Assembly (NCBI GenBank): GCA_946405625.1
Contig: CAMJHQ010000002.1
Coordinates: 1-64,000 of the forward strand
Direction: 5' to 3'
DNA: 64,000 bases
From: an uncultured Lachnospiraceae bacterium
GTDB taxonomy: Bacteria; Bacillota; Clostridia; Lachnospirales; Lachnospiraceae
The notes below the pieces were generated by a model. That model worked only from the letters and a program-made list of their open reading frames with translations, searched no databases and was not told where the DNA came from. The first letter of the stretch is position 1, and each line of letters starts with the position of its first letter. The position numbers and the translations under genes were made by a program. Shown here piece by piece: positions 1 through 64,000 of this stretch.

Positions 1-257
1 TCGTTAAGCTTATCTGCAAGGAGCTCGGAAAGCCTGAAAGCCTTATCACATATGTTGCAGACCGTAAGGGTCACGATATGAGATACGCTATCGATCCAAC
101 AAAGATCCACAATGAACTCGGATGGCTTCCTGAAACAATGTTTGCTGACGGAATCAAGAAGACCATCAAGTGGTATCTTGATAACAAGGATTGGTGGGAG
201 CCGATCATTTCAGGCGAATATCAGAATTATTATGAGAAAATGTACGGCAACAGATAA
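1..257 (+). CDS. rmlB: dTDP-glucose 4,6-dehydratase, C-terminal part
   Basis: Only the last 84 codons are in the window; the reading frame begins at base 3 and stops with TAA at 255-257. The tail carries the pattern typical of RmlB C-termini: a Val-x-Asp-Arg-x-Gly-His-Asp stretch, then Arg-Tyr-Ala-Ile-Asp, a Leu-Gly-Trp motif and a Trp-Tyr-x-x-Asn near the end. RmlB is the cytoplasmic NAD-dependent SDR enzyme that makes dTDP-4-keto-6-deoxyglucose, the second step of dTDP-L-rhamnose synthesis. rfbC, the third step, follows 73 bases later on the same strand, which supports the call. The catalytic Tyr-x-x-x-Lys lies outside the window. Confidence 0.85.
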   Translation, partial: VKLICKELGKPESLITYVADRKGHDMRYAIDPTKIHNELGWLPETMFADGIKKTIKWYLDNKDWWEPIISGEYQNYYEKMYGNR

Positions 258-330
258 TTGCTCTGAATATCATAAATTCTGCGTAGCAGATTTATGCTGA
301 TTACACGAAATATTGAATAAGGAGATAATC

Positions 331-903
331 ATGGGTAAGATTCAAGTTGAAGAATGTGAAATAGAAGGACTTAAGGTAATTACACCTACAGTTTTCGGTG
401 ATGAAAGAGGCTACTTCATGGAAACCTATAATTTCAATGACATGAAGGAAGTCGGCATCGATATGAACTTTGTTCAGGATAATCAGTCAGCATCCAAGAA
501 GGGTGTTCTCAGAGGCCTGCATTTCCAGAAGGAGTTTCCACAGGATAAGCTCGTAAGAGTTGTCAACGGAACTGTATTTGATGTTGCAGTAGATCTGAGA
601 CCGGGTTCAAAGACCTTCGGAAAGTGGCACGGAGTTGTTCTTTCTGCAGAAAACAAGAAGCAGTATTTCATACCGAAGAACTTTGCACACGGCTTTATAG
701 TTCTTTCCGATTATGCTGAATTCACATATAAATGTACTGATTTTTATCATCCGAACGATGAGGGCGGACTTCTCTGGTCAGATCCTGACATCGGAATTGA
801 CTGGATAATGCCGGAAGGAATGACAGCAGACGACCTTACTATATCTGATAAGGATCATAAGTGGGGCGGAATAAAAGAATATATGAAGGAACGCGGATTA
901 TAA
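331..903 (+). CDS. rfbC: dTDP-4-dehydrorhamnose 3,5-epimerase
   Basis: The 190-aa product matches the usual RmlC length of about 180-190 aa. It is a cupin that epimerises C3 and C5 of dTDP-4-keto-6-deoxyglucose for rhamnose-containing cell-surface glycans. Visible motifs are Gly-x-x-Arg-Gly-x-Phe near residue 27, the catalytic-His segment GVLRGLHFQ (His about 64), FDVAVDLRPGS, and PxxFAHGF. I start at ATG 331 because an AAGGAG site sits just upstream; a TTG at 313 is in frame but that site would lie inside its coding sequence. It follows rmlB in an apparent operon and is closed by a terminator. Confidence 0.93.
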   Translation: MGKIQVEECEIEGLKVITPTVFGDERGYFMETYNFNDMKEVGIDMNFVQDNQSASKKGVLRGLHFQKEFPQDKLVRVVNGTVFDVAVDLRPGSKTFGKWHGVVLSAENKKQYFIPKNFAHGFIVLSDYAEFTYKCTDFYHPNDEGGLLWSDPDIGIDWIMPEGMTADDLTISDKDHKWGGIKEYMKERGL

Positions 904-928
904 GATTACGCTTCAAAAAAACTAACCC

Positions 929-967
929 AAAACGGCATCACGGAGTAATTTCCGGATGCCGTTTTTT
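929..967 (+). terminator. Rho-independent terminator after rfbC
   Basis: AACGGCATC at 931-939 pairs with GATGCCGTT at 955-963, followed by a T run. It ends the rhamnose operon about 30 bases after the rfbC stop. Confidence 0.85.
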
Positions 968-1025
968 CTATGAATTATAATATCTGAATCAGCCTGATAT
1001 ATTTACTGACCTATTAAATATCATA

Positions 1026-1520
1026 TTATAGCCATACTACTTCACTCAGTATCTGACGTACATTTTCTTCGTTTAAAACGCAAAGCTTTGCAAGGCTCTT
1101 CGCTCTTTCTTCATCATTCATCTGTGAGGTCTTCTCACTGCCTGCCCACTGCTCGAAATCTCTGTTGAGATTGTCTAGAGCTTTCATCTTTGCTTCTGTC
1201 TTCCAGATGAGTTCCTGCAGAAGTGCCTTCTTCTGTTCCACCAGCGCGGACATTTCTTCCTTACTACACTCACCCGACATGATAAGAGCAATCTCATTCA
1301 GGGTAAATCCCATATCCTGAAGTGCAAGCAGAGCCTCCACCTGCTGAAGCTGTCCGGCCGAGTAATATCTGTATCCTGTTTCTTTATCTATTTGAACCGG
1401 TTTTATAATATTTTTCTTTTCATAGACTCTCATGGCCTTTACGGATATTCCGGCCATTGCCGCAAGTTCGCCTATTTTCAATAATTGATAATCCGTATTA
1501 CCTTCCATTTTCATATCCAT
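1026..1520 (-). CDS. MerR-family transcriptional regulator
   Basis: The 164-aa protein opens with a MerR winged helix-turn-helix (about residues 14-82: a LKIGELAAMAGIS helix, Arg-x-Tyr, a Gly-Tyr-Arg-Tyr-Tyr wing) followed by a dimerisation coiled coil rich in Glu and Lys. There is no cysteine metal-binding loop, and the short C-terminal tail is not a GyrI-like drug-binding domain, so the signal sensed is unknown. It is the last gene of a minus-strand operon with three ABC transporter genes, whose promoter at 4318-4348 has exactly the architecture MerR proteins act on. Autoregulation of the exporter operon is the natural inference. The start is backed by a GAGG site. Confidence 0.88.
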   Translation of the reverse strand: MDMKMEGNTDYQLLKIGELAAMAGISVKAMRVYEKKNIIKPVQIDKETGYRYYSAGQLQQVEALLALQDMGFTLNEIALIMSGECSKEEMSALVEQKKALLQELIWKTEAKMKALDNLNRDFEQWAGSEKTSQMNDEERAKSLAKLCVLNEENVRQILSEVVWL

Positions 1521-1570
1521 AGCTTTTACCTCGTTCTGCCGCAGGGATAGACCCTATGGTAAATCATTGA

Positions 1571-2539
1571 TCACTTTATGTTGTCGTTCAGAATTTCATC
1601 CACTCTTACCACTCCCGTAAGATTAGTTTTCATATTATTTATGCCCGAATTGACACACATTACTCCCATCATCATATGACCGCGGTACTGCGTTATCTTC
1701 ATAAGCTCGGCAAAATCCTTTATCTTAGTTCCAATCATACTATTTCCGATAAGCAGAAGCAATATATAACCGGTCATTCCGGATGTGGCAGTTACCGCTG
1801 AAGATAGCGCTGTCCTTCTGTGTGCTTTCACATTTTCCCGCATTATCCTCTCACTTTCTTCCCTCATCTTATCAAGTACGATATCCTGTCCGTCAAATAC
1901 AGTGATTGCATCTCCCGCCTCAACTATAGGCGCTGTCCAGTTCGTGTACCTTGCGAAGGATTCCTGTGCATTCTTTCTGAATTTAGGAATATTTCGTACT
2001 ATCACGATACTGCTCAATATAAAGAAAGGTATCATCAGAAATATTGACACACCGAACAGTGTCGGATTCAGCATTATAAGTATCACCGATGAAAATACTA
2101 AATTGACTACCGCGATCATCGAGTGCATGAAGTTTATCGGTGCTGTCAGATAATCCGCCACTTTATCCACGTCGTTGTTAATTCTCGTGATCCAGTCACC
2201 TTCCGAATACTCTTCCATTTCCTGCTGAGTACGCGACAGCATTGATTCAAGCAGTTTCATTCTGAGACGTCTGTGCAGCATCATATCCGTCTTTACTGCC
2301 ACAGTCGCCCAGACACTTGCATTATAAGCAAAAAGCAGAAGCGTAAACATCAGGAATATCCAAAAAGTCCGTGAAAGATTATCTCCGTCTCTCTGATCCG
2401 TCAGACGGATAAAGCTCTCAAGCATATTTGCATTAAGCATGGAATTCAGAAAATCAAACGGCGATCTCAGGATCATTACTATGACAAATGTTTTCCATAG
2501 TCCGAGCTCTTTTAATATTCTTATAACTTTATGGTTCAT
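1571..2539 (-). CDS. ABC exporter membrane subunit, stand-alone TMD (second)
   Basis: The 322-aa product is an ABC type-1 exporter transmembrane domain with about six hydrophobic segments and the cytoplasmic-loop signature seen as EGDWITRINNDVDKV. It stops where the linker to a nucleotide-binding domain would begin (VDEILNDNIK), so it carries no ATPase. It lies 26 bases after the ATPase gene and before merR. It probably pairs with the 3291-4277 product and shares the single ATPase at 2566-3213. Substrate unknown; MerR control suggests a toxic compound or antibiotic. Confidence 0.82.
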   Translation of the reverse strand: MNHKVIRILKELGLWKTFVIVMILRSPFDFLNSMLNANMLESFIRLTDQRDGDNLSRTFWIFLMFTLLLFAYNASVWATVAVKTDMMLHRRLRMKLLESMLSRTQQEMEEYSEGDWITRINNDVDKVADYLTAPINFMHSMIAVVNLVFSSVILIMLNPTLFGVSIFLMIPFFILSSIVIVRNIPKFRKNAQESFARYTNWTAPIVEAGDAITVFDGQDIVLDKMREESERIMRENVKAHRRTALSSAVTATSGMTGYILLLLIGNSMIGTKIKDFAELMKITQYRGHMMMGVMCVNSGINNMKTNLTGVVRVDEILNDNIK

Positions 2540-2565
2540 ATATTATTCACCTATCCTCAATTCTC

Positions 2566-3213
2566 TTAATTATTGATCGATTCATCAGATAATCTGCCCG
2601 ACTGCATTGATAAAATGCGGTCGTATCCGGATAGATGCTCCGGTCTGTGCGTTACATGTATCACTGTTTTATCAGCCGCATAACGGTTTAAGGCCTCAAG
2701 AACGGACGATGCATTTTCACCGTCTAATGCAGAAGTTGGTTCATCTAACAGAAGAATTTCGGCATCCTTACATATAGCTCTTGCTATAGCTATACGCTGT
2801 GCCTGACCACCCGACAGTTCATCCGCACGGTCACCCAGATAAGTATCAAGTCCTTTGTCGAGCGTATCTATCCAGTTGCTGAGATTTGCCGCAGCAACAA
2901 CCTTTTCTATCCATGCAGAAGGATAATTATGTCCCATGGTTATATTCTCACGTATTGAAAGCGGAAGCAGCATAGGTGACTGCATTACCACCGAAACTTT
3001 CTTTATGATATTCGAAGGAAGGCTCTCCCCGGCAACTATCACGCTTCCTTCTGTCGGAGCATAGAGTCCCGCAATCAGCTTCAGAAGCGTACTCTTTCCA
3101 CATCCGCTCTCACCTACTATTCCGACCTTCTGTCCCTTTTCTACTCCTAAGGAAATATTCTCGAAAACCGTATGATCTTCGTATTTATATGTCACACTTT
3201 TTAACTCTATCAT
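2566..3213 (-). CDS. ABC transporter ATP-binding protein, stand-alone
   Basis: A complete nucleotide-binding domain of about 215 aa: Walker A GESGCGKST, Q-loop VMQSP, signature LSGGQAQRIA, Walker B ILLLDEPTSALD, and H-loop HVTHRPE. It is of the exporter type normally fused behind an ABC type-1 TMD, but here it is a separate gene between two TMD genes. An in-frame ATG at 3241-3243 would add ten residues. I prefer ATG 3213 because AGAGG sits five bases before it, while the longer start has no ribosome binding site. A simple frameshift of a TMD-NBD fusion is unlikely, since both TMD genes end cleanly at the same linker position. Confidence 0.9.
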   Translation of the reverse strand: MIELKSVTYKYEDHTVFENISLGVEKGQKVGIVGESGCGKSTLLKLIAGLYAPTEGSVIVAGESLPSNIIKKVSVVMQSPMLLPLSIRENITMGHNYPSAWIEKVVAAANLSNWIDTLDKGLDTYLGDRADELSGGQAQRIAIARAICKDAEILLLDEPTSALDGENASSVLEALNRYAADKTVIHVTHRPEHLSGYDRILSMQSGRLSDESINN

Positions 3214-3290
3214 TTCAACCTCTATATTATTAATCCGGTTCATTTATTTTGTCACATCTCTACAGACAGCCTCTAACTCCACATATAATT

Positions 3291-4277
3291 TCACTCAATT
3301 TCAATTCTCGACAGATTCGTTGTAAATACCTTAAAGCCCGCTATCCAGTTCGGAAGATTCATTATCGATTGAGTAAGGCTGTTTTGAAGATTAAGAAAAA
3401 GTATCAGCGTGCCCATAAGTATCTTTCCCTTAATGACCATATATCCTCCCGCCAGAAGAAGCAGCATAAGAGGAACCCTGGATAAGATTCCCGAAAGTGT
3501 ATTATATAGAGCCGAATACCTTCCAACCTTTGTCTGATACTTTGTCCAGCTGACCAGTCTTTCATCCATCGCCTTCTTACAGAGTTCTTCTCCCTCAAAG
3601 GTCTTAACCGCCGGAAATGCGTGGACTGCCGCATAGCCTGCCTTATTCATCTTCATTTTCTCATTCTGTGCTGCAGATACTATCTTAGAAAGGCTTCTGC
3701 TTGAGAAGCCGACATATATCAGAATGATCAAAGTCGGAATAAGCAGCACAAGCGTAAGAATCACATTTTGAATAAACATAAATACAGTTGCAAGGATTCC
3801 CATAAAGAGCATTCCCGTGATATCAAAGAAGGCATTTGTGAGATATCCGTCTGACTGTACAAGTTCATTCTGTACAACTGACATCACCGACGCCGTGTCG
3901 TACTGTTTTCCCCGCTCCGCAGCCGCCTTGTCATTTCCTTTTCCCCGATCCGTCACTGTGTCACACTCTATTCCCCGCTCCGTCAACCGGTGCAGCAGTT
4001 TAGATGCATAACCCATTCTCAGAGTATGTGCCATCTTCTCTGCGGTGATACGTCCCACATACTGATTCATAAATAGCGTTGCCACACTTATTATTATGAA
4101 ACCGGCGAGCAGAACCATAAATGCTATACTCACCGTCGCCCTCTCTTCAATCTTATTAACAAGCTCTCCGACATAATACATATAGATCATCTGCGTAAGA
4201 TTTGCGACAAGCGTCAGGACCACCGATATTATGACCCATTTTCTGTTTCTCTTTATCAATATACGAAGTACTGACAT
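3291..4277 (-). CDS. ABC exporter membrane subunit, stand-alone TMD (first)
   Basis: First gene of the MerR-controlled operon; 328 aa, ABC type-1 exporter transmembrane fold with about six membrane segments. An unusual charged insertion around residues 105-125 (Asp/Thr/Arg/Gly-rich, between TM2 and the first cytoplasmic loop) is not typical of the family. The protein ends at LSRIEIE, just before an ATPase domain would start, and the ATPase follows as its own gene. A GGAGGG site precedes the ATG. Expected to form a heterodimeric pore with the 1571-2539 product. Confidence 0.83.
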   Translation of the reverse strand: MSVLRILIKRNRKWVIISVVLTLVANLTQMIYMYYVGELVNKIEERATVSIAFMVLLAGFIIISVATLFMNQYVGRITAEKMAHTLRMGYASKLLHRLTERGIECDTVTDRGKGNDKAAAERGKQYDTASVMSVVQNELVQSDGYLTNAFFDITGMLFMGILATVFMFIQNVILTLVLLIPTLIILIYVGFSSRSLSKIVSAAQNEKMKMNKAGYAAVHAFPAVKTFEGEELCKKAMDERLVSWTKYQTKVGRYSALYNTLSGILSRVPLMLLLLAGGYMVIKGKILMGTLILFLNLQNSLTQSIMNLPNWIAGFKVFTTNLSRIEIE

Positions 4278-4317
4278 AAAAAACGTCCCTCCGGCAGTTT
4301 TACAGTTTCATATAAAT

Positions 4318-4348
4318 ACTGTAAACCCTGCCCCAAGGGACGAGTCAA
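4318..4348 (-). promoter_or_regulatory. MerR-type promoter with 19-bp spacer
   Basis: Reading the minus strand: -35 TTGACT (4348-4343), a 19-bp spacer, -10 TACAGT (4323-4318). The spacer holds an imperfect dyad (ACTCGTCCC / GGGCAGGGT). MerR activators untwist over-long 19-20 bp spacers, so this element fits control by the MerR encoded at the operon's end. It lies about 40 bases upstream of the first TMD gene. Confidence 0.85.
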
Positions 4349-4381
4349 TATCCATAACAGATTTCAGTTCAATTCATATGC

Positions 4382-5308
4382 TTAATATATTCCATCATAA
4401 GCTGATTGCTGCATATCATTCGCGACATTCTGATTTACCAGGGCATTTATGATAACCTTGATATCATCTATATCTGCCTGTATCTTTGCCAGCTCATTCT
4501 GATAATCAAGTTTCTTTAATACACTTGATGCATCGAAAGCATCATTTTTCGGTTCATTAAAAGCGAAGATAACTCTGTTATCCCATATATTTATGGCTAT
4601 ACTTTTATATCTGGCATTCAAACTCTGTATGCGCTCCATATACTGAGGCGTAAGGAGATAAAAAACATCATGTGCGTTTTCGGAATATACACTAAATTCT
4701 TTGTTAAATTCCACACTTTCAAGATCCACCTTATTCGGTTTATCTTTGCGTCTCACCGCTGAATAACGGAAGTTATTGCTGAACATTCTCAAATAGGATA
4801 CTTTCTTATCCGAAAGGTTAAATATGATCATCCTTCCTTTAAAAAATATAGTAGTTGATGAGTTTTCACCGTCCGATGTAGTATCCGCAACATATACATC
4901 CGACAATTCAAAGTTTATTCCGTTGTAGCTTGCCTTTATATAATCCTCGGAACTAAAGTCGCTTCCCATCTTAACAAGATTAAACTTCTTAACATCGTCT
5001 TTAGAAAAACCCCAATCAGGATTATAGAATACATTTTGAAAATTCTTTTCAAGTGCTCCCTTAACGAAAAGCTCTTTATAAAGCTTTTTACATTTGAGAT
5101 ACGACTTTAATCCCAAAATAACAGCAACTATCATGCACGCTATCGTAATAAACGGCATAAAAAAGCACGCTGCCGTAATAAACGGCAGAAAAAAGCACGC
5201 AAGTCCGATCACTCCGATTACAATGGCCAGGATTATCAGCCTTCTGTTGTTTTCATACTTACTTATAGCATCACTCATACTGCTATAAGTTACTCCTTCA
5301 TTATCCAT
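4382..5308 (-). CDS. DUF3137-like membrane protein
   Basis: The 308-aa product has two N-terminal membrane segments (about 27-70), a soluble domain with the pattern of DUF3137 proteins (FFKGRMIIFN, then FSVYSENAHDVFYLLTP and a conserved arginine-containing IQSLNARYKS), and a C-terminal coiled coil. The family has no established function. It is a single gene between the ABC operon promoter and the M23 peptidase terminator, so probably monocistronic. The membrane hairpin contains a recent in-frame 10-residue duplication. Family assignment is by pattern memory. Confidence 0.65.
   Translation of the reverse strand: MDNEGVTYSSMSDAISKYENNRRLIILAIVIGVIGLACFFLPFITAACFFMPFITIACMIVAVILGLKSYLKCKKLYKELFVKGALEKNFQNVFYNPDWGFSKDDVKKFNLVKMGSDFSSEDYIKASYNGINFELSDVYVADTTSDGENSSTTIFFKGRMIIFNLSDKKVSYLRMFSNNFRYSAVRRKDKPNKVDLESVEFNKEFSVYSENAHDVFYLLTPQYMERIQSLNARYKSIAINIWDNRVIFAFNEPKNDAFDASSVLKKLDYQNELAKIQADIDDIKVIINALVNQNVANDMQQSAYDGIY
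5135..5200. repeat. Tandem 30-bp duplication inside the DUF3137 gene
   Basis: Unit 1 is 5135-5164 and unit 2 is 5165-5194, with a partial third copy (GCACGC) at 5195-5200. The units differ at only a few positions. The period of 30 keeps frame and doubles a 10-residue membrane stretch of the form FFLPFITAAC / FFMPFITIAC. Confidence 0.85.
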
Positions 5309-5385
5309 TTTGTCCCCCTTTGATATATTTTTATAAACCTTTAACCCACCTGTAAGATTATAGCATAAATATACTTTTCAGACAT

Positions 5386-5417
5386 AAAAAAACGGGACAT
5401 CGATTTCTCAATGTCCC
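5386..5417 (-). terminator. Terminator of the M23 peptidase gene
   Basis: On the minus strand GGGACATTGAG/A pairs with TCGATGTCCC and runs into seven T. It starts about 10 bases after the peptidase stop codon. Confidence 0.85.
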
Positions 5418-5425
5418 AAATCATA

Positions 5426-6982
5426 CTATTGTCTGTAAAAGGTCATCGGATCTACAAGTTCACAGTCTACTATAATTCCATAATGAAGATGGGGACCTGT
5501 TGATCTACCCGTCGAACCTGAATAAGCTACAACCTGTCCGGCAGACACTGTATCCCCTACCTCACAATTGTACTTATTAAGATGGTAGAAGAATACCGTT
5601 CTGTTCGACCCAATATCAATCTTAACGCACCTTCCACCTGTATCAGCATCTCCTACATAAATCACCGTCCCCGATGCCGGAGCTCTTACAGGAGAGTTCA
5701 TCGGACAGGCTATATCTACACCACTATGGTCAGCTACAAACTCATTTGTAAAAGGATCAATTCTTCCACCAAAAGGAGATGTAATTTCCTGGCTGTCCAC
5801 CGGCCATAATAATGATCCGGAATTCTGCTGATTAAGATTATTATCAGAATTAAGCTGAAGCTTAATTCTGTAATTTCTCTCATCCTCAAGAAGCTTTTCG
5901 TCATTTTTTCTTTCAAGCTCCTCTATAGTTTCAAGAGCCGATCTTGCCTCCTTTATCTTTGAATTGTAGCTTTCAATCTGTTTTACCTTTTCATCACAAA
6001 CAAGTTCCATTGCTTCCTGCTCAGAAGCCTTGGCTTCGATGATCGCTTCGATATTCTCATCAAGAACATCCATCATCGCCTTCTTGTTTGCTATTTCTTT
6101 TCTTGTTTCGATGAGATCTGTAAAAAGCTTTTGATCATACTCATCTAGTGCTCTGATATACTCTAATTCATTATTTACAGAATTGAAATCCGTAGCATTT
6201 AAAATTGCATCCAGATATGTATATCGATTATTCTCATAATCCATTCTTATATGCTCTTTAAAAAGCTCATATTGCTCTGCTTCATCAGCTTCGGCAACCT
6301 TAAGCTGTTCCTCAAGATCTATCGAAGTATTAATAGCAATCTTACGCTTCTCATCAAGCTCATCAATTTCATCCTGATACTGGATTATAAGCTCATCCAT
6401 AACACGGAGCTTCTCGATTATATCATTCTGTGATTCCATCATACCATTGAGAAGCTGTTGAACCTGAGCCTTATCCTTTTTGAGTTCCTGAAGCTGCTGG
6501 TTAAGCTTTAATAAACCCTCCTGATTAAATACGGTTGTTCCGGTCGTGCCGATAGTGGTTCCTTTCGCTGCATCAGTATCCGATGCTTTCTCTTCTGAAT
6601 CAGATTCTTTCTTTTCATCAGATTTCTCTGTAACGGTTTCTTCAGTAGTATTCTGTTCCGATGTTTGTTCCGACGAAGCTTCTTCAGTAGATGTCTGTTC
6701 GGTTGATGACTGCTCGGTTGCCGGCTGTTCTTCAGATGACTCCGTCGGTTCTTCAGTCTGATTTTCCGTTGAACCATCTGTTACCGCTCCGGAATCAGAT
6801 GAATCATCATCTATAGCACGACCCGAATCATCAGAATCACTTCCTCCCGATCTTCCGGAATCAGATGCTTCTATCCTTTCGGAATTATATGCACTTTTTT
6901 CGGATTCTGCAGCATATGCCGTACTTCCGTTCATGATCAATGACGTAATAAGAACGACCGCTATGTATTTTCCTTTCTTCAA
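5426..6982 (-). CDS. Secreted coiled-coil M23 peptidase (EnvC/murein hydrolase type)
   Basis: 518 aa: signal peptide (1-24, ending Ala-Tyr-Ala-Ala), a Ser/Asp-then Thr/Glu-rich low-complexity linker (about 30-145), a long coiled coil (about 150-370), and a C-terminal M23 domain. The zinc ligands are visible as HSGVD and HLHYG, with the SPFGGRIDPF entry motif, so the domain looks catalytically intact. Such proteins cut peptidoglycan cross-links or peptide stems, often at division or separation; the coiled coil probably supplies autoinhibition or recruitment. Single gene with its own terminator. Substrate bond is not predictable from sequence alone. Confidence 0.9.
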   Translation of the reverse strand: MKKGKYIAVVLITSLIMNGSTAYAAESEKSAYNSERIEASDSGRSGGSDSDDSGRAIDDDSSDSGAVTDGSTENQTEEPTESSEEQPATEQSSTEQTSTEEASSEQTSEQNTTEETVTEKSDEKKESDSEEKASDTDAAKGTTIGTTGTTVFNQEGLLKLNQQLQELKKDKAQVQQLLNGMMESQNDIIEKLRVMDELIIQYQDEIDELDEKRKIAINTSIDLEEQLKVAEADEAEQYELFKEHIRMDYENNRYTYLDAILNATDFNSVNNELEYIRALDEYDQKLFTDLIETRKEIANKKAMMDVLDENIEAIIEAKASEQEAMELVCDEKVKQIESYNSKIKEARSALETIEELERKNDEKLLEDERNYRIKLQLNSDNNLNQQNSGSLLWPVDSQEITSPFGGRIDPFTNEFVADHSGVDIACPMNSPVRAPASGTVIYVGDADTGGRCVKIDIGSNRTVFFYHLNKYNCEVGDTVSAGQVVAYSGSTGRSTGPHLHYGIIVDCELVDPMTFYRQ

Positions 6983-7127
6983 TAACTCACCTCTGAAATC
7001 ATTTCAATCAAATTCATTCTATATATTGTTTCAAAATGTATATACCAAATTATATTTTTCTTGATTTTTGTTCATTATACAGTAGGGAGCTGTTAAAAAT
7101 CAAATTAAGATATTATGTAGTGAAATC

Positions 7128-9605
7128 CTATTTTTCATCAGACGAAACAACTGAAATATCAACAGACGCAGTTTTAAATCCGGCTGACAATATAGTGAGA
7201 CACGCTGATCCCGCTTCATAACCTGATCTTAAAATCGCTGTCGCACGTCCTCTGAAACTAACGGTTTCTCCGTCAGTATAATCATCTTCAGTTACAGGAT
7301 TACCTGATCCGAATCCGGCCAGTGATGCATTTCCGGTCACTTCAGCACTTAAAGGTATCTCTGCATCACATACCGGATTTCCTTCCGAATCAACTGCTTC
7401 TATCATGACATATATTACGTCATGCCCGTCAGCTCTCATGATTTCTTTTTCCGGAATAAGCCTGATTTCTGCCACTTCTCCTGTTGTAATAAGTTGATCT
7501 CTGCTAACCTCTTTACCGTCCGTATAGCTTACAGCCTCAACCTTTCCCGGTTCATATTCAGTATCGAAGCTGACTGAATTCGGCATCGGTTTCTCCATGC
7601 AAACAAGTTTTCTTCCCAGAGATCTGCCATTTACAAACACTTCGACTTCCTCTGCGTTAGAATAGACAACCAGCTTAACAGGATGTTTTTCATATCCTTT
7701 ATAATTCCAGTTCTTAAACACTCCCGGGAATCCCCACATAGTCATCATTTCTACCTTTCCAAAGGAATCCGGATGCATAGAATATAAATATGTATTTTTA
7801 CTTCCCCATACTACACTTCTGTATGTACCCTGAGGAAGCATATTTCCGTTTATATCAAAATCTCCGTCATTGGCGGTTCTCCACGGGAAAGGTGACCCCG
7901 GCTGAGGCATCAGAGACCAGGATCCTTTTTCAACCAAAGGATCATTTTCATCAACATATACTGCCTTTCCGATTCCTGCTTCTCCGATATAATCCCATGC
8001 AGTCCATGTAAAATCTCCGATGACATATGGCAGTCTCTCAACCAGCGGCCAGCGATAGCCTATCTGAACGGCAAAATTCTCAGATCCGAGAATTACCCTT
8101 TCCGGAAACATCTCATGATCCCGTTCATACAGGTCTTCCATATAGTTATATCCCACAACATCAAGTCCATTTGTAAAAGGCTCCGTGATTTTCTCCCATG
8201 TTGTGTCTTCCAGACCATCAGCTGAATTCTGTTCCTGACTCTGTCCTCTCATCAGAGCATCATCCAGCCCGCTCCATAACGAACAGATTCCGTTGCTTAT
8301 CGGTCTGGTTCCATCAAGTCCTATGATGGTTTCCGCAAGTCGTGTTGCAAGTGTATATCCGTTATCCAGTCCGCCTCTTTCCGGTATTTCATTACCGGTA
8401 GACCAAATGATCACCGACGGATGAATTCGGTCTCTTCTTACAAATGCAGTAAGATCCTTTTTCCAATCGGTTGCAAAAAACTGACTATAATCTCCTCCAC
8501 GCTTTGCTATTCCCCATGCATCGAAAGCCTCATCAAAAACATACATACCGAGTCTGTCACAAGCTTCTATCAAAGCTGCCGAAGGTGGATTATGTGCAGT
8601 ACGTACCGCATTAAAACCGACCTCCTTAAGTTTGCTTATTCTTCTGGCCTCCGATTCATATAGAGAGACTGAACCCAGAAGTCCGTTATCATGGTGTATA
8701 CATCCTCCCTTAAGTTTTACGGTTTTACCATTGATCTCGAGTCCGCGTACAGAATCTGCAGTGACAGTTCTAATACCAAACAGAGTACTTGCCTCATCGA
8801 CAGTTGTATTATCATCTGCAATAAAATGTGTTCTGTATATTCCAAGATTTTCAGCTTTAACCTTAACCACATACAGATTAGGACTATCCACATCCCATAA
8901 TTCCGGATTTTCAACATTCATTTCGATTCTTGCTGTTTCAGTTCTGCCTGCATTTATCTGGATAACACGCTTTACATTTCCAATAATCTCATCACTGCTT
9001 TCCTTTACAAGATCTACCGAAATCTGAGTTAAACGGTTATCCTGTGTTGCATTTTCAACTTCCACTTCAAACTCAAGAAATGCATATCCACCTGATATTT
9101 CCTTTGTACGTGCAAATATACCATCATTTACAATGTGAACCCTTGGACCGTGGCAAAGCTTGACCCCACGATATAATCCGGAGCCTGTATACCAACGTGA
9201 ATTCACATACATACTGGTATTTACAACTATCATGATCCTGTTTTCTTCGCCGAATGTCACATAATCTGTAATGTCAACGTAGAAAGGGGCATACCCATAA
9301 TGCTGATATCCGACCTTACAGCCGTTAACTTCTATCGAAGCATTCATCATTGCTCCATCAATCTTAAGACCGATATTTTCCTTCTCCCATTCCTTGGGGA
9401 TCATTACATTTTTTACATAATTGGTTATATCCCCCGTAAAATATCCGCTGTCAGACTTTGCCGGAGCATCTGGTGTTACAGGCGTTCCTATCATGCCGTC
9501 ATGAGGAAGATTTACTTCCACTCCCGGAGTCTCATCAAGCATAGCCAGAGAATCTATAAACCCTCTTCTGAATATCCACTTCTCATCCAAATTTACAAGC
9601 TGCAT
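7128..9605 (-). CDS. Glycoside hydrolase family 2 (beta-galactosidase/glucuronidase-like)
   Basis: 825 aa in GH2 order: sugar-binding jelly roll (1-165), immunoglobulin-like domain (about 170-280), TIM barrel (about 285-600), then a DUF4982-type domain (around VFVNGRSLGRK) and a further Ig-like/invasin-like C-terminal domain. The acid/base is E406 in STGNE; the likely nucleophile is E509 in ILGSEN. No signal peptide, so it acts in the cytoplasm on imported oligosaccharides. The DUF4982 subgroup is mostly beta-galactosidase, but beta-glucuronidase or another exo-activity is possible. A GGAGGG site precedes the ATG. No sugar transporter or regulator gene adjoins it. Confidence 0.88.
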   Translation of the reverse strand: MQLVNLDEKWIFRRGFIDSLAMLDETPGVEVNLPHDGMIGTPVTPDAPAKSDSGYFTGDITNYVKNVMIPKEWEKENIGLKIDGAMMNASIEVNGCKVGYQHYGYAPFYVDITDYVTFGEENRIMIVVNTSMYVNSRWYTGSGLYRGVKLCHGPRVHIVNDGIFARTKEISGGYAFLEFEVEVENATQDNRLTQISVDLVKESSDEIIGNVKRVIQINAGRTETARIEMNVENPELWDVDSPNLYVVKVKAENLGIYRTHFIADDNTTVDEASTLFGIRTVTADSVRGLEINGKTVKLKGGCIHHDNGLLGSVSLYESEARRISKLKEVGFNAVRTAHNPPSAALIEACDRLGMYVFDEAFDAWGIAKRGGDYSQFFATDWKKDLTAFVRRDRIHPSVIIWSTGNEIPERGGLDNGYTLATRLAETIIGLDGTRPISNGICSLWSGLDDALMRGQSQEQNSADGLEDTTWEKITEPFTNGLDVVGYNYMEDLYERDHEMFPERVILGSENFAVQIGYRWPLVERLPYVIGDFTWTAWDYIGEAGIGKAVYVDENDPLVEKGSWSLMPQPGSPFPWRTANDGDFDINGNMLPQGTYRSVVWGSKNTYLYSMHPDSFGKVEMMTMWGFPGVFKNWNYKGYEKHPVKLVVYSNAEEVEVFVNGRSLGRKLVCMEKPMPNSVSFDTEYEPGKVEAVSYTDGKEVSRDQLITTGEVAEIRLIPEKEIMRADGHDVIYVMIEAVDSEGNPVCDAEIPLSAEVTGNASLAGFGSGNPVTEDDYTDGETVSFRGRATAILRSGYEAGSACLTILSAGFKTASVDISVVSSDEK

Positions 9606-9731
9606 TTTCCACCCTCCTATAGCAACAAAAATGCTTCAAGAATATCTCTTTATTCATGCGCTAATTCTATCATAATTTCCGGTGAAATACAGTCCGACTA
9701 TTTATTTAAACATGACGAAATTTTACGAAAA

Positions 9732-9781
9732 AAACAGTTACTGTTCACAATCCGACTGCAGATTATAAACAGTAACTGTTT
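9732..9781 (-). terminator. Perfect 14-bp inverted repeat acting as slipin terminator
   Basis: AAACAGTTACTGTT (9732-9745) and AACAGTAACTGTTT (9768-9781) are exact inverses. On the minus strand the second arm runs into seven T, just after the slipin stop codon. It resembles the intergenic palindromes at 41805-41915 and 52404-52479. Confidence 0.75.
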
Positions 9782-9782
9782 A

Positions 9783-10874
9783 CTATATCAGCTGACTCAG
9801 CTGTTCTATAAGATCTCCCTTACCGGATACGGATATTTCACCGACACGGTTGCAGATTCTTTCCAGATATTCAAGCCTCTTCAGCTGGAACAAAGTCTTA
9901 TTTTCATCCATAAGCTTTGCTGTATTCATAAGTGATCTTGTTGATGCTACCTCCTCTCTTCTTTCGATCACATTTGCCTGTGCCTTCTTCTCGGCTACAA
10001 GAACAGTATTCATGATTTCCCTGATTTCACCCGGAAGTATGATATCTCTGATACCGAAGCTTCCGAACTCAACACAGAAATCCTTCTCGCCTTCGCGGAG
10101 CTTTCTGTCGAGAATCTCGCTTAACTCACTTCTTCTCTCAAGTATCTCATCCAGCTTGTAGTTTCCTATAAGCTCTCTGGATACCATCTGGATGAAGGAA
10201 TAGAGCTGATCCGTCAGATTTGTTCTGTCGGATACTGACTTCTCGGCATCTGTTATCCTGTAGTTTGTAACCATGTTGAGCCTTATACCTACCTTATCCT
10301 TTGTAAGTATCTCCTGGCCGACAACATTTAATTCTCTCCACTTCATGTCGATAACCACGGCCTTCACTTCTCTGACAACATTCCAGTAATAATACAGACC
10401 TTCACTCAGCTTATCCGTAAGCGTATTGTTGATATATATCAGAGCCTCCTCGCCCTGTCCTACAACAACCTTTGTATAATACCTCTGTGGTATATACTGG
10501 ATCATATCCTTGGTAAGCTCTTCCTGAAACTTCAGTTCCTTCATGGACAATATCTTCATATCCACCTTTTCGAAACGGTTCCAGAATACATATTCACCCT
10601 TGTTCGAAACGCCCATAAGCTTTCCGTTTATATATAAGAAACCTATCTCATCGTTCTCTATCTCATATCTGACAGTTGCATTTCTGAAATCCTCATCCTT
10701 CTCGAGAACTTCATATGGAATACCGCTGCACTTTACTTCGCCGGCAGCCTCTGTTATCTCGAGCTCATATCCTCTCTTCTTCCAGAAATTATACTTTCCC
10801 GCATTAAGTATTCTCAGGAACTTACCGTTTCTTCTGAGGAAGCCGACTTCATTATCTCTTATTATATATCTCAT
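9783..10874 (-). CDS. Slipin/SPFH (band 7) protein with triplicated N-terminal module
   Basis: 363 aa. The C-terminal part (about 170-300) is an SPFH/band-7 domain (KDKVGIRLNMVTNYRI, FGSFGIRDIILPGEI) followed by the helix that usually oligomerises (VLVAEKKAQANVIERREE). Before it are three copies of a roughly 25-residue unit of the type E-x-G-F-L-x-x-N-G-K...G-x-Y-x-F-W, near residues 8, 75 and 141. Unlike classical stomatins there is no N-terminal membrane hairpin, so it may be soluble or peripheral. It lies downstream of rtcB and the tRNA-like RNAs on the same strand. Slipins recur beside RtcB in bacterial RNA-repair loci, which supports a shared function. Confidence 0.85.
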   Translation of the reverse strand: MRYIIRDNEVGFLRRNGKFLRILNAGKYNFWKKRGYELEITEAAGEVKCSGIPYEVLEKDEDFRNATVRYEIENDEIGFLYINGKLMGVSNKGEYVFWNRFEKVDMKILSMKELKFQEELTKDMIQYIPQRYYTKVVVGQGEEALIYINNTLTDKLSEGLYYYWNVVREVKAVVIDMKWRELNVVGQEILTKDKVGIRLNMVTNYRITDAEKSVSDRTNLTDQLYSFIQMVSRELIGNYKLDEILERRSELSEILDRKLREGEKDFCVEFGSFGIRDIILPGEIREIMNTVLVAEKKAQANVIERREEVASTRSLMNTAKLMDENKTLFQLKRLEYLERICNRVGEISVSGKGDLIEQLSQLI

Positions 10875-11263
10875 CTTTATTCACCTCTTACATCTTATCA
10901 GTCATATCGATCATATCGAAATCTTTCTGCTCTATTACTTCGATATATATTTCACTCAGACATATCGGCTGATCTCTCACCCGATAATATCTGATAATCT
11001 TTTCTCATCAATTTGGGAAATGTATCCGATAGAAGATTCCCCATCAATAATCCGGAGCTTCATTAAGTACAGTCATCATATATGCTGTCTCTGACCCAAC
11101 ATATATGAGGCATGCACGATATCCTGTCGCTGCTGGGATTATATCCGGTCCTCCCCTTCTGTCCTCTAATGCCGCCTGCATTACCTGCAGACAGATCATT
11201 ATGAGGATCAGCCGGTTTGGCGGAAATCTTCTGTCTGATACTCTCTTCACGCTCCTTGCGCAA
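10875..11263. other. Non-coding stretch between the slipin gene and the tRNA-like RNA
   Basis: No convincing gene. Two overlapping minus-strand frames are open over about 200 bases but have poor composition and no ribosome binding site. A small hairpin (CTGCA/TGCAG) lies near 11180. The slipin start has an AGAGGTG site at about 10882. This may be the 3' trailer of the RNA transcript or the slipin leader. Confidence 0.5.
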
Positions 11264-11337
11264 TAAATTACCATGCTCTACCCATTAAGCTACATACCGA
11301 AGTATGGAGGGACTCGAACCCTCAACACTGGTGTTTA
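11264..11337 (-). ncRNA. tRNA-like RNA with circularly permuted tRNA order
   Basis: Read on the minus strand from 11337, each tRNA part is present in permuted order: UAAA-C-ACCA as the 3' side of an anticodon-type stem; a 5-nt variable loop GUGUU (11328-11324); a perfect T arm GAGGG-UUCGAGU-CCCUC (11323-11307); an acceptor stem CAUAC/GUAUG closed by a UUCG tetraloop (11306-11293); U8-A9; a D arm GCUU-AAUGGGUA-GAGC (11290-11275); A26; then UGGU-AA-UUUA, which closes with ACCA and UAAA. There is no 3' CCA and no anticodon. The arrangement resembles the tRNA-mimic end of bacterial YrlA-type Y RNAs. It lies between rtcB and slipin. Confidence 0.72.
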
Positions 11338-11338
11338 G

Positions 11339-11376
11339 CCGATTATCAATCGGTTTGTTAAGCTGACTGCTTAACA
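11339..11376 (-). other. Two consecutive perfect hairpins between the tRNA-like modules
   Basis: TGTTAAGC/GCTTAACA with a 5-nt loop (11376-11356) and CCGATT/AATCGG with a 3-nt loop (11353-11339). Neither is followed by a T run, so they look like structural elements of the RNA or processing sites rather than terminators. Confidence 0.6.
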
Positions 11377-11381
11377 TATGG

Positions 11382-11476
11382 ATAAGTACGTACGATATAC
11401 CGATTCCGGCACCACGGAGCAGCACTGTGGGTCTTGAACCACCGCAGCTATACTCTCATACAGTACAAATACTTAC
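11382..11476 (-). ncRNA. Second, less regular tRNA-like RNA module
   Basis: It begins 4 bases after the rtcB stop. The ends pair: GUAAGUA...GUAC (11476-11463) with GUAC-G-UACUUAU (11393-11382). Inside lies a T-arm-like hairpin GTGG-TTCAAGAC-CCAC (11442-11427), which has one unpaired base more than a canonical T loop, and a possible D arm (GTGC...GTAC around a GAATCGGTA loop, roughly 11411-11389). No clear acceptor stem can be drawn between them. The co-location with the well-formed module and the strong closing helix argue for a related RNA. Confidence 0.45.
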
Positions 11477-11480
11477 AAAA

Positions 11481-12710
11481 CTAACCCTTAAGGACACCAA
11501 CTGTCTTCATTTTTCTTATCGGACGCACCAGATCGCTCTGCTGCTCCATAACCTCATCAATGTCCTTATATGCAAATCTGCACTCCTCGGCCACATCGTT
11601 TTTCTTCGCTTTTCCAAGGATCACTCCCTGCTCATGAAGATCACGCATAACCTCTTCGGTAGTGAATCTCTGCATTGCTCCCGTTCTGGAATATGCTCTT
11701 CCGGCTCCGTGAGATGAAGATGTGAAACTGTCCGGATTTCCGAGACCTTCCACAACATAGCTGTACGATCCCATAGCTCCCGGAATAACTGCCTTATCAC
11801 CTACTCTCGCTCTGTTCGCACCCTTTCTGTGAACCCAGACATTTTTGCCGAAATGATTCTCCAGTGCCGCATAGTTATGGTGGCAGTTAATCTCCTCACC
11901 ATATATAACGTCTCTGTCCAGATATTTCTTTACAATATCTGTAACTGCCTTCTTTGCAACATCCATCATTCTGGCTCTGTTTTCAAAGGCATAATCCATC
12001 GCAAGATTCATCCAGTTTATATAGCTCTTTCCTTCTGCGGAATCTACCGGAAGAAATGCTAGTCTATGCTCCGCCGGAACAGAGCTGTAGTACATTTCAT
12101 TCAGTGCTGCTGCTTTCTTGTTGAAATAATCGCATATTGCTTTTCCGAGATGACGGCTTCCCGAATGGATCATAATGCAGAGCTTTCCGTTATCATCCTC
12201 CTGAAGCTCCACAAAATGGTTTCCTCCTCCGAGGGTACCAACCTGAAAATATCCATCTTCAAGAAGTGGGAGAAGCTCCGGATCATCCTGATATCTGTCT
12301 ATTTCCTGCATAGCTCTGTCGATACTCTCACACATTTGAGGCTCATTATGTCTTGCAGTATTTACAGGAATATTTCTCATGAAGTTTCCGATTATCGCCT
12401 GAACACCGGAACCGTTTCCTGTCATCAACTCCTTAACATCAGCCGCATCTATATCTGTATCGATAAAGTTCATACCGCATCCGATATCAACGCCTACCGA
12501 ATTCGGAATGATCACACCCTTTGTTGCGATCACTCCTCCTATCGGCATGCCCATTCCTGTATGTGTATCCGGCATAAGCGCCACCCACTTATGAATAAAT
12601 GGGAGATCTGCCAGATGCTGTGCCTGTTCTATACAGGAATCCTCTATTGTATTTATATCCTTCTGCCATATTTTCATAGGATATTTTGTACCATCAAATA
12701 AAACGAACAT
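11481..12710 (-). CDS. rtcB: RNA-splicing ligase RtcB
   Basis: 409 aa. RtcB joins RNA 2',3'-cyclic phosphate or 3'-phosphate ends to 5'-OH ends, using GTP and Mn2+. Metal and guanylylation residues are visible in order: GVDIGCGM, GTLGGGNHFVEL, HSGSRHLG, NCHHNYA, and the catalytic histidine in SSHGAGRAYSR. I start at ATG 12710, preceded by AAAGGGG; the longer frame from 12737 would bury that site. It is transcribed apart from the WYL genes, since a terminator intervenes, and is preceded by phased direct repeats. The tRNA-like RNAs and slipin lie directly downstream. No RtcA or archease gene is in the window. Confidence 0.95.
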   Translation of the reverse strand: MFVLFDGTKYPMKIWQKDINTIEDSCIEQAQHLADLPFIHKWVALMPDTHTGMGMPIGGVIATKGVIIPNSVGVDIGCGMNFIDTDIDAADVKELMTGNGSGVQAIIGNFMRNIPVNTARHNEPQMCESIDRAMQEIDRYQDDPELLPLLEDGYFQVGTLGGGNHFVELQEDDNGKLCIMIHSGSRHLGKAICDYFNKKAAALNEMYYSSVPAEHRLAFLPVDSAEGKSYINWMNLAMDYAFENRARMMDVAKKAVTDIVKKYLDRDVIYGEEINCHHNYAALENHFGKNVWVHRKGANRARVGDKAVIPGAMGSYSYVVEGLGNPDSFTSSSHGAGRAYSRTGAMQRFTTEEVMRDLHEQGVILGKAKKNDVAEECRFAYKDIDEVMEQQSDLVRPIRKMKTVGVLKG

Positions 12711-12767
12711 AACTATTCCCCTTTCGATTCTCAGCACTCACTTCTATCTTCTGTTTTGTTTTTTATT

Positions 12768-12821
12768 GTGCTTTGTTATTCTTCTGAAGTGCTTTATTAT
12801 TCTTCTTTTGTGTTTTGTTGT
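12768..12821 (-). promoter_or_regulatory. 21-bp phased direct repeats upstream of rtcB
   Basis: On the plus strand GTGCTTTGTTATTCTTCT starts at 12768, GTGCTTTATTATTCTTCT at 12789, and a weaker copy GTGTTTTGTTGT at 12810: an exact 21-bp spacing, two helical turns. They sit 60-110 bases before the rtcB start. They look like operator iterons for a dimeric or multimeric regulator; the two WYL proteins just upstream are the obvious candidates. Confidence 0.6.
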
Positions 12822-12903
12822 ACATAAGATATCATCTGCGACATTTTTCTTCATTTCAAAAAAGCTGCGAACCGATAAATCATATAAAAAATTTCATCCA
12901 AAC

Positions 12904-12941
12904 AAAAAAGATATCGACCCGCTATGCAGATCGATATCTTT
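12904..12941 (-). terminator. Terminator overlapping the end of the first WYL gene
   Basis: AAAGATATCGA and TCGATATCTTT are exact inverses; on the minus strand the hairpin ends in a T run. The WYL stop codon (12922-12924) lies in the loop, so the last few codons are part of the hairpin. It separates the LysR-WYL-WYL transcript from rtcB. Confidence 0.85.
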
Positions 12942-13893
12942 GCTTTTTAAGTCTTTCCTTCAACTGTTTCAAGAATCTTTCGCTTCCGATAACCTTTACC
13001 ATCGGACCGAATGAAAGTATGTTTATCAGCAGCTCCGTTTCATTTCCCTGTCCGTAAAAGATCTCACATTTATAAATCTCTTTTGTTGTACCGTCAAAAT
13101 CATCATCTCTTTTTTCCACATAACGAGATGTGTTCTTTCTGTAGTTTGCAAACTGAAGCATGGCTCTCTCGAGTGCCTTTCTCTCGGTTTTGATCAGCAC
13201 TGTAACAGGTTCCTTCATGTACTCCCTCTCTAAAAGCCTGTCAACATCCGGACGCTTATCCCTGCTGATATAACGTCCTGTAGTTTTCACCATAACAACC
13301 TTACCGAGATTTATCTGATACAGTTTTTTCTCAGACTTCTCTTCCACACCATATATTCTGATGCAGTCATTTTTAATAGAGTATTCCAGCCTGCACGGGA
13401 TGAAGTAATGTCTTACTCTCTTACTCGGTATCGGATTATACTCTATATCCAGCACCTCATTCTTCCTTATCGCCTCTACGACTGTGCGGAAGAATTCCCG
13501 ATACTTATCATCGCTGTAATCATCTCCGTCCAGGAAAATGTCCGAATAGCATAAATCCTCCTGCCGGAATATCGGCTCAACCTCCGACAGCTGCTCCACT
13601 AACCCCTGAACCTCTTCCTGCTCCAGGAAAAGGTTTATTCTTTTATCCATCAGGATTGTCTTCAGCCATGACTTCTGATAAGACGTCAGCGGGATCACCG
13701 GATTGGGTCGAGCCTCACCGAAGAACTCCCACACATCATCCTTAAGCTTCGGAAGCAGGAACAGCATAGATTCGCCGTAGCCCTTCTCTCGGATGATCTC
13801 GGTTATCTCTTTATCTGTAATCTTTCCGTAATCTGATAAGAGCCTGTATATTATATTGTAATAGCATCCGTATATTTCCGAAAAAATCCTCAT
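12922..13893 (-). CDS. WYL-domain protein
   Basis: 323 aa. The centre (about residues 135-220) has a WYL fold: a long beta segment LDIEYNPIPSKRVRHYFIP followed by RLEYSIKNDCIRIYGV, where the family's W/Y/L-type ligand residues sit, and a C-terminal WCX-like extension. The N-terminal 130 residues are helical with no clear HTH. WYL domains sense nucleic acids or nucleotides and are common in RNA-repair, CRISPR and phage-defence loci. It is 7 bases downstream of a second, larger WYL gene, so the two products probably work together to control rtcB. Confidence 0.75.
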   Translation of the reverse strand: MRIFSEIYGCYYNIIYRLLSDYGKITDKEITEIIREKGYGESMLFLLPKLKDDVWEFFGEARPNPVIPLTSYQKSWLKTILMDKRINLFLEQEEVQGLVEQLSEVEPIFRQEDLCYSDIFLDGDDYSDDKYREFFRTVVEAIRKNEVLDIEYNPIPSKRVRHYFIPCRLEYSIKNDCIRIYGVEEKSEKKLYQINLGKVVMVKTTGRYISRDKRPDVDRLLEREYMKEPVTVLIKTERKALERAMLQFANYRKNTSRYVEKRDDDFDGTTKEIYKCEIFYGQGNETELLINILSFGPMVKVIGSERFLKQLKERLKKQRYRSA

Positions 13894-13900
13894 ATGCCAC

Positions 13901-15238
13901 CTACTCTATATCATACATTTCAAATAATCTTTCTATATCTCCAAAGAACTTGTCCCTGATCTTCGTCAGCTCCCGTCCCTTCTCCATATCGGAATTCATC
14001 GAATAAAATCTTATATCCTCAATCCGTCCGATAAATGTACGCAGCCACGGAAACATCTCATTCACATCAAAGACTACATTTTCATACAGATATGTCCCCT
14101 CCGAAAGCTTCGTTAATGTCCCGTTCTTACCTTCTTTTCTGATCCTTGTCACAATATAGCTCTCGGACACTTCATTTATATGTATCGTCATTTCTATCTT
14201 CTGGCGATAACTTTCCTTCAGCCCGGATGTAAATGATGCATTCCATACAAATCCCAGATTTCTGTCCAGAATTTCCCGTATTTCTTCGGCATCATATGTC
14301 CTGCTCTCTGAATCCTCTTCACTCTTCGTATCAGCATCCATGCTGACCTTTTTAATCTGATCGAGTCTGAGAACACTGAAACGTCCCTTCTCACCGACAT
14401 CATATAGAACCACATAGCGTCTGCCTGTTCTGTAACTTACAACGATTCTGACAGGAAGCGCCGTAAGCTGATGACCGCTTTCTTCCTTAAGATTTGACGC
14501 AGCTGTGAAGGTCATCCTGTTACCCTCTTTGATACCCTCAAATATCCGATACAGTATCTCATCCTCCAGACAAAACTCCGGAAAGCTGTGTTTCACTCGG
14601 AAGGTGTCATTTGACAGATCCTCCCTCTCCATGATTGAATAACCCGCAAATCCGAAGGGATACCAAAGCTGAAAGAATCTGATCGCATCATACAGTCTCT
14701 CGGGATCATCCTTAAGAGCATTCAATACTTCCGCCTGCGACAGCATTTCCGAAAGCGTTACATTTCTCTCATAGTAAATTGTACGTCCGCTCTTAATCTG
14801 CCTGAGTATTCCCTCTTCCTCAAGCTCCTTGCATTTTCTCCTGACGATCTGCGAATCGCAGACTATTCCGAACCTTCCGCTCAACTCATCCGTCAATTCA
14901 TCAACCGTATGCTGAGTCGAGGTCAGATCCAGCAGATGGAAAAAAAGCGTAGCATCATTATCCGTAAAGCTCCTTGTCTGCCATACCTTATAGAGAGGAT
15001 TTGTTTCAAGCAGATTCGGAGTCACCTGAAGCGACAGGTTCTTCTCGGATGTAGCATCGGAAATGTCCTCGCACACTATATCTCCGAGCCAGTCCGTAAT
15101 ACGTCTTCTCTCATCATCATATGTTCTGGCACTCCTTCCGGTAAAATCATTTCTGCTCTTAAAACCGTATACGAAGAAATCCCTGACATAATCTCTGCAT
15201 TTATCAAAATTTTTGATCAGCTCCTGAAATTCCGACAT
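13901..15238 (-). CDS. WYL-domain transcriptional regulator
   Basis: 445 aa. It has a winged-helix segment near residues 100-165 (TVDELTDELS...VRRKCKELEEEGILRQIKSGRTIYY pattern, given here in parts), then a WYL domain (about 245-315, with the GRRYVVLYDV core) and a C-terminal WCX-like region. ATG 15238 is preferred over an in-frame TTG at 15247 because AGGA lies about nine bases before it. The gene starts 15 bases after the LysR stop, so LysR and both WYL genes form one transcript ending at the terminator at 12904-12941. Likely a sensor-regulator of the RtcB locus; target sites unproven. Confidence 0.78.
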   Translation of the reverse strand: MSEFQELIKNFDKCRDYVRDFFVYGFKSRNDFTGRSARTYDDERRRITDWLGDIVCEDISDATSEKNLSLQVTPNLLETNPLYKVWQTRSFTDNDATLFFHLLDLTSTQHTVDELTDELSGRFGIVCDSQIVRRKCKELEEEGILRQIKSGRTIYYERNVTLSEMLSQAEVLNALKDDPERLYDAIRFFQLWYPFGFAGYSIMEREDLSNDTFRVKHSFPEFCLEDEILYRIFEGIKEGNRMTFTAASNLKEESGHQLTALPVRIVVSYRTGRRYVVLYDVGEKGRFSVLRLDQIKKVSMDADTKSEEDSESRTYDAEEIREILDRNLGFVWNASFTSGLKESYRQKIEMTIHINEVSESYIVTRIRKEGKNGTLTKLSEGTYLYENVVFDVNEMFPWLRTFIGRIEDIRFYSMNSDMEKGRELTKIRDKFFGDIERLFEMYDIE

Positions 15239-15253
15239 AGAAATCAATCCTCA

Positions 15254-16126
15254 TCAAACTATAAGCTTTATCAGCTCATCAATCGCTTTACTTATATGCT
15301 TATCCTTATGAATAAAAACCTGTGAGTATATAGGAAATGCATTTCCTGCCCAGTTGAGTTTTTTCAGCTTATGTTCCTTCACCTCATCGACCGCAACCAT
15401 ATCGGGCATAAAGGCAACTCCAAGCTCGTTCATCGCAAACTGCTTCAGTATCTCCTTGCTGCTTGTTTCAAGCTCGATTGTCGGGCTGATTCCCTGCCTG
15501 ACAAAATCCTCCAGCAGCATATGCCTGAAGCTGCAGTTATGCGAAGTAAGAAGCAGTGGTACTCCCTCCAGATCAGCCTCCCTGAGCTTTTTCTTTTTAG
15601 CCAGCGGATGCTTGGGACTCGCGTAGAAGCCGAGCGACTCCTCTTTCTTTTCTATCAGCTTCAGCTCCGGATTCTCCATAAGAGGATTCAGCGTATAAAC
15701 CAGATCCAGAACTCCCTTCTTCAGAAGTGCCGGAAATGTATCATGATCTATAAACTGAAGCTGTATATCCATCTTGGGATATTTTCCTTTATACTCCATC
15801 AGGATCTTCGGAAATCTGTTATAACAAAGTGACTCCGAAACTCCCAGCTTTATTACTCCCGTCGGTTCTTTAGCCGTCGGGATCTCAAGCAGTATCTCCC
15901 TCTCCAGCTGAAGCATTCTCTCCGCATAATCAGTCAGCTTCTCACCCTCTGAAGTGAGTGACAGTGACTTACCCAGTCTTTCAAAAAGGAGGCAGCCCAG
16001 TTCTTCCTCAAGCTGCTTTATCTGCGTTGTAACAGTCGACTGTGCATAACCCAGTATATTTGCAGCGGATGTAAAGTTTTTTGTATCGACTATTTTCAGA
16101 AATGTTTCCAGCTGAGTACTGTTCAT
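15254..16126 (-). CDS. LysR-family transcriptional regulator
   Basis: 290 aa with the standard LysR plan: N-terminal winged HTH (LETFLKIVDTKNFTSAANIL, residues 6-25, then AQSTVTTQIKQLEEELG) and a C-terminal periplasmic-binding-like effector domain. The start at 16126 has AAAGGAG seven bases upstream. It is divergent from the ABC-2 transporter operon at 16264, the classic layout for a LysR controlling its neighbour, and also sits at the head of the WYL operon. Which of the two it regulates cannot be decided from sequence. Confidence 0.9.
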   Translation of the reverse strand: MNSTQLETFLKIVDTKNFTSAANILGYAQSTVTTQIKQLEEELGCLLFERLGKSLSLTSEGEKLTDYAERMLQLEREILLEIPTAKEPTGVIKLGVSESLCYNRFPKILMEYKGKYPKMDIQLQFIDHDTFPALLKKGVLDLVYTLNPLMENPELKLIEKKEESLGFYASPKHPLAKKKKLREADLEGVPLLLTSHNCSFRHMLLEDFVRQGISPTIELETSSKEILKQFAMNELGVAFMPDMVAVDEVKEHKLKKLNWAGNAFPIYSQVFIHKDKHISKAIDELIKLIV

Positions 16127-16185
16127 ACCTGCTCCTTTCAATCATTTTTTTTGATGGTTTCATTCATTTATTTCAATTTTTCCGA

Positions 16186-16217
16186 TTGTTGTTTTAATGA
16201 TATTATACAAACAACAA
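16186..16217. promoter_or_regulatory. Possible LysR operator in the divergent intergenic region
   Basis: TTGTTG (16186-16191) and CAACAA (16212-16217) form an inverted repeat around an AT-rich core with a TATTAT -10-like word (16201-16206), between the LysR gene and the ABC operon. Position and dyad suit LysR, but the half-sites are short. Confidence 0.35.
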
Positions 16218-16263
16218 AAGGACATTTCAAGTGCTTTGACCTATTAAAACGGAGGACTATCTG

Positions 16264-17022
16264 ATGAGTATAGAAGTACGAAATCTTACAAAAGTATATA
16301 AGTTAAAAAAGAAGCAGACCAAAACCGCCGTAGATAACATTTCCTTTACTATTCCTGATGGGGAGATCATCGGATTTATCGGTCCCAACGGTGCGGGAAA
16401 GTCCACAACTATAAAAATGCTTACCGGGATTCTGATTCCCGACAGCGGGACTGTTTCGATAAACGGAATGAATCTGAAGAAGAACAGAAAACAGATAATG
16501 ATGAAGATAGGTGTAGTATTCGGTCAGAAAAGCGTTCTATGCTGGGACATCCCGGTTCTTGATACCTTAAAGCTTTTTAAGGATATGTATAAGGTTCCGG
16601 ATTCTGTATATGCGGAAAATATGAAGCTTTTTAAAGAGGTTCTCGGAATAGACGAATTCATCAATCAGCCGCCGAGACTCTTGAGTCTCGGCCAGCGTAT
16701 GAAGGCGGATCTGGCGGCCGCTCTCATATATAATCCGGATATTCTCTTTCTGGATGAACCGACCATCGGTATAGATGTCCTGTCTAAAGAGCGTATCAGG
16801 GATTTCATTAAAAAGATAAATACAGAACGTAACACAACCATCATACTTACAACGCACGACGTATCGGATATAGAGACTCTGTGTGAAAAAATGATAATCA
16901 TCGATAAGGGAAGCCTTTTATATGGCGGAACTTTAAATGACCTGAAGGAATCTTATCAGACTACTGATCTGGAAGAGATAATAAAGAAGATATACAGAAA
17001 CGGGGAGACTGTAAATGCGTAA
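16264..17022 (+). CDS. ABC-2 type exporter, ATP-binding protein
   Basis: 252 aa. Walker A GPNGAGKST, signature LSLGQRMKADLA, Walker B ILFLDEPTIGID, H-loop LTTHD. The LGQRM signature and the length fit the ATPases that pair with PF06182-type (ABC2_membrane_6) permeases, a group of unassigned exporters. GGAGG precedes the ATG. First gene of a three-gene operon; its stop overlaps the next start by 8 bases. Confidence 0.92.
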   Translation: MSIEVRNLTKVYKLKKKQTKTAVDNISFTIPDGEIIGFIGPNGAGKSTTIKMLTGILIPDSGTVSINGMNLKKNRKQIMMKIGVVFGQKSVLCWDIPVLDTLKLFKDMYKVPDSVYAENMKLFKEVLGIDEFINQPPRLLSLGQRMKADLAAALIYNPDILFLDEPTIGIDVLSKERIRDFIKKINTERNTTIILTTHDVSDIETLCEKMIIIDKGSLLYGGTLNDLKESYQTTDLEEIIKKIYRNGETVNA

Positions 17023-17806
17023 ATATATTGATTACATGATAATCGGAATAAAGGAGCATATGGTATACTCCAGCTCGGTCTGGGCTGCATTTCTGTCCAA
17101 GATAATTTATCTCTATATGCAGTTTGCCATGTGGAATGCACTCTTTTCCTCGAATCCCGGAAATGTGACAGGGCTGAGCCATGAGAATACGATCAGATAC
17201 GTTATCGCAGCAACGATCCTGTCTACTTTTATGGAATGTAATGTAACCGTATGGATCAATAATGAGATTCAGACCGGAAATATAGCCAATCAGCTGATAA
17301 GGCCAATGGATTTCAGAGCAATGATCTTTTCGAAGCATTTAGGAACAAGCCTGATCAAAGCATTGCTGTACTGCTTCCCGCTATTTATTCTCGCAGGTTT
17401 TTCTTTTCATGGTCCCATCTTATGTCGGAGTCAGATCGGATTCGGGCTGATTTCAATAGCAGCTGCATATTTGATCCAGTTTTTTTACTCTCTCATAATC
17501 GGACTTATGGCCTTCTGGCTGATCGTCACCTGGCCTCTCAACATGCTTCTCGCCGCAATATATAAGCTTCTTTCGGGATCATGGATACCGGCTCAGATGT
17601 TTCCTGATCTTCTGACAAAGATCAATGCATTTCTTCCGTTCCGTGCGATATACGCTATCCCCGTAACCATAATAACAACACCTATGGAAAGAAGCCGGAT
17701 ATACACCGATCTCGCCATTCAGCTTATATGGATCATTCTCCTGTTTGGAATAACTATACTGACGTGGAATATCGGAAAGAAAAAACTGATCGTACAGGGA
17801 GGTTGA
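17015..17806 (+). CDS. ABC-2 family permease (PF06182-like), subunit 1
   Basis: 263 aa with about six membrane segments and the family pattern Tyr-x-x-Met-x-x-Gly-Ile-Lys at the N-terminus, a T-x-x-x-x-E-C element in TM2, and an IANQLIRPMDF-type 'L-x-R-P' turn. Translationally coupled to the ATPase by overlap and followed 4 bases later by a second permease; the two should form a heterodimeric channel. Substrate unknown. Confidence 0.87.
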   Translation: MRKYIDYMIIGIKEHMVYSSSVWAAFLSKIIYLYMQFAMWNALFSSNPGNVTGLSHENTIRYVIAATILSTFMECNVTVWINNEIQTGNIANQLIRPMDFRAMIFSKHLGTSLIKALLYCFPLFILAGFSFHGPILCRSQIGFGLISIAAAYLIQFFYSLIIGLMAFWLIVTWPLNMLLAAIYKLLSGSWIPAQMFPDLLTKINAFLPFRAIYAIPVTIITTPMERSRIYTDLAIQLIWIILLFGITILTWNIGKKKLIVQGG

Positions 17807-17810
17807 TGAA

Positions 17811-18614
17811 ATGAATCTACTGAAAATGTATAAACATTTTGTTGTCATATATATGAAGGGCAAACTGGCTTATAATCTGGCTCTTGTTTTCGAACTGATT
17901 GCCAACACAATTCAGATAGGTATATACTTTGCCGGGTTCATGGTTATCTTCCATAATTTCAATAACATCGCCGGCTGGAACATGTATGAGGTTCTCTTCA
18001 TGTTCACAACAAGCTGGCTCGCTTACAGCTTCAGCTGTTTCTTCTTCTGGAGTCCGATGAAGGATATGGGTGAGCTGATCAGAAGCGGTCGCTTCGACCT
18101 GTACCTTACCAGGCCGATCAGACCGCTGCTCTATATGGTTCTCTCACAGTTCCAGTATACCTTCATTCCGAGACTTGTTTTATCAGTCGTATTCTGGCTT
18201 TACAGCATGTCCAAGCTTCAGATAGACTGGAATCCGAAGACGGTTACATTTTACTTTATAAATATCCTGTCAGCTTTTGTAATATTCTCGGCCATAACTA
18301 TTTTTACGGGAACCATCAGCTTCTGGACAGTCAAAAGCGAAGAAGTAGTTTCTCTGCTTACGAATAACAATTATGGACTAAAGAACTACACGGATTATCC
18401 GCTCACTATATATTCCAAGGGCGTGCAGTTTGTTCTTACCTTCATCATTCCTTATGCCCTTACGGGATACTATCCTGTGGCTTCACTCCTCGGAAAATCC
18501 GTACCCTATCCCGGTCTGTCACAGTTGTCACCCTTTATTGCCATTGCTGTCGGCATAGGCGCGTATCTGTTCTGGAATTACGGATTAAGGCATTACGGAA
18601 GTGCAGGTTCATGA
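17811..18614 (+). CDS. ABC-2 family permease (PF06182-like), subunit 2
   Basis: 267 aa, six membrane segments, with the same architecture as the preceding gene, including a RFDLYLTRPIRPL turn. A GGAGG site lies nine bases before the ATG. Last gene of the exporter operon; the next gene is convergent only 9 bases away and no hairpin terminator is visible between them. Confidence 0.88.
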   Translation: MNLLKMYKHFVVIYMKGKLAYNLALVFELIANTIQIGIYFAGFMVIFHNFNNIAGWNMYEVLFMFTTSWLAYSFSCFFFWSPMKDMGELIRSGRFDLYLTRPIRPLLYMVLSQFQYTFIPRLVLSVVFWLYSMSKLQIDWNPKTVTFYFINILSAFVIFSAITIFTGTISFWTVKSEEVVSLLTNNNYGLKNYTDYPLTIYSKGVQFVLTFIIPYALTGYYPVASLLGKSVPYPGLSQLSPFIAIAVGIGAYLFWNYGLRHYGSAGS

Positions 18615-18623
18615 TCATTTCCC

Positions 18624-19502
18624 TCAACCCACGATCTCTATGATTTTCCGGTTGATTTCATCAGCCAGTTCATGATTAAGTCCATGTCCGGAATCCGGAT
18701 AGAATGTAACATTCATATTTAAATCGAGCATAAGCTGTTTACCGCCCAGTTTTTCAAAAGGGTCCTCTTCTCCGACCAGGAAAATCACCTTATCCCGTAT
18801 TCTATCTATTTCCTCTTCGGCGAAGCCTCCTGATACATTATGCGGTGTCATAGCCATGTTGTTGAATCCTTTAAGAAGGTATTTATAATGTTCCAGTATC
18901 AGTTCATTTTCCGTAAATACAGCATAGTTCTTTCCGCTTAATTTCTTCAGAAGCTTAATGACATTCTTATCTGTCGGAAACAGTGCTTCCGGAAGAAAAA
19001 TAGAAAACATACTCTTCGCACCCTTCTTTTTCGTTCCCGCATGCACAGCTCCCGAGATACTTATGGCTTTTATAACCTTCTCAGGCCTCCTGAGCGTATA
19101 TAACTGTACCAGATATCCGCCCATGGAGACGCCTGTGAATATTGCCTTTTCAAGCCCCAGCAGTGCCAGCACTTCATCTATCCACTCAACATCGTCATAC
19201 TTATTCTTATAATTCTCATTCGGTCTGCTCTTTCCCGGACCACCTAACGTATCCACTGCATATAACTTATATTTTTCGCCCAGCGCTTTTGCATTAAATA
19301 TCCACATAAGTGCCGAATCGTCTCCCACTCCATGGAAAAGGATCATCGGCTTTCCGTCTTCCTTTCCTGTTTCTATAACATGGGTAGTTCCGAATTTAGT
19401 ATCCAGATCTATCTCACGATAATCACATCCCCACTTTTCAAGGAGCTTATCATATGTTTCTATTATCTTTTCGCCTGCTTTCTTATTTCGATATATCTTC
19501 AT
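18624..19502 (-). CDS. Alpha/beta hydrolase
   Basis: 292 aa with a complete catalytic set: oxyanion HGVGDDS, nucleophile elbow GVSMGG (Ser), acid in VGEEDPF, and His in SGHGLNHE. A cap insertion lies between about residues 175 and 225. No signal peptide. It follows the TetR gene by 3 bases and shares its promoter, so the substrate is probably an ester or lactone linked to what TetR senses. Exact activity cannot be assigned. Confidence 0.87.
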   Translation of the reverse strand: MKIYRNKKAGEKIIETYDKLLEKWGCDYREIDLDTKFGTTHVIETGKEDGKPMILFHGVGDDSALMWIFNAKALGEKYKLYAVDTLGGPGKSRPNENYKNKYDDVEWIDEVLALLGLEKAIFTGVSMGGYLVQLYTLRRPEKVIKAISISGAVHAGTKKKGAKSMFSIFLPEALFPTDKNVIKLLKKLSGKNYAVFTENELILEHYKYLLKGFNNMAMTPHNVSGGFAEEEIDRIRDKVIFLVGEEDPFEKLGGKQLMLDLNMNVTFYPDSGHGLNHELADEINRKIIEIVG

Positions 19503-19505
19503 ATC

Positions 19506-20081
19506 TCATCCCCCAAAAACTCTTTTATGGAATGTTCTGAGCATTAGATCAAGCATATCCATATCTTCCGTAAAATATCCTATCATGATGATTCCGTGAT
19601 ATTCGGAAGCCAATCTTGCTGCATCCTTATCTTTGATGAGTTTTCTCTTATATAGCACCTCAAAAACTTCTTTCGCATTTTCGATAGGGTTTGTAAACAG
19701 CATATTCTTCCATACTTCATCAGCCTTTGGATCATGAAATCTTTCAGTTTCAAGCATATGAAGGATTGTACCTATCTTCTCGTTATTCAGATACCCTGTG
19801 ACAAAAGCTTTTCCGACTCTGACAAATTCTTCACACTTGACCTTTTCTGTACTTCCCAAAGCCTTTGCGAATCCATCCTTCAAATTGTCGGTTATAGAAT
19901 CCACCATTTGTATCAAAGCATCAAAAATATCCTGCTTGCTCTTGAAATAGTAGTAGATTGAACTCGCCCTGATTCCGACTTCTCCCGATATATCCCGCAT
20001 AGATACTGCAGCATAACCTTTTTCTGAAAACATTTTCAGTGCAGTATTCATTATCGCTTCTTTTGTTTCTATAGATGACAT
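19506..20081 (-). CDS. TetR-family regulator of the hydrolase operon
   Basis: 191 aa; N-terminal HTH (AALKMFSEKGYAAVSMRDIS-type helices, then ASSIYYYFKSKQDIF), C-terminal ligand domain. ATG 20081 has GGAGAGG just upstream; a longer in-frame start at 20096 would overlap that site. The promoter at 20121-20149 carries a palindrome immediately downstream of the -10, so it very likely represses itself and the hydrolase. Confidence 0.9.
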   Translation of the reverse strand: MSSIETKEAIMNTALKMFSEKGYAAVSMRDISGEVGIRASSIYYYFKSKQDIFDALIQMVDSITDNLKDGFAKALGSTEKVKCEEFVRVGKAFVTGYLNNEKIGTILHMLETERFHDPKADEVWKNMLFTNPIENAKEVFEVLYKRKLIKDKDAARLASEYHGIIMIGYFTEDMDMLDLMLRTFHKRVFGG

Positions 20082-20100
20082 ATTGAGCCTCTCCATTTCT

Positions 20101-20149
20101 ACCGAACGTTCGTTAGGTAAACTATATCACGAAAATATATTTTTATCAA
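20101..20149 (-). promoter_or_regulatory. Promoter and TetR operator
   Basis: Minus strand: -35 TTGATA (20149-20144), 17-bp spacer, -10 TATAGT (20126-20121). Directly downstream at 20118-20101 is the dyad ACCTAACG..CGTTCGGT, an 18-bp near-palindrome covering the start site, as expected for a self-repressing TetR. Confidence 0.8.
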
Positions 20150-20226
20150 TATATAATTCTGATAATACACCGGAGATATAGCATTACTCACTTTTCTTCT
20201 GTTATATACAAAATGATAGAAATCTA

Positions 20227-20276
20227 TTGACAATCAGAGTATACGATGTTAACATATTATCATTATGATAATATGT
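20227..20276 (+). promoter_or_regulatory. Promoter with 25-bp palindrome
   Basis: TTGACA (20227-20232), 17-bp spacer, TAACAT (20250-20255). A perfect inverted repeat ACATATTATCA-TTA-TGATAATATGT covers 20252-20276, from the -10 to the ribosome binding site of the lipoprotein gene. It is placed to act as a repressor operator or an RNA hairpin in the leader. Confidence 0.7.
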
Positions 20277-20286
20277 GAGGTGGAAT

Positions 20287-20772
20287 ATGAAAAAATTTAA
20301 AAAACTATTATATACCTTAATAGCATTAACACTTGTGGCAAGCCTTTTCACAGGTTGTTCCGGAGATAGCGGTGATACTCAGTGGTTTCTGGATAAACGC
20401 ATTTCTCTTGCGGAGAAGTATGGTACATTGCCTGCTGAAGGACAGGTCGGAAGTTTAAATTACAGCATACTTGAGAAAGACTCATATTCATGTCGTAAAT
20501 CTCAAGCAGGATACTATGTCGATATGCTTGAAGAACCGGGGTCACCTTACTTTATTGTGATTACATTAGGATCAAAGGAAGACGCAGATGTTGAGATAGT
20601 TGATCTTGGAATGGATGGATCCACGCTCCAGATATTAATTGCCAAAAAAGCTTCTTCAGATAAATCAGATTCAAAATCATCACCATGCTGTGTACTGAAA
20701 TTGGATAGCATGCCGGATGACATAGTGATACACGACAAAAACGGAGCCTCATATAAACTGATTGAAGATTAG
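20287..20772 (+). CDS. Small lipoprotein of unknown function
   Basis: 161 aa: lipoprotein signal with lipobox LFTGC near residue 24, then a compact soluble domain with no family I recognise. GAGGTGGA precedes ATG 20287; an upstream in-frame GTG at 20275 overlaps that site. Monocistronic, with a strong promoter overlapped by a 25-bp palindrome, so expression is probably tightly controlled. Confidence 0.75.
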   Translation: MKKFKKLLYTLIALTLVASLFTGCSGDSGDTQWFLDKRISLAEKYGTLPAEGQVGSLNYSILEKDSYSCRKSQAGYYVDMLEEPGSPYFIVITLGSKEDADVEIVDLGMDGSTLQILIAKKASSDKSDSKSSPCCVLKLDSMPDDIVIHDKNGASYKLIED

Positions 20773-20830
20773 GCTTTAGTTTTGTTCCATAATAACTGCA
20801 ATTATTCATAGAAAATCCAAACTACCAATT

Positions 20831-20875
20831 GTAGTGACATTCTCCCCCACCTAAAGAGGTGGGGCTTCTTGCTGA
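20831..20875 (-). mobile_element. Relic right end of an IS200/IS605-family element
   Basis: The minus strand reads AAGCCCCACC-hairpin-GGTGGGGGAG followed by AATGTCAC: stem CCCCACC/GGTGGGG at 20845-20864. This is the characteristic right-end hairpin of IS605-type transposons. No tnpA or tnpB lies upstream on that strand, where the flavodoxin gene is found, so it is a solo end. It may double as terminator for the flavodoxin operon. Confidence 0.55.
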
Positions 20876-20918
20876 AAGAGGATAAAAGAAATGATAGAAA
20901 GGATGCTGGTGCTTTTCT

Positions 20919-21644
20919 TTACTGCAAACCTTCAAGCCAGGATCGGATCTCATCCTCCGATGCACCGGCACCAAATCGCTTGCCCTCAAGCCATGTACCG
21001 CTTCCTGCATTGTCAGCAAGGTTTTGACCACTCCTGCCTATTCCACTGCTGCCTGAAGTACAAAATGGAATCATGGTCTTACCATCAAAATTGTAGGTCT
21101 CTACAAATGTATCCATGATACGCGGTTCTTCTCCCCACCAGATAGGGTACCCGATATAAATCGTTGTATAACCATCAAGAGATACGGAATCACTTCCAAT
21201 CTCGGGTCTTGCAGATGAATCATTCTGCTCCTTAGTTGAACGGCTATCTGAATCATTCCAGTTAAGATCAGCATCTGTGTACTCCTGTGCTGCCTTTATT
21301 TCATAGATATCTGCTCCGGTGATGCTTGCAATCTTTTCTGCAATATCTTTAGTGGTTCCGGTTGCAGAGAAATATACAACAAGAACACCACCGTCTTCAT
21401 TCGGACTTTCGGAATCTTCTATAGATGTATCCTCCGGCACTTCCTCGGAAGTGGTTGTAACGGTGTCATCATCCTTTGTCTGATCAACCACCTCTTCAGT
21501 GTTATTTGCATTTTCTATTTCCTGAGAACTCTCAGTCTGTATTGCCTGTGTGGCATCATTCGTTGCCTGTCCTTCGTTATTCCCACATGCTGTCAGGCCA
21601 AGAGTCAATAATATCGCTGCGAAAATTAATGTCACTTTCTTCAT
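20919..21644 (-). CDS. Flavodoxin-like lipoprotein
   Basis: 241 aa: lipobox LGLTACG, a Thr/Glu/Asp-rich linker (to about 85), then a flavodoxin domain with the FMN phosphate loop VVYFSATGTTKDIA, the YIGYPIWWGEEPR motif and a PFCTSGSSGIGRS turn. It should be an extracytoplasmic electron carrier or quinone/disulfide-reducing flavoprotein. ATG 21644 has GGAAGGA upstream; the frame is open for another 67 codons but those overlap the CMD gene. Last gene of the TetR redox operon. Confidence 0.9.
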   Translation of the reverse strand: MKKVTLIFAAILLTLGLTACGNNEGQATNDATQAIQTESSQEIENANNTEEVVDQTKDDDTVTTTSEEVPEDTSIEDSESPNEDGGVLVVYFSATGTTKDIAEKIASITGADIYEIKAAQEYTDADLNWNDSDSRSTKEQNDSSARPEIGSDSVSLDGYTTIYIGYPIWWGEEPRIMDTFVETYNFDGKTMIPFCTSGSSGIGRSGQNLADNAGSGTWLEGKRFGAGASEDEIRSWLEGLQ

Positions 21645-21646
21645 AT

Positions 21647-21976
21647 TCAGTCTTCCTTCCATACTTCCTTCGCCAGACGGAACACAGCCCAACCCTTTGG
21701 CCATCCAACATACATGGTAGCGTGAGTAATGATCGCTGCGATTTCTTTTTTCGTGACTCCATGTGCCTTCGCGTTCTGAAGGTGATATGTTAAGGATGAA
21801 TCCGTGATACCCGATGCCATAAGACTCACAACTGTGATAATGCATTTTGTCTTCACATCAATGGCTTCCTCATTCCAAACCTCACCAAAGAGAACATCGT
21901 CATTCAGATGTGCAAACATCGGAGCGAATTCTCCAAGCTGATCTCTTCCTGCTGTCTGTACTATTTTATCTGCCAT
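21647..21976 (-). CDS. Carboxymuconolactone decarboxylase (CMD) family protein
   Basis: 109 aa, a single CMD domain with the HATMYVGWP segment typical of the family. It has one Cys (TKCIITVV) rather than the CxxC of AhpD, so peroxidase-reductase activity is doubtful. It starts 1 base after the aldo/keto reductase stop, with AGGAGGAG upstream, and ends 2 bases before the flavodoxin gene. This gene trio is common in Firmicutes under TetR or MerR control. Confidence 0.9.
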   Translation of the reverse strand: MADKIVQTAGRDQLGEFAPMFAHLNDDVLFGEVWNEEAIDVKTKCIITVVSLMASGITDSSLTYHLQNAKAHGVTKKEIAAIITHATMYVGWPKGWAVFRLAKEVWKED

Positions 21977-21977
21977 C

Positions 21978-23033
21978 TTATCTGTCTCCTCCTAATATTT
22001 TCTGTGTTCCTGTAGTCCAAACATGTTTCTTTGATGCATCAGTTCTTTTATTCTGAGCCATAACACCTGCAAGTGGATGAGGTACATACGACTCTTCAAG
22101 ATATTTCAGTTCATCATCTGTAAGTTCCAGGTCTACAGCCTTCGCAGCTCCTTCGATATGGTGCAGCTTGGTTGCTCCAACCACGGGAGACGTCACTTTT
22201 GTCAGGAGCCATGCCAGAGATACCTCCGTCATGGTCACACCGTGTTTCTCGGCAAGTTCAGCCACACGACCAATGATCACTGCATCCTGCTCCGCTGTGG
22301 CATCATATTTAAACTTCGCATAGGAATCCTCGGAAGCTCTCTTTGTATCACCTTCGCCCGGCTTTCTTGAAAGTCTTCCGCTTGCCAGTGCGCTGTAAGG
22401 AGTGAGTGCGATATTCTCTTCCTCACAGTATGGAACCATCTCACGCTCTTCCTCTCGAAAGATCAAGTTATAATGTCCCTGTATTGAAACAAACTTGGCA
22501 AAGCCTTCTTTTTCTGCCAGTGCATTGGCCTTTGCAATCTGCCATGCAAAGCAGTTTGAAATTCCTATATACCTTGCCTTACCTGCTTTCACGATTCTGT
22601 TTAAGCCATCCATGATGTCATAAAGATCGGTATTCCAGTCCCACATGTGATAGATATAAAGGTCTACATAGTCCATCCCAAGATTCTGTAAGCTTGTATC
22701 GATCATATTTTCGATATGCTGCTGACCCGTGATTCCCTTTTCTATCTCTTCAGGTGTTCTCGGTAAAAATTTAGTTGCAACAACTACATCCTCCCTCTTT
22801 GAAAAATCTCTTAAAGCACGTCCAACATATTGTTCGCTGGTTCCGCTCTGGTATGCTATTGCTGTATCATAGAAATTGACCCCAAGTTCAAGACCTATCT
22901 TTATGATTTCTCTTGAATGTTCCTCGTCTAATGTCCAACCATGCTGTCCTTTAGCTGCGTCGCCAAATCCCATACATCCCATACATATACGGGATACATT
23001 TAATTCTGAATTCCCTAATCTCGTATATTTCAT
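21978..23033 (-). CDS. Aldo/keto reductase
   Basis: 351 aa (AKR TIM barrel). The Asp-Tyr-Lys-His tetrad is visible as FYDTAIAY, ATKF and YIYHMWD. NADPH-binding residues appear near the C-terminus (VVGATKLHHIEGA). It reduces aldehydes or ketones in the cytoplasm. ATG 23033 follows GGAGGG; the frame is open 11 codons further but without a better site. It is the second gene of the operon led by TetR. Confidence 0.93.
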   Translation of the reverse strand: MKYTRLGNSELNVSRICMGCMGFGDAAKGQHGWTLDEEHSREIIKIGLELGVNFYDTAIAYQSGTSEQYVGRALRDFSKREDVVVATKFLPRTPEEIEKGITGQQHIENMIDTSLQNLGMDYVDLYIYHMWDWNTDLYDIMDGLNRIVKAGKARYIGISNCFAWQIAKANALAEKEGFAKFVSIQGHYNLIFREEEREMVPYCEEENIALTPYSALASGRLSRKPGEGDTKRASEDSYAKFKYDATAEQDAVIIGRVAELAEKHGVTMTEVSLAWLLTKVTSPVVGATKLHHIEGAAKAVDLELTDDELKYLEESYVPHPLAGVMAQNKRTDASKKHVWTTGTQKILGGDR

Positions 23034-23083
23034 TATCTTATACCCTCCTCGTTTACAACGCTTCATTAAGCATTTTGCAGCAT

Positions 23084-23701
23084 TTATAAAAGCTTCAACA
23101 TGCAGTTGTTTGTTATCTCAAAAATAGACTGATATGCAAAATCCACATTTGCTTCTTTCATAGCTTCCCTCTGCTTATCTGTTACAATAGTGTAAGGATA
23201 TATTCCAAACATGAACGGGAAGAATACATATATAAAATCATGAATCTCCTGAACTGATTTCTCCGGACAGAACTTTGTAAGTATTCTGCATACATTCTTC
23301 ATTGACTCCCCATAAGCCACCTTGAACGATGTAAGGAGTTCCGGTCTGCTGTTTGATTCCATATCATAATTGTTCATGGAAAGAAGTTTTAAAAGCTGCA
23401 CCCGATTTGCTATGGATCCTGCTATTTTCTCTGCTATCTGCTTCTTCGTAAGTGTCTCATTATTCTGTAGTATGTCTGTCAGTTCTTCATTCCAGCGATC
23501 ATACTCGCGTTCATAAAGTGCCAGAAAGATTTCTTCCTTCGTCTGAAAGTAGTTGTATATAGTCGGTCTTGAAAATGATGTCTCATTTCCGATTTCCTTA
23601 AGAGTAATATCCTTGAAACTCATGGTCTGATACAGTTTCTCGCAGGCACTAATTATTTCTTCTTTCCTTGCTGCTGTTCTTTCAGGTGATCCTTTTGGCA
23701 T
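23084..23701 (-). CDS. TetR-family regulator of the redox operon
   Basis: 205 aa: HTH with FKDITLKEIG and RPTIYNYFQTKEEIF, then a helical ligand domain. ATG 23701 has GGAGG six bases upstream; longer in-frame starts overlap that site. Two copies of the palindrome TGACAYCGTGTCA flank its own promoter, so autorepression is very likely. Co-transcribed with the aldo/keto reductase, CMD and flavodoxin genes. Confidence 0.92.
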   Translation of the reverse strand: MPKGSPERTAARKEEIISACEKLYQTMSFKDITLKEIGNETSFSRPTIYNYFQTKEEIFLALYEREYDRWNEELTDILQNNETLTKKQIAEKIAGSIANRVQLLKLLSMNNYDMESNSRPELLTSFKVAYGESMKNVCRILTKFCPEKSVQEIHDFIYVFFPFMFGIYPYTIVTDKQREAMKEANVDFAYQSIFEITNNCMLKLL

Positions 23702-23727
23702 ATTCATCCTCCATATGCTTTTCATTC

Positions 23728-23775
23728 TGACATCGTGTCAATTAGAATTATAACCTCATTCTGACACCGTGTCAA
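23728..23775 (-). promoter_or_regulatory. Consensus promoter with two TetR operators
   Basis: Minus strand: TTGACA (23775-23770), 17-bp spacer, TATAAT (23752-23747). Palindromes TGACACCGTGTCA (23762-23774) and TGACATCGTGTCA (23728-23740) overlap the -35 and lie just past the -10. The spacing between the operators is 34 bp. Confidence 0.88.
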
Positions 23776-23787
23776 GATTTGTTTGTA

Positions 23788-23829
23788 TAAAAAAATGGCG
23801 GCTACAAGATTTATCTCATAACCGCCATC
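23788..23829 (-). terminator. Terminator of the hypothetical gene at 23891
   Basis: Minus strand ATGGCGGTTA pairs with TAGCCGCCAT and is followed by seven T. Confidence 0.85.
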
Positions 23830-23890
23830 CATTGCTTTCAGTTTCCAATTGGATTTTTATACTTTAGTCATTTACTGATATTGTAAACCT

Positions 23891-24514
23891 TTAAAATCTC
23901 GAAGCTAACTTATTAAAGTTTGCCTCCTGATATGGAATCAACTTGTGCTTCTTCGGTAACTGCCACGGAGTATAGACTTTCAAATCTCCGGTATTCTTAA
24001 AACACATTGCAAACTGCATCGATGAAAAATTCAGTGGCAGTTTTTTAAGCTGCTTATCCTCAAGTTCATTGTAACCGATGAAGAAATAATGCTCTATATC
24101 AGTGATAAGATCTTTGACTTTAGGAACTATCTGGCCGTTGTTTCTGCAAGGAATAACACCGATTCCTGTAGAAATGACATTGATCAGAAAGCCTGCATAA
24201 GTGCTTCTGTCAAACGCGATCTGCTGTCTGTTATCCAGCTTACTGTTAAACTCATTAACCTGTTCCTGTACTGCAGAATTAACTGCTCCCGCAACCGCAC
24301 CGGCAACCAGGCCTCCTACAAGCCCGCCTCTTTTTGCACCTACGACAGCTGCATTTGTAGTCATAAGACCGCCTGCACTTGGAACGGAACCTCCGACGAA
24401 ATCCCTGTTTGTTGTCACAAGAATACAATTATCCGCTTCTGCGCATCCCAACTGCGTAAACATATTTGTTACCGTCTGCAGATTACTTATTCCTTCAATA
24501 GTTACATTTTCCAT
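23891..24514 (-). CDS. Hypothetical protein with Gly/Ala-rich segment
   Basis: 207 aa, family not recognised. Residues about 50-85 form a Gly/Ala/Val-rich stretch (GGLVGGLVAGAVAGAV) that could insert in a membrane or be a glycine-zipper. The rest is soluble, with no motif I can assign. A GGGAG site precedes the ATG and a good terminator follows, so it is a real single-gene unit. Confidence 0.7.
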   Translation of the reverse strand: MENVTIEGISNLQTVTNMFTQLGCAEADNCILVTTNRDFVGGSVPSAGGLMTTNAAVVGAKRGGLVGGLVAGAVAGAVNSAVQEQVNEFNSKLDNRQQIAFDRSTYAGFLINVISTGIGVIPCRNNGQIVPKVKDLITDIEHYFFIGYNELEDKQLKKLPLNFSSMQFAMCFKNTGDLKVYTPWQLPKKHKLIPYQEANFNKLASRF

Positions 24515-24677
24515 GTTTTTTATCTCCCTTTATCATTTATTGATATTCTCTCATAGATTATATCTATCTGATAATATCACATTAGTAGTATCCTGTCAAT
24601 ACCATTTGTCATTTTGAACTTGTCATCTATTTTTTCTATAGTGCACTCCAAAGATAAAAAGCACATATAGTAATGGA

Positions 24678-24723
24678 AATGATACTTTAAATGATACTTT
24701 AAATCACGAAAATGATACTTTAA
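24678..24723. repeat. Three direct copies of AATGATACTTTAA
   Basis: Copies start at 24678, 24690 and 24711 in the short intergenic region between two minus-strand genes. Spacings are 12 and 21 bases. No function apparent. Confidence 0.7.
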
Positions 24724-24755
24724 ATCTAACTTAAAAAAACACAGATAAATAAACT

Positions 24756-25202
24756 CTAGTCATCATATTTACTCTTGATATAATCCGGTTTTTCTGCATT
24801 TGAATCAAGTGTCCACTTCTCATCAGTCATGCTATAACATATTGTTCCTACATCCGCCGACTGTATCCAGATATTATAACTGTCATCCTCCCAACAGATG
24901 CCCCAGAAATCAGAAGCTCTGCACGGTTCAAAACTAAACACTTCATCTCCTGATGCAGCGTATACAGTAACTTTTATCATATCACTATTCTTTTCTGTTA
25001 TTGCATAGTACTTCTGATCATAGCTATCAGCTTTCTCCATAGTAAAGCTTCCTAAGTCACCACCTGAATTTGGTTTTGATTCTGAACTTGAATCGGTACT
25101 TGATTCTACAGTTATTTGATTGCCATTTTCCTGTCCCGATCCGCATGCGCACATCGAAACCAACATTAAAAGTGTAAATGAAATAATAACTACCTTTTTC
25201 AT
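24756..25202 (-). CDS. Small lipoprotein of unknown function
   Basis: 148 aa: N-terminal lipoprotein signal ending near VSMCACG, a Ser/Glu-rich linker (about 25-50), then a beta-rich domain with several Trp (FWGICWED). No family recognised. Monocistronic; the surrounding intergenic DNA is AT-rich. It is unlike the lipoprotein at 20287 in sequence but similar in plan. Confidence 0.72.
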   Translation of the reverse strand: MKKVVIISFTLLMLVSMCACGSGQENGNQITVESSTDSSSESKPNSGGDLGSFTMEKADSYDQKYYAITEKNSDMIKVTVYAASGDEVFSFEPCRASDFWGICWEDDSYNIWIQSADVGTICYSMTDEKWTLDSNAEKPDYIKSKYDD

Positions 25203-25434
25203 CGCCTTCTACCTCTTATTATCTTTTTGATTATATCATTATATTAAAAAATACATTCCTTGTCAATTATTAAGTAGTAATAGATCATTCATTTTACCAC
25301 CGGACCTCCTCCCCGGCAGTATCCCCTTTCGGATAAAAATCCTATTCAGTTTCCGCAAACCTTTTACTTTTAAGTTTCCTGATTTTATAATTTTACTTCA
25401 TGACCGGGATGTACGCAAATATGAAGTATTTAGA

Positions 25435-26145
25435 CTATTCTATATTTTCCCAGATCAGAATTGATGAATTCTTCAATTCCTCTATATCACTCTCTGTCAT
25501 ATTCATATAATCTCCGCGGCTCAATTTCTTCGCAGCTTCTTTATTCACATAATATATTTTTTTACAGGAAAAACCTTCCTCATAATTATAATCTAAGTAA
25601 GGAAGTTCCTTAGATATACCCTGATCACTCATTTCTTTGATCTTAGCCTCACTGTAATGTTGTGTAAGATTCGTATAAAGTGTTGATGTAAGATATACGT
25701 AACACTCTTTTCCGTTTGGTGTATAAACTCCGTAACTACGGTAAAACATTTCCTCGGTTCTCATTTCATCTTTATTAAAATATATGCCGCTTCTCTGAAA
25801 CGGAATATATATTTCTCTCACAACTACATAGTAAAACAGGCCTATAGCAGACGCAATTATACATAATGCTGTGATTATCGCTGTTCTCACCTTTTTGGAT
25901 CGGATATTCTTCCTGATACCCTGTATTATCTTTTTATCATCATCGGTTATATCCTTAACAGGCTCACTTTCCTTATCCTCTCTCTCCGTAAAATCATCAG
26001 GTTCTTTCAGCCTTTTATAATAATCAGAACAACCTGCACATCCTTCTAAATGTTCATCTACTATTTTTTTACTGTCTTCCGATAATACATCATCCACATA
26101 AAGCGGTATCAGATCTTTTATTACATCACACGTTACTTTACTCAT
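25435..26145 (-). CDS. Anti-sigma factor with zinc-finger (zf-HC2) domain
   Basis: 236 aa. The N-terminal anti-sigma zinc domain is complete (C6, H32, C36, C39 in HLEGCAGC). One membrane segment spans about 86-109, and an extracytoplasmic sensor domain of about 125 residues follows with no recognised family. Its start overlaps the sigma-factor stop by 8 bases, so the pair is translationally coupled. It should hold the ECF sigma factor inactive at the membrane until a signal releases it. Confidence 0.9.
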   Translation of the reverse strand: MSKVTCDVIKDLIPLYVDDVLSEDSKKIVDEHLEGCAGCSDYYKRLKEPDDFTEREDKESEPVKDITDDDKKIIQGIRKNIRSKKVRTAIITALCIIASAIGLFYYVVVREIYIPFQRSGIYFNKDEMRTEEMFYRSYGVYTPNGKECYVYLTSTLYTNLTQHYSEAKIKEMSDQGISKELPYLDYNYEEGFSCKKIYYVNKEAAKKLSRGDYMNMTESDIEELKNSSILIWENIE

Positions 26146-26614
26146 CTTTCAGCTCCTCCTTTATCATAGCTCGGGCTCTGTGATATGTTACCCTTGCCCA
26201 GCTTGTCGTCTTTTCAAATAATTCCGCTATCTCCGAAAAAGATAAATCTCCGTAGGTTCGAAGCGTGAAGACCTCTTTATAAGGCTCCTTCAGCGAATGC
26301 AGAACTTTATGGACTGCCTTCTTGTCAGATTCCCTGATCACAGCCTCTTCCGGCGATGCTACCGGTTCTCCGTACTCCTCGGGCAGTTCCTCCACTCTGG
26401 ACTGTTTCTTAATACAATCAAAGTATGCATTCTTTGCTATCTGACAGAGCCATACTTTGATGCTGCAGTCTCCCCGGAACGAATCTATCTTCTTCATAGC
26501 TTTAAAGAAGGTTTCCTGAGTAATCTCTTCGGCCGTCAGAGGATCTCGAGATATGGATAGGATGTATTTATAGACTACGGAAAAGTAGTCATGGTATATC
26601 TTTTCTATATCCAC
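26138..26614 (-). CDS. ECF RNA polymerase sigma factor
   Basis: 158 aa with sigma-2 (DPLTAEEITQETFFKAMKKI, SIKVWLCQIAKNAYFD) and sigma-4 (YKEVFTLRTYGDLSFSEIAE, WARVTYHRARAMIKEEL). I place the start at GTG 26614, directly after AAGGAGGTG; the frame continues 31 codons upstream, but that stretch contains the promoter. The ECF-type promoter at 26636-26663 suggests autoregulation. Co-transcribed with its zf-HC2 anti-sigma. Confidence 0.92.
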   Translation of the reverse strand: MDIEKIYHDYFSVVYKYILSISRDPLTAEEITQETFFKAMKKIDSFRGDCSIKVWLCQIAKNAYFDCIKKQSRVEELPEEYGEPVASPEEAVIRESDKKAVHKVLHSLKEPYKEVFTLRTYGDLSFSEIAELFEKTTSWARVTYHRARAMIKEELKDE

Positions 26615-26635
26615 TTTTGCACCTCCTTCATATAT

Positions 26636-26663
26636 TAGACGGCCTAAATCGAAAAACGTTACA
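26636..26663 (-). promoter_or_regulatory. ECF-sigma-type promoter (autoregulatory)
   Basis: Minus strand: TGTAAC (26663-26658), 16-bp spacer starting GTTTTT, CGTCTA (26641-26636). AAC...CGTC with a 16-bp gap is the hallmark of ECF promoters. It lies 21 bases upstream of the GTG start. Confidence 0.78.
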
Positions 26664-26704
26664 AAATTATTTATTTTCCGTAAAAATAATTGAGAAAAAT
26701 CAGA

Positions 26705-26746
26705 CAAAAAAAAGCCTATGGAAGTATAACATAATTTCCATAGGCT
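26705..26746 (-). terminator. Terminator of the nucleotidase-like gene
   Basis: AGCCTATGGAA and TTCCATAGGCT are exact inverses; on the minus strand eight T follow. Confidence 0.88.
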
Positions 26747-26777
26747 CTCAAAGCATCATTTCCCTGTTAATCATACT

Positions 26778-27326
26778 TTACAATACTCCCATCTTTACCA
26801 GCACATTTTCAATCTCATTCCAGCTATGTACGCGGTGCATTCCATTTCCTTCCGCATCATAGTATTCATTATATGGTGCCGATACCAGAATCTTCTCATA
26901 GTCTGCACCTTCAAGATTATGAATGCCGTCATCGATCAGAACATCACCCTTGATGATCTTCTTGTTCGACGTAACAATAATATTCTTCCATGTGAGAAAT
27001 GGATAATATTTGAAAATAACCTTATCCATCTTCTGCTTGAATATCTGATATGGTGTATCGGTCACAACGTAGAGCTGATGTCCGGCATCAATAACCTTCT
27101 TAAGGACTTCAGCCGCACCTTCAATCGGTCTCATTCGGTTATAAATCTCGTCCTCAAGCTCCATCCCGTAAACCTGTTCTCTCGTCAGCCCCGGAAACGC
27201 TTTGCACATATCCCATTCACGAATGTCATCATACTTAACATCTCGTCCATAGGTCTCATTCAACAGCTCAACCCACACATGAGTAAGATTCTCTAAAACG
27301 CCGTCAGCATCCGTAAGTATTATCAT
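26778..27326 (-). CDS. 5'(3')-deoxyribonucleotidase-like HAD protein (NT5C family)
   Basis: 182 aa. Opens with the HAD motif I TDADGVL (DxDG); motif II is VVTDTP and motif IV is LIDDGIHNL. These match the cytosolic NT5C group, which removes phosphate from nucleoside monophosphates. Single gene with its own terminator. Because this group also contains many uncharacterised HAD phosphatases, the substrate is uncertain. Confidence 0.8.
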   Translation of the reverse strand: MIILTDADGVLENLTHVWVELLNETYGRDVKYDDIREWDMCKAFPGLTREQVYGMELEDEIYNRMRPIEGAAEVLKKVIDAGHQLYVVTDTPYQIFKQKMDKVIFKYYPFLTWKNIIVTSNKKIIKGDVLIDDGIHNLEGADYEKILVSAPYNEYYDAEGNGMHRVHSWNEIENVLVKMGVL

Positions 27327-27403
27327 TTCAAAACTCCTATTACAAGCACTTCCATATATTTCTATATTACTTCTTCAGTATCATTCATTTCCATATCACA
27401 GAA

Positions 27404-27874
27404 TTACAGCGGACACTCAATTATGATCATAGTATCCTTAAATCCGTTTCTATAGTAGAACCTTAATCCATCCTTATTCAGAGGAAATACCTGCGTTCTG
27501 AAGAAATCCGCATTATTATCTCTTCCGTACTGCTTCACAACATCCATCAGCTGAGTGCCGATTCCCTTGCTTCTGTAAGATGCTGTAACCACGAGATCCT
27601 GCAGATAGACTGCAAGCTCCGGCTTCAGACAAGGAACCTCCTTGGATTTAATAAGCACCACATGAGCAAATCCGATAACCTCTCCATCATCCTCAGCAAC
27701 AAACATTCTTTGGCGATCACTGTCCCAGAATTCTTCCATTTGCGATATTCTTGTCCCCTTCGGACTCATCACGAAATGCTGTGGCTGATACACAACTGCA
27801 TCCTCTTCAAGCTCAGTGTAAAGCTCCTCCAAACGTGCTGCATCCTCAGGTCTTCCGATTCGAATACTGATCAT
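27404..27874 (-). CDS. GNAT-family N-acetyltransferase
   Basis: 156 aa with one GNAT domain. Acetyl-CoA loop: YRSKGIGTQLMD (R/QxxGxG/A). The beta-bulge strands (AVYLQDLVVTASY) and the C-terminal FYYRNGF motif are present. Substrate unknown. Monocistronic. Confidence 0.88.
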   Translation of the reverse strand: MISIRIGRPEDAARLEELYTELEEDAVVYQPQHFVMSPKGTRISQMEEFWDSDRQRMFVAEDDGEVIGFAHVVLIKSKEVPCLKPELAVYLQDLVVTASYRSKGIGTQLMDVVKQYGRDNNADFFRTQVFPLNKDGLRFYYRNGFKDTMIIIECPL

Positions 27875-28000
27875 AAGTAACTACCTCCAATTCCAAGTAA
27901 AATCAAAGCGCCCCATCCCCAAGAACACAAATGTCATTATACCATATTCCGACCGGCTCTTGTACAGTTACCCATAGTATAAAGCACCACAAAAATCCAC

Positions 28001-28026
28001 AAAAAAGCCGGTCCCGAAGGACCGGC
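28001..28026 (-). terminator. Strong terminator hairpin with UUCG loop
   Basis: Minus strand GCCGGTCC-TTCG-GGACCGGC then six T. No intact minus-strand gene ends close to it; the SUKH gene ends 390 bases upstream, with the relic at 28082-28327 between them. Confidence 0.88.
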
Positions 28027-28081
28027 CGACTATCATAAGTATCTCAAACCATTTAACAAATCAATCAGGAATAACAGCATA

Positions 28082-28327
28082 ATACGACAAGTTGTTCAAG
28101 ATTATATTATCGATAAAAAGCATGGTGAAGAAAACTCAAATAAACCCCTAATGGAGTTACTTTTTCCAAATACGAAACCAAGTGGTAGAGGGAAAAATAA
28201 TCCTATGGTGTTATTTATGAGTGGAGTTATATTTTTTGATTTAAACAATGAATTTTATGAATTATCAAATGATTTACTTAACTATATGATTAAACAGGTG
28301 GAAATCTTTAATGACGAGATAGTATGA
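28082..28327 (+). pseudogene. Truncated gene relic, product unknown
   Basis: A plus-strand frame ending TGA at 28325-28327 encodes about 80 residues of protein-like sequence (RQVVQDYIIDKKHG ... VIFFDLNNEFYELSND ... QVEIFNDEIV). Upstream it runs without a start back into the terminator at 28001-28026. The only in-frame ATG (28151) has no clear ribosome binding site. It looks like the 3' end of a gene truncated by rearrangement next to the toxin-immunity locus. Family not recognised. Confidence 0.45.
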
Positions 28328-28347
28328 AAAAAGCGTTAATCATAAAT

Positions 28348-28387
28348 AACTATCCGTCTTCCATGTATAGTGGAAAGACGGATAGTT
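28348..28387. terminator. Long hairpin between the relic and the SUKH gene
   Basis: AACTATCCGTCTT-CCA (28348-28363) pairs with TGG-AAAGACGGATAGTT (28371-28387) over 16 bp with one bulge. It sits between two convergent reading frames and probably ends transcription, though the T run is weak on both strands. Confidence 0.55.
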
Positions 28388-28418
28388 TACATCATCTCTT
28401 AACTTGTTAATCATTTTT

Positions 28419-28835
28419 TTATATATTCTCAATAGCATTATTCATTTGATCCATCAAATAATCATCAAATGAATCATACTCTTCTTTTATATATCCGGTA
28501 AAATCCCATGAAACAACTTTTCCTGTATCACAATCCAGACACATCAGCCATTCATCAACATTTTCAATTACAACAAGATTTCCTGGTAAATCGTCAGCCC
28601 TATATTCTAAAGTGCTTTCTACAAAAATCATTTTCCCAGTAAGACCAACTCCGAGTATTTCAACCCCGGCTATACCACCGTGGCCAAACATTTTAATATA
28701 ATCAACATATTGATTTGGCAGCTTGACTCCAAGTATTTCTTCAGCATCCGAAATCATATCATCCGTTACTAAAGCATAATTAAAATCACCTTTAACTTCA
28801 TATTTCTTTATTGTATTTAAGATAATATCATTCAT
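28419..28835 (-). CDS. SUKH (SMI1/KNR4) family immunity protein
   Basis: 138 aa. The central pattern I-x-D-A-E-E-x-L-G-V-K-L-P...Y-x-x-Y-I-K-x-F-G-x-G-G followed by a Gly-rich hydrophobic strand is that of SMI1/KNR4 proteins, which in bacteria are antidotes to polymorphic nuclease toxins. Its ATGA start overlaps the stop of the LHH nuclease gene (28832-28835), so immunity is translated coupled to the toxin. The pairing of SUKH with HNH-type toxins is well known. Confidence 0.8.
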   Translation of the reverse strand: MNDIILNTIKKYEVKGDFNYALVTDDMISDAEEILGVKLPNQYVDYIKMFGHGGIAGVEILGVGLTGKMIFVESTLEYRADDLPGNLVVIENVDEWLMCLDCDTGKVVSWDFTGYIKEEYDSFDDYLMDQMNNAIENI

Positions 28836-29290
28836 TTTTTAGCTCCTTCCAGATATTGTTTAGCTCTCCATTTCCAATATAAGCTCTTAAAATTTTTATA
28901 CTGTTTATTTAATGTTTTATCATTTCTGAAGCTTTCACCATATCCTTTCAATCCATGAAGAATCCTTTTATATTCCTGATGCGTAGTTTCATGTATCTCT
29001 ACCATCGGACCAACTTCTTTCTGAAGAATATGGTGCAGCTCAATTGGTTTACCATCCCTACCAATAGGTGCATTTCCTCTTAACATACGCTGTAAATTAG
29101 TCATGCCTGTATCTTTATCAACATAATCAAAATCAATATCATTCCGTTGGTATACACGCCTACTAACATCTCTTTCAACACCATCAACTTTTACTGTCCC
29201 TTCAAACTGTATAGGTGTAAAAATACGTGGTTTGTCTTCACTTGAGGAACCATTGGTATTTCCAAAACCGCCGTAAAATCCAGTGCCCAT
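28832..29290 (-). CDS. LHH-type HNH/Endo VII nuclease toxin, small stand-alone form
   Basis: 152 aa. Residues about 62-110 carry the LHH nuclease signature: TNLQRMLRGNAPIGRDGKP, then ELHHIL, then HETTHQEY. Tox-LHH domains are usually the C-terminal tips of large secreted polymorphic toxins. Here the ORF begins with a Gly-rich leader (MGTGFYGGFGNTNGSSS) and has no secretion domain. Its start codon overlaps the DUF4417 stop (TAATG) and its end overlaps the immunity gene. Function as a DNA-cleaving toxin is family-based; how, or whether, it leaves the cell is unknown. Confidence 0.75.
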   Translation of the reverse strand: MGTGFYGGFGNTNGSSSEDKPRIFTPIQFEGTVKVDGVERDVSRRVYQRNDIDFDYVDKDTGMTNLQRMLRGNAPIGRDGKPIELHHILQKEVGPMVEIHETTHQEYKRILHGLKGYGESFRNDKTLNKQYKNFKSLYWKWRAKQYLEGAKK

Positions 29291-29952
29291 TAGACCACCT
29301 TCTTTCTACTGGCAGCAAATTCACTGTCAAACTGAAGAATCCTAATCCCTTCCTCTCTATATTTATCAAAAATATAATCCGGTGTAGACCCATATACTAC
29401 GATGATTCTCGGTTCAACAGTCCGTACAGCAAAATCAAGTCCTGCTACGAATAATTCTCTATCTTTAAGTATCTTTATACACCCATGAGAACCTACAGCA
29501 ATTGTTCCATATTTTTCTATTCCTAAACATGCCGTTTCAAAAGTTCTCTCGTCGCCAAAACGTATGTTGGGAATAATCCTAATACCTTTATCCTGAAGCC
29601 ACGTTGCTATAGCATGATTTCGATAAATATTCCAATACTGCATAACCAGTGGCATATCTCGATATAAACTGAAATCTGGAGAAATAACTCCTTCAAATTT
29701 GCTCAATACAGGAAGATACTTTTCTGGATCCTTCCATAGCCTCTCAAACACCGTATCATCTTCATAAAAATGAACCCATGAGTCAAATTCTTTCGCACTT
29801 GTACACTTAGAAAATGATATCAGTTTCTTTGGCTTGTATATTCCCATCTTTATACAGGGAATCTCAAGCATTCCATCAAATTCAGCATTCCTTACGAGGA
29901 ACGCATTAAAAACATCTTTGCACGAACTTCTAGTGCAGTTTATTTTAGACAT
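29290..29952 (-). CDS. DUF4417 family protein
   Basis: 220 aa. I recognise the DUF4417 pattern: CKDVFNAFLV at the start, WVHFYEDD, PDFSLYRDMPL, FGDERTFE, VGSHGCIK and IVVYGSTPDYIF. The family occurs in phage, plasmids and bacterial islands and has no established role. It is the first gene of a three-gene operon with the LHH nuclease and SUKH genes, joined by 1-base and 4-base overlaps, which points to a role with the toxin. No membrane segment or signal peptide. Confidence 0.78.
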   Translation of the reverse strand: MSKINCTRSSCKDVFNAFLVRNAEFDGMLEIPCIKMGIYKPKKLISFSKCTSAKEFDSWVHFYEDDTVFERLWKDPEKYLPVLSKFEGVISPDFSLYRDMPLVMQYWNIYRNHAIATWLQDKGIRIIPNIRFGDERTFETACLGIEKYGTIAVGSHGCIKILKDRELFVAGLDFAVRTVEPRIIVVYGSTPDYIFDKYREEGIRILQFDSEFAASRKKVV

Positions 29953-30020
29953 TTCTGCCTCCTTTCTCCGTCTTCATACGGAATAAAAATCAAATTATAC
30001 ATTTATAAATTGAATCTTCT

Positions 30021-30076
30021 GAAAGGATATGCTAAAATAAACAGCTAAGGAATGGGATATCTTAGCATATCCTTTC
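30021..30076. repeat. 15-bp perfect inverted repeat
   Basis: GAAAGGATATGCTAA (30021-30035) and TTAGCATATCCTTTC (30062-30076), with a 26-base loop that repeats the word GGGATATCTTA. It lies between the ImmA stop and the DUF4417 promoter region. No T run follows on either strand, so it may be an operator or a boundary element rather than a terminator. Confidence 0.75.
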
Positions 30077-30155
30077 AAAAACGTGTTAAATATCTGCGCC
30101 AACAGTTATTTAATGCGTTTTTTTATTATTTCATTCATATATATCATCACCTCCA

Positions 30156-30746
30156 TCAAGCAATTATTTTGTGTCTTCGATATAATCTCAAAAGCTTACG
30201 TTCATAATCTGTGTATGATCCATGGGCATTATGGATTCTTTTCCAATTTAGATAATAATCATATGCATACCATGCCGCTTCTGAACTAAGGTCGAAATAA
30301 TCCATTATATCTTCCGGGCATGATGGTTCTATCTTATCCACTAATACAGGCGGTGCAATTGCATATTTAGCAAAAAACCTTGCTTCTGCTTCTTCTTCAT
30401 CACTATGACCGCGATGGTCTAATACACAATGTCCTATTTCATGAAGAATTGTCATATTCTGACGCTCGTAAGGTATATACTTATCTTTATAAAATATATA
30501 CTCGGTACCAAATTCATTTTCATTATCTTCCATATAGAATCCATCTTCACTAATCTTTTTAGCTTCTCTACGTTTTTTTACCGATAAAGAAGAATAAGGA
30601 ATTAGCGTTATACCTAACTTAGATGCTATTTCAAATCCTGAAACAGGCATACACTTCACATCTAATCGTACAAATAGTTCACAAACTTCACCCTTTATAA
30701 ATTCATATCGTTCATTAGAAAGCTTATAACCTTTAGTCGTCATCAT
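30156..30746 (-). CDS. ImmA/IrrE-family metallopeptidase
   Basis: 196 aa with the zinc-protease motif HEIGHCVLDH and a downstream EEEAEARFFAKYAIAP helix typical of the family. Such proteases cleave a partner XRE repressor on a stress or cell-cell signal, as with ImmA/ImmR of ICEBs1. Its start overlaps the end of the XRE gene by 14 bases, so the pair is coupled. The product is likely the derepression switch of a mobile element here. Confidence 0.9.
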   Translation of the reverse strand: MMTTKGYKLSNERYEFIKGEVCELFVRLDVKCMPVSGFEIASKLGITLIPYSSLSVKKRREAKKISEDGFYMEDNENEFGTEYIFYKDKYIPYERQNMTILHEIGHCVLDHRGHSDEEEAEARFFAKYAIAPPVLVDKIEPSCPEDIMDYFDLSSEAAWYAYDYYLNWKRIHNAHGSYTDYERKLLRLYRRHKIIA

Positions 30747-31065
30747 CTGCCTCCATAAGTATGTTAATTATTTCTCTTTTATCCGCCTTGGACATTTGCG
30801 TTACATTTCTTGCAATTAATTTCTTTGCATAACCTAATTCTTCTTTTACATCTGGAGAAATACCTTCAAGTAAGTAATCTGATGTCGTATTCAGTGCAAT
30901 AGCTAACTTGATCAAAACACTTGCGCGCGGAATTCTATCTCCCTTGATATAATGTGAAATTGCAGCCTCAGTAATCCCCGCTTTCAATGACAACTGTTTC
31001 TGTGTCATTCCCTTTTGATCAAGTAATTCAGAAATCCTTGCTCCCATAGTTTTATTAGTTTCCAT
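30733..31065 (-). CDS. XRE-family repressor
   Basis: 110 aa: one Cro/CI-type HTH (GMTQKQLSLKAGITEAAISH, then YIKGDRIPRASVLIKLA), and a C-terminal tail of about 40 residues (VKEELGYAKKLIARNV) that may be the ImmA cleavage or oligomerisation region. I start at ATG 31065, after AGAGGA; the frame is open another 30 codons but those are Lys/Gln-rich and lack a better site. Likely target is the element's own promoters; the operator is not identified. Confidence 0.87.
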   Translation of the reverse strand: METNKTMGARISELLDQKGMTQKQLSLKAGITEAAISHYIKGDRIPRASVLIKLAIALNTTSDYLLEGISPDVKEELGYAKKLIARNVTQMSKADKREIINILMEADDDD

Positions 31066-31451
31066 AATAATCCTCTTCTTTCTTTTCTGAGTTTTGTCCT
31101 GTTTCTTATTCTGTGTCTGAATAGTTATGATTTCTCTGTTTTTGTTCTGTTTCATTCTAATTAGTCCTTTATATGAATTATAACACTGATTATCATTTTG
31201 TCAAGTTTTGTTGTGGTTTTTATAAATATTCTATCATTTACATACTTTATCTAGTACCTGTCAATTAAGCAACCTTATTTTGTTAACCCAACTCCAACTT
31301 TCCAAATTAATAAATATTGACAAAGGTCATATGCCCGCTTTCGAACAGAGAACGGAGAAATGTCGAATTCTCGTTAGATGAAAATCTATCATATCGCCCA
31401 TGCTATAGAAATACCTCTCAAGAATCTCTTTGATTCTCGATAGATGGCACG

Positions 31452-31478
31452 AAAAAAAGGGCTTTCCAGCCCTTAAAG
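31452..31478 (-). terminator. Terminator-like hairpin
   Basis: Minus strand AAGGGCT-GGAA-AGCCCTT followed by seven T. No gene is seen upstream on that strand within 140 bases except the candidate small ORF at 31624-31731. Confidence 0.75.
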
Positions 31479-31588
31479 ATATGCCACTTAGCATTATATT
31501 CATTTGACACTATATCATCATAATGTTATTATACTAGATGAAAAGGGTGCTACCGATAGACGGTTGCCCTTGAAATATAGTTAATTAC

Positions 31589-31634
31589 AAAAAGTAACTG
31601 CCAAGTTTCTCAGGCTAGGGCAGTTACTTTTTTG
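31589..31634. terminator. Bidirectional terminator
   Basis: AAAAAGTAACTGCC (31589-31602) and GGCAGTTACTTTTT (31619-31632) are exact inverses, giving T runs on both strands. Such symmetric hairpins often end convergent toxin/antitoxin RNAs of type I systems. Confidence 0.82.
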
Positions 31635-31731
31635 TATTGATGGTCTTGCTTCGTCTACTGACCTGTTTGCTGTTTTTACCCAGCTCATAGCCAATCTTGA
31701 ATGCAGCTCCGCATAGAGCGGCAGCTATCAT
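31624..31731 (-). CDS. Candidate 35-aa peptide, possibly a type I toxin-like ORF
   Basis: ATG at 31731, TAA at 31626-31624, inside the bidirectional terminator arm. The peptide starts with an Ala-rich hydrophobic stretch (MIAAALCGAAFKIGYELG) and ends in a Lys/Arg/Ser tail, the layout of small membrane toxins. No convincing ribosome binding site is seen. The call rests only on layout and terminator position. Confidence 0.25.
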   Translation of the reverse strand: MIAAALCGAAFKIGYELGKNSKQVSRRSKTINTKK

Positions 31732-32031
31732 TAATAATCAATCTAGCGTCCTAAATTTGTATATTTATTTTGGCCTATATATTCATTTTTTGACGAATAA
31801 TCATTAGGATATTTATTAATTATCATCTGTCATAACTCGTGCGATTCTCAACACACATAAGATAATAATCATAAAGCTGTATTAGCTCCTCATCCAATTA
31901 ATCAATTGCAGTCTCAAAATAACTTTGTAAAACTTTGTAAACTTTGTAAAATCATATCATTTTGTCGCATTTTATCATTCATCATCGTTATAATTATTGA
32001 GAGTATAAATAACGGAGTTATTTCAAGGCCT

Positions 32032-32562
32032 ATGAATAACAGAGAAATAATAGAAGAAATATATAAATTATATGAGCAAAAAATGTTCTATATTGCTTTC
32101 AGTATTCTTAAGGATGAATCTGCCGCAGAAGACGCAGTTCAGGATGCATTTATAAAACTTATAAATAACATATCCCGCATAAAGAATCCTGATTCTGATA
32201 GAACAAAAGCATATATCATTACGACAATTAAAAACACCACTATCGATTTATACCGTAAGAGAAAGCGGGATCTGGAATTATTCGATGATAACTGCCTCGA
32301 TGATGTAACATATCACACAGATAATGGTTCTTCCGATATAGACATTAAGAATCTGATCATTCAAGAAGAATTAAACAAACTTCCTTATAAATATAAAGAA
32401 ATAATCCTCCTTCACATAGAGAAAAAATTGTCTGTACAGGATATAGCCAAAATCCAAGGAATAAGCTATAACGCTGCACGTAAACGATATGAACGCGGAA
32501 TCAAAGCTTTACGTAAAAATGTACTATCTGCGATAAACAGTCAAAAAACTAAGATTTTATAA
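32032..32562 (+). CDS. ECF-type RNA polymerase sigma factor
   Basis: 176 aa with sigma-2 (SILKDESAAEDAVQDAFIKL, AYIITTIKNTTIDLYRKRKR) and sigma-4 (PYKYKEIILLHIEKKLSVQD, NAARKRYERGIKALRKNV). ATG 32032 is the natural start; GGAG lies about 14 bases upstream, slightly far, and the frame is open 42 more codons. It is followed 15 bases later by a membrane protein with a DUF4179-like architecture, the usual partner of this sigma group. Unlike the pair at 26 kb there is no zf-HC2 domain. Confidence 0.88.
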   Translation: MNNREIIEEIYKLYEQKMFYIAFSILKDESAAEDAVQDAFIKLINNISRIKNPDSDRTKAYIITTIKNTTIDLYRKRKRDLELFDDNCLDDVTYHTDNGSSDIDIKNLIIQEELNKLPYKYKEIILLHIEKKLSVQDIAKIQGISYNAARKRYERGIKALRKNVLSAINSQKTKIL

Positions 32563-32577
32563 CAAAAGGGGACTGCT

Positions 32578-33855
32578 ATGAAAGAACCATTTATAGATAT
32601 TTCAATAAATGATTTCAATAGTATTGAAATACCGGAAAACCACATTTTTTCTGATAGATATGAAAAAGAAAAAAAGAGAATGATATCCTCTATATCTACA
32701 AAGAGACCTGCATCTACATCATTCAAAATCGTTGCTGCAGCAATAATTATCGTTATTCTTATTCCTGCCGGAGTTTATGCCGCAGGAAAATTCTTTGGTT
32801 TCTTTAGTGGTGCCTGGGGCGGTGCCGGAAGAGAAAGTCACGAAGAATATATTACTCCCGCAGAAAACCCGGATGATAAACCCATAAAGCATCCTGCTGT
32901 TGAATATACCGATGTTGATGAAGATCTTGCACATAAGACAGTTGGTGAAGTAATTGAAGAGCTGCCTTTTTCTGTTGATTTAAAAGGAACACAGCTTACT
33001 ATTACATCTATCGTAAAGGATAAGCTCGGTAATGCCGTTATAGAATACACTCTTGAACGTAAGGGAGGAATTCTCCCGGAGCAAGGTGAAATGGAAAAAG
33101 GACTTTTAAATTCGACATCTAACTATTCATTTTCTATAGGGTTTGGATTTGCTCATACGAGTGAAGGCTATGCTTACAAGGATGAAGTACGCAGCACCGA
33201 AGAAAAATGGTATTGTTATGATTACATTTTAAAAGATGATACAAGCTACTATTCTCATATTGATCACATGAAAGAATACTTAAACTCCTGGCTTAACTGC
33301 TCTTACGATGAAGTCAGAAACTATTATACAGAGCTCGGTATAGAATTTGGAGAAAAACAATATGAAGAGTTCCTCGATAATATAAACAACGAATTGGAAA
33401 TATATAATAATCCTCCTGATAAAGATGCTTTAGTGATTAGCTATACCATAATTAAAAAGCCAATGGAGGATGGGAAATACTATTTAAGAAGTGAATCCGA
33501 CGAGTATTACGAAGAGCATACTGTATCATTCCAATTAAGTGACAAAGCTCTTGATATCAAATCTTTCATATCGCAGAGTCAATCGGGATCATTAATCGAA
33601 ATATCTCCAATATCACTCAAACTATCCGGAACAGACGATGGATCACACGATATTATCATTTACTTCAATGATGGTACTGATTATATAGTTGAGAATGAAA
33701 AATACAATAATACCTATAACAGCCGCTATATGTACGATGGTAACGGCGATGGCGTAGAGGACATAAACACACTCCTATTAATGTTCAACAGGCTTGTCGA
33801 TATTGATAACATCGATTACATTACTGTTGATGACGAAATATACAGATTGCGGTAA
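32578..33855 (+). CDS. DUF4179-like membrane protein, putative anti-sigma partner
   Basis: 425 aa: short cytoplasmic N-terminus (1-48), one membrane segment (about 50-68, AAAIIIVILIPAGVYAAG), then a large extracytoplasmic region with DUF4179-like beta structure (VDLKGTQLTITSIVKDKLGN) and a C-terminal domain ending in an EF-hand-like DGNGDGVED loop. Proteins of this form follow ECF sigma genes in Clostridia and are thought to restrain them. AAAGGGG precedes the ATG. Ends at a strong bidirectional terminator. Confidence 0.75.
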   Translation: MKEPFIDISINDFNSIEIPENHIFSDRYEKEKKRMISSISTKRPASTSFKIVAAAIIIVILIPAGVYAAGKFFGFFSGAWGGAGRESHEEYITPAENPDDKPIKHPAVEYTDVDEDLAHKTVGEVIEELPFSVDLKGTQLTITSIVKDKLGNAVIEYTLERKGGILPEQGEMEKGLLNSTSNYSFSIGFGFAHTSEGYAYKDEVRSTEEKWYCYDYILKDDTSYYSHIDHMKEYLNSWLNCSYDEVRNYYTELGIEFGEKQYEEFLDNINNELEIYNNPPDKDALVISYTIIKKPMEDGKYYLRSESDEYYEEHTVSFQLSDKALDIKSFISQSQSGSLIEISPISLKLSGTDDGSHDIIIYFNDGTDYIVENEKYNNTYNSRYMYDGNGDGVEDINTLLLMFNRLVDIDNIDYITVDDEIYRLR

Positions 33856-33934
33856 ATCCAAATCTGAACTCGATTTTGATTAGTTCCAAACTTGTTTACT
33901 GGTATATAATGTAAATATCGATTATATAGCACTT

Positions 33935-33999
33935 AAAACCCGTTTTATCCAGCGGAAAAGCTTACCTTTTTGCTTTTGTTGCTGAATAAAACGGGTTTT
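33935..33999. terminator. Bidirectional terminator after the ECF/DUF4179 operon
   Basis: AAAACCCGTTTTAT (33935-33948) and ATAAAACGGGTTTT (33986-33999) are exact inverses. The gene on the other strand (34096-34845) ends about 100 bases away. Confidence 0.8.
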
Positions 34000-34095
34000 A
34001 ATTCAATAATCGTATAAAGTTCTCTTCTTGCCACAGCATCAAGGACTGAATCATCAAACCTTCTCTGCCTGCAAATTTACAACATCTTTAAGCAT

Positions 34096-34845
34096 TTAAC
34101 TACGGTATAAAAAATATATAGCATACAGTCCAACAATTATTAAAATGCTACTCAAATACCATATCTTACTCATGGTACCTTCTTTCTTCATTCCCCGTGC
34201 ATAATACTCTCTATATATCGAAGCCTTTCGGAGTCTTTCCACATCTTTCTGCATCTGATGATTCCAATTTTCATCATACTCTTCAACCAATTCAGCTTCG
34301 ACTTTTTTATGATCATCAAGAACAACACTTATATTATATAGCTTATCTTTTAAGAAGCGTTCTTCTTGTTTAAACGTTACTATATCACTATTCCTTATCT
34401 CATCCGAAAATGTTTCATTCATTATATGATAGTTTCTAACATTGATAATAAGACTTCTGATATATGCTGGGAGAATAAAAAATAGTATTATAAGCGCTAT
34501 AGCAGGAAGAAGTGTTTTGATAATCATATATATAAACAACACCACTATTCCAACCTTAGTATGTTCACAAATTTTAACGAAACACAATGGACATAAAAAT
34601 ATAACCAACCATATGATTGAAACTTTAATATCAAGTATAATTGAATTCTTCAGATCCTTCTTTCGCGACTCTAATCCTACAAGTTGATCCTGATACATCT
34701 TCTCAACCTGCTTAATCTGAAGTATCAAGCTGTTACACACGTCACGATATCCACCATCAGGTTTCTCTGTTTTGTTATAGTCTAAAAACGTAAAACCTGA
34801 TTCTTCGATTTCCTGATCTATCATGTCATCTGTATTAAATCCCAT
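34096..34845 (-). CDS. Membrane protein of unknown function (paralog of 61483-62238)
   Basis: 249 aa. N-terminal acidic region (D-D-M-I-D-Q-E-I-E-E), a DVCNSLILQIKQVEKMYQDQ helix, two hydrophobic hairpins (about 75-140), a coiled coil beginning NYHIMNETFSDE and FKQEERFLKDKLY, and a C-terminal membrane segment (about 228-246). A clear paralog lies at 61483-62238 with the same order and near-identical motifs. No family recognised. It sits just downstream of the relaxase gene on the same strand. Confidence 0.75.
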   Translation of the reverse strand: MGFNTDDMIDQEIEESGFTFLDYNKTEKPDGGYRDVCNSLILQIKQVEKMYQDQLVGLESRKKDLKNSIILDIKVSIIWLVIFLCPLCFVKICEHTKVGIVVLFIYMIIKTLLPAIALIILFFILPAYIRSLIINVRNYHIMNETFSDEIRNSDIVTFKQEERFLKDKLYNISVVLDDHKKVEAELVEEYDENWNHQMQKDVERLRKASIYREYYARGMKKEGTMSKIWYLSSILIIVGLYAIYFLYRS

Positions 34846-34924
34846 GCAATCTCAACCTCATAAGTTTTACAAGCACCTATTGATATTTTATCACTATGTT
34901 AATTTCAATTCCACAAATAGCCTT

Positions 34925-36556
34925 TTACAGGCTATATTCTCTTTCTCGAATTGTATTATGGTTTATTCTTTTAGGACTTACTGCTTCTTTAAGGGTTATA
35001 CCGTAATGGTGACCTGCATATATCAGAGACATCTCTTCATCTATCTCCATATCACTCTCAAGGCATTCCTTTGCATATGCTTTCATAAATGTCCATATCT
35101 CCAGTTTTCTACCATCAGGGTCCTGAATATATAATGTATCTTTTTCTATGCATCCATATATTTCACGGTTCATATAATTATATTCATAAGCCCGCAAACG
35201 CTCCCATTTAGCGATTTCAGGTATCTTGCTGCGTAAATACTCAAGTGTATCATTCTTTCGCTCTAATTCGTCTTCTAAAGCTGTCTTATCATCCATCAAA
35301 GCTTCAATCTGATCCTCCGCTTGAATCAATTCTTCTCTTGTGGAATGATAAAGACTATTAAGTGAGCGATATTCATCCTTTTCCACAGCATCACTTTTCA
35401 GCTTATCCATTATCATCTTGAATAAATCCATTATTCTGTCAATCAGATCACGCAAAATCTGAATCATATTCTTGTCCCGGATAAAAGTATCATAATCTTC
35501 CTTACTTATCTCTACTGTCGCCGGTCTTGTCTCTTTTTTTGTTATAGGATTATGACGAGCTTCATGTTCTTCAATTATCTCCATCTTATAAGGCTGTCTG
35601 TTTTTGATCTCTTTATTGACAGCTTCAATCATATCTATCAATCTTTTCGCATCTTTCTTCTCTTCAACATCTACCTGTAGTGCATTAATTTCGGTTCTGG
35701 CTGTTAGTATATCTGCTTCAAGTTCGTTAATATTCTGTTCCAGTGTATTTAACTCATCCGTTTTGAAAACTATAATATTATCTATGTTTTCAAGATTAGT
35801 CTTTTTCTCATTCACATCAGATTCCAACGTATCGCATTTCCGCTTTAATTCTGCAACTTCATTTTCAGCCTGTTCCTTTTCTGTAATAGCCTTCTCCGTA
35901 TCCTTTTTAGCCTTATATATTTCTGTATGCAGATGCTCTGTTTCAGTCTGAGGGTGTTCTATAACCACACCATAGTAATTACATATCTCTTCCAAAGCTT
36001 TATTTTCAGCTTTTTCCCACTGCATCTGAGCCGTATTATTTGAACCATGTGTATAGAATCCCATCTCATTCAATGCTTTGACAAGTCCGGTCTGTGTTTC
36101 CATACCTTTCTTATATCCATGAGCTACCGGAATATAATCAATGTGGACATGAGGCTCACCTTCTTCATCTGCATGATAGTATGCACCTATCATTTCAAGA
36201 TTCGGATTTCTCTTACCCCATCCATTCACAAATTCTCTCATGATCCTTTTATTGGTCTGTATGTCTCCGCCTTTATAGACACCTATGATCATTTCATAAC
36301 ATTCATGCTTCTTTGCATCTTTCCGGATATCAGCAAGATAATTCTTGATCATCCGGTCTGATCGTTTCTGTCTTGAATTATATTCTTCAACATATTTATC
36401 AAATATCCTATGGTATGCATGAGCGATAGTTTCATCCTTCCATATCTCATGTTCACCACCCGGATCAATATGAAGCTGCTTTGATGTAACTTTCTTGTTT
36501 CTTATGTTGTGTTGTCTGCGGACAGCCGATCCGTTATGTGTGCTTATTGTTGCCAT
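34925..36556 (-). CDS. MobV/Pre-type plasmid relaxase
   Basis: 543 aa. The N-terminal third is a Mob/Pre domain with the metal-binding EPHVHIDYIPV (HxHxD) motif and an N-terminal HNxR element (QHNIRNKKV). Residues about 205-310 and 380-440 are long coiled coils. It nicks oriT and pilots DNA during mobilisation by a helper conjugation system. AAAGGAGG precedes the ATG. Upstream are oriT-like hairpins and the replication initiator gene, so this is a plasmid or mobilisable-element backbone. No type IV secretion genes are present. Confidence 0.9.
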   Translation of the reverse strand: MATISTHNGSAVRRQHNIRNKKVTSKQLHIDPGGEHEIWKDETIAHAYHRIFDKYVEEYNSRQKRSDRMIKNYLADIRKDAKKHECYEMIIGVYKGGDIQTNKRIMREFVNGWGKRNPNLEMIGAYYHADEEGEPHVHIDYIPVAHGYKKGMETQTGLVKALNEMGFYTHGSNNTAQMQWEKAENKALEEICNYYGVVIEHPQTETEHLHTEIYKAKKDTEKAITEKEQAENEVAELKRKCDTLESDVNEKKTNLENIDNIIVFKTDELNTLEQNINELEADILTARTEINALQVDVEEKKDAKRLIDMIEAVNKEIKNRQPYKMEIIEEHEARHNPITKKETRPATVEISKEDYDTFIRDKNMIQILRDLIDRIMDLFKMIMDKLKSDAVEKDEYRSLNSLYHSTREELIQAEDQIEALMDDKTALEDELERKNDTLEYLRSKIPEIAKWERLRAYEYNYMNREIYGCIEKDTLYIQDPDGRKLEIWTFMKAYAKECLESDMEIDEEMSLIYAGHHYGITLKEAVSPKRINHNTIREREYSL

Positions 36557-36597
36557 AGGAATCCCTCCTTTCTTCGTTATGTGTATCTTTGTAGCTG

Positions 36598-36688
36598 ACT
36601 ACTTCGTCGGAAGTAGTAACCCAATACCACTTCTGACACTGCGTATCAGAAGTATTGGGCTCTCCGAGGGGCAGGGGCATGCACCCCT
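36598..36688. other. Putative oriT region (three hairpins)
   Basis: Between the relaxase and initiator genes: a perfect hairpin ACTACTTC-GTCG-GAAGTAGT (36598-36617), a long imperfect one (CCCAATAC...TCAGAAGTATTGGG, 36620-36659), and AGGGG/CCCCT (36667-36688). Relaxase oriT sites are commonly such inverted repeats directly 5' of the mob gene. The nick site is not identified. Confidence 0.55.
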
Positions 36689-36725
36689 ACAACTCTGCCT
36701 TGCTACGCAAGTCACGTCGGATCAT

Positions 36726-37721
36726 CTATGCAACGATGTCGGAACGAGGTACCTGAGCGAGATATAATCGCTCGATTAACCTCAGTTCCTCATGCTGTTC
36801 CGATACGTGTACCGCATCCGACGTGTTACCGGATTGATCAATCGCTCCACCAAAAGAGGTCATCTCATACTCATCCCGTATCGCCTTTATGATCCATCCG
36901 GTCACATTGCTTATGCGTGACTTCTGGGCTTTAAGCAGATTCACAGCAGCCTTACATTTCCTGACATCATTACCGGCAACCTTAAGAATAGCTCTTACAC
37001 CCTTCTCATCTACACCGAGTGGTCCTAAGAGATTTCTCACAACAACAAAATCCTCATCAACATCTTCTTCAACCAACTTCTCCTCTGTTGTTGTTGATAT
37101 GATCTCCGGATAAGTCTCACTCTGATTATTATTATTCATATCAGTCTTATTTATATAATTATTGATTGGGTCTGTTTCTCCGACTTCCACAGGTCGGTTA
37201 TCCATACTTCTTGAAGTCGGTTTTTCCGACTTCTGGAAGTATGAGTTACTGACTTCAGCAAGTCTGCTTTCCGTACTTCTTAAAGTCGATATCTCCTGCT
37301 CTTCTGAATGTGAATCATTAAGATCTGGATCATTCTCATCCATCTCATCATCCTGGATTACAAAATTCTTCACATAGATAATGTCCGGCTTTCCCAGACC
37401 TCTTCTTATCTTTTCTATCAATCCTATCCCCTTCTGACCATTCAGCTCAGAAAGGATCTTTATAGCCTTTTCCTTACAACAACAAAGATCCTCCATTATC
37501 TGCTCTACTGTATAAATGATGTATACTCGATTCACTTCATCTATCCATCCATTCTTTATAGAAAGCTGCATACGGTCCAGCATAAGGCCGTAAAGCATCT
37601 TTGCATCACTTGATATACCGGAAAATCTCTTGTCCTTGATCAGAAGCTTCGGAATACGGTAGAACGTAAACTGCTCTGCTTCATGCCCATAATAAAAATC
37701 AAATTTCATTAATCCACCCAT
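36726..37721 (-). CDS. repA: Replication initiator protein A (RepA_N family)
   Basis: 331 aa. The N-terminal 125 residues match RepA_N initiators (FTFYRIPKLLIKD, AKMLYGLMLDRMQLSIKN, VYIIYTVEQIMEDL, KGIGLIEKIRRGLGKPDIIYV), a winged-helix DNA-binding unit. A low-complexity middle (about 130-200) is encoded by the iterons at 37178-37292. The C-terminal domain contains KSRISNVTGWIIKAI, as in this family. The product starts theta replication of plasmids and of some integrated elements. GGAAGGAGG lies before the start. Confidence 0.9.
   Translation of the reverse strand: MGGLMKFDFYYGHEAEQFTFYRIPKLLIKDKRFSGISSDAKMLYGLMLDRMQLSIKNGWIDEVNRVYIIYTVEQIMEDLCCCKEKAIKILSELNGQKGIGLIEKIRRGLGKPDIIYVKNFVIQDDEMDENDPDLNDSHSEEQEISTLRSTESRLAEVSNSYFQKSEKPTSRSMDNRPVEVGETDPINNYINKTDMNNNNQSETYPEIISTTTEEKLVEEDVDEDFVVVRNLLGPLGVDEKGVRAILKVAGNDVRKCKAAVNLLKAQKSRISNVTGWIIKAIRDEYEMTSFGGAIDQSGNTSDAVHVSEQHEELRLIERLYLAQVPRSDIVA
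37178..37292. repeat. Five 23-bp iterons inside repA (candidate replication origin)
   Basis: The word ACTTC recurs at 37183, 37206, 37229, 37252 and 37275, exactly every 23 bases. Each unit has the form tcCgnACTTCtngAAGTCgg with an internal dyad. A period of 23 shifts the reading frame at every copy, so the repeat is kept at DNA level. RepA_N plasmids are known to carry the origin inside the rep gene. Confidence 0.82.
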
Positions 37722-37917
37722 ACTGCCTCCTTCCGACAGTGAGTCGATAAATATTTCGTATACTAATTTGTATACTAATTTGTATCGGAAAAAGTCGTTT
37801 TGAGACGAATTTTCACGAATTCTATTACTGATTTTTTCTTGAAAAAAGTGGTGATAAATACCTTGAAATGAGTTCTGAAAAGTCCTGAAATCGCCTAAAA
37901 ATAAAGGGATTTGACGT

Positions 37918-37947
37918 AAAAAGACCTCGGTAGTTTTACCGAGGTCT
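37918..37947 (-). terminator. Terminator of tRNA-Gln
   Basis: AGACCTCGGTA and TACCGAGGTCT pair exactly (37922-37932 with 37937-37947), with five T after it on the minus strand. It lies directly 3' of tRNA-Gln. Confidence 0.88.
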
Positions 37948-37952
37948 CAGAC

Positions 37953-38023
37953 TGGGGTACTAGGATTCGAACCTAGAAAATGACGGAGTCAGAGTCCGTT
38001 GCCTTACCATTTGGCGATACCCC
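37953..38023 (-). tRNA. tRNA-Gln (CTG)
   Basis: 71 nt cloverleaf: acceptor GGGGTAT with GTACCCC, D arm with AAATGGTA loop, anticodon arm ACGGA-CTCTGAC-TCCGT giving anticodon CTG, T arm CTAGG-TTCGAAT-CCTAG. The 3' CCA is not encoded. It borders the plasmid-type backbone, but no attL/attR duplication of its 3' end was found. Confidence 0.93.
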
Positions 38024-38176
38024 AATATTCAGTTTGTCGCTTTTCACAGCGCAAACTGAATTATATTATATTGATTTATAAAATGCAAGCACTTTTTTAT
38101 CTTTTTTTCAAGTAAAGCCTCACATGCCTAAAGTCGCGAGTGTGCTAAGGCAATTTATCAAAATCACATATTCCTG

Positions 38177-38872
38177 CTACTGAGGAGGCATGTTGTACGG
38201 ATCATAGCCCTGTTGCTGGCCATAACCCTGTTGTGGCTGACCATAGCCCTGCTGCGGCTGGCCGTAGCCTTGCTGTGGCTGACCATAGCCCTGAGCCTGA
38301 CCGTAGCCTTGCTGTGGCTGACCATAGCCCTGAGCCTGGCCATAGCCCTGCTGTGGCTGACCATAGCCCTGAGCCTGGCCGTAGCCCTGCTGTGGCTGAC
38401 CATAGCCTTGTGGCTGGCCATATCCGAATGTCTGCTGCGGTACGCCATATGCAGGTGCAGTTTTACCTTTCATCACGATCTTCATTATCGCTCCACCCAA
38501 CACAACCAGGCATCCGATAACAAGCAGAACCGGTCCGATACCTCTTGTTACCATATCCGAATAAGAACCAAGTTCAGAATCCATGTTTGACTCAGTATAA
38601 GCATATAACAAAAGACTGAGAACCGACATGATCAATACAACTACAGGCTTTTGCAGAAAAATGAATATAATTGCCACTATCATGAATATAATAACAAAAA
38701 TACCATCTGCAACGGACGATTGTCCTAACATGGAATTATATACATAATTAAATGTGTACATTCCCATAATAGTATAAAACGGTAAAAACAAAGATATTAA
38801 TGTTAATACCACCCCACCAAGCATCACCAGATTTGCCGGCTCCGAATAATTAAACGGTGTCTTTTGCTTCAT
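38177..38872 (-). CDS. Membrane protein with C-terminal GYGQPQ repeats
   Basis: 231 aa. Four membrane segments (about 15-35, 60-75, 80-95, 110-135) are followed by a Gly/Tyr/Gln-rich tail of repeated GYGQPQ and GYGQAQ units ending in PYNMPPQ. The repeat-rich tail (38187-38440) is encoded by tandem 21- and 42-bp DNA repeats. Such tails occur in prokaryotic membrane proteins of unknown role and could self-associate. ATG 38872 has GGGAGG upstream. Confidence 0.8.
38187..38440. repeat. Tandem repeats encoding the GYGQPQ tail
   Basis: Copies of a 21-bp unit (CTGACCATAGCCCTG-type, alternating PQQ and AQ versions) repeated about ten times on the plus strand. Copy number probably varies between strains. 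Confidence 0.8.
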
Positions 38873-38927
38873 CAAATATACCTCCCATTAAAACCCCTTA
38901 AAGTAGAACTGTCTCTACTTATAATAT

Positions 38928-38958
38928 AAAAAACTGCAGGTGCATGACAGCACCTGCA
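38928..38958 (-). terminator. Terminator of the sodium symporter gene
   Basis: GCAGGTGC and GCACCTGC pair around a 6-base loop, followed on the minus strand by six T. Confidence 0.85.
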
Positions 38959-38979
38959 ATCATTATACTTTATTATAGA

Positions 38980-40533
38980 TTACTCTTCAAGACTCTGTGT
39001 CTTATGCACGACAACAGTTTCATCATAACATGTGAAAATATCATCGATTTTTTCTTTATTTGGCTTCGGAGTTATAGCACTCACGATAGGAACAACTATA
39101 AGTCCGGCAATCATTGTTGCAGCACCTGCGTTGATAGGTGACTTAATGATCGGAACAAACATGTTGGTAACTGTAAATGCAACACCGATGATGTAGCTTG
39201 CCCATACGGCTGCCTTTGTAATATTCTTGCTGTAAAGTCCGTACATAAACGGAGCAAGGAAAGAACCTGCAAGAGCTCCCCATGAATAACCCATGAGCTG
39301 AGCGATAAATGTCGGTGGGTTAAATGCTATTACTACGGATATCGCTATGAAACACATAACGAAAAGCTGCATGAGTCTGAGCTGTGTTTTTTCTTTCATA
39401 TCCTTCTTCATTACCGGCTTGATAACATCAAGTGTAAGTGTTGAACTTGATGTAAGAACCAGTGAAGAGAGAGTTGACATAGAAGCTGAGAAAACAAGCA
39501 CTACCACTATACCGATCAGGATATCCGGAAGCGTTGAAAGCATAGAAGGTACGATGCTGTCGTAAGCAATTTTGATCGAACCGTCCGGCTGAACAACCTG
39601 AACACCCGGTGCATCAGCAAAGAGACGTCCGAAACCTCCGAGGAAGTAGCATCCACCCGCAATTACTATTGCAAAAAATGTAGAAACAACGGTTCCTGTT
39701 TTAACAGCTTTTTCATCCTTGATGGCATAGAACTTCTGAACCATCTGAGGAAGTCCCCATGTTCCGAGAGATGTAAGGATAACTACTCCCAGAAGGCTAA
39801 TTGGGTCCGGTCCGAAGAAGCTTGCGAAAAGTCCCTGGCTGTCAGCGAGAGCTGCCGTTGTTACCGAAGCATCTGCAGGAATAGTCGAAAGTTCCTTAAC
39901 TGCATTGAGGAATCCGCCCTGTCCGGCAAGAACAGAACCGATAACTGCACAGATACCGATTAGCATGATGATACCCTGAATGAAATCATTCAGTGCAGTT
40001 GCCATATATCCTCCGATTACTACGTATGCACCTGTGAGAAGCGCCATAACAATTACACATATACGATAATCCACATTAAAGGCCATTCCGAAAAGACGTG
40101 ACAGACCATTGTATACACCTGCTGTATATGGAACCAGGAATATAAATGCTATAACAGAACCAACTACGCGAAGAGCCTTTGAATCATATCTCTTTCCAAA
40201 ATATTCAGGCATTGTCTTCGCATCAAGCTTCTGTGTCATAACTCTTGTTCTTCTACCGAGAACAAGCCATGCAAGAAGACTTCCTATAAATGCATTTCCA
40301 AGTCCGATCCATGTTGATGCAAGTCCGAATTTCCAACCGAACTGTCCGGCGTATCCGATAAATACAACCGATGAAAAGTACGATGTTCCGAATGCGAATG
40401 CGGAAATCCACGGACCAACCGTCCTTCCTCCAAGTACATAATCGTTGACATTCTTTGCTTTATTTCTGGAGTAGAAACCTACACCCAGCATTACACCAAA
40501 GAATACAACAAGCATGATAATCTTGATGACCAT
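38980..40533 (-). CDS. Sodium:solute symporter (SSS family)
   Basis: 517 aa, about 13 membrane segments. SSS features: an N-terminal YVLGGRTVGPW segment, AFGTSYFSSVVFIGYAG, and a long GYMATALNDFIQGIIM helix, the conserved sodium-site region. Members bring in proline, pantothenate or other organic substrates; the specificity cannot be read here. Monocistronic with its own terminator. Confidence 0.88.
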   Translation of the reverse strand: MVIKIIMLVVFFGVMLGVGFYSRNKAKNVNDYVLGGRTVGPWISAFAFGTSYFSSVVFIGYAGQFGWKFGLASTWIGLGNAFIGSLLAWLVLGRRTRVMTQKLDAKTMPEYFGKRYDSKALRVVGSVIAFIFLVPYTAGVYNGLSRLFGMAFNVDYRICVIVMALLTGAYVVIGGYMATALNDFIQGIIMLIGICAVIGSVLAGQGGFLNAVKELSTIPADASVTTAALADSQGLFASFFGPDPISLLGVVILTSLGTWGLPQMVQKFYAIKDEKAVKTGTVVSTFFAIVIAGGCYFLGGFGRLFADAPGVQVVQPDGSIKIAYDSIVPSMLSTLPDILIGIVVVLVFSASMSTLSSLVLTSSSTLTLDVIKPVMKKDMKEKTQLRLMQLFVMCFIAISVVIAFNPPTFIAQLMGYSWGALAGSFLAPFMYGLYSKNITKAAVWASYIIGVAFTVTNMFVPIIKSPINAGAATMIAGLIVVPIVSAITPKPNKEKIDDIFTCYDETVVVHKTQSLEE

Positions 40534-40633
40534 TGTGTTTTCTCCTTTAAAACGTTAATACTTTAGCGCTTTATCGCACTGAATTGTATTATGCACTATT
40601 CTCACTCTAATGTCAACCTAAAAACATATTAAA

Positions 40634-40671
40634 AGCCGCCTTTTCAATGACAAATATCATGAAACGGCGGC
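40634..40671 (-). terminator. Terminator of the YhaM gene
   Basis: GCCGCC and GGCGGC pair, with partial pairing of the inner part (TTCA..TGAA); TTTT follows on the minus strand. Confidence 0.6.
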
Positions 40672-40741
40672 ATAAATCTGAACGGATTAAATCAACACAA
40701 CCTTAATCCATATCTGAAGTTTTATATGTACTTTATAAATC

Positions 40742-41692
40742 TTATGAAAGCGTCTTTCGTATGTTTGCTTCAAACTGTCTGTTAAATCCAAGCCATTCAT
40801 TACTGTTTCCGGCGTCATTAAGTATTTCAGTAAAACTCTCAATCTTCGCATCCATGTTATCTGCCATGCTGAGAACAACTGCCTCGATCAATGCCGGCTT
40901 CTTTGGCGAACCGTATTCCAACTCTCCGTGATGAGCAAGGATACAATGAATCAACTCTCCCTCAAGTACTTCGGAAAACTCTGTTCCCGCAGCTCTAAGC
41001 TCACGTATCTTATCTCTTATCATCATCGCACCGATAACTATATGTCCCATCAGATTTCCTGCATCCGTATAATCATTTATCGGAAAATCAGCTATCTCAT
41101 CGATTTTACCAATATCATGACATATTGCCGCAGTAACCAGAAGATCCTTATTGATTATAGGATATGCCGAACCGATAAATCTGCATATTTTCGTAACTGC
41201 AAGGGTATGCTGAAGAAGTCCACCAACAAAACCATGATGTATTGACTTCGCCGCACTGTGATTTATAAAAGCTGTAAGAAATGTTTTATCTCCGAAGAAG
41301 CTGTCAAGGAGTGCCTTAAGCGATGGATTGCTTATTCCCTCAATTATCTTTCCAAGTTCATGCATCATATCATCAGTGCTGAATTCAGAACATGGCATAT
41401 AATCCGATAAAACATATTCATTTACTTCGGCACGTCTGATGCGTGAAACATTTAACTGAAGCTGATTGTTGAAAGATGTAACTCGTGCCTCAACTCTGAT
41501 AAAATCATGTGCTTCAAAATGTTCGATTGCATTATTTAATTCCCATACCTTTGCATCAACACTTCCGGTTTTATCCTGCAGAACAAGACTATAATAGGAT
41601 TTCCCCGCCTTTGTTGTAGCCTGCGTCTTCTGCTTGCAATAGTAAATATCCGATATCTGGTCGCCTTCTATGAAGGTATTAACGTATTTCAT
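40742..41692 (-). CDS. yhaM: 3'-5' exoribonuclease YhaM (OB-fold and HD domain)
   Basis: 316 aa, close to the YhaM family length. The N-terminal OB fold (about 10-90, SYYSLVLQDKTGSVDAKVW) is followed by an HD domain with metal ligands HHGFVGGLLQHTL, AAICHDIGKI, GHIVIGA and AHHGELEYG. YhaM is a Mn2+-dependent 3'-5' exonuclease of Firmicutes acting in RNA turnover and DNA repair. It is followed on the other strand by mutS2. Confidence 0.93.
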   Translation of the reverse strand: MKYVNTFIEGDQISDIYYCKQKTQATTKAGKSYYSLVLQDKTGSVDAKVWELNNAIEHFEAHDFIRVEARVTSFNNQLQLNVSRIRRAEVNEYVLSDYMPCSEFSTDDMMHELGKIIEGISNPSLKALLDSFFGDKTFLTAFINHSAAKSIHHGFVGGLLQHTLAVTKICRFIGSAYPIINKDLLVTAAICHDIGKIDEIADFPINDYTDAGNLMGHIVIGAMMIRDKIRELRAAGTEFSEVLEGELIHCILAHHGELEYGSPKKPALIEAVVLSMADNMDAKIESFTEILNDAGNSNEWLGFNRQFEANIRKTLS

Positions 41693-41804
41693 ATATGATC
41701 CTCTATTCTATCTGAATTGCCGTCAACTTTTCTCACGACAGCCAATGGTTATTATAGCATATTAATGTCAGTTTATGTTATAATTATTAGGATTATGGTT
41801 AAAC

Positions 41805-41915
41805 AAGTTACTATTCACATTTTGCATGAATTACAGTCGATAAACTTACTTATACGTCCAACATTTTAATTCATACCAAATGTATGGCACAAATAATCGA
41901 CTGTAATAGTAACTT
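41805..41915 (+). other. Long structured leader upstream of mutS2
   Basis: AAGTTACTA (41805-41813) pairs with TAGTAACTT (41907-41915) and TTACAGTCGAT (41831-41841) with ATCGACTGTAA (41896-41906), leaving an internal loop on the 5' side. An alternative pairing joins CATTTTGCATGAATT with AATTCATACCAAATG. It ends 15 bases before the mutS2 start and shares the word TTACTATTCACA with the palindromes at 9.7 kb and 52.4 kb. Confidence 0.65.
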
Positions 41916-41930
41916 CGGAAGGAGTTAACC

Positions 41931-44309
41931 TTGAATAAACGAACTCTGCGCGTACTTGAATACAATAAAATACTTGAAATGCTTGCTTCATACGCAGTTT
42001 CATTCGGAGCTAAAAGGCTATGTCTTAAGATGAAGCCTCTTACAGACCGTGTTCAGATCGAGGCACTTCAGCAGAATACCCGTGATGCATATCTCCGCTT
42101 GGAGCAGCACGGTTCCTGCAGTTTTTCAGGCATCAGAGATGTACGTGCCTCAATAAAAATGCTTGAAATTAAATCAGCCATTTCTCAGGAGGAACTTCTC
42201 GATATTGCTTCTCTTCTGGAGACAGCTGATACGGTAAAGGGCTACGGCTCTTCAGATTCAGATAACAGCAGCTCGCGAGATTCTCTTTCGGAACATTTCG
42301 ATTTTCTTGTTCCACTCAGAGATATCTCAAGTGAGATAAGAAGATGCCTGCTATCCTCTACGGAAATAGCAGATGACGCATCACCTCAGCTTCGTTCCAT
42401 ACGACGCAAGAAGAATGAGTTAAATGTACGGCTACACAACCTTCTCGACAAAATAGTCAAGTCGGAAAACAACCGCGGACTACTCATGGATGCGATAGTT
42501 ACTATACGAAACGGAAGATATTGTATCCCTGTTAAGGTTGAACATAGAAATGCATTTCCGGGTATGATCCATGACCGTTCCTCTTCAGGTTCTACTTTCT
42601 TTATAGAGCCGATGGAAGCCGTTAATATGAATAATGAAATCCAGGAGCTCGAAAGTGATGAGCGCCGTGAGATAGAAAAAATACTGACTGACCTTTCGCT
42701 GATGGCCGGAAGCGCAGTAGATGATATAAGCGAAGACTACAGAATTCTTACCGAGTTGGACTTCATTTTTGCTAAAGCTCGATTTGCGAAAGCAATCCGC
42801 GGAAGTGAGCCTGTCTATAACGATAACGGCATCATTAATCTTAAACAGGCCATTCATCCGCTGCTCGACAGAAAGACTGCAGTTCCTGTAGATATCAGAC
42901 TCGGCGAGGACTACAGACTTCTTATAATTACCGGTCCTAACACAGGTGGAAAGACTGTTTCGCTAAAAACTCTCGGTCTTCTCTCACTTATGGGACAGTC
43001 CGGACTTCATATTCCTGCCGCAGAAGGCAGCAGTATGGTAATCTTTAATGATATCTTCGCTGATATCGGAGACGAACAGAGTATAGAGCAGAATCTCTCG
43101 ACCTTCTCGTCTCATATGAGTAACATTATTTACATAGTAGATCACGCAGATGACAGAAGTCTCTGTCTCTTCGATGAACCCGGCGGAGGAACCGATCCTG
43201 CCGAAGGTGCGGCACTGGCTATTTCAATCCTCTCCTACCTGAAAAACATGGGATCATATGTAATGGCTACAACTCATTACACAGAGCTAAAGACTTATGC
43301 TATTTCAGAAGACGGAGTAGAAAATGCGTCCTGTGAGTTTGACATGAAAACCCTTCAGCCTACTTACAAGCTTATGATCGGTATCCCTGGAAGCTCAAAT
43401 GCATTTGCTATAGCTAAAAGACTCGGACTTAACGAATCCATCATAAACAGTGCAAAGGACGGAATAGATAATAAGGCTCTTCAAATGGAACAGATTATCC
43501 GAACTCTTGAAGAAAGCCAACGCAAGATAGACGCGGATAAGGAGAAGATTGAAGCTTATACAGCTGAAATCGAGCAGCTTAAGAAATCACTTTCTTCCAA
43601 AGAAGATACTATCAACAAGAAGAAAGAGCAGATTCTCGAAAGTGCACGTGAGGATGCACGGCAGATTCTTGAAGAAGCAAAGTCCACTGCAGATGCTGCT
43701 ATCCGTGACATAAACAAATGGAAACAGAACCCGGCCGCTGCCGATACAAAAGCTATGGAGCAGCACCGAACAGCACTCAGAGAAAAGAGAGACTCTCTGA
43801 ACAAGAAAAATGACAACAAGAGACGGTCTTCAAATCACAAACCTGAAGACTTCACTCCCGGAGATTCCGTATATGTTATCAGCTTTGACAGTGAAGGCAC
43901 TGTCCTTTCAAAAGCCGATTCAAAAGGTCGTATAAATGTACAGATAGGTATGATACAGTCAAGACTTCCCGCAACCGATCTTGTTTGGCAGGAAAAGCCT
44001 CGGGAGCCTGAAATATCACATGAACGAAATGTACTCAGTACATCAAACGGAATATCCAGAGCCTCGAACTTCAAGCCCGAAATAAACGTACTCGGACTTA
44101 CTGTAGATGAGGCTGTCACCAAGATAGATAAATTCCTTGATGATGCACTTATGTCCCATGCCACAAGCGTTACCATTATCCATGGAAAGGGAACAGGCGC
44201 ATTAAGACGTGGAATTCATGAATATCTGAAGAAACACCCTTCAGTATCATCCTTCAGAGCCGGTGAATTCGGTGAAGGAGATTCAGGGGTAACAGTTGTA
44301 GAATTTTAG
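41931..44309 (+). CDS. mutS2: MutS2 family ATPase
   Basis: 792 aa in MutS2 order: MutS core (1-300), ATPase with Walker A ITGPNTGGKT, Walker B (LCLFDEPGGGTDP) and STFSSHM, a coiled coil (about 510-600), and a C-terminal Smr nuclease domain (LGLTVDEAVTKID, TIIHGKGTGALRRGIHEYL). MutS2 suppresses recombination and, in Bacillus, rescues collided ribosomes. The start is TTG, with GGAAGGAG at 41917-41924. It follows a structured leader, and the response regulator gene starts 17 bases downstream. Confidence 0.94.
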   Translation: MNKRTLRVLEYNKILEMLASYAVSFGAKRLCLKMKPLTDRVQIEALQQNTRDAYLRLEQHGSCSFSGIRDVRASIKMLEIKSAISQEELLDIASLLETADTVKGYGSSDSDNSSSRDSLSEHFDFLVPLRDISSEIRRCLLSSTEIADDASPQLRSIRRKKNELNVRLHNLLDKIVKSENNRGLLMDAIVTIRNGRYCIPVKVEHRNAFPGMIHDRSSSGSTFFIEPMEAVNMNNEIQELESDERREIEKILTDLSLMAGSAVDDISEDYRILTELDFIFAKARFAKAIRGSEPVYNDNGIINLKQAIHPLLDRKTAVPVDIRLGEDYRLLIITGPNTGGKTVSLKTLGLLSLMGQSGLHIPAAEGSSMVIFNDIFADIGDEQSIEQNLSTFSSHMSNIIYIVDHADDRSLCLFDEPGGGTDPAEGAALAISILSYLKNMGSYVMATTHYTELKTYAISEDGVENASCEFDMKTLQPTYKLMIGIPGSSNAFAIAKRLGLNESIINSAKDGIDNKALQMEQIIRTLEESQRKIDADKEKIEAYTAEIEQLKKSLSSKEDTINKKKEQILESAREDARQILEEAKSTADAAIRDINKWKQNPAAADTKAMEQHRTALREKRDSLNKKNDNKRRSSNHKPEDFTPGDSVYVISFDSEGTVLSKADSKGRINVQIGMIQSRLPATDLVWQEKPREPEISHERNVLSTSNGISRASNFKPEINVLGLTVDEAVTKIDKFLDDALMSHATSVTIIHGKGTGALRRGIHEYLKKHPSVSSFRAGEFGEGDSGVTVVEF

Positions 44310-44326
44310 CAAAGGGGGAATATACA

Positions 44327-45052
44327 GTGGCTAGTCCAAAAATACTTATTGTAGACGATGATGAAAACATTTCCGAGCTTATATCCTTATATCTTGAGAA
44401 GGAATGCTTTGACACGGAAACCGCTCCGAATGGCGAAGCCGCTCTGCAGCTTGTAGATGTTTACAATCCGGATCTTATTCTTCTTGATCTCATGCTTCCC
44501 GGCATTGACGGATATGAGGTATGTCAGCAGATAAGAAAGACCAGAGACACACCTATAATCATTCTTTCTGCAAAGGGCGAAGTATTCGATAAGGTACTCG
44601 GACTCAAGATGGGTGCTGATGACTATATTATCAAGCCATTCGACTCAAACGAACTTGTTGCAAGAGTTTATGCTGTCCTCAGGCGTTCCGGAACATCCAA
44701 GTCCGAAGCACCTATTGCGGAAGAAAACGAGTCGACGGATTTCGAACATACAGGCGATTATATCGAATATCCTCACCTTATCGTAAACATTTCAAACTAT
44801 ACGGTAACACTCGACGGAAAAAATATCGAAATGCCTCCTAAGGAACTTGAGCTTCTCTACTTCCTTGCTTCAAGACCAAATCAGGTATTCACACGTGATC
44901 AGCTTCTCAATCAGCTTTGGGGCTATGACTTCATGGGTGATACGCGTACAGTAGATGTACATGTCAAGAGACTCAGAGAAAAGCTCAGTGGAAATTATAA
45001 CTGGAGCATTGCAACGGTATGGCGTATCGGTTATAAATTTGAAGTGAAATGA
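44327..45052 (+). CDS. OmpR-family response regulator
   Basis: 241 aa: receiver domain (acidic DDDEN near residue 10, phospho-acceptor Asp in ILLDLMLPGIDGYE at about 53, Lys in YIIKPFDS) and a winged-helix output domain (LTRDQLLNQLWGYDF-like element, VDVHVKRLREKL). Starts at GTG with AAAGGGGG upstream. Directly before the sensor kinase; perhaps co-transcribed with mutS2. Signal unknown. Confidence 0.93.
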   Translation: MASPKILIVDDDENISELISLYLEKECFDTETAPNGEAALQLVDVYNPDLILLDLMLPGIDGYEVCQQIRKTRDTPIIILSAKGEVFDKVLGLKMGADDYIIKPFDSNELVARVYAVLRRSGTSKSEAPIAEENESTDFEHTGDYIEYPHLIVNISNYTVTLDGKNIEMPPKELELLYFLASRPNQVFTRDQLLNQLWGYDFMGDTRTVDVHVKRLREKLSGNYNWSIATVWRIGYKFEVK

Positions 45053-45061
45053 GGTAATTAA

Positions 45062-46609
45062 ATGCAACGCTCACTATTTGACCGAATATATATATTATTT
45101 CTCATAATAATGATCCTGTCATTCGGATTTCTTACTCTCTACATATCTTACACCGCACGAGATTCGCTGGTTGAAGAAAAGAAAGCAAGTCTGACTATCG
45201 AAGCAAAACTTATAAGCGATATGTCTGTAAACCATTATATGAATGGTGAGATATCCGATTTTCAATTGACCGCAGATCTGAACTATTATTCGAAGTTATT
45301 TCAGTCAGACATATGGTGCTTAGACAGTAATGGCAATATATACGCCAGGTCCAACCGCGATATCACATATGTTGAAAGTCCTATTGAAAATGAAGAAAAT
45401 CCCAAAAAATCCAATGATTCAGCCAACATATTTGCCCCGCTCCTGTCAGATATTCCGAATAATATCTACATGATAAATACTGAATATGATATGGCAAATA
45501 CAGAACCTATTGTCGGAGATTTCTATGGGATTTTCAAAACTGATGTTATTACAGTAAATCTGCCGATTATTTCATCCGATCAAACTCCTAAAGGAGCTAT
45601 ATTGATTCATTCATCCATGGATCAGATAAATCATAAGATGATGAAAACCTACAGCAGTACTCTCATACCTTGTCTTATAATCATAGTTATTGCTTTTTCC
45701 TTCATTGCTATCGTATCAAAGAAGATCATTAAGCCTATCAAGCATCTTTCCAGCGTAGCAAGGGATTATTCGGAAGGAAACTTCGATGTTAAAACCGGTA
45801 TACAATCCAAGGATGAGATCGGACAGCTAGCCGATTCAATGGAGTATATGGCAGATGAGCTTTCTAAGCTCGATCAGTACAGACATGATTTTGTTTCAAA
45901 CATTTCACATGATTTCAGATCTCCTCTGACATCTATCAAGGGTTATGTTTCTGCCATGCTTGACGGAACGATACCGCCGAATAAACAAGAACGATATCTT
46001 AATATCGTACTAGATGAGACCCAGCGTCTTACAAAGCTGACTCAGGGACTTCTTGATCTGAACCATCTTGAAATATACGGCCCTTATCTCAAAATGAGTG
46101 AATTTGACTTCATAGACGTTGTCAAAGCTACGCTCAATACATTTGAGATAAAATGTATCGATAAGGGTATTGCAATATATCTTAACAATCATGCTACAAA
46201 TACCGTTGTTACAGCCGATCAGACAAAAATCCAGCAGGTTATATATAACCTCATAGATAATGCCATCAAGTTTACCCCTTCGGGTAAGAAGATCAACGTT
46301 TCAATACATGAAACCAATGATAAGCTGTATGTAACAGTTAAGGATGAGGGTATCGGAATGAGTGAAGATACCCAGAGAAAGATTTGGACCAGATTCTATA
46401 AGGGAGATCAGTCCAGAGGAAAGGATAAGCAGGGAACCGGTCTCGGACTTGCTATCACAAAAGAGATAATCAAAGCTCATAATGAGACTATCGAAGTTTC
46501 ATCTACTGAAGGTGAAGGATCAAAATTTGTATTTTCACTTACAAAAGCTAAGCAGGAGCCTTCGCATACAGGTCAGACTGAAATTCTTATCGCTAACAGC
46601 TTAAGATAA
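45062..46609 (+). CDS. Sensor histidine kinase
   Basis: 515 aa: two membrane segments (about 9-30 and 200-220) with an extracytoplasmic sensor region of about 165 residues, HAMP (220-272), HisKA with H283 in NISHDFRSPL, and HATPase (NLIDNAIKFT, DEGIGMS, GTGLGLAIT). No PAS domain, so it is not a WalK. Cognate to the regulator 9 bases upstream. Confidence 0.94.
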   Translation: MQRSLFDRIYILFLIIMILSFGFLTLYISYTARDSLVEEKKASLTIEAKLISDMSVNHYMNGEISDFQLTADLNYYSKLFQSDIWCLDSNGNIYARSNRDITYVESPIENEENPKKSNDSANIFAPLLSDIPNNIYMINTEYDMANTEPIVGDFYGIFKTDVITVNLPIISSDQTPKGAILIHSSMDQINHKMMKTYSSTLIPCLIIIVIAFSFIAIVSKKIIKPIKHLSSVARDYSEGNFDVKTGIQSKDEIGQLADSMEYMADELSKLDQYRHDFVSNISHDFRSPLTSIKGYVSAMLDGTIPPNKQERYLNIVLDETQRLTKLTQGLLDLNHLEIYGPYLKMSEFDFIDVVKATLNTFEIKCIDKGIAIYLNNHATNTVVTADQTKIQQVIYNLIDNAIKFTPSGKKINVSIHETNDKLYVTVKDEGIGMSEDTQRKIWTRFYKGDQSRGKDKQGTGLGLAITKEIIKAHNETIEVSSTEGEGSKFVFSLTKAKQEPSHTGQTEILIANSLR

Positions 46610-46614
46610 AAGCA

Positions 46615-46647
46615 GTAAAAAACCGCCCCGATACACATCGAGACGGT
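46615..46647 (-). terminator. Terminator of the trmL operon
   Basis: Minus strand ACCGTCTCGAT-gtgt-ATCGGGGCGGT, an 11-bp stem with two G-U pairs, then six T. It stands between the convergent kinase and trmL genes and closes the long minus-strand run from nth to trmL. Confidence 0.8.
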
Positions 46648-46655
46648 AATACAGA

Positions 46656-47165
46656 TTAATTCCAATGTAATCTATGTAATTCTCCCCGGTCTTCCAGGCC
46701 GGGGAATTTTAATTGTCTTAAAGCCTCATAAAGCACAATTGCAACAGAATTTGAAAGATTGAGAGACCTCTCACCCGGCATCATCGGGATTCGAATACAT
46801 TCTCCCGGATGCTGTATAAGTATCTCCTCGGGAATTCCCGCGCTCTCCTTACCAAACATGATGAAGTCTCCATCATGATATTCAACATCCGCATAAGTAT
46901 GCTGTGCCTTCGTTGTCGCATAGAATACCCTCGGAGCATCACTGCTTCCGTAAGAAATATTCTCATAAAAATGATTAATGTCATTATAGTAATGCACATC
47001 GAGTCTCGGCCAATAGTCAAGCCCCGCACGTTCAAGCATTTTGTCATTAATCCTGAACCCAAGCGGCTCAATAAGATGCAGGGATGAACCTGTCGCAACG
47101 CATGTACGTCCTATATTTCCGGTATTTGCCGGCATTTCCGGCTCATGTAATACTATATTAATCAT
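46656..47165 (-). CDS. trmL: tRNA (cytidine(34)-2'-O)-methyltransferase TrmL
   Basis: 169 aa SPOUT methyltransferase. N-terminal IVLHEPEMPANTGNIGRTC, mid FGKESAGIPEEIL and C-terminal IRIPMMPGERSLNLSNSVAI form the deep trefoil-knot SAM site typical of TrmL/YibK. It 2'-O-methylates the wobble base of tRNA-Leu. The 3' end of the coding sequence contains a strong GC hairpin (46686-46709). Last gene of the run. Confidence 0.92.
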   Translation of the reverse strand: MINIVLHEPEMPANTGNIGRTCVATGSSLHLIEPLGFRINDKMLERAGLDYWPRLDVHYYNDINHFYENISYGSSDAPRVFYATTKAQHTYADVEYHDGDFIMFGKESAGIPEEILIQHPGECIRIPMMPGERSLNLSNSVAIVLYEALRQLKFPGLEDRGELHRLHWN

Positions 47166-47170
47166 AACTA

Positions 47171-48334
47171 TTATGCTTTCCCAAGGTTTTCAATGAAATG
47201 TCCGATCCTGCTCATTGCTTCTCTCAACTGGTCGATAGAATAAGCATAGGATATTCTTAGAAAACCTTCACCGCAGTCACCGAAAGCATTTCCGGGAACT
47301 ACTGCAAGCTTCTCTTTCATAAGGAGCTCTGTTGCGAATTCATCTGATGTCATTCCATACTTTTTTATGCAAGGGAATATATAGAAAGCACCCATAGGCT
47401 CAAAGGCAGGCATATCCATATCTTCAAGCTGTTTCATAAGGAACTTTCTTCTCTCATCATATGATTCACGCATCGTTTCTATATCTTTATCACCGTTTCT
47501 TACTGCCTCAATCGCTGCATACTGACTGGTTGTAGGTGCACACATGATGGCAAACTGATGTATCTTGGTCATAAGACGAGCTATAGGTTCCGGAGCAAGG
47601 GCATATCCGAGTCTCCATCCTGTCATGGCATAAGCCTTTGAAAAGCCATTAACTATAATAGTTCTTTCAGCCATTCCCGGAAGGGCCCCGATAGAAGCAT
47701 GCGGCTTTCCTCCGTAAGTAAGCTCTGAATATATTTCATCTGAAATGACATAGAGATCTTTTTCCACGCAGACCTTTGCTATAGGAATCAGATCCTCCTT
47801 CGTCATTATAGCTCCCGTAGGATTGTTCGGATAAGAAAGGATGAGAATCTTTGTCTTATCTGTAATGGCGGCTCTGAGTTCATCTTCCTGAAGCTTAAAG
47901 TTGTTCTCGTTCTTCAGGTTGATCGTAACAGGAACACCTCCTGCCAGGCTTACACAAGGAACATATGATACATAGCATGGCTCGGGAATGATGACCTCAT
48001 CTCCCGGATTGAGCAGTGCACGAAGTGCAACGTCAATTCCCTCGCTTCCTCCGACTGTGACAAGGCACTCCGTCTTCGGATTGAAATCAACCTCATATCT
48101 CTTATACCAATTACATATTTCGGCTCTCAACTCTGCAAGTCCGGAATTGGATGTGTAAAATGTACGGCCTTTTTCAAGAGCATATATGCCCTCATCTCTC
48201 ACATGCCACGGTGTGTTGAAATCCGGTTCACCAACGCCGAGTGAAATAGCATCAGGCATTTCACTGACAATGTCAAAGAACTTTCTGATACCTGAAGGCT
48301 TTATATCTTCTGCAACTTTACTGTATGTTTTCAT
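47171..48334 (-). CDS. Pyridoxal-phosphate aminotransferase (class I/II)
   Basis: 387 aa fold-type I aminotransferase. Conserved SYPNNPTGAIM, SDEIYSELTY, PLP lysine in NGFSKAYAMTGWRLGY, and arginine in FLRISYAYS. Related to AspC/PatA; substrates could be aspartate, alanine or aromatic amino acids. Overlaps the Lrp-like gene by 4 bases (ATGA), so Lrp and aminotransferase are coupled and probably co-regulated by an amino acid. Confidence 0.9.
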   Translation of the reverse strand: MKTYSKVAEDIKPSGIRKFFDIVSEMPDAISLGVGEPDFNTPWHVRDEGIYALEKGRTFYTSNSGLAELRAEICNWYKRYEVDFNPKTECLVTVGGSEGIDVALRALLNPGDEVIIPEPCYVSYVPCVSLAGGVPVTINLKNENNFKLQEDELRAAITDKTKILILSYPNNPTGAIMTKEDLIPIAKVCVEKDLYVISDEIYSELTYGGKPHASIGALPGMAERTIIVNGFSKAYAMTGWRLGYALAPEPIARLMTKIHQFAIMCAPTTSQYAAIEAVRNGDKDIETMRESYDERRKFLMKQLEDMDMPAFEPMGAFYIFPCIKKYGMTSDEFATELLMKEKLAVVPGNAFGDCGEGFLRISYAYSIDQLREAMSRIGHFIENLGKA

Positions 48335-48819
48335 GGCATCACCTGAATTCTTTCATCTACTCCTTGTTCCTCTGTGAAGAGTATCTTATGATCCTTATAC
48401 TTCTTCATAACAAAATAAGTCGCAGTTGAAACAACTGATTCCATCGGTGCAATCTTATCATATACAAACTGTGATATATCCTTCATGGAATTTCCTTCTA
48501 TCGTAAGGAGAAGATCCGATGATGAACCTGATATAAGAACTACTGAATCCACCTCTTCAAATCTGCTGATTCTTTCAGCTATACGGTCAAAGCCCTGTCC
48601 TCTGATAGGAGAAATCTTAACTCCGATAATGGCAGTAACCTTATCTTCGTCAAAGTTTTCCCAGTTTACAATCGCCTGATAACCGTTGATTATCTTGCGG
48701 TCCTCCAGTTCCTTTATCTCATCTGCCACTTCCTGTTCACTCAATCCTGTCATCGCTGCGATATCCGCATTTGACAGTCTTGAATTTTTCTGAAGTATCC
48801 TTAAAATCTTCTCTCTCAT
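48331..48819 (-). CDS. Lrp/AsnC-family regulator
   Basis: 162 aa: N-terminal HTH (ILRILQKNSRLSNADIAAMT, EQEVADEIKELEDRKIINGY) and a C-terminal RAM ligand domain (AIIGVKISPIRGQGFDRIAE, SDLLLTIEG). Coupled to the downstream aminotransferase by a 4-base overlap, which suggests control of that gene by its amino acid substrate or product. Confidence 0.9.
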   Translation of the reverse strand: MREKILRILQKNSRLSNADIAAMTGLSEQEVADEIKELEDRKIINGYQAIVNWENFDEDKVTAIIGVKISPIRGQGFDRIAERISRFEEVDSVVLISGSSSDLLLTIEGNSMKDISQFVYDKIAPMESVVSTATYFVMKKYKDHKILFTEEQGVDERIQVMP

Positions 48820-48856
48820 TTTTTATCCCTCTTGTATCTATTTATAAAACTATATG

Positions 48857-49888
48857 TTATAACATATCCGAATTATCGCTTACAGAATTCTCAGCCTCTT
48901 CCTCACGGTATATCTCATCCTGAGTATATGGAGTCAGAAACCTATTCATCTTATACACCTCGGAGGTTACAAGCTTTTCTTTCTTTTCCGTAAGTCTTCC
49001 GGCTATATGAAGCAGCCCATTCTTAAAATCGGCACTGTCTTTAACCTTATCAAGCTCTTCCTCATGGAATAATCCGACTGCTTCTCCAACACCGAAAAGC
49101 GCGTACGGATTGATATCGAGAAACTCACATATTTCGATAGTATCCTGTCTTATCGGTATTTCTTCATGACATATATTTATTCCGAATCCTGTCCATTCCG
49201 CAAGATCATACAGTGCTCTGTAAATTCCACCGTAGCTCACATCATGAACCAGATACATATTTTCCGGTCTCTCTATCCTGAACAGCGATTCATCCATAAG
49301 TGCATCCTGCAGAAATCTATCCGAAAATCTTTCCGAAAGTCTGCTCCTATAACGCCTTATCAGCTGATCAGCTCCGAAATGTCCCGCATTTCCGGAAACG
49401 AATACATAATCGCCTGCACGTGCTTCCTTCCTGGCGTCCTGCGTGAAGTATTGCTTATCACTATCCTGTTCAGCCAATCCCAACAGATTTACAGTTACCG
49501 AATAAGAATTTCCTTTTCCCGAAAATGCTGTATTTCCACCCAGTATAGATAAACCTCTGTTCTTAGCCAGTGCAGTCATCTCCGCCATTTCCCGGCGAAG
49601 CTTATCTTCTGTACAATCAGTGCAGGCCGTAATAAATATATTCATATAATGCGGCTTAATTCCTGCCGCCGTTAAATTATTCTCCGCAATTATCTGGGCA
49701 ATCTCCCCCGGAGAAATGCCGAAAACCGTTTCATCATCAGCGAAGCCTGTGGCTGAAACCATATTCCCGTTTCCCCGAAAAGCCTGATAATCTCCGCCAA
49801 CGCCCGATATCAATCCATCAGATTTCTTTACCACATGGCGAATTATGCTTCTGTTTAAAACATTGGCAGAAACAGTCCCTCTAGGCAT
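48857..49888 (-). CDS. AIR synthase-related (PurM/HypE-like) protein
   Basis: 343 aa. N- and C-terminal AIR-synthase domains: TGFADDETVFGISPGEI, NIFITACTDCTEDKLRREM, ILGGNTAFSGKG, and DVSYGGIYRALYDLAEWTG. The fold binds ATP and FGAM-type or carbamoyl-phosphate-type ligands, as in PurM, HypE and SelD. No hyp, pur or sel genes are nearby, so the role is unknown. It may be co-transcribed with vanW upstream and Lrp downstream. Confidence 0.78.
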   Translation of the reverse strand: MPRGTVSANVLNRSIIRHVVKKSDGLISGVGGDYQAFRGNGNMVSATGFADDETVFGISPGEIAQIIAENNLTAAGIKPHYMNIFITACTDCTEDKLRREMAEMTALAKNRGLSILGGNTAFSGKGNSYSVTVNLLGLAEQDSDKQYFTQDARKEARAGDYVFVSGNAGHFGADQLIRRYRSRLSERFSDRFLQDALMDESLFRIERPENMYLVHDVSYGGIYRALYDLAEWTGFGINICHEEIPIRQDTIEICEFLDINPYALFGVGEAVGLFHEEELDKVKDSADFKNGLLHIAGRLTEKKEKLVTSEVYKMNRFLTPYTQDEIYREEEAENSVSDNSDML

Positions 49889-49917
49889 ACCCCGTTATCT
49901 CCTCTCAAGCGGATTAA

Positions 49918-51477
49918 TTATTCTGTCGATTCAGGTGCAGGTTCCGGAGTTGGCTCCGGTGCCGGCGCAGGTTCAGGTGTAGGTTCAGGTGCAGGCTCAG
50001 GTGTAGGCTCAGGCGCAGGAGTCGGTTCCGGTGTAGGTTCAGGAGTTGGTTCAGGAGTTTCCTCCTTCTTCTCTTCTTCCTTATCCTCGTCCTTCTCTTC
50101 TTCCTTCTCTTTAGAATTTCTCTCAATCTTAGCCTTTACAGGAAGATAACTGCTGGTATTTATACATACTGAATCAGTCTTAACTCCATCAACATAAACA
50201 TACTTCCAAAGTTCTGCAGTAAGTCCGTCCGAAGGTCCTGATATCATTCTTTCTTCACCCGGCTCAAGATCCGGATTCTCAACATATTCAGGCTCGCCCG
50301 GTCCCCATCCATCAACAATATAGGACTCAAACTCAAGTTTTCTGTTGGAAGGTCTTGTTTCCTTTCCCCAGATATTGAAAGTCAGCTCACCATCACTGAG
50401 TATGGATTCAACATAGATCGGATAATCCGAAGAATTTTTGAATCTGAAATCTATCGATCCACTGGCAATAGTCGCATCATAAGCAGCATCAACATATGAA
50501 ACAAGGAGATTATGGCAATCTCTCTCAACTATTTCAAGCTCTGCATAAAGTACAGCATTGTACAGCGTTGTCGCAACCTGACACACACCGCCGCCGACAC
50601 CGTCGACTATCTTGTTGCCTATATAAACATGAGCCATATAGTAGCCATTATCCTCTGTTATAGGGGATATATGGTCTGTAACCGAAAAAACGTCTCCCGG
50701 AAAAACTACATAACCATCACACAGATTTGCTGCTCGTTCCACATTTGCCATACGACCGGAAGGACCGTTATAATCCGTGGTAAATGTACCGAGAAGATCC
50801 TTTATCTCAGCAACCTGTGCCTGTCTTTCTTCATCCTCTCCGCCGATAACGATCTCTGCAGATATAGCGCCGCCTCCCCAGTTGTTATTCAGTATCTCGC
50901 CGATAGCATCGGCCGTTGCCTTGGAATCAGCGTCAACATTTCCGCCACCCATGGTAACCGATACTGTTCCGTCATCATGCTTTGTCAGATTATACTGCGC
51001 ATCCTGATGAAGAGTTTCACCTATCGCTTCCTGGATTACTCTGTTAAGTCTTGTAGAATTAACACTTCTTGTCACCTTAAGTTCAAGAGGTTTCTTCTCA
51101 AGTTCCTTTTCTTCCTTATATCTGCGAAGTATATTTCCGGAATTACCGATCTTTATAGCCTCCTCAACTACCTGAGGAGCATCATTGGTATATCCGATAT
51201 CGCCGAGTGTGGTCTTTGCATCCCCGTACGCACTCTTAAGATTTACAGTAATCTTCGCTCTCTTCTCAGAATCTCCTCCAAGCTTAGAAAGTGCTTCATC
51301 ATACGTCATTCCGGAAACATCCACACCGTCGATCGTAATATTCTTTTCGATTGTCGGCTCACTCACTTCTGTTTTAGCAGCATCCGTACCCGAGGCATCC
51401 GCCCTGACCGGAACTGTGTTTCCAAATGTCAGTACTGTAGCAATTAACAATGCTATTCCTGATTTTATTACTCTCAT
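49918..51477 (-). CDS. VanW-family cell-wall protein with Pro-rich tail
   Basis: 519 aa: signal peptide (1-26, ending VRA), two putative peptidoglycan-binding (PG_binding_4-like) regions (about 45-210), then a VanW domain with VFPGDVFSVTDHISPITEDN and GGVCQVATTLYNA (conserved Cys). The C-terminal 50 residues are PEPTPEPTP repeats, probably a wall-spanning or flexible tail. VanW has an unknown biochemical activity and is widespread in Clostridia without vancomycin resistance. Start ATG has GGAG upstream. Confidence 0.88.
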   Translation of the reverse strand: MRVIKSGIALLIATVLTFGNTVPVRADASGTDAAKTEVSEPTIEKNITIDGVDVSGMTYDEALSKLGGDSEKRAKITVNLKSAYGDAKTTLGDIGYTNDAPQVVEEAIKIGNSGNILRRYKEEKELEKKPLELKVTRSVNSTRLNRVIQEAIGETLHQDAQYNLTKHDDGTVSVTMGGGNVDADSKATADAIGEILNNNWGGGAISAEIVIGGEDEERQAQVAEIKDLLGTFTTDYNGPSGRMANVERAANLCDGYVVFPGDVFSVTDHISPITEDNGYYMAHVYIGNKIVDGVGGGVCQVATTLYNAVLYAELEIVERDCHNLLVSYVDAAYDATIASGSIDFRFKNSSDYPIYVESILSDGELTFNIWGKETRPSNRKLEFESYIVDGWGPGEPEYVENPDLEPGEERMISGPSDGLTAELWKYVYVDGVKTDSVCINTSSYLPVKAKIERNSKEKEEEKDEDKEEEKKEETPEPTPEPTPEPTPAPEPTPEPAPEPTPEPAPAPEPTPEPAPESTE

Positions 51478-51540
51478 AAATTACTCCTTCTGTCAGAACT
51501 AAATCAATAATTCCAACAAACAAAAACCGGCAGCAACATA

Positions 51541-51651
51541 TTATAATGCTGCGAACAGAAGTCCTCCAACCATTCCGAATACGATCAAAATGCAGATTAC
51601 CGCTGCTGCTATCTTCTGCTTCTTTGTTTTCTTCTTACTGAAATCTATCAT
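51541..51651 (-). CDS. 36-aa single-pass membrane protein
   Basis: ATG at 51651 with GAAGGAG seven bases upstream; TAA at 51543-51541. The peptide has a short Lys-rich cytoplasmic N-terminus (MIDFSKKKTKKQKI) and one membrane helix (AAAVICILIVFGMVGGLLF). The layout resembles DUF4044-type small proteins of Firmicutes. It lies between nth and vanW. The strong ribosome binding site and codon composition support a real gene. Confidence 0.7.
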   Translation of the reverse strand: MIDFSKKKTKKQKIAAAVICILIVFGMVGGLLFAAL

Positions 51652-51712
51652 TGTATCATCTCCTTCTTCGACAATAATATAGTTTATTATATCACTTAAA
51701 CCTCTGATTGTT

Positions 51713-52366
51713 TCAATGCTTCACTTTTTTTGACGAAACATTCTTACACAAAGGTTTCAATACACAATTATCGCATTTCGGCCTTCCGGATATACATATC
51801 TTACGACCATGCGCTATAACTTGAAAATTATACAGTATCCACTGATCTTTGGGAATAATCTTCATCAGGTCATATTCAACCTTTTCCGGATCATCCTTAG
51901 ACGTCAGCCCGAGCAGCTTCGAAACTCTCTTCACATGCGTATCCACTACTATAGATTCAATATTGTAGATATTCCCACGGATTACATTTGCTGTTTTTCT
52001 TCCGACTCCCGGAAGGCTTGTGAGTTCATCTATATCCGACGGAACCTTTCCGTCATATCTGTCAAGCAGTGCCGCGGCACAGGCAATTATATTCTTTGCC
52101 TTATTATGATAAAAGCCTGTGGAATAAATATCCTTCTCAAACTCATTCAGCTCGGCATCCGCTATACTCTTCAGCGTTTTATACTTCTTGAAGAGATTCT
52201 TCGTAACAAGATTAACTCTTTCATCCGTACACTGAGCAGACATGATTGTCGCAAAGAGCAGCTGCCATGGTTTATCCTTATCATATTCAAGATAGCATCT
52301 GAGATCTGTGCCGTACTCCTCATTTAAAGTTTCACAGACTGCTAAAGCTCTTTCCTTCTTTGTCAT
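51713..52366 (-). CDS. nth: Endonuclease III
   Basis: 217 aa, standard length. Helix-hairpin-helix LPGVGRKTANVI (catalytic Lys), catalytic Asp in VVDTHVKRVS, and a C-terminal 4Fe-4S cluster C-x6-C-x2-C-x5-C. Base-excision repair glycosylase/AP lyase for oxidised pyrimidines. It is the first of a series of minus-strand genes; the IR at 52404-52479 lies upstream. Confidence 0.95.
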   Translation of the reverse strand: MTKKERALAVCETLNEEYGTDLRCYLEYDKDKPWQLLFATIMSAQCTDERVNLVTKNLFKKYKTLKSIADAELNEFEKDIYSTGFYHNKAKNIIACAAALLDRYDGKVPSDIDELTSLPGVGRKTANVIRGNIYNIESIVVDTHVKRVSKLLGLTSKDDPEKVEYDLMKIIPKDQWILYNFQVIAHGRKICISGRPKCDNCVLKPLCKNVSSKKVKH

Positions 52367-52403
52367 GTGGGTTCCTCATATGGTAGTTAATGCAATATTC
52401 TAT

Positions 52404-52479
52404 TTGCTATTCACAGTAACTCAACCGATATTCGGTATGCCCACAGCTTTGCTAATTTATTATGAACTGTGAATAGCAA
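52404..52479. repeat. 14-bp perfect inverted repeat (intergenic palindrome family)
   Basis: TTGCTATTCACAGT (52404-52417) and ACTGTGAATAGCAA (52466-52479). The right arm covers the last codons and stop of the DUF815 gene. The inner sequence contains a second small dyad (CCGATATTCGG). It shares TATTCACA with the palindromes at 9732 and 41805. Confidence 0.7.
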
Positions 52480-53779
52480 CAATGTAATCGATAAACTGTT
52501 TTGCGGCTCGTCCGGACATTCCGCCGTGGGAGATTTCCCACTTTGTCGCTTCTTTGATAAGCTCCTCTTCCGAAAGCCCGATTTCCGGATATTTCGCTGC
52601 AATACCCTTAACAATCTCATCGAAAAGCTTCTTGTCAGGTCTTATATATCCGATTGTCATTCCAAATCTGCTGACAAGTGACAGCTTCTCCTGAACCGTA
52701 TCCGAATGATGCTTATCCAGCTGGATATCATTTATATCATTCCATGTTTCACGGATCAGATTTCTTCTGTTGGATGTTGCATAAATCAGTATATTGTCCG
52801 GTCTCGTCTCGAGTCCACCCTCAATAACTGCCTTGAGATATTTATATTCTGTTTCCTCTTCCTCAAAGGAGAGGTCATCCATATATATAATGAACTTGTA
52901 GTTCCTGCTCTTCACACTTGATATGACAGCCGACAGATATTTCATCTGATGCTTATACAGCTCTATCATTCTGAGGCCGTCTTTATAATACTCGGATATA
53001 AGTGCTTTGATACTTGTGGACTTACCTGTTCCCGCATCTCCGAAAAGAAGTACGTTGTTGGCAGGACTGCCGGCAAGAAAAGCCTCCGTATTCTCTTTCA
53101 GCTTTTTTTTCTGAATATCATAGCCTATTAAGTCCGATAAATGTACTTCATCACTGTTACTGATCGGAATGAACTGCAGACCATCGCCTATCCTGAAAGC
53201 CTTATTAAGGCCTATCATTCCAACACCGTAATCTCTGTAAAATGCTGTAACAAGCTCGAGCGTTCCTTCGGCCGCAGAGGTTTCGTCCGCCGCCTTCTCA
53301 AGATTGTCACGAATCCTGTCACTGAGTTCTCTTACCCTCTCACTGACACTCCTGTTATATATCTGCTTACGCTTCTGTATAGATGTATAATTCGTTATTA
53401 TACTGAAGCAGTCAACTCCAAGTGCTTCCTCAAGCCTGGAAAAATCATAGCCGAACAGCCTGTTGAATACCTTCATATCACTTACCGCAAAGCCGTTGCA
53501 GCTTCCGTTACTTATTCCCTGTCGCTCACAGGTAAGCGAGAACGGATTCTCATTTGTAACTATTACAAAGGTAATGTAATCCTGCCACAGGTTTTTGTCA
53601 AACCCATAATCCGTGGCTATCTTAAGGAGTTCATGAATCTGCTCATATATCTCCCCGATAAGATCTGTCTTATCATATTTTCCGGAATCAAATTCACGGA
53701 TTATCTCACTGAGCCGTGTAATAACGCTGTCCTGTCCCAGCTCTCGGAACATAACCAGCTTTGGTAATTCCTTATACAT
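52460..53779 (-). CDS. DUF815 AAA+ ATPase
   Basis: 439 aa. The C-terminal half is the DUF815 AAA+ domain: LIGYDIQKKKLKENTEAFLA, Walker A GDAGTGKST, Walker B (FIIYMDDLSF), sensor YATSNRRNL. The N-terminal half has a distinct helical region with a few Cys, typical of the full-length Clostridial form. Function unknown; ATP-dependent. Starts 24 bases after murJ stops, so it is likely co-transcribed with murJ. Confidence 0.9.
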   Translation of the reverse strand: MYKELPKLVMFRELGQDSVITRLSEIIREFDSGKYDKTDLIGEIYEQIHELLKIATDYGFDKNLWQDYITFVIVTNENPFSLTCERQGISNGSCNGFAVSDMKVFNRLFGYDFSRLEEALGVDCFSIITNYTSIQKRKQIYNRSVSERVRELSDRIRDNLEKAADETSAAEGTLELVTAFYRDYGVGMIGLNKAFRIGDGLQFIPISNSDEVHLSDLIGYDIQKKKLKENTEAFLAGSPANNVLLFGDAGTGKSTSIKALISEYYKDGLRMIELYKHQMKYLSAVISSVKSRNYKFIIYMDDLSFEEEETEYKYLKAVIEGGLETRPDNILIYATSNRRNLIRETWNDINDIQLDKHHSDTVQEKLSLVSRFGMTIGYIRPDKKLFDEIVKGIAAKYPEIGLSEEELIKEATKWEISHGGMSGRAAKQFIDYIVAIHSS

Positions 53780-53803
53780 AAGCTCTCTCCTCCGTCAGAC
53801 AAT

Positions 53804-55465
53804 CTATTTTCCAAGCTTCCTCATAACAACCGCAAGCACAGATTTCAGCTCCCGCATTTTAAGCGCAAAGGCCGCTATAACATATGTCAGCATACCCATA
53901 ATAACAAGTATCATAAGTTCTGTGACCATTCCGATTTTCCTGTCTATAGGGAAGTTAAGTGCCCCCTCAAGCAATGCTCTGATCAGATATATCACTATGT
54001 ACATGATAACGCATGCTATAAGACACTTAACCACCGAAGTGGCTATTTCCTTTCCTCTCAGACTACCGACCTTCGTCCTCAGCATAAAGGTCAGCATGGT
54101 TATACTTGCAAAGCCTGCCAGGGAATAAGCAAGGCCCAGTCCGTTAGCTCCCATCAGCTTTACAAGTAAATAAGATAATACAATATTAAGGATCATTACG
54201 GTGATATTGATGGCCACCGGAATGGATGTAACCTGTATCGAATAGAAGCCCTGCAGCAATGCCTGTCTGACACAATATGCTGTAATTCCAAGGCAGTAGA
54301 AGATAAGCAGTGTTGACATGACCTTAACATCCTTCGTAGTAAAAGCACCCTGATAATACAGTGCTCTGACCAGCGGTTCTCTTACTGCTATCATTCCAAA
54401 GGTACAAGGAAGTGTAATAAAGACAATATTTCTTATTGCCATTGACAGATCCTTCTTGTACAGCTTCAGCTTTCCCTGAGTATAATGTTCAACCATTGTC
54501 GGAAATACAGACATCGCTATGGAAAAACCAAACATATTGATAGGAAGCTGCTGAAGACTGATTGCATTATTCATTAACGTAAGAATACTCTCACCTACTC
54601 CGGAGCCGAAATATTTATTTACCAAAGTATTGATCTGACTTACCGAAATACCGAGCAGCATCGGCCAGAACAAATGAAAGAATTTCGACACTCCCACATT
54701 TTCAAAATCAATAATTCTGTGATACTTGAAATGTTTTTTTCTTACTGCAAAAAACTGAATTGCAAAATGTGCTACTGCTCCCGAAACTACACCGATGGAA
54801 AATCCCGTAATTCCGATACCGCACTTCATAAGTATCACACCGACAGCAATCATTACCATATTATATACAACCGAACCGACAGATGGTGCGGTAAAGTCCT
54901 TATATGACTGAAGAATTCCCATAAGGATTCCGATAAGGCACATGAAGAAGCTCTGGAAGAACATGATTCTTGTGAGTCTCAGTGTCAGATCAAAGAACGG
55001 CTGTCCACCCTCTGAGAAATCAGCTGTAAAAGGAATCAGATAAGGTGCAAAGATTATTCCCAGCAATGAGACAAGTCCGGATACAATAGCTACTATATTA
55101 AGTATAGTACTTGCCATCCTGTAGCCTTCATCCTCATTGTTATCAGCAAGATATGCGCTGAAAACCGGAATAAAGGCTGAACTGAGTCCACCGCCTACCA
55201 ACACATTATATATAAGATCCGGAATGTTAAATGCAGCATAAAATGAATCCGATTCCACACCCGCTCCGAAATATGTTGTAATAAGAATCTGTCTTACAAA
55301 TCCGAGTATACTGGCAATGAAATTCATAACGATAAGTATGCTCGCAGCCTTCATTACACCTTCTGAGGTTTTGCTCCTGCTGGAAGAGCTCTTCTTCTCT
55401 GCAGAATTCACAGTCTCTTCTTCAGCAGCAGTAGTTTCTGAAATTGTCTCACTTTTCTCTGACAT
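53804..55465 (-). CDS. murJ: Lipid II flippase MurJ
   Basis: 553 aa with about 14 membrane segments. MurJ signature residues are present near the N-terminus (GFVRQILITTYFGAG), and the MATE/MOP fold follows. It has a charged 45-residue N-terminal extension. I start at ATG 55465 after GAAGGA; the frame continues 15 codons further. The product moves lipid II across the cytoplasmic membrane for peptidoglycan synthesis. Probable co-transcription with the DUF815 ATPase. Confidence 0.92.
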   Translation of the reverse strand: MSEKSETISETTAAEEETVNSAEKKSSSSRSKTSEGVMKAASILIVMNFIASILGFVRQILITTYFGAGVESDSFYAAFNIPDLIYNVLVGGGLSSAFIPVFSAYLADNNEDEGYRMASTILNIVAIVSGLVSLLGIIFAPYLIPFTADFSEGGQPFFDLTLRLTRIMFFQSFFMCLIGILMGILQSYKDFTAPSVGSVVYNMVMIAVGVILMKCGIGITGFSIGVVSGAVAHFAIQFFAVRKKHFKYHRIIDFENVGVSKFFHLFWPMLLGISVSQINTLVNKYFGSGVGESILTLMNNAISLQQLPINMFGFSIAMSVFPTMVEHYTQGKLKLYKKDLSMAIRNIVFITLPCTFGMIAVREPLVRALYYQGAFTTKDVKVMSTLLIFYCLGITAYCVRQALLQGFYSIQVTSIPVAINITVMILNIVLSYLLVKLMGANGLGLAYSLAGFASITMLTFMLRTKVGSLRGKEIATSVVKCLIACVIMYIVIYLIRALLEGALNFPIDRKIGMVTELMILVIMGMLTYVIAAFALKMRELKSVLAVVMRKLGK

Positions 55466-55586
55466 ACATCCCTGTCCTTCAATTTTCATATATAAGCGCA
55501 GTTTTTGCATTAAATCATATTATACCAATAAATCCTTTATGATAAAACCCTTTTTTATTAATGTTTTATGATTATATAGGCATTAT

Positions 55587-55626
55587 AAAAGCCCCGCATA
55601 ACGATCACATATATCGTATGCGAGGC
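55587..55626 (-). terminator. Terminator of the nfnAB operon
   Basis: Minus strand GCCTCGCAT..ATGCGGGGC with an inner stem GAT/ATC, followed by TTTT. About 30 bases after the nfnB stop. Confidence 0.78.
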
Positions 55627-55656
55627 ATATTATATCGATTTATATATGCAGATTAA

Positions 55657-57039
55657 TTACTTGCTCTTTATATACTTATCCATAGCAGCAGCAGCCTTCT
55701 TTCCGGCTCCCATAGCAAGGATAACTGTAGCAGCTCCTGTAACCGCATCTCCGCCGGCAAATACTCCCGGTCTTGATGTAGCACCCTCTTCGTCAGCAAC
55801 GATACCACCGAACTTCTGTGTATCAAGTCCATCTGTTGTATCCTTGATAAGCGGATTAGGTGAAGTTCCAATTGATACGATGAAGGCATCAGCTTCTATT
55901 TCGCTGAATTCTCCTGTAGCAACAGGCTTACGACGACCTGACTCATCAGGCTCTGAAAGCTCCATCTTTTCAACCTTAACGCCCTTAACATATCCGTTCT
56001 CATCACCAAGTACTTCAACAGGGTTGTTGAGAAGTGCGAATACGATGCCCTCTTCCATAGCATGCTCTACCTCTTCCTTACGTGCAGGAAGCTCTTCCAT
56101 AGAACGTCTGTAGACGATAGTTACATCTGCACCGAGACGCTTAGCTGAACGAGCGGCGTCCATAGCTACATTTCCACCACCTACGATAACTGCTTTCTTA
56201 GGATGTGCTATTGGAGTCTTTGAATCCTCCTTATAAGCCTTCATAAGATTGATTCTTGTAAGGAACTCGTTAGCTGAATATACTCCGTTCAGGTTTTCTC
56301 CCGGAATTCTCATGAATCTTGGAAGTCCGGCACCCGATCCGATGAATACTGCCTCGAAACCATAATCATCGAAAAGTTCATCTATAGTTATTGTTCTTCC
56401 GATAACTACGTTAGTTTCAATCTTAACACCCATATCCTTAAGTCCGTTAACTTCCTTCTCAACAATAGATTTAGGAAGACGGAACTCAGGAATTCCATAT
56501 GCCAAAACACCACCTGCTGTATGAAGTGCTTCAAATATTGTTACATCATAACCAAGCTTTGCAAGATCAGATGCACATGCAAGTCCCGAAGGGCCTGAAC
56601 CTATAACTGCACATTTATGTCCGTTAGGTGCTGCAGGAACAGCCTTTTCCGTACTATGTGCATTATGATAATCAGCAACAAATCTTTCAAGACGGCCGAT
56701 AGCAACCGGCTCACCCTTTATTCCTCGAACACACTTAGACTCACACTGTGACTCCTGAGGACATACACGTCCGCAGACTGCAGGAAGTGAAGATGATTCT
56801 GTGATAACCTTGTAAGCACCTTCGAAATCTCCCTCTGCAACCTTAGCTATAAAATCAGGAATTGCAATTGATACAGGACATCCTGTTGTACACGGACGGG
56901 TTGGGCAGTTAAGACAACGCTGTGCCTCATCTATAGCCTGCTCCTCTGTATATCCGAGAGCAACCTCCTGAAAATTCTTGTTTCTTACATCCGGTTCCTG
57001 TGAAGGCATCGGGTTTTTATCCATTCTCATATTAGGCAT
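55657..57039 (-). CDS. nfnB: NfnB/GltA-type NAD(P)H oxidoreductase subunit
   Basis: 460 aa, like the small subunit of glutamate synthase. N-terminal Fe-S cysteines (CLNCPTRPCTTGCP and CGRVCPQESQCESKCVRG), FAD motif GSGPSGLACASDLAKLG, NADPH motif GGGNVAMDAARS. Next to the NfnA-type gene this gives an NfnAB electron-bifurcating NADH-dependent ferredoxin:NADP+ oxidoreductase, which links NADPH, NADH and ferredoxin pools in anaerobes. No gltB-type large subunit is present, which argues against glutamate synthase. Confidence 0.9.
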   Translation of the reverse strand: MPNMRMDKNPMPSQEPDVRNKNFQEVALGYTEEQAIDEAQRCLNCPTRPCTTGCPVSIAIPDFIAKVAEGDFEGAYKVITESSSLPAVCGRVCPQESQCESKCVRGIKGEPVAIGRLERFVADYHNAHSTEKAVPAAPNGHKCAVIGSGPSGLACASDLAKLGYDVTIFEALHTAGGVLAYGIPEFRLPKSIVEKEVNGLKDMGVKIETNVVIGRTITIDELFDDYGFEAVFIGSGAGLPRFMRIPGENLNGVYSANEFLTRINLMKAYKEDSKTPIAHPKKAVIVGGGNVAMDAARSAKRLGADVTIVYRRSMEELPARKEEVEHAMEEGIVFALLNNPVEVLGDENGYVKGVKVEKMELSEPDESGRRKPVATGEFSEIEADAFIVSIGTSPNPLIKDTTDGLDTQKFGGIVADEEGATSRPGVFAGGDAVTGAATVILAMGAGKKAAAAMDKYIKSK

Positions 57040-57041
57040 GA

Positions 57042-57884
57042 TTACTGCACCTCCTTGTTAAGAAGGTTGCAGGTCTCTTCTCTGGCCTTCTTCTCGAATT
57101 CTTTATAGATACCGCCTCTTGCCATAGCTTCATCAAAGTCTACAAGGAAGCCGTCAAAATCCGGTCCGTCAACGCATGCGAACTTTGTCTCGCCTCCGAC
57201 TGTAAGTCTGCAGCATCCGCACATTCCGGTACCGTCAACCATAATCGGATTCATGCTTACAACAGTTTTAACATTATACTTCTTGGTAGTAAGAACAACA
57301 AACTTCATCATGATCAGTGGTCCGATTGCGATAACTTCATCGAACTCTTCTCCGTCCTGAATAAGCTTCTCAAGCGGTGCTGTTACAACACCCTTCTCGC
57401 CTGCAGAACCGTCATCTGTCATAAGTATATAGTTTGAGCTTGCAGCCTTAAACTCGTCCTCAAGTATTATAAGATCCTTGTTACGGAATCCTACTATAGT
57501 AGTAACCTCGCATCCGATATCATGAAGCTTCTTTGCAACAGGATAAGCGATTGCACATCCAACGCCACCGCCGACAACTGCTACCTTCTTAAGCCCCTCT
57601 GTCTCGGTTGCTCTTCCGAGCGGTCCGACAAAATCATGGATGTAGTCACCCTCTTCAAAGGAGTTAAGTACCTGAGTTGCTCCTCCGACTATCTGGAAAA
57701 TAATAGTTACTGTTCCCTTCTCGCGGTCATATCCCGCTATTGTAAGAGGAACTCTTTCTCCATCCTCCGTAGCACGGAAAATGATAAACTGACCCGGCTC
57801 AGCCTTACGGGCAACCAGCGGCGCATCAATCTCCATCAGAGTAACTGTAGGATTGAGCGACTTTTTTGTCACTATCTTATACAT
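57042..57884 (-). CDS. nfnA: NfnA-type sulfide/ferredoxin-NADP reductase subunit
   Basis: 280 aa. An FAD-binding barrel (VPLTIAGYD), NAD(P)-binding domain (VAVVGGGVGCAIAYPVA), and a C-terminal 2Fe-2S site (GTGMCGCCRLTVGG ... FACVDGPDFDG), as in NfnA and the DHOD electron-transfer family. ATG 57884 is used, with GAAGGAG upstream; an in-frame start at 57905 would overlap that site. Ends 2 bases before nfnB, so the two are translationally coupled. Confidence 0.88.
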   Translation of the reverse strand: MYKIVTKKSLNPTVTLMEIDAPLVARKAEPGQFIIFRATEDGERVPLTIAGYDREKGTVTIIFQIVGGATQVLNSFEEGDYIHDFVGPLGRATETEGLKKVAVVGGGVGCAIAYPVAKKLHDIGCEVTTIVGFRNKDLIILEDEFKAASSNYILMTDDGSAGEKGVVTAPLEKLIQDGEEFDEVIAIGPLIMMKFVVLTTKKYNVKTVVSMNPIMVDGTGMCGCCRLTVGGETKFACVDGPDFDGFLVDFDEAMARGGIYKEFEKKAREETCNLLNKEVQ

Positions 57885-58033
57885 AGAAAACTCCTTCACA
57901 TTCAATCTGGAATCATCGGACTCACCCGATATTTTTTAACTAAGCCCTAATTCTACCAAAATATTATTGGTATTTCAAGAGTTTTCCCAAAAATCCCTTC
58001 ACAGATAAAAACTTTGGTTTTGTTTCCTAAATC

Positions 58034-61000
58034 TTATTTTCCGCTTAACGGTTCATTTATAACTCTTCCATTATTATCTGTACTGATGTACCTGCCATTT
58101 ATGTAAAATCCGGAATTAATACACAATGTTCCATTAGGTCTGAATAAATATTGTATTCCACCTATTCTATAAATTCCATTTCTGCTGATTTCACCTTCTT
58201 GTATGAAATACCATTTATCGTTTACACAATGCCAGCCTTCTCCTGTTACTTCTTTTCCGGATGCATCAGCTAAGAATCCACGATAACCATTGATTGAATT
58301 ATCCCATAGTTCAAATTCCGATAACCCGTTTGTTATCAAACGTCCGCTTTCATCAAAACCATAATTTACGCCATCTATTTCCTTAACAATTTGTACGTCG
58401 GCATAACCATCAGAATTCAGATAATACCAATGTGCTTCTGAACCGTACGGGTTTACATTATACGCAGACATCTTAATCCATCCTGTCTTATCATTTATCA
58501 CCTTTCCTTTTTCATCAGTCAGATATATTCCCCACGCTCCTTTTCCAACTATCATCTTGACTCTGAAATTCTTTTTGATAACACCATCTTCATCAATTGC
58601 ATATATATCTCCTGTTAATTCGTTTTTATCAGGAACTTTTATAGAACCATCCTTGTTGATCAAAAACAAAACCGGCTCAATATCTGAAAACCAGCATCGA
58701 CTAGATACCATCCAACCTGATTTATCAGTCATAAGAGCTCCGTTTTTATCAAAGTAATAAATTCCTTTATCTGTAATACATAAACCGATAGCCATTTTGC
58801 CTTCCGAATCAAAGTAATATTTCTTTCCTCCGATAGTCTTCCATCCCTTCGCTGCGGCTCCCCAGCTTTCATAATACTTCCAATTCACTGAAACGACTTG
58901 TTTTAATATGCCCTCCTTTTCAAAATTCTTCATTTCTTCCGTAACAAACTTTTGCCAGCCTGTCTTCATTTCTCCATTTTCATCAAAATAATACCAGTCT
59001 TTTCCGATATATTCTTCTTTTCCCGCGCTCAGAATACCATCTTTGTCAGAATAGTACCATTTTCCGCCGACCTGCTTCCAGCCTTTCGTAATCACACCAT
59101 ATTCATCTGAATAACATGGTCTTATAAAATCCTCTTCTGAAAATACTCCCACTTCACCAGGCTTATATTTCAAACTTTTTCTGGAGTAGAATCCTGTCTT
59201 CAAAACTCCATCTTCATCGAAATAATACTTCTTTCCGTTAATTTCTTTCAAACCGATTTCAAGGAATCCCTCTGGTGAAGAATTATAGTACCAATTTCCA
59301 TCTATCTTCTTCCAGCCCTTTTCGGTTAAAATCACACCATTTGAGTCTGCATAAGAAGGAACATCATACTCTTCCAAAATATTATTTATAGGATTAACAC
59401 CTACAGTCTTTCTTTTGAAAAATCCCGTCTGCATTATTCCATCTTGATCAAAATAGTAATATTCTCCATTCCATAAAAGTTTGTAATCCCGGCGCATATG
59501 AAATTGCGTAATGAATTGACTATCATTTTTGAACCCAAAGAAATACCAGTTATCATCAATCTTTGTGAATCCTTGCGCAAGTATACCTCCTTTTTTAGCA
59601 TAATATTTTTCACCCTTTTGATTTTTATCAACATTTTCTAACCAGGTATTTTCAGCTAACTTTCCATTCTTATCAAAATAGAAATAATATTCTCCGCTCG
59701 TTGCCATACTATCTTTTAACATATCGTAACCATATATTCCATCCCCAGGTCCGTTTGAACCAAAGAAATACCAGTTACCATCAATCTGTGTGAATCCTTG
59801 CGCAAGTATGCCTCCTTTCTTTGCATAATATTTTCTACCCTTTTTGTTTTCTTCAATATCTTCTAACCAGGTATTTTCTGCTAATCTTCCATCCTTATCA
59901 AAGTAGTAACAATTATTTCTGATATTTGTCATACAATCTTTTATCATTTCGTGACCATATATCATATCCCCAGGTCCAGTTGATCCAAAATGATACCAGT
60001 TATTATCAATTTTAGCCCATCCCTGCTTGAGTTTACCATCCTTGCCGGCATAATAATCACCGTCTGAAGCACTGATCCAGCCGACTCTCATTACACCATT
60101 TGGAGCAAAATAATATGAATCATCAAAAATATGAAAAATACAATCTTTATTCATGGCATATCCGCCATAAACCATTTTCCCATCCGAATTTTGGTGATAA
60201 GAATCCCCAAATAGAAAAGAAACTCCATTCTGTGTCATCCATCCGGAAACAAGACGTCCGTTTTCATCTGCGTAATAATCATCAGTTCCGTCACTTATCC
60301 AGCCTGTCTGCATATTTCCATCTGAATCAAAGCAGTAAGTATAACCGCCATAATATTCCATTACGCCTTTATAAAAATCATTTTCTCCGGTGCCGTAATA
60401 AAGTCTCCACTTATCTCCAACCTGCTTCCATGTCTTTGTAGATGCCATCGGCTTTTCATCATTAGTGATAACAACCTCAGCCTTTGCGTCTTCCTCTGCT
60501 TTTTCGGCAATCTTATCTGTTTCCGCCTCAGTCTCAACTTCTGCTGCCGTCTCTACTACTGCCTCGATTGACTTCTTTTCTGCTTCTGCCTCAATTGATG
60601 TCTCTTCTATCGTTTCAGTCTTCTCCTCGACTGCCTCAATCACTGCTTTTTCAGTTGTTTCAGCCTTCTCCTCGACTGCCTCTTCTGTCGTCTCTGCTTC
60701 CGACTCGACTACTGTTTCTTCTGTCGTCTCGGTCACTGCTTCAATAACTGCCTCTTCAGTCGTTTCAGCATCTGCGATTGCCTCTTCTGTTTTCTCATCT
60801 TCCTCGGCTGTTTCTTCTGACTCATCCGAATTATCAGTCACTACATCCTCTTCAGCATCTTCTGAATCGATTACGGAATCCTCCTTTTCATTCCGGGATT
60901 CTTCTGACATATCATCGGAATTATCTTCTTCCGCATTCACAGAAACCGTTGTCTCCTCCTTAAAAAGCTCATCTGCATGAACTGTTTTTCCGCCCGGTGC

Positions 61001-61063
61001 AGCTGCCGAAATAAAAAATGCTGTTGCTGCAGCTGCAAGCCAAGGACTGATCATTTTTCTCAT
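58034..61063 (-). CDS. Secreted choline-binding-type cell-wall repeat protein
   Basis: 1009 aa: signal peptide (1-30, HADE cleavage), a Glu/Thr/Val-rich low-complexity region (about 40-205), then about 20-25 cell-wall-binding repeats of the form GWKQVGGKWYY-SDKDG, from about residue 215 to the end. Two repeat blocks (residues about 385-540) are near-duplicates. No catalytic or adhesive domain is seen, so a wall-associated structural or scaffold role is likely. AGGAGG precedes the ATG, and TGTAAC boxes lie 85-110 bases upstream. Confidence 0.9.
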   Translation of the reverse strand: MRKMISPWLAAAATAFFISAAAPGGKTVHADELFKEETTVSVNAEEDNSDDMSEESRNEKEDSVIDSEDAEEDVVTDNSDESEETAEEDEKTEEAIADAETTEEAVIEAVTETTEETVVESEAETTEEAVEEKAETTEKAVIEAVEEKTETIEETSIEAEAEKKSIEAVVETAAEVETEAETDKIAEKAEEDAKAEVVITNDEKPMASTKTWKQVGDKWRLYYGTGENDFYKGVMEYYGGYTYCFDSDGNMQTGWISDGTDDYYADENGRLVSGWMTQNGVSFLFGDSYHQNSDGKMVYGGYAMNKDCIFHIFDDSYYFAPNGVMRVGWISASDGDYYAGKDGKLKQGWAKIDNNWYHFGSTGPGDMIYGHEMIKDCMTNIRNNCYYFDKDGRLAENTWLEDIEENKKGRKYYAKKGGILAQGFTQIDGNWYFFGSNGPGDGIYGYDMLKDSMATSGEYYFYFDKNGKLAENTWLENVDKNQKGEKYYAKKGGILAQGFTKIDDNWYFFGFKNDSQFITQFHMRRDYKLLWNGEYYYFDQDGIMQTGFFKRKTVGVNPINNILEEYDVPSYADSNGVILTEKGWKKIDGNWYYNSSPEGFLEIGLKEINGKKYYFDEDGVLKTGFYSRKSLKYKPGEVGVFSEEDFIRPCYSDEYGVITKGWKQVGGKWYYSDKDGILSAGKEEYIGKDWYYFDENGEMKTGWQKFVTEEMKNFEKEGILKQVVSVNWKYYESWGAAAKGWKTIGGKKYYFDSEGKMAIGLCITDKGIYYFDKNGALMTDKSGWMVSSRCWFSDIEPVLFLINKDGSIKVPDKNELTGDIYAIDEDGVIKKNFRVKMIVGKGAWGIYLTDEKGKVINDKTGWIKMSAYNVNPYGSEAHWYYLNSDGYADVQIVKEIDGVNYGFDESGRLITNGLSEFELWDNSINGYRGFLADASGKEVTGEGWHCVNDKWYFIQEGEISRNGIYRIGGIQYLFRPNGTLCINSGFYINGRYISTDNNGRVINEPLSGK

Positions 61064-61147
61064 ATAAACTTACCTCCTGTAATTTTGTTAATTGAATCAT
61101 AATTTGGAATCATAATAATTGTTTACATAATTGTTATAATATATAGA

Positions 61148-61175
61148 TGTAACCAAGTTGTAACCAAGTTGTATT
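61148..61175 (-). promoter_or_regulatory. WalR/PhoP-like direct repeats TGTAAC-N5
   Basis: TGTAAC-caagt-TGTAAC-caagt-TGTATT on the plus strand (61148-61153, 61159-61164, 61170-61175), an 11-bp period. This matches the WalR box TGTWAH-N5-TGTWAH, and similar sites of OmpR-type regulators. It lies 85 bases upstream of the repeat-protein start. A binding regulator is inferred, not shown. Confidence 0.6.
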
Positions 61176-61264
61176 CATTTGGTATTTTTTTGAAAAAATT
61201 ATAATTTTTATATAATTCCGTATAAAAAACGCCCGCCAGTTTAACTGTCGAGCTTCACATTAAT

Positions 61265-61300
61265 CAAAAATGGCTGCCACCCAAAATGAGTGTCAGCCAT
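61265..61300 (-). terminator. Terminator of tRNA-Ser
   Basis: Minus strand ATGGCTGACAC pairs with GTGGCAGCCAT with one mismatch and is followed by TTTTT. It lies 10 bases 3' of tRNA-Ser. Confidence 0.85.
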
Positions 61301-61309
61301 TCTTCTTAG

Positions 61310-61397
61310 CGGAGTCGGAGGGATTCGAACCCTCGTGGCAGTTGCCCGCCAAACTGATTTCGAGTCAGCCCCGTTATGACCACTTCGATACGACTCC
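61310..61397 (-). tRNA. tRNA-Ser (CGA)
   Basis: 88 nt, class II. Acceptor GGAGTCG with CGACTCC and discriminator G; anticodon arm GCTGA-CTCGAAA-TCAGT (anticodon CGA); long variable arm; T arm GAGGG-TTCGAAT-CCCTC. CCA not encoded. Confidence 0.93.
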
Positions 61398-61482
61398 ATT
61401 TACCGGTCTCGCAACCGCAAGACCGATTATATCTTATATCCCCTTTTCAATCAAGCACTTTTGATGATTTATCTGTCCACTA

Positions 61483-62238
61483 TTACAAGACCAGATGAAA
61501 AATCACAGCAAGAATTGTTATGATCACTATTACCAGATAAGGTGTAAATGCTTGTCTGATCGCACTCTCCTTCTTAACTCCATGAGCATAATACTCTCTG
61601 AATACCGATGCCTTCCTTAGTCTGTTTACATCACTCTGAATTCTTTCATCCCACTCTTCATCGAATTTGCCCGCATAATCTGCTTCAACCTTCTTATGCG
61701 CCTCTCTTACAGCCTTTATATCATAAAGCTTATCCTTTAAAAATCGTTCTTCCTGAACAAATGTAACTATTTCGTTTCCGACTTTTTCATCCGCAAATGT
61801 CTCATTCATAACATGATAATTTCTTACATTTACATAAAGCCGCCTAAGAAATGTCGGCATTATAAAGAATAAGATCGCAAGCGAAAATGCCGGAAACCCG
61901 ATCTTTACAAATCCGTATATGACAAGAAGTGCACCGTCGATCATAGCATATTCGGAGAATTTAACGATACCGATCAAAAAGAATACTATCGCAACACAGA
62001 TTATCGAAGCCTTAATATCATAAACTATAGCATCCTTCAGATCCTGTTTTCTCTTTCCAAGCCCGCCAAGCTGGTCCTTATACATTTTTTCAACATGCTT
62101 AATCTGATTCAGCAGGCTGTTGCAGATATCATGATAGCCTCCATCGGAAATGTTTTCTTCATTAAAATCCAAGAATTTTAAACCGGTTTCCTCGATCTCC
62201 TGATCCAGCATGTCATCATCTGAATTCTTAAGTTCCAT
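61483..62238 (-). CDS. Membrane protein of unknown function (paralog of 34096-34845)
   Basis: 251 aa with the same plan as its accessory-region paralog: acidic start (DDDMLDQEIEETGLKFLDF), helix DICNSLLNQIKHVEKMYKDQ, hydrophobic hairpins (about 75-140), NYHVMNETFADE, FVQEERFLKDKLY, and a C-terminal membrane segment. Identity is high in the coiled coil. No recognised family. Sits between tRNA-Ser and tRNA-Leu. Shared features with the plasmid-linked copy suggest a duplication or horizontal exchange. Confidence 0.75.
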   Translation of the reverse strand: MELKNSDDDMLDQEIEETGLKFLDFNEENISDGGYHDICNSLLNQIKHVEKMYKDQLGGLGKRKQDLKDAIVYDIKASIICVAIVFFLIGIVKFSEYAMIDGALLVIYGFVKIGFPAFSLAILFFIMPTFLRRLYVNVRNYHVMNETFADEKVGNEIVTFVQEERFLKDKLYDIKAVREAHKKVEADYAGKFDEEWDERIQSDVNRLRKASVFREYYAHGVKKESAIRQAFTPYLVIVIITILAVIFHLVL

Positions 62239-62363
62239 ATCCCAACCCCCATAGGAATACTTTCAACAGATTCATTACTTTAGATAATTATTTTATCACT
62301 ATACTTTTCTGGTTGCAAAAAAATCATTTTATGATTATAATAACAAAGTCTGATAAGGGCTAC

Positions 62364-62449
62364 GCCGGCATGGCGGAATTGGCAGACGCCCGGGACTTAA
62401 AATCCCGTGGGTAGTGATACCCGTACCGGTTCGACCCCGGTTGCCGGCA
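62364..62449 (+). tRNA. tRNA-Leu (TAA)
   Basis: 86 nt class II tRNA. Acceptor GCCGGCA with TGCCGGC and discriminator A; D loop with GAATTGGCA; anticodon arm CGGGA-CTTAAAA-TCCCG (anticodon TAA); long variable arm; T arm with GTTCGACC. CCA not encoded. Confidence 0.93.
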
Positions 62450-62450
62450 A

Positions 62451-62490
62451 AAAAGAAGCAGAGAGAAAAATCTCTCTGCTTCTTTTTATT
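62451..62490. terminator. Bidirectional terminator of tRNA-Leu and the AAA+ gene
   Basis: AAGAAGCAGAGAGA (62453-62466) and TCTCTCTGCTTCTT (62471-62484) are exact inverses with T runs on both strands. Confidence 0.85.
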
Positions 62491-62501
62491 TTTTCATTTT
62501 A

Positions 62502-64000
62502 TTATTTCTTTGTATTCTTTTTCTTTGATGTTTCAGATGTAAGAACCTCCGTCACAGCGTCATTAGTAAGTACCTCTGTTTCATCATCATTGGTAAGTAC
62601 CTCTGTCACATCATCATTTCCGGATCCGGTTGTCTCCGCCATCATTTCTTCTGCAATCTTCGCTGCTTCTTCTTCAGTCAGATCAGCTTTGATTTCTTCA
62701 GCAAGTTTTGCTGCGTCAGCTTCCGATATCTTTTTATCAGACTTTTTATCAGTTGAACTCTTTTTCATTATTTCATCAACCGGAAGTGTATCCTCACGGA
62801 CATCATCAATTGTAAATGTTCTTACAACCTTATCATCCGGCTTATCAATTGCAACGATTCTTGTTGCCTGTCTCGAGATGCAGCGTTCAATATAATTTCT
62901 TACTTCACGAGCATTTGCGAAGTTTTCTTCATGCGCACTGGCACGTCTCACCAGATATTCCTTTATATATTCGGATGCTTCCTCATCCGGCTCATATTCC
63001 TGCTTTGAGCACATTGACTGGAATATCTTGTAAAGCTCCGGACCTGTATAATCCTTGAAGAAGATATACTTATTAAATCTGGACTTGAGTCCCGGATTTG
63101 AATTAACAAACTTCTCCATCTTCTCAGTATATCCGGCAACGATAACTATGAAGCTGTCTCTGTCATCCTCCATTCTCTTAAGGAGTGTATCAACCGCTTC
63201 CTGTCCGAAGTCTTTCTCATCTCCTTCCTTGATGAGAGTATATGCCTCATCAATAAAGAGGATTCCGCCCATGGCACTGTCTATAACCTCCATGGTCTTT
63301 GTTGCCGTCTGTCCTACATAACCCGCAACAAGATTGGATCTGTCTACTTCTACGAGCTGTCCCTCGGTAACTACGCCGAGCTGCTTATATATCTTTGCAA
63401 GGAGTCTTGCAACAGTAGTCTTACCTGTACCCGGATTACCCGAGAAAACAAGATGCAGATTGATATCCGGCTGCTTCATGCCTCTTTCTTCACGGATTTT
63501 CTTAACCTTAACAAGGTTAATGAGATTTGTCAGATCCTGCTTAACAGAATCAAGGCCAACAAGAGAGTTAAGCTCTTCATAAAGCTCCTCAAGAGTCTTT
63601 TCCTTCTCTGCCTTATCCGTCTTTGAAGCCGCCTTCTTCTCTGTAGCTGCATTTCCCTGTCCTGCGTTAGCTCTTGCTACACTTCCGAGGCCGCCTGTCT
63701 TTGCTGCACCCTTATTCTTGTTGGTATACATACCCTGGTTTACATTCGGTACATTTCCATCCTTATAATAGAGACCATACTCCTTAAGGAAATTGTTGAG
63801 CATGATCGTATAATTCGAAAGATTAGAAAGCTCTGTTGTGGTTGCACCGTTTATAGATACAAACTCCGCTCCCAGATTGTTAAATGTATCCACTATAAAC
63901 TTTGCTATCGGCCTTCCGTCCATTGTCTTTATATCACCGCTTGTAAGGTCTGCTTTTGCGGCATACATAAGCGCCTTCGGCGGAGTATTGATAAAGTCCT
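62502..64000 (-). CDS. CbbX/SpoVK-type AAA+ ATPase, N-terminus beyond window
   Basis: About 499 residues are visible and the frame is still open at base 64000; the ATG at 63968 is internal. AAA+ motifs: Walker A VFSGNPGTGKTTVARLL, Walker B (GGILFIDEAYTL), sensor and arginine-finger region (NPGLKSRFNKYIFFKDY). This is the CbbX/SpoVK/EccA-like clade. The C-terminal 80 residues are acidic, with VTEVLTNDDETEVLTN-type repeats. An N-terminal DFINTPPKALMYAAK stretch precedes the AAA domain. Role unknown; related proteins act in sporulation or type VII secretion. Confidence 0.87.
   Translation of the reverse strand, partial: DFINTPPKALMYAAKADLTSGDIKTMDGRPIAKFIVDTFNNLGAEFVSINGATTTELSNLSNYTIMLNNFLKEYGLYYKDGNVPNVNQGMYTNKNKGAAKTGGLGSVARANAGQGNAATEKKAASKTDKAEKEKTLEELYEELNSLVGLDSVKQDLTNLINLVKVKKIREERGMKQPDINLHLVFSGNPGTGKTTVARLLAKIYKQLGVVTEGQLVEVDRSNLVAGYVGQTATKTMEVIDSAMGGILFIDEAYTLIKEGDEKDFGQEAVDTLLKRMEDDRDSFIVIVAGYTEKMEKFVNSNPGLKSRFNKYIFFKDYTGPELYKIFQSMCSKQEYEPDEEASEYIKEYLVRRASAHEENFANAREVRNYIERCISRQATRIVAIDKPDDKVVRTFTIDDVREDTLPVDEIMKKSSTDKKSDKKISEADAAKLAEEIKADLTEEEAAKIAEEMMAETTGSGNDDVTEVLTNDDETEVLTNDAVTEVLTSETSKKKNTKK

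Follow-up and report, generated by a model that had tools for sequence, protein, structure and literature searches.

Between an rtcB gene and a slipin gene, the 64,000-nucleotide stretch of Lachnospiraceae DNA analysed here (the window) carries a circularly permuted tRNA-like module (positions 11264-11337, minus strand), which arm-by-arm reading, Rfam and covariation confirm as a real, conserved and covarying tRNA mimic. The element was shown to be conserved and to covary in front of slipin genes, whether or not rtcB is also there, and in most cases WYL-type regulators are close by; to judge from sequence conservation the module is one domain of an RNA of approximately 455 nt. The best explanation overall, to which we assign a probability of about 0.55, is a YrlA-like tRNA mimic that is partnered with slipin and not with Ro60, in a WYL/RtcB RNA-repair locus.

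The permuted module and the RNA around it

Read 5' to 3' on the minus strand, the module consists of the 5' strand of a half-anticodon stem (ACCA, 11332-11329), a variable loop of 5 nt (GUGUU, 11328-11324), a T arm (GAGGG-UUCGAGU-CCCUC, 11323-11307), an acceptor hairpin (CAUAC-UUCG-GUAUG, 11306-11293), U8-A9 (11292-11291), a D stem with one U-G pair (GCUU/GAGC, 11290-11275), A26 (11274) and the 3' strand of the half-anticodon stem (UGGU, 11273-11270). All arms could be placed, and the module corresponds to a tRNA that is opened at the anticodon and sealed by UUCG at the acceptor end, which confirms the circularly permuted tRNA-like RNA proposed for this site in an earlier note. That note also had all lengths following tRNA numbering, which holds only in part, as the acceptor stem has 5 bp and that of tRNA 7 bp. 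It rightly set the module apart from ordinary tRNA genes: their arm order and anticodon loop are missing, and neither ARAGORN nor Rfam at threshold reported a tRNA at the module. When folded in isolation, the 91-nt module has a z-score of -0.94, with 34 of 200 shuffles folding equally well, and its MFE structure pairs the acceptor strands with other partners; a 457-nt stretch around it beats 100/100 shuffles (z -4.57), and the permuted form is absent from the MFE folds of both.

The extent of 11264-11337 originally given for the element proved too narrow, as the likeness to two other loci (L050 and L051) in a three-way alignment spans about 11020-11476 on the minus strand (approximate ends, drawn from conservation), which is about six times longer. 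L051 is without an rtcB match and has a promoter-like box immediately 5' of the RNA, which suggests that the 5' border in the window lies near 11476. Motif search and X:X' pairing delineate a 5' domain core of the form GGUGC-X..X'-GUAUNCC (window version at 11394-11413, minus strand); the X:X' pair is formed in 55/55 distinct motif-bearing sequences (C-G in 45, G-C in 9 and G-U in 1), counted with a search pattern that restricted X to C or G and left X' unrestricted. A hairpin with a T-loop-like loop (11418-11449, minus strand) is located immediately 5' of this core. On the 3' side, the alignment contains the motif GGAUACCG, which takes the form GGAUAUCG in the window (11114-11126, minus strand) and GGATACCG at the corresponding site in L050 and L051, and a hairpin with an RGUCAGAG loop (11076-11108, minus strand), the stem of which displays two-sided changes across the three sequences by eye. 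GGATACC is found 40-500 nt 3' of the first T arm in 59/86 loci (drawn from the best 80 of 563 slipin relatives plus 12 same-family genomes); the window, with GGATATCG in its place, is one of the 27 loci without the exact motif.

A scan of L038-L049 against Rfam at E 0.1 assigned no known family to the remainder of the RNA, and returned matches to YrlA, tRNA, tRNA antisense (Plastid-ycf2) and, weakly, BSnc120 and tmRNA only. A short version of the RNA exists in L046 and L098, which lack the tRNA-like domain but retain slipin together with the motifs on the 5' and 3' sides, hence this domain is not always needed. Some Lachnospiraceae loci, including L039, L040, L059 and L061, have two further elements 3' of the permuted module, namely a hairpin that resembles an anticodon arm and another T arm.

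Conservation, covariation and gene neighbourhood

The window slipin was identified in 12/200 genomes of the same family, 7 of which have a YrlA match 265-399 nt 5' of slipin on the same strand, and the scan of named genomes contributed the best 80 out of at least 563 relatives of slipin that were confirmed. The resulting 92 upstream regions (80 named and 12 same-family) were all found via slipin, and 86 of them contain the T-arm motif; it is missing in L046, L058, L070, L095, L098 and L129, with a searchable upstream sequence of just 66 nt in L070 and 223 nt in L095. Within 1000 nt upstream of slipin, the motif is present on the same strand in 74/78 named loci (from the best 80 of 563) and on the opposite strand in 0/78, and it was found in 10/574 control windows elsewhere.

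Covariation was assessed on the 63/92 upstream regions that have the T-arm motif and a D arm recognised by pattern, from which L048, L119 and 4 duplicates were removed before 57 cores were aligned; the 29 regions outside the set include the majority of the Oscillospiraceae-type loci, where the D arm is divergent. In the 57 cores, 90.5% of cells are paired (65.0% upon shuffling), two-sided changes occur at 16/19 pairs, and the score of 0.617 (0.160 shuffled) is reached by 0/500 shuffles. Controls with slid partners score 0.209 at most, a comparison biased in favour of the structure, as it was drawn on the same alignment. The inner T/D pairs prove little because the T and D motifs were selection criteria; the acceptor and permuting stems lie outside these criteria, and the half-anticodon (permuting) stem alone scores 0.715 (0.185 shuffled; 0/500 shuffles). 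The compensatory changes on which the earlier note had made its reading depend are present, permuting stem included, and conservation in rtcB/slipin/WYL loci is likewise supported.

The slipin (9783-10874, minus strand) belongs to the Band_7 (SPFH) domain proteins (PF01145, E 5.1e-29; fold-based stomatin match, E 4e-15), and rtcB (11481-12737, minus strand) encodes an RNA ligase (PF01139, E 2.2e-109). On the same strand are regulator A (12922-13893), the homologues of which have WYL and/or WCX matches, and regulator B (13901-15247), the homologues of which have WYL matches; the best homologue match to Pfam WYL has an E of 7.8e-9, and the window's own regulators A and B have no WYL match themselves. 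Among the named loci (best 80 of 563, some on short contigs), the two regulators are found in 56 and 60 of 80 and RtcB-family matches in 59-60 of 80, and in many loci the regulators are on the opposite strand. The rtcB gene lies before the RNA in loci of the Lachnospiraceae type, and loci of the Oscillospiraceae type encode an RtcB paralogue after slipin. No RtcB match at E 1e-8 was obtained in 16 of the 48 slipin loci (from the best 80 of 563) that are fully flanked by about 6 kb on each side, and 14 of these 16 keep the T-arm motif; RtcB is a frequent, not a constant, neighbour of the RNA, and in a change to the reading of the earlier note, the RNA can occur without a nearby rtcB. As all 92 upstream regions were found through slipin, they test dependence on RtcB and not on slipin. 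Upstream of rtcB and the RNA lies a promoter-like or operator-like motif, TTCGCANCTTTTTT (12858-12871, minus strand); TTCGCANCTTTT was found in 56/90 upstream stretches (best 80 of 563 plus 12), by eye at near-constant spacing to a -10-like box.

Specificity and distribution

R1, a covariance model built from the aligned cores, scores 68.4 bits on the window and was used to search the 200 same-family genomes without anchoring on slipin, which yielded 18 matches of at least 50 bits, 9 of them at slipin loci. Other matches lie beside rtcB with no slipin nearby (G151, a genome that is 72% complete), adjoin a TROVE-like/TerD gene (G002, G160, which is of the same genus and without slipin, and contig 31 of the window's own genome, G000), a protein that is TerD-like by eye and has no Pfam match (G194) or a DUF2828/DUF7788 gene (G020), or are situated amid ORFs named by eye as transposase-like (G092). 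The matches in G142 (51.8 bits) and G117 (50.1 bits) were rejected as tRNA-gene clusters or junctions, and the lower-scoring L147, L148 and L149 turned out to be tRNA junctions on checking. Tandem tRNA-gene junctions share the arm order of the permuted module and have R1 scores as high as 51.8 bits, and some match is found in 200/200 genomes at E 0.01, so that R1 alone is not decisive near 50 bits; the contig 31 element (50.9 bits) and that of G068 (52.7 bits) fall into this zone of 50-52 bits and rest on context, and for some permuted elements the R1 and YrlA scores overlap the tRNA-junction background. With the YrlA model, 94/200 same-family genomes pass at E 1e-4, and a cut-off with this model was rejected as the only criterion, as 20 of 29 loci (L009-L037) coincide with tRNA genes: in 19 of these, the YrlA match is flanked or overlapped by a pair of them, and in L019, where the contig ends, by a single one. 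Tandem tRNA-gene junctions, with E of about 1e-7 to 1e-5 in these 20 loci, can be mistaken for Y RNAs when Rfam RF02553 is used.

The earlier statement that the window contains no Ro60 gene extends to the assembly (97.8% complete), where PF05731 and PF11443 have no match, but has to be qualified by a TROVE-like/TerD gene on contig 31, the product of which has a TROVE-like fold in a low-confidence model. On this contig (L008), a second permuted tRNA mimic was seen at 8687-8794; after it come another copy of its flanking motif and the TROVE-like/TerD gene, and an rtcB paralogue lies about 4 kb upstream. The L155 protein, with relatives in L111, L113 and L125, was considered as a Ro60 and rejected, being DUF2828/DUF7788 by Pfam; an alignment of the four proteins gave no solved-structure match at E 0.1.

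In the wider phylum, slipins of the window type were detected in 7/398 genomes at E 1e-40. By motif or R1, the RNA was found at L157, L158, L161 and L163 and was not seen at L160 (whole match) and L162 (partial match), though slipin is present there; a T-arm match in L162 was discarded as part of an ordinary tRNA by eye. Two tandem permuted modules were seen by eye 5' of slipin in L163, where R1 listed one. A plasmid collection held 9 records with a slipin relative, and four were examined (L164-L167). In Photobacterium (L166, 4662-4803), the 5' core and two tRNA-like units of ordinary arm order precede slipin-rtcB, and in Burkholderia (L165, 4205-4277) one such unit does; ARAGORN left the anticodon undefined in two of the three units and assigned the other to tRNA-Met. 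The Subdoligranulum record (L167) carries an Oscillospiraceae-type RNA, and that of Escherichia coli (L164, 4660-5000) a T arm and a hairpin upstream of slipin, with no rtcB match. This 341-nt stretch has matches in 1624/5426 E. coli genomes, and in 8 of these, the matches listed, slipin is the only gene annotated under it. Among viral slipins, none was confirmed.

Interpretation and comparison with known systems

In the preferred reading, the YrlA-like mimic would be a structured noncoding RNA, about 455 nt in length, the central domain of which reproduces the tRNA elbow, D/T arms and acceptor side and has its ends at the anticodon stem. Upon damage to tRNA or translation, it would be expressed along with slipin, and with RtcB at loci that encode it, under the control of WYL regulators. 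By analogy with Y RNA, slipin oligomers would grip the RNA by its conserved 5'/3' core and display the tRNA mimic, the SPFH protein filling the place of Ro60 in YrlA particles. The tRNA-like domain could then either lure anticodon nucleases and tRNA enzymes or dock broken tRNAs for resealing by RtcB. Together, the conserved RNA and its protein partner may constitute an undescribed ribonucleoprotein for the handling of broken tRNAs. We infer the RNA-slipin partnership from linkage, and likewise infer RNA-protein binding, expression and the decoy or dock role.

A different and rather unlikely reading is that of a cis-acting leader of the rtcB-slipin (or slipin) mRNA, which would switch slipin expression and sense tRNA enzymes or nucleases by its tRNA-like domain. 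The RNA does lie before slipin, and in 24/86 loci (best 80 of 563 plus 12) the first T arm follows TTCGCANCTTTT within 350 nt, but the gap between RNA and slipin varies widely across loci, G151 has the RNA with no slipin nearby, and in L113, L118 and L123 mutually similar ORFs of 219-255 codons (stop to stop) separate the two, so that the RNA is more than just a leader of slipin. That the window RNA is a classical Y RNA, bound in trans by the TROVE-like/TerD protein of contig 31, appears less probable again: the same genome encodes this protein beside the second permuted mimic, and a protein of the DUF2828/DUF7788 type, bearing a vWA-type DxSxS motif, stands immediately before the RNA in 3/80 slipin loci (best 80 of 563), yet the basal stem of YrlA is unmatched in the window RNA and 11 of the 12 same-family genomes with the window slipin have no TROVE-like/TerD protein at E 1e-20.

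An RNA specific to RtcB, as its substrate, guide or ligation product, would be close to the reading of the earlier note (a substrate decoy, sensor or guide for RtcB, slipin or WYL), and is in keeping with the position directly after rtcB in the window and many Lachnospiraceae loci and with the rtcB and RNA of G151; the 14/16 fully flanked loci that keep the T-arm motif without an RtcB match nearby make this quite improbable. Chance, or relics of tandem tRNA genes, might account for an arm order that tRNA-gene junctions share, with R1 scores as high as 51.8 bits and YrlA E-values of about 1e-7 to 1e-4, but this is very hard to reconcile with the 68.4 bits of the window, beside which no tRNA was called, with ARAGORN calls in just 3/92 slipin-upstream regions and with a covarying permuting stem; it was ruled out by covariation (0/500 shuffles for the whole core and for the permuting stem) and the T-arm control counts.

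A bolder proposal, which we regard as speculative and rather doubtful, is that RtcB, slipin and the mimic RNA assemble into a vault-like RNP of bacteria, in which a soluble SPFH shell or ring would hold a Y-RNA-type mimic for tRNA repair. The permuted tRNA would then stem from zipped halves of two tandem tRNA-like units, with the unpermuted form retained in the Photobacterium and Burkholderia slipin-rtcB loci, and a single tRNA-mimic module would be interchangeable among SPFH, TROVE-like/TerD and DUF2828/DUF7788 proteins. The functions of Y RNAs and vault RNAs, which are tied to ring- or cage-forming proteins, have long been puzzling. If the slipin-partnered YrlA-like mimic is real, a widespread Y-RNA-type mimic with an SPFH protein and RtcB would offer a small, genetically tractable locus for this question, RtcB would gain a possible substrate handler, and the related slipin with its T-arm-bearing upstream stretch in E. 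coli may allow tests in a model organism. An incomplete literature search found no paper joining rtcB, a tRNA-like RNA and slipin, and earlier publication is possible.

Kinship with the YrlA module, as suggested earlier, is supported by an Rfam YrlA (RF02553) match of 43.5 bits over the tRNA-mimic part (E 2.3e-8 in 651 nt; model positions 17-92 of 114), and both RNAs have T, acceptor and D arms in a permuted, tRNA-like arrangement. However, the score is below the gathering threshold of 69 bits, the match excludes the basal Ro60-binding stem (positions 1-16 and 93-114), YrlA measures 90-150 nt compared with about 455 nt by conservation for the window RNA, and the neighbour is slipin in an assembly without a TROVE gene match. 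According to the available excerpts, YrlA can sit in rtcB operons (PMC8394870, PMC7790460), its stem holds a Ro60-like ring, its tRNA-like domain binds PNPase and it is modified by DusA and TruB (PMC8394870), and one role suggested for YrlA of S. Typhimurium is inhibition of the anticodon nuclease (PMC7790460). Like the window RNA, tmRNA embeds the T arm and acceptor side of tRNA in a larger molecule, as one of these excerpts describes (PMC8394870). The window RNA differs in that a hairpin loop closes the acceptor, leaving no CCA end, and in that the D arm is retained, and Rfam listed no tmRNA match at the window element.

The eukaryotic vault is composed of MVP, vault RNA and the TROVE-bearing TEP1. 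Slipin aligns with 5 of 10 MVP rows over residues 2/3-324/325, and its predicted model has beta strands at the N-terminus, with repeated beta units that precede the SPFH domain. In contrast to MVP, only three N-terminal beta units are predicted, and the SPFH domains of stomatin and prohibitin outscore MVP. In P. aeruginosa, the SPFH gene of PaFlo8 is located in the rtc locus, as is the case here, in another phylum and with RNA unmentioned in the available part of the source (PMC13086221). In Anabaena, the excerpted data show rtcB up 77-fold and the slipin alr0740 up 42-fold without the repressor TrcR, and translation antibiotics lift the repression that TrcR exerts on rtcB and on the trn tRNA operon (PMC10272220). 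A role of the window locus in translation stress would fit this co-regulation and the presence of an SPFH gene in the P. aeruginosa rtc locus, as far as the excerpts go (PMC10272220, PMC13086221).
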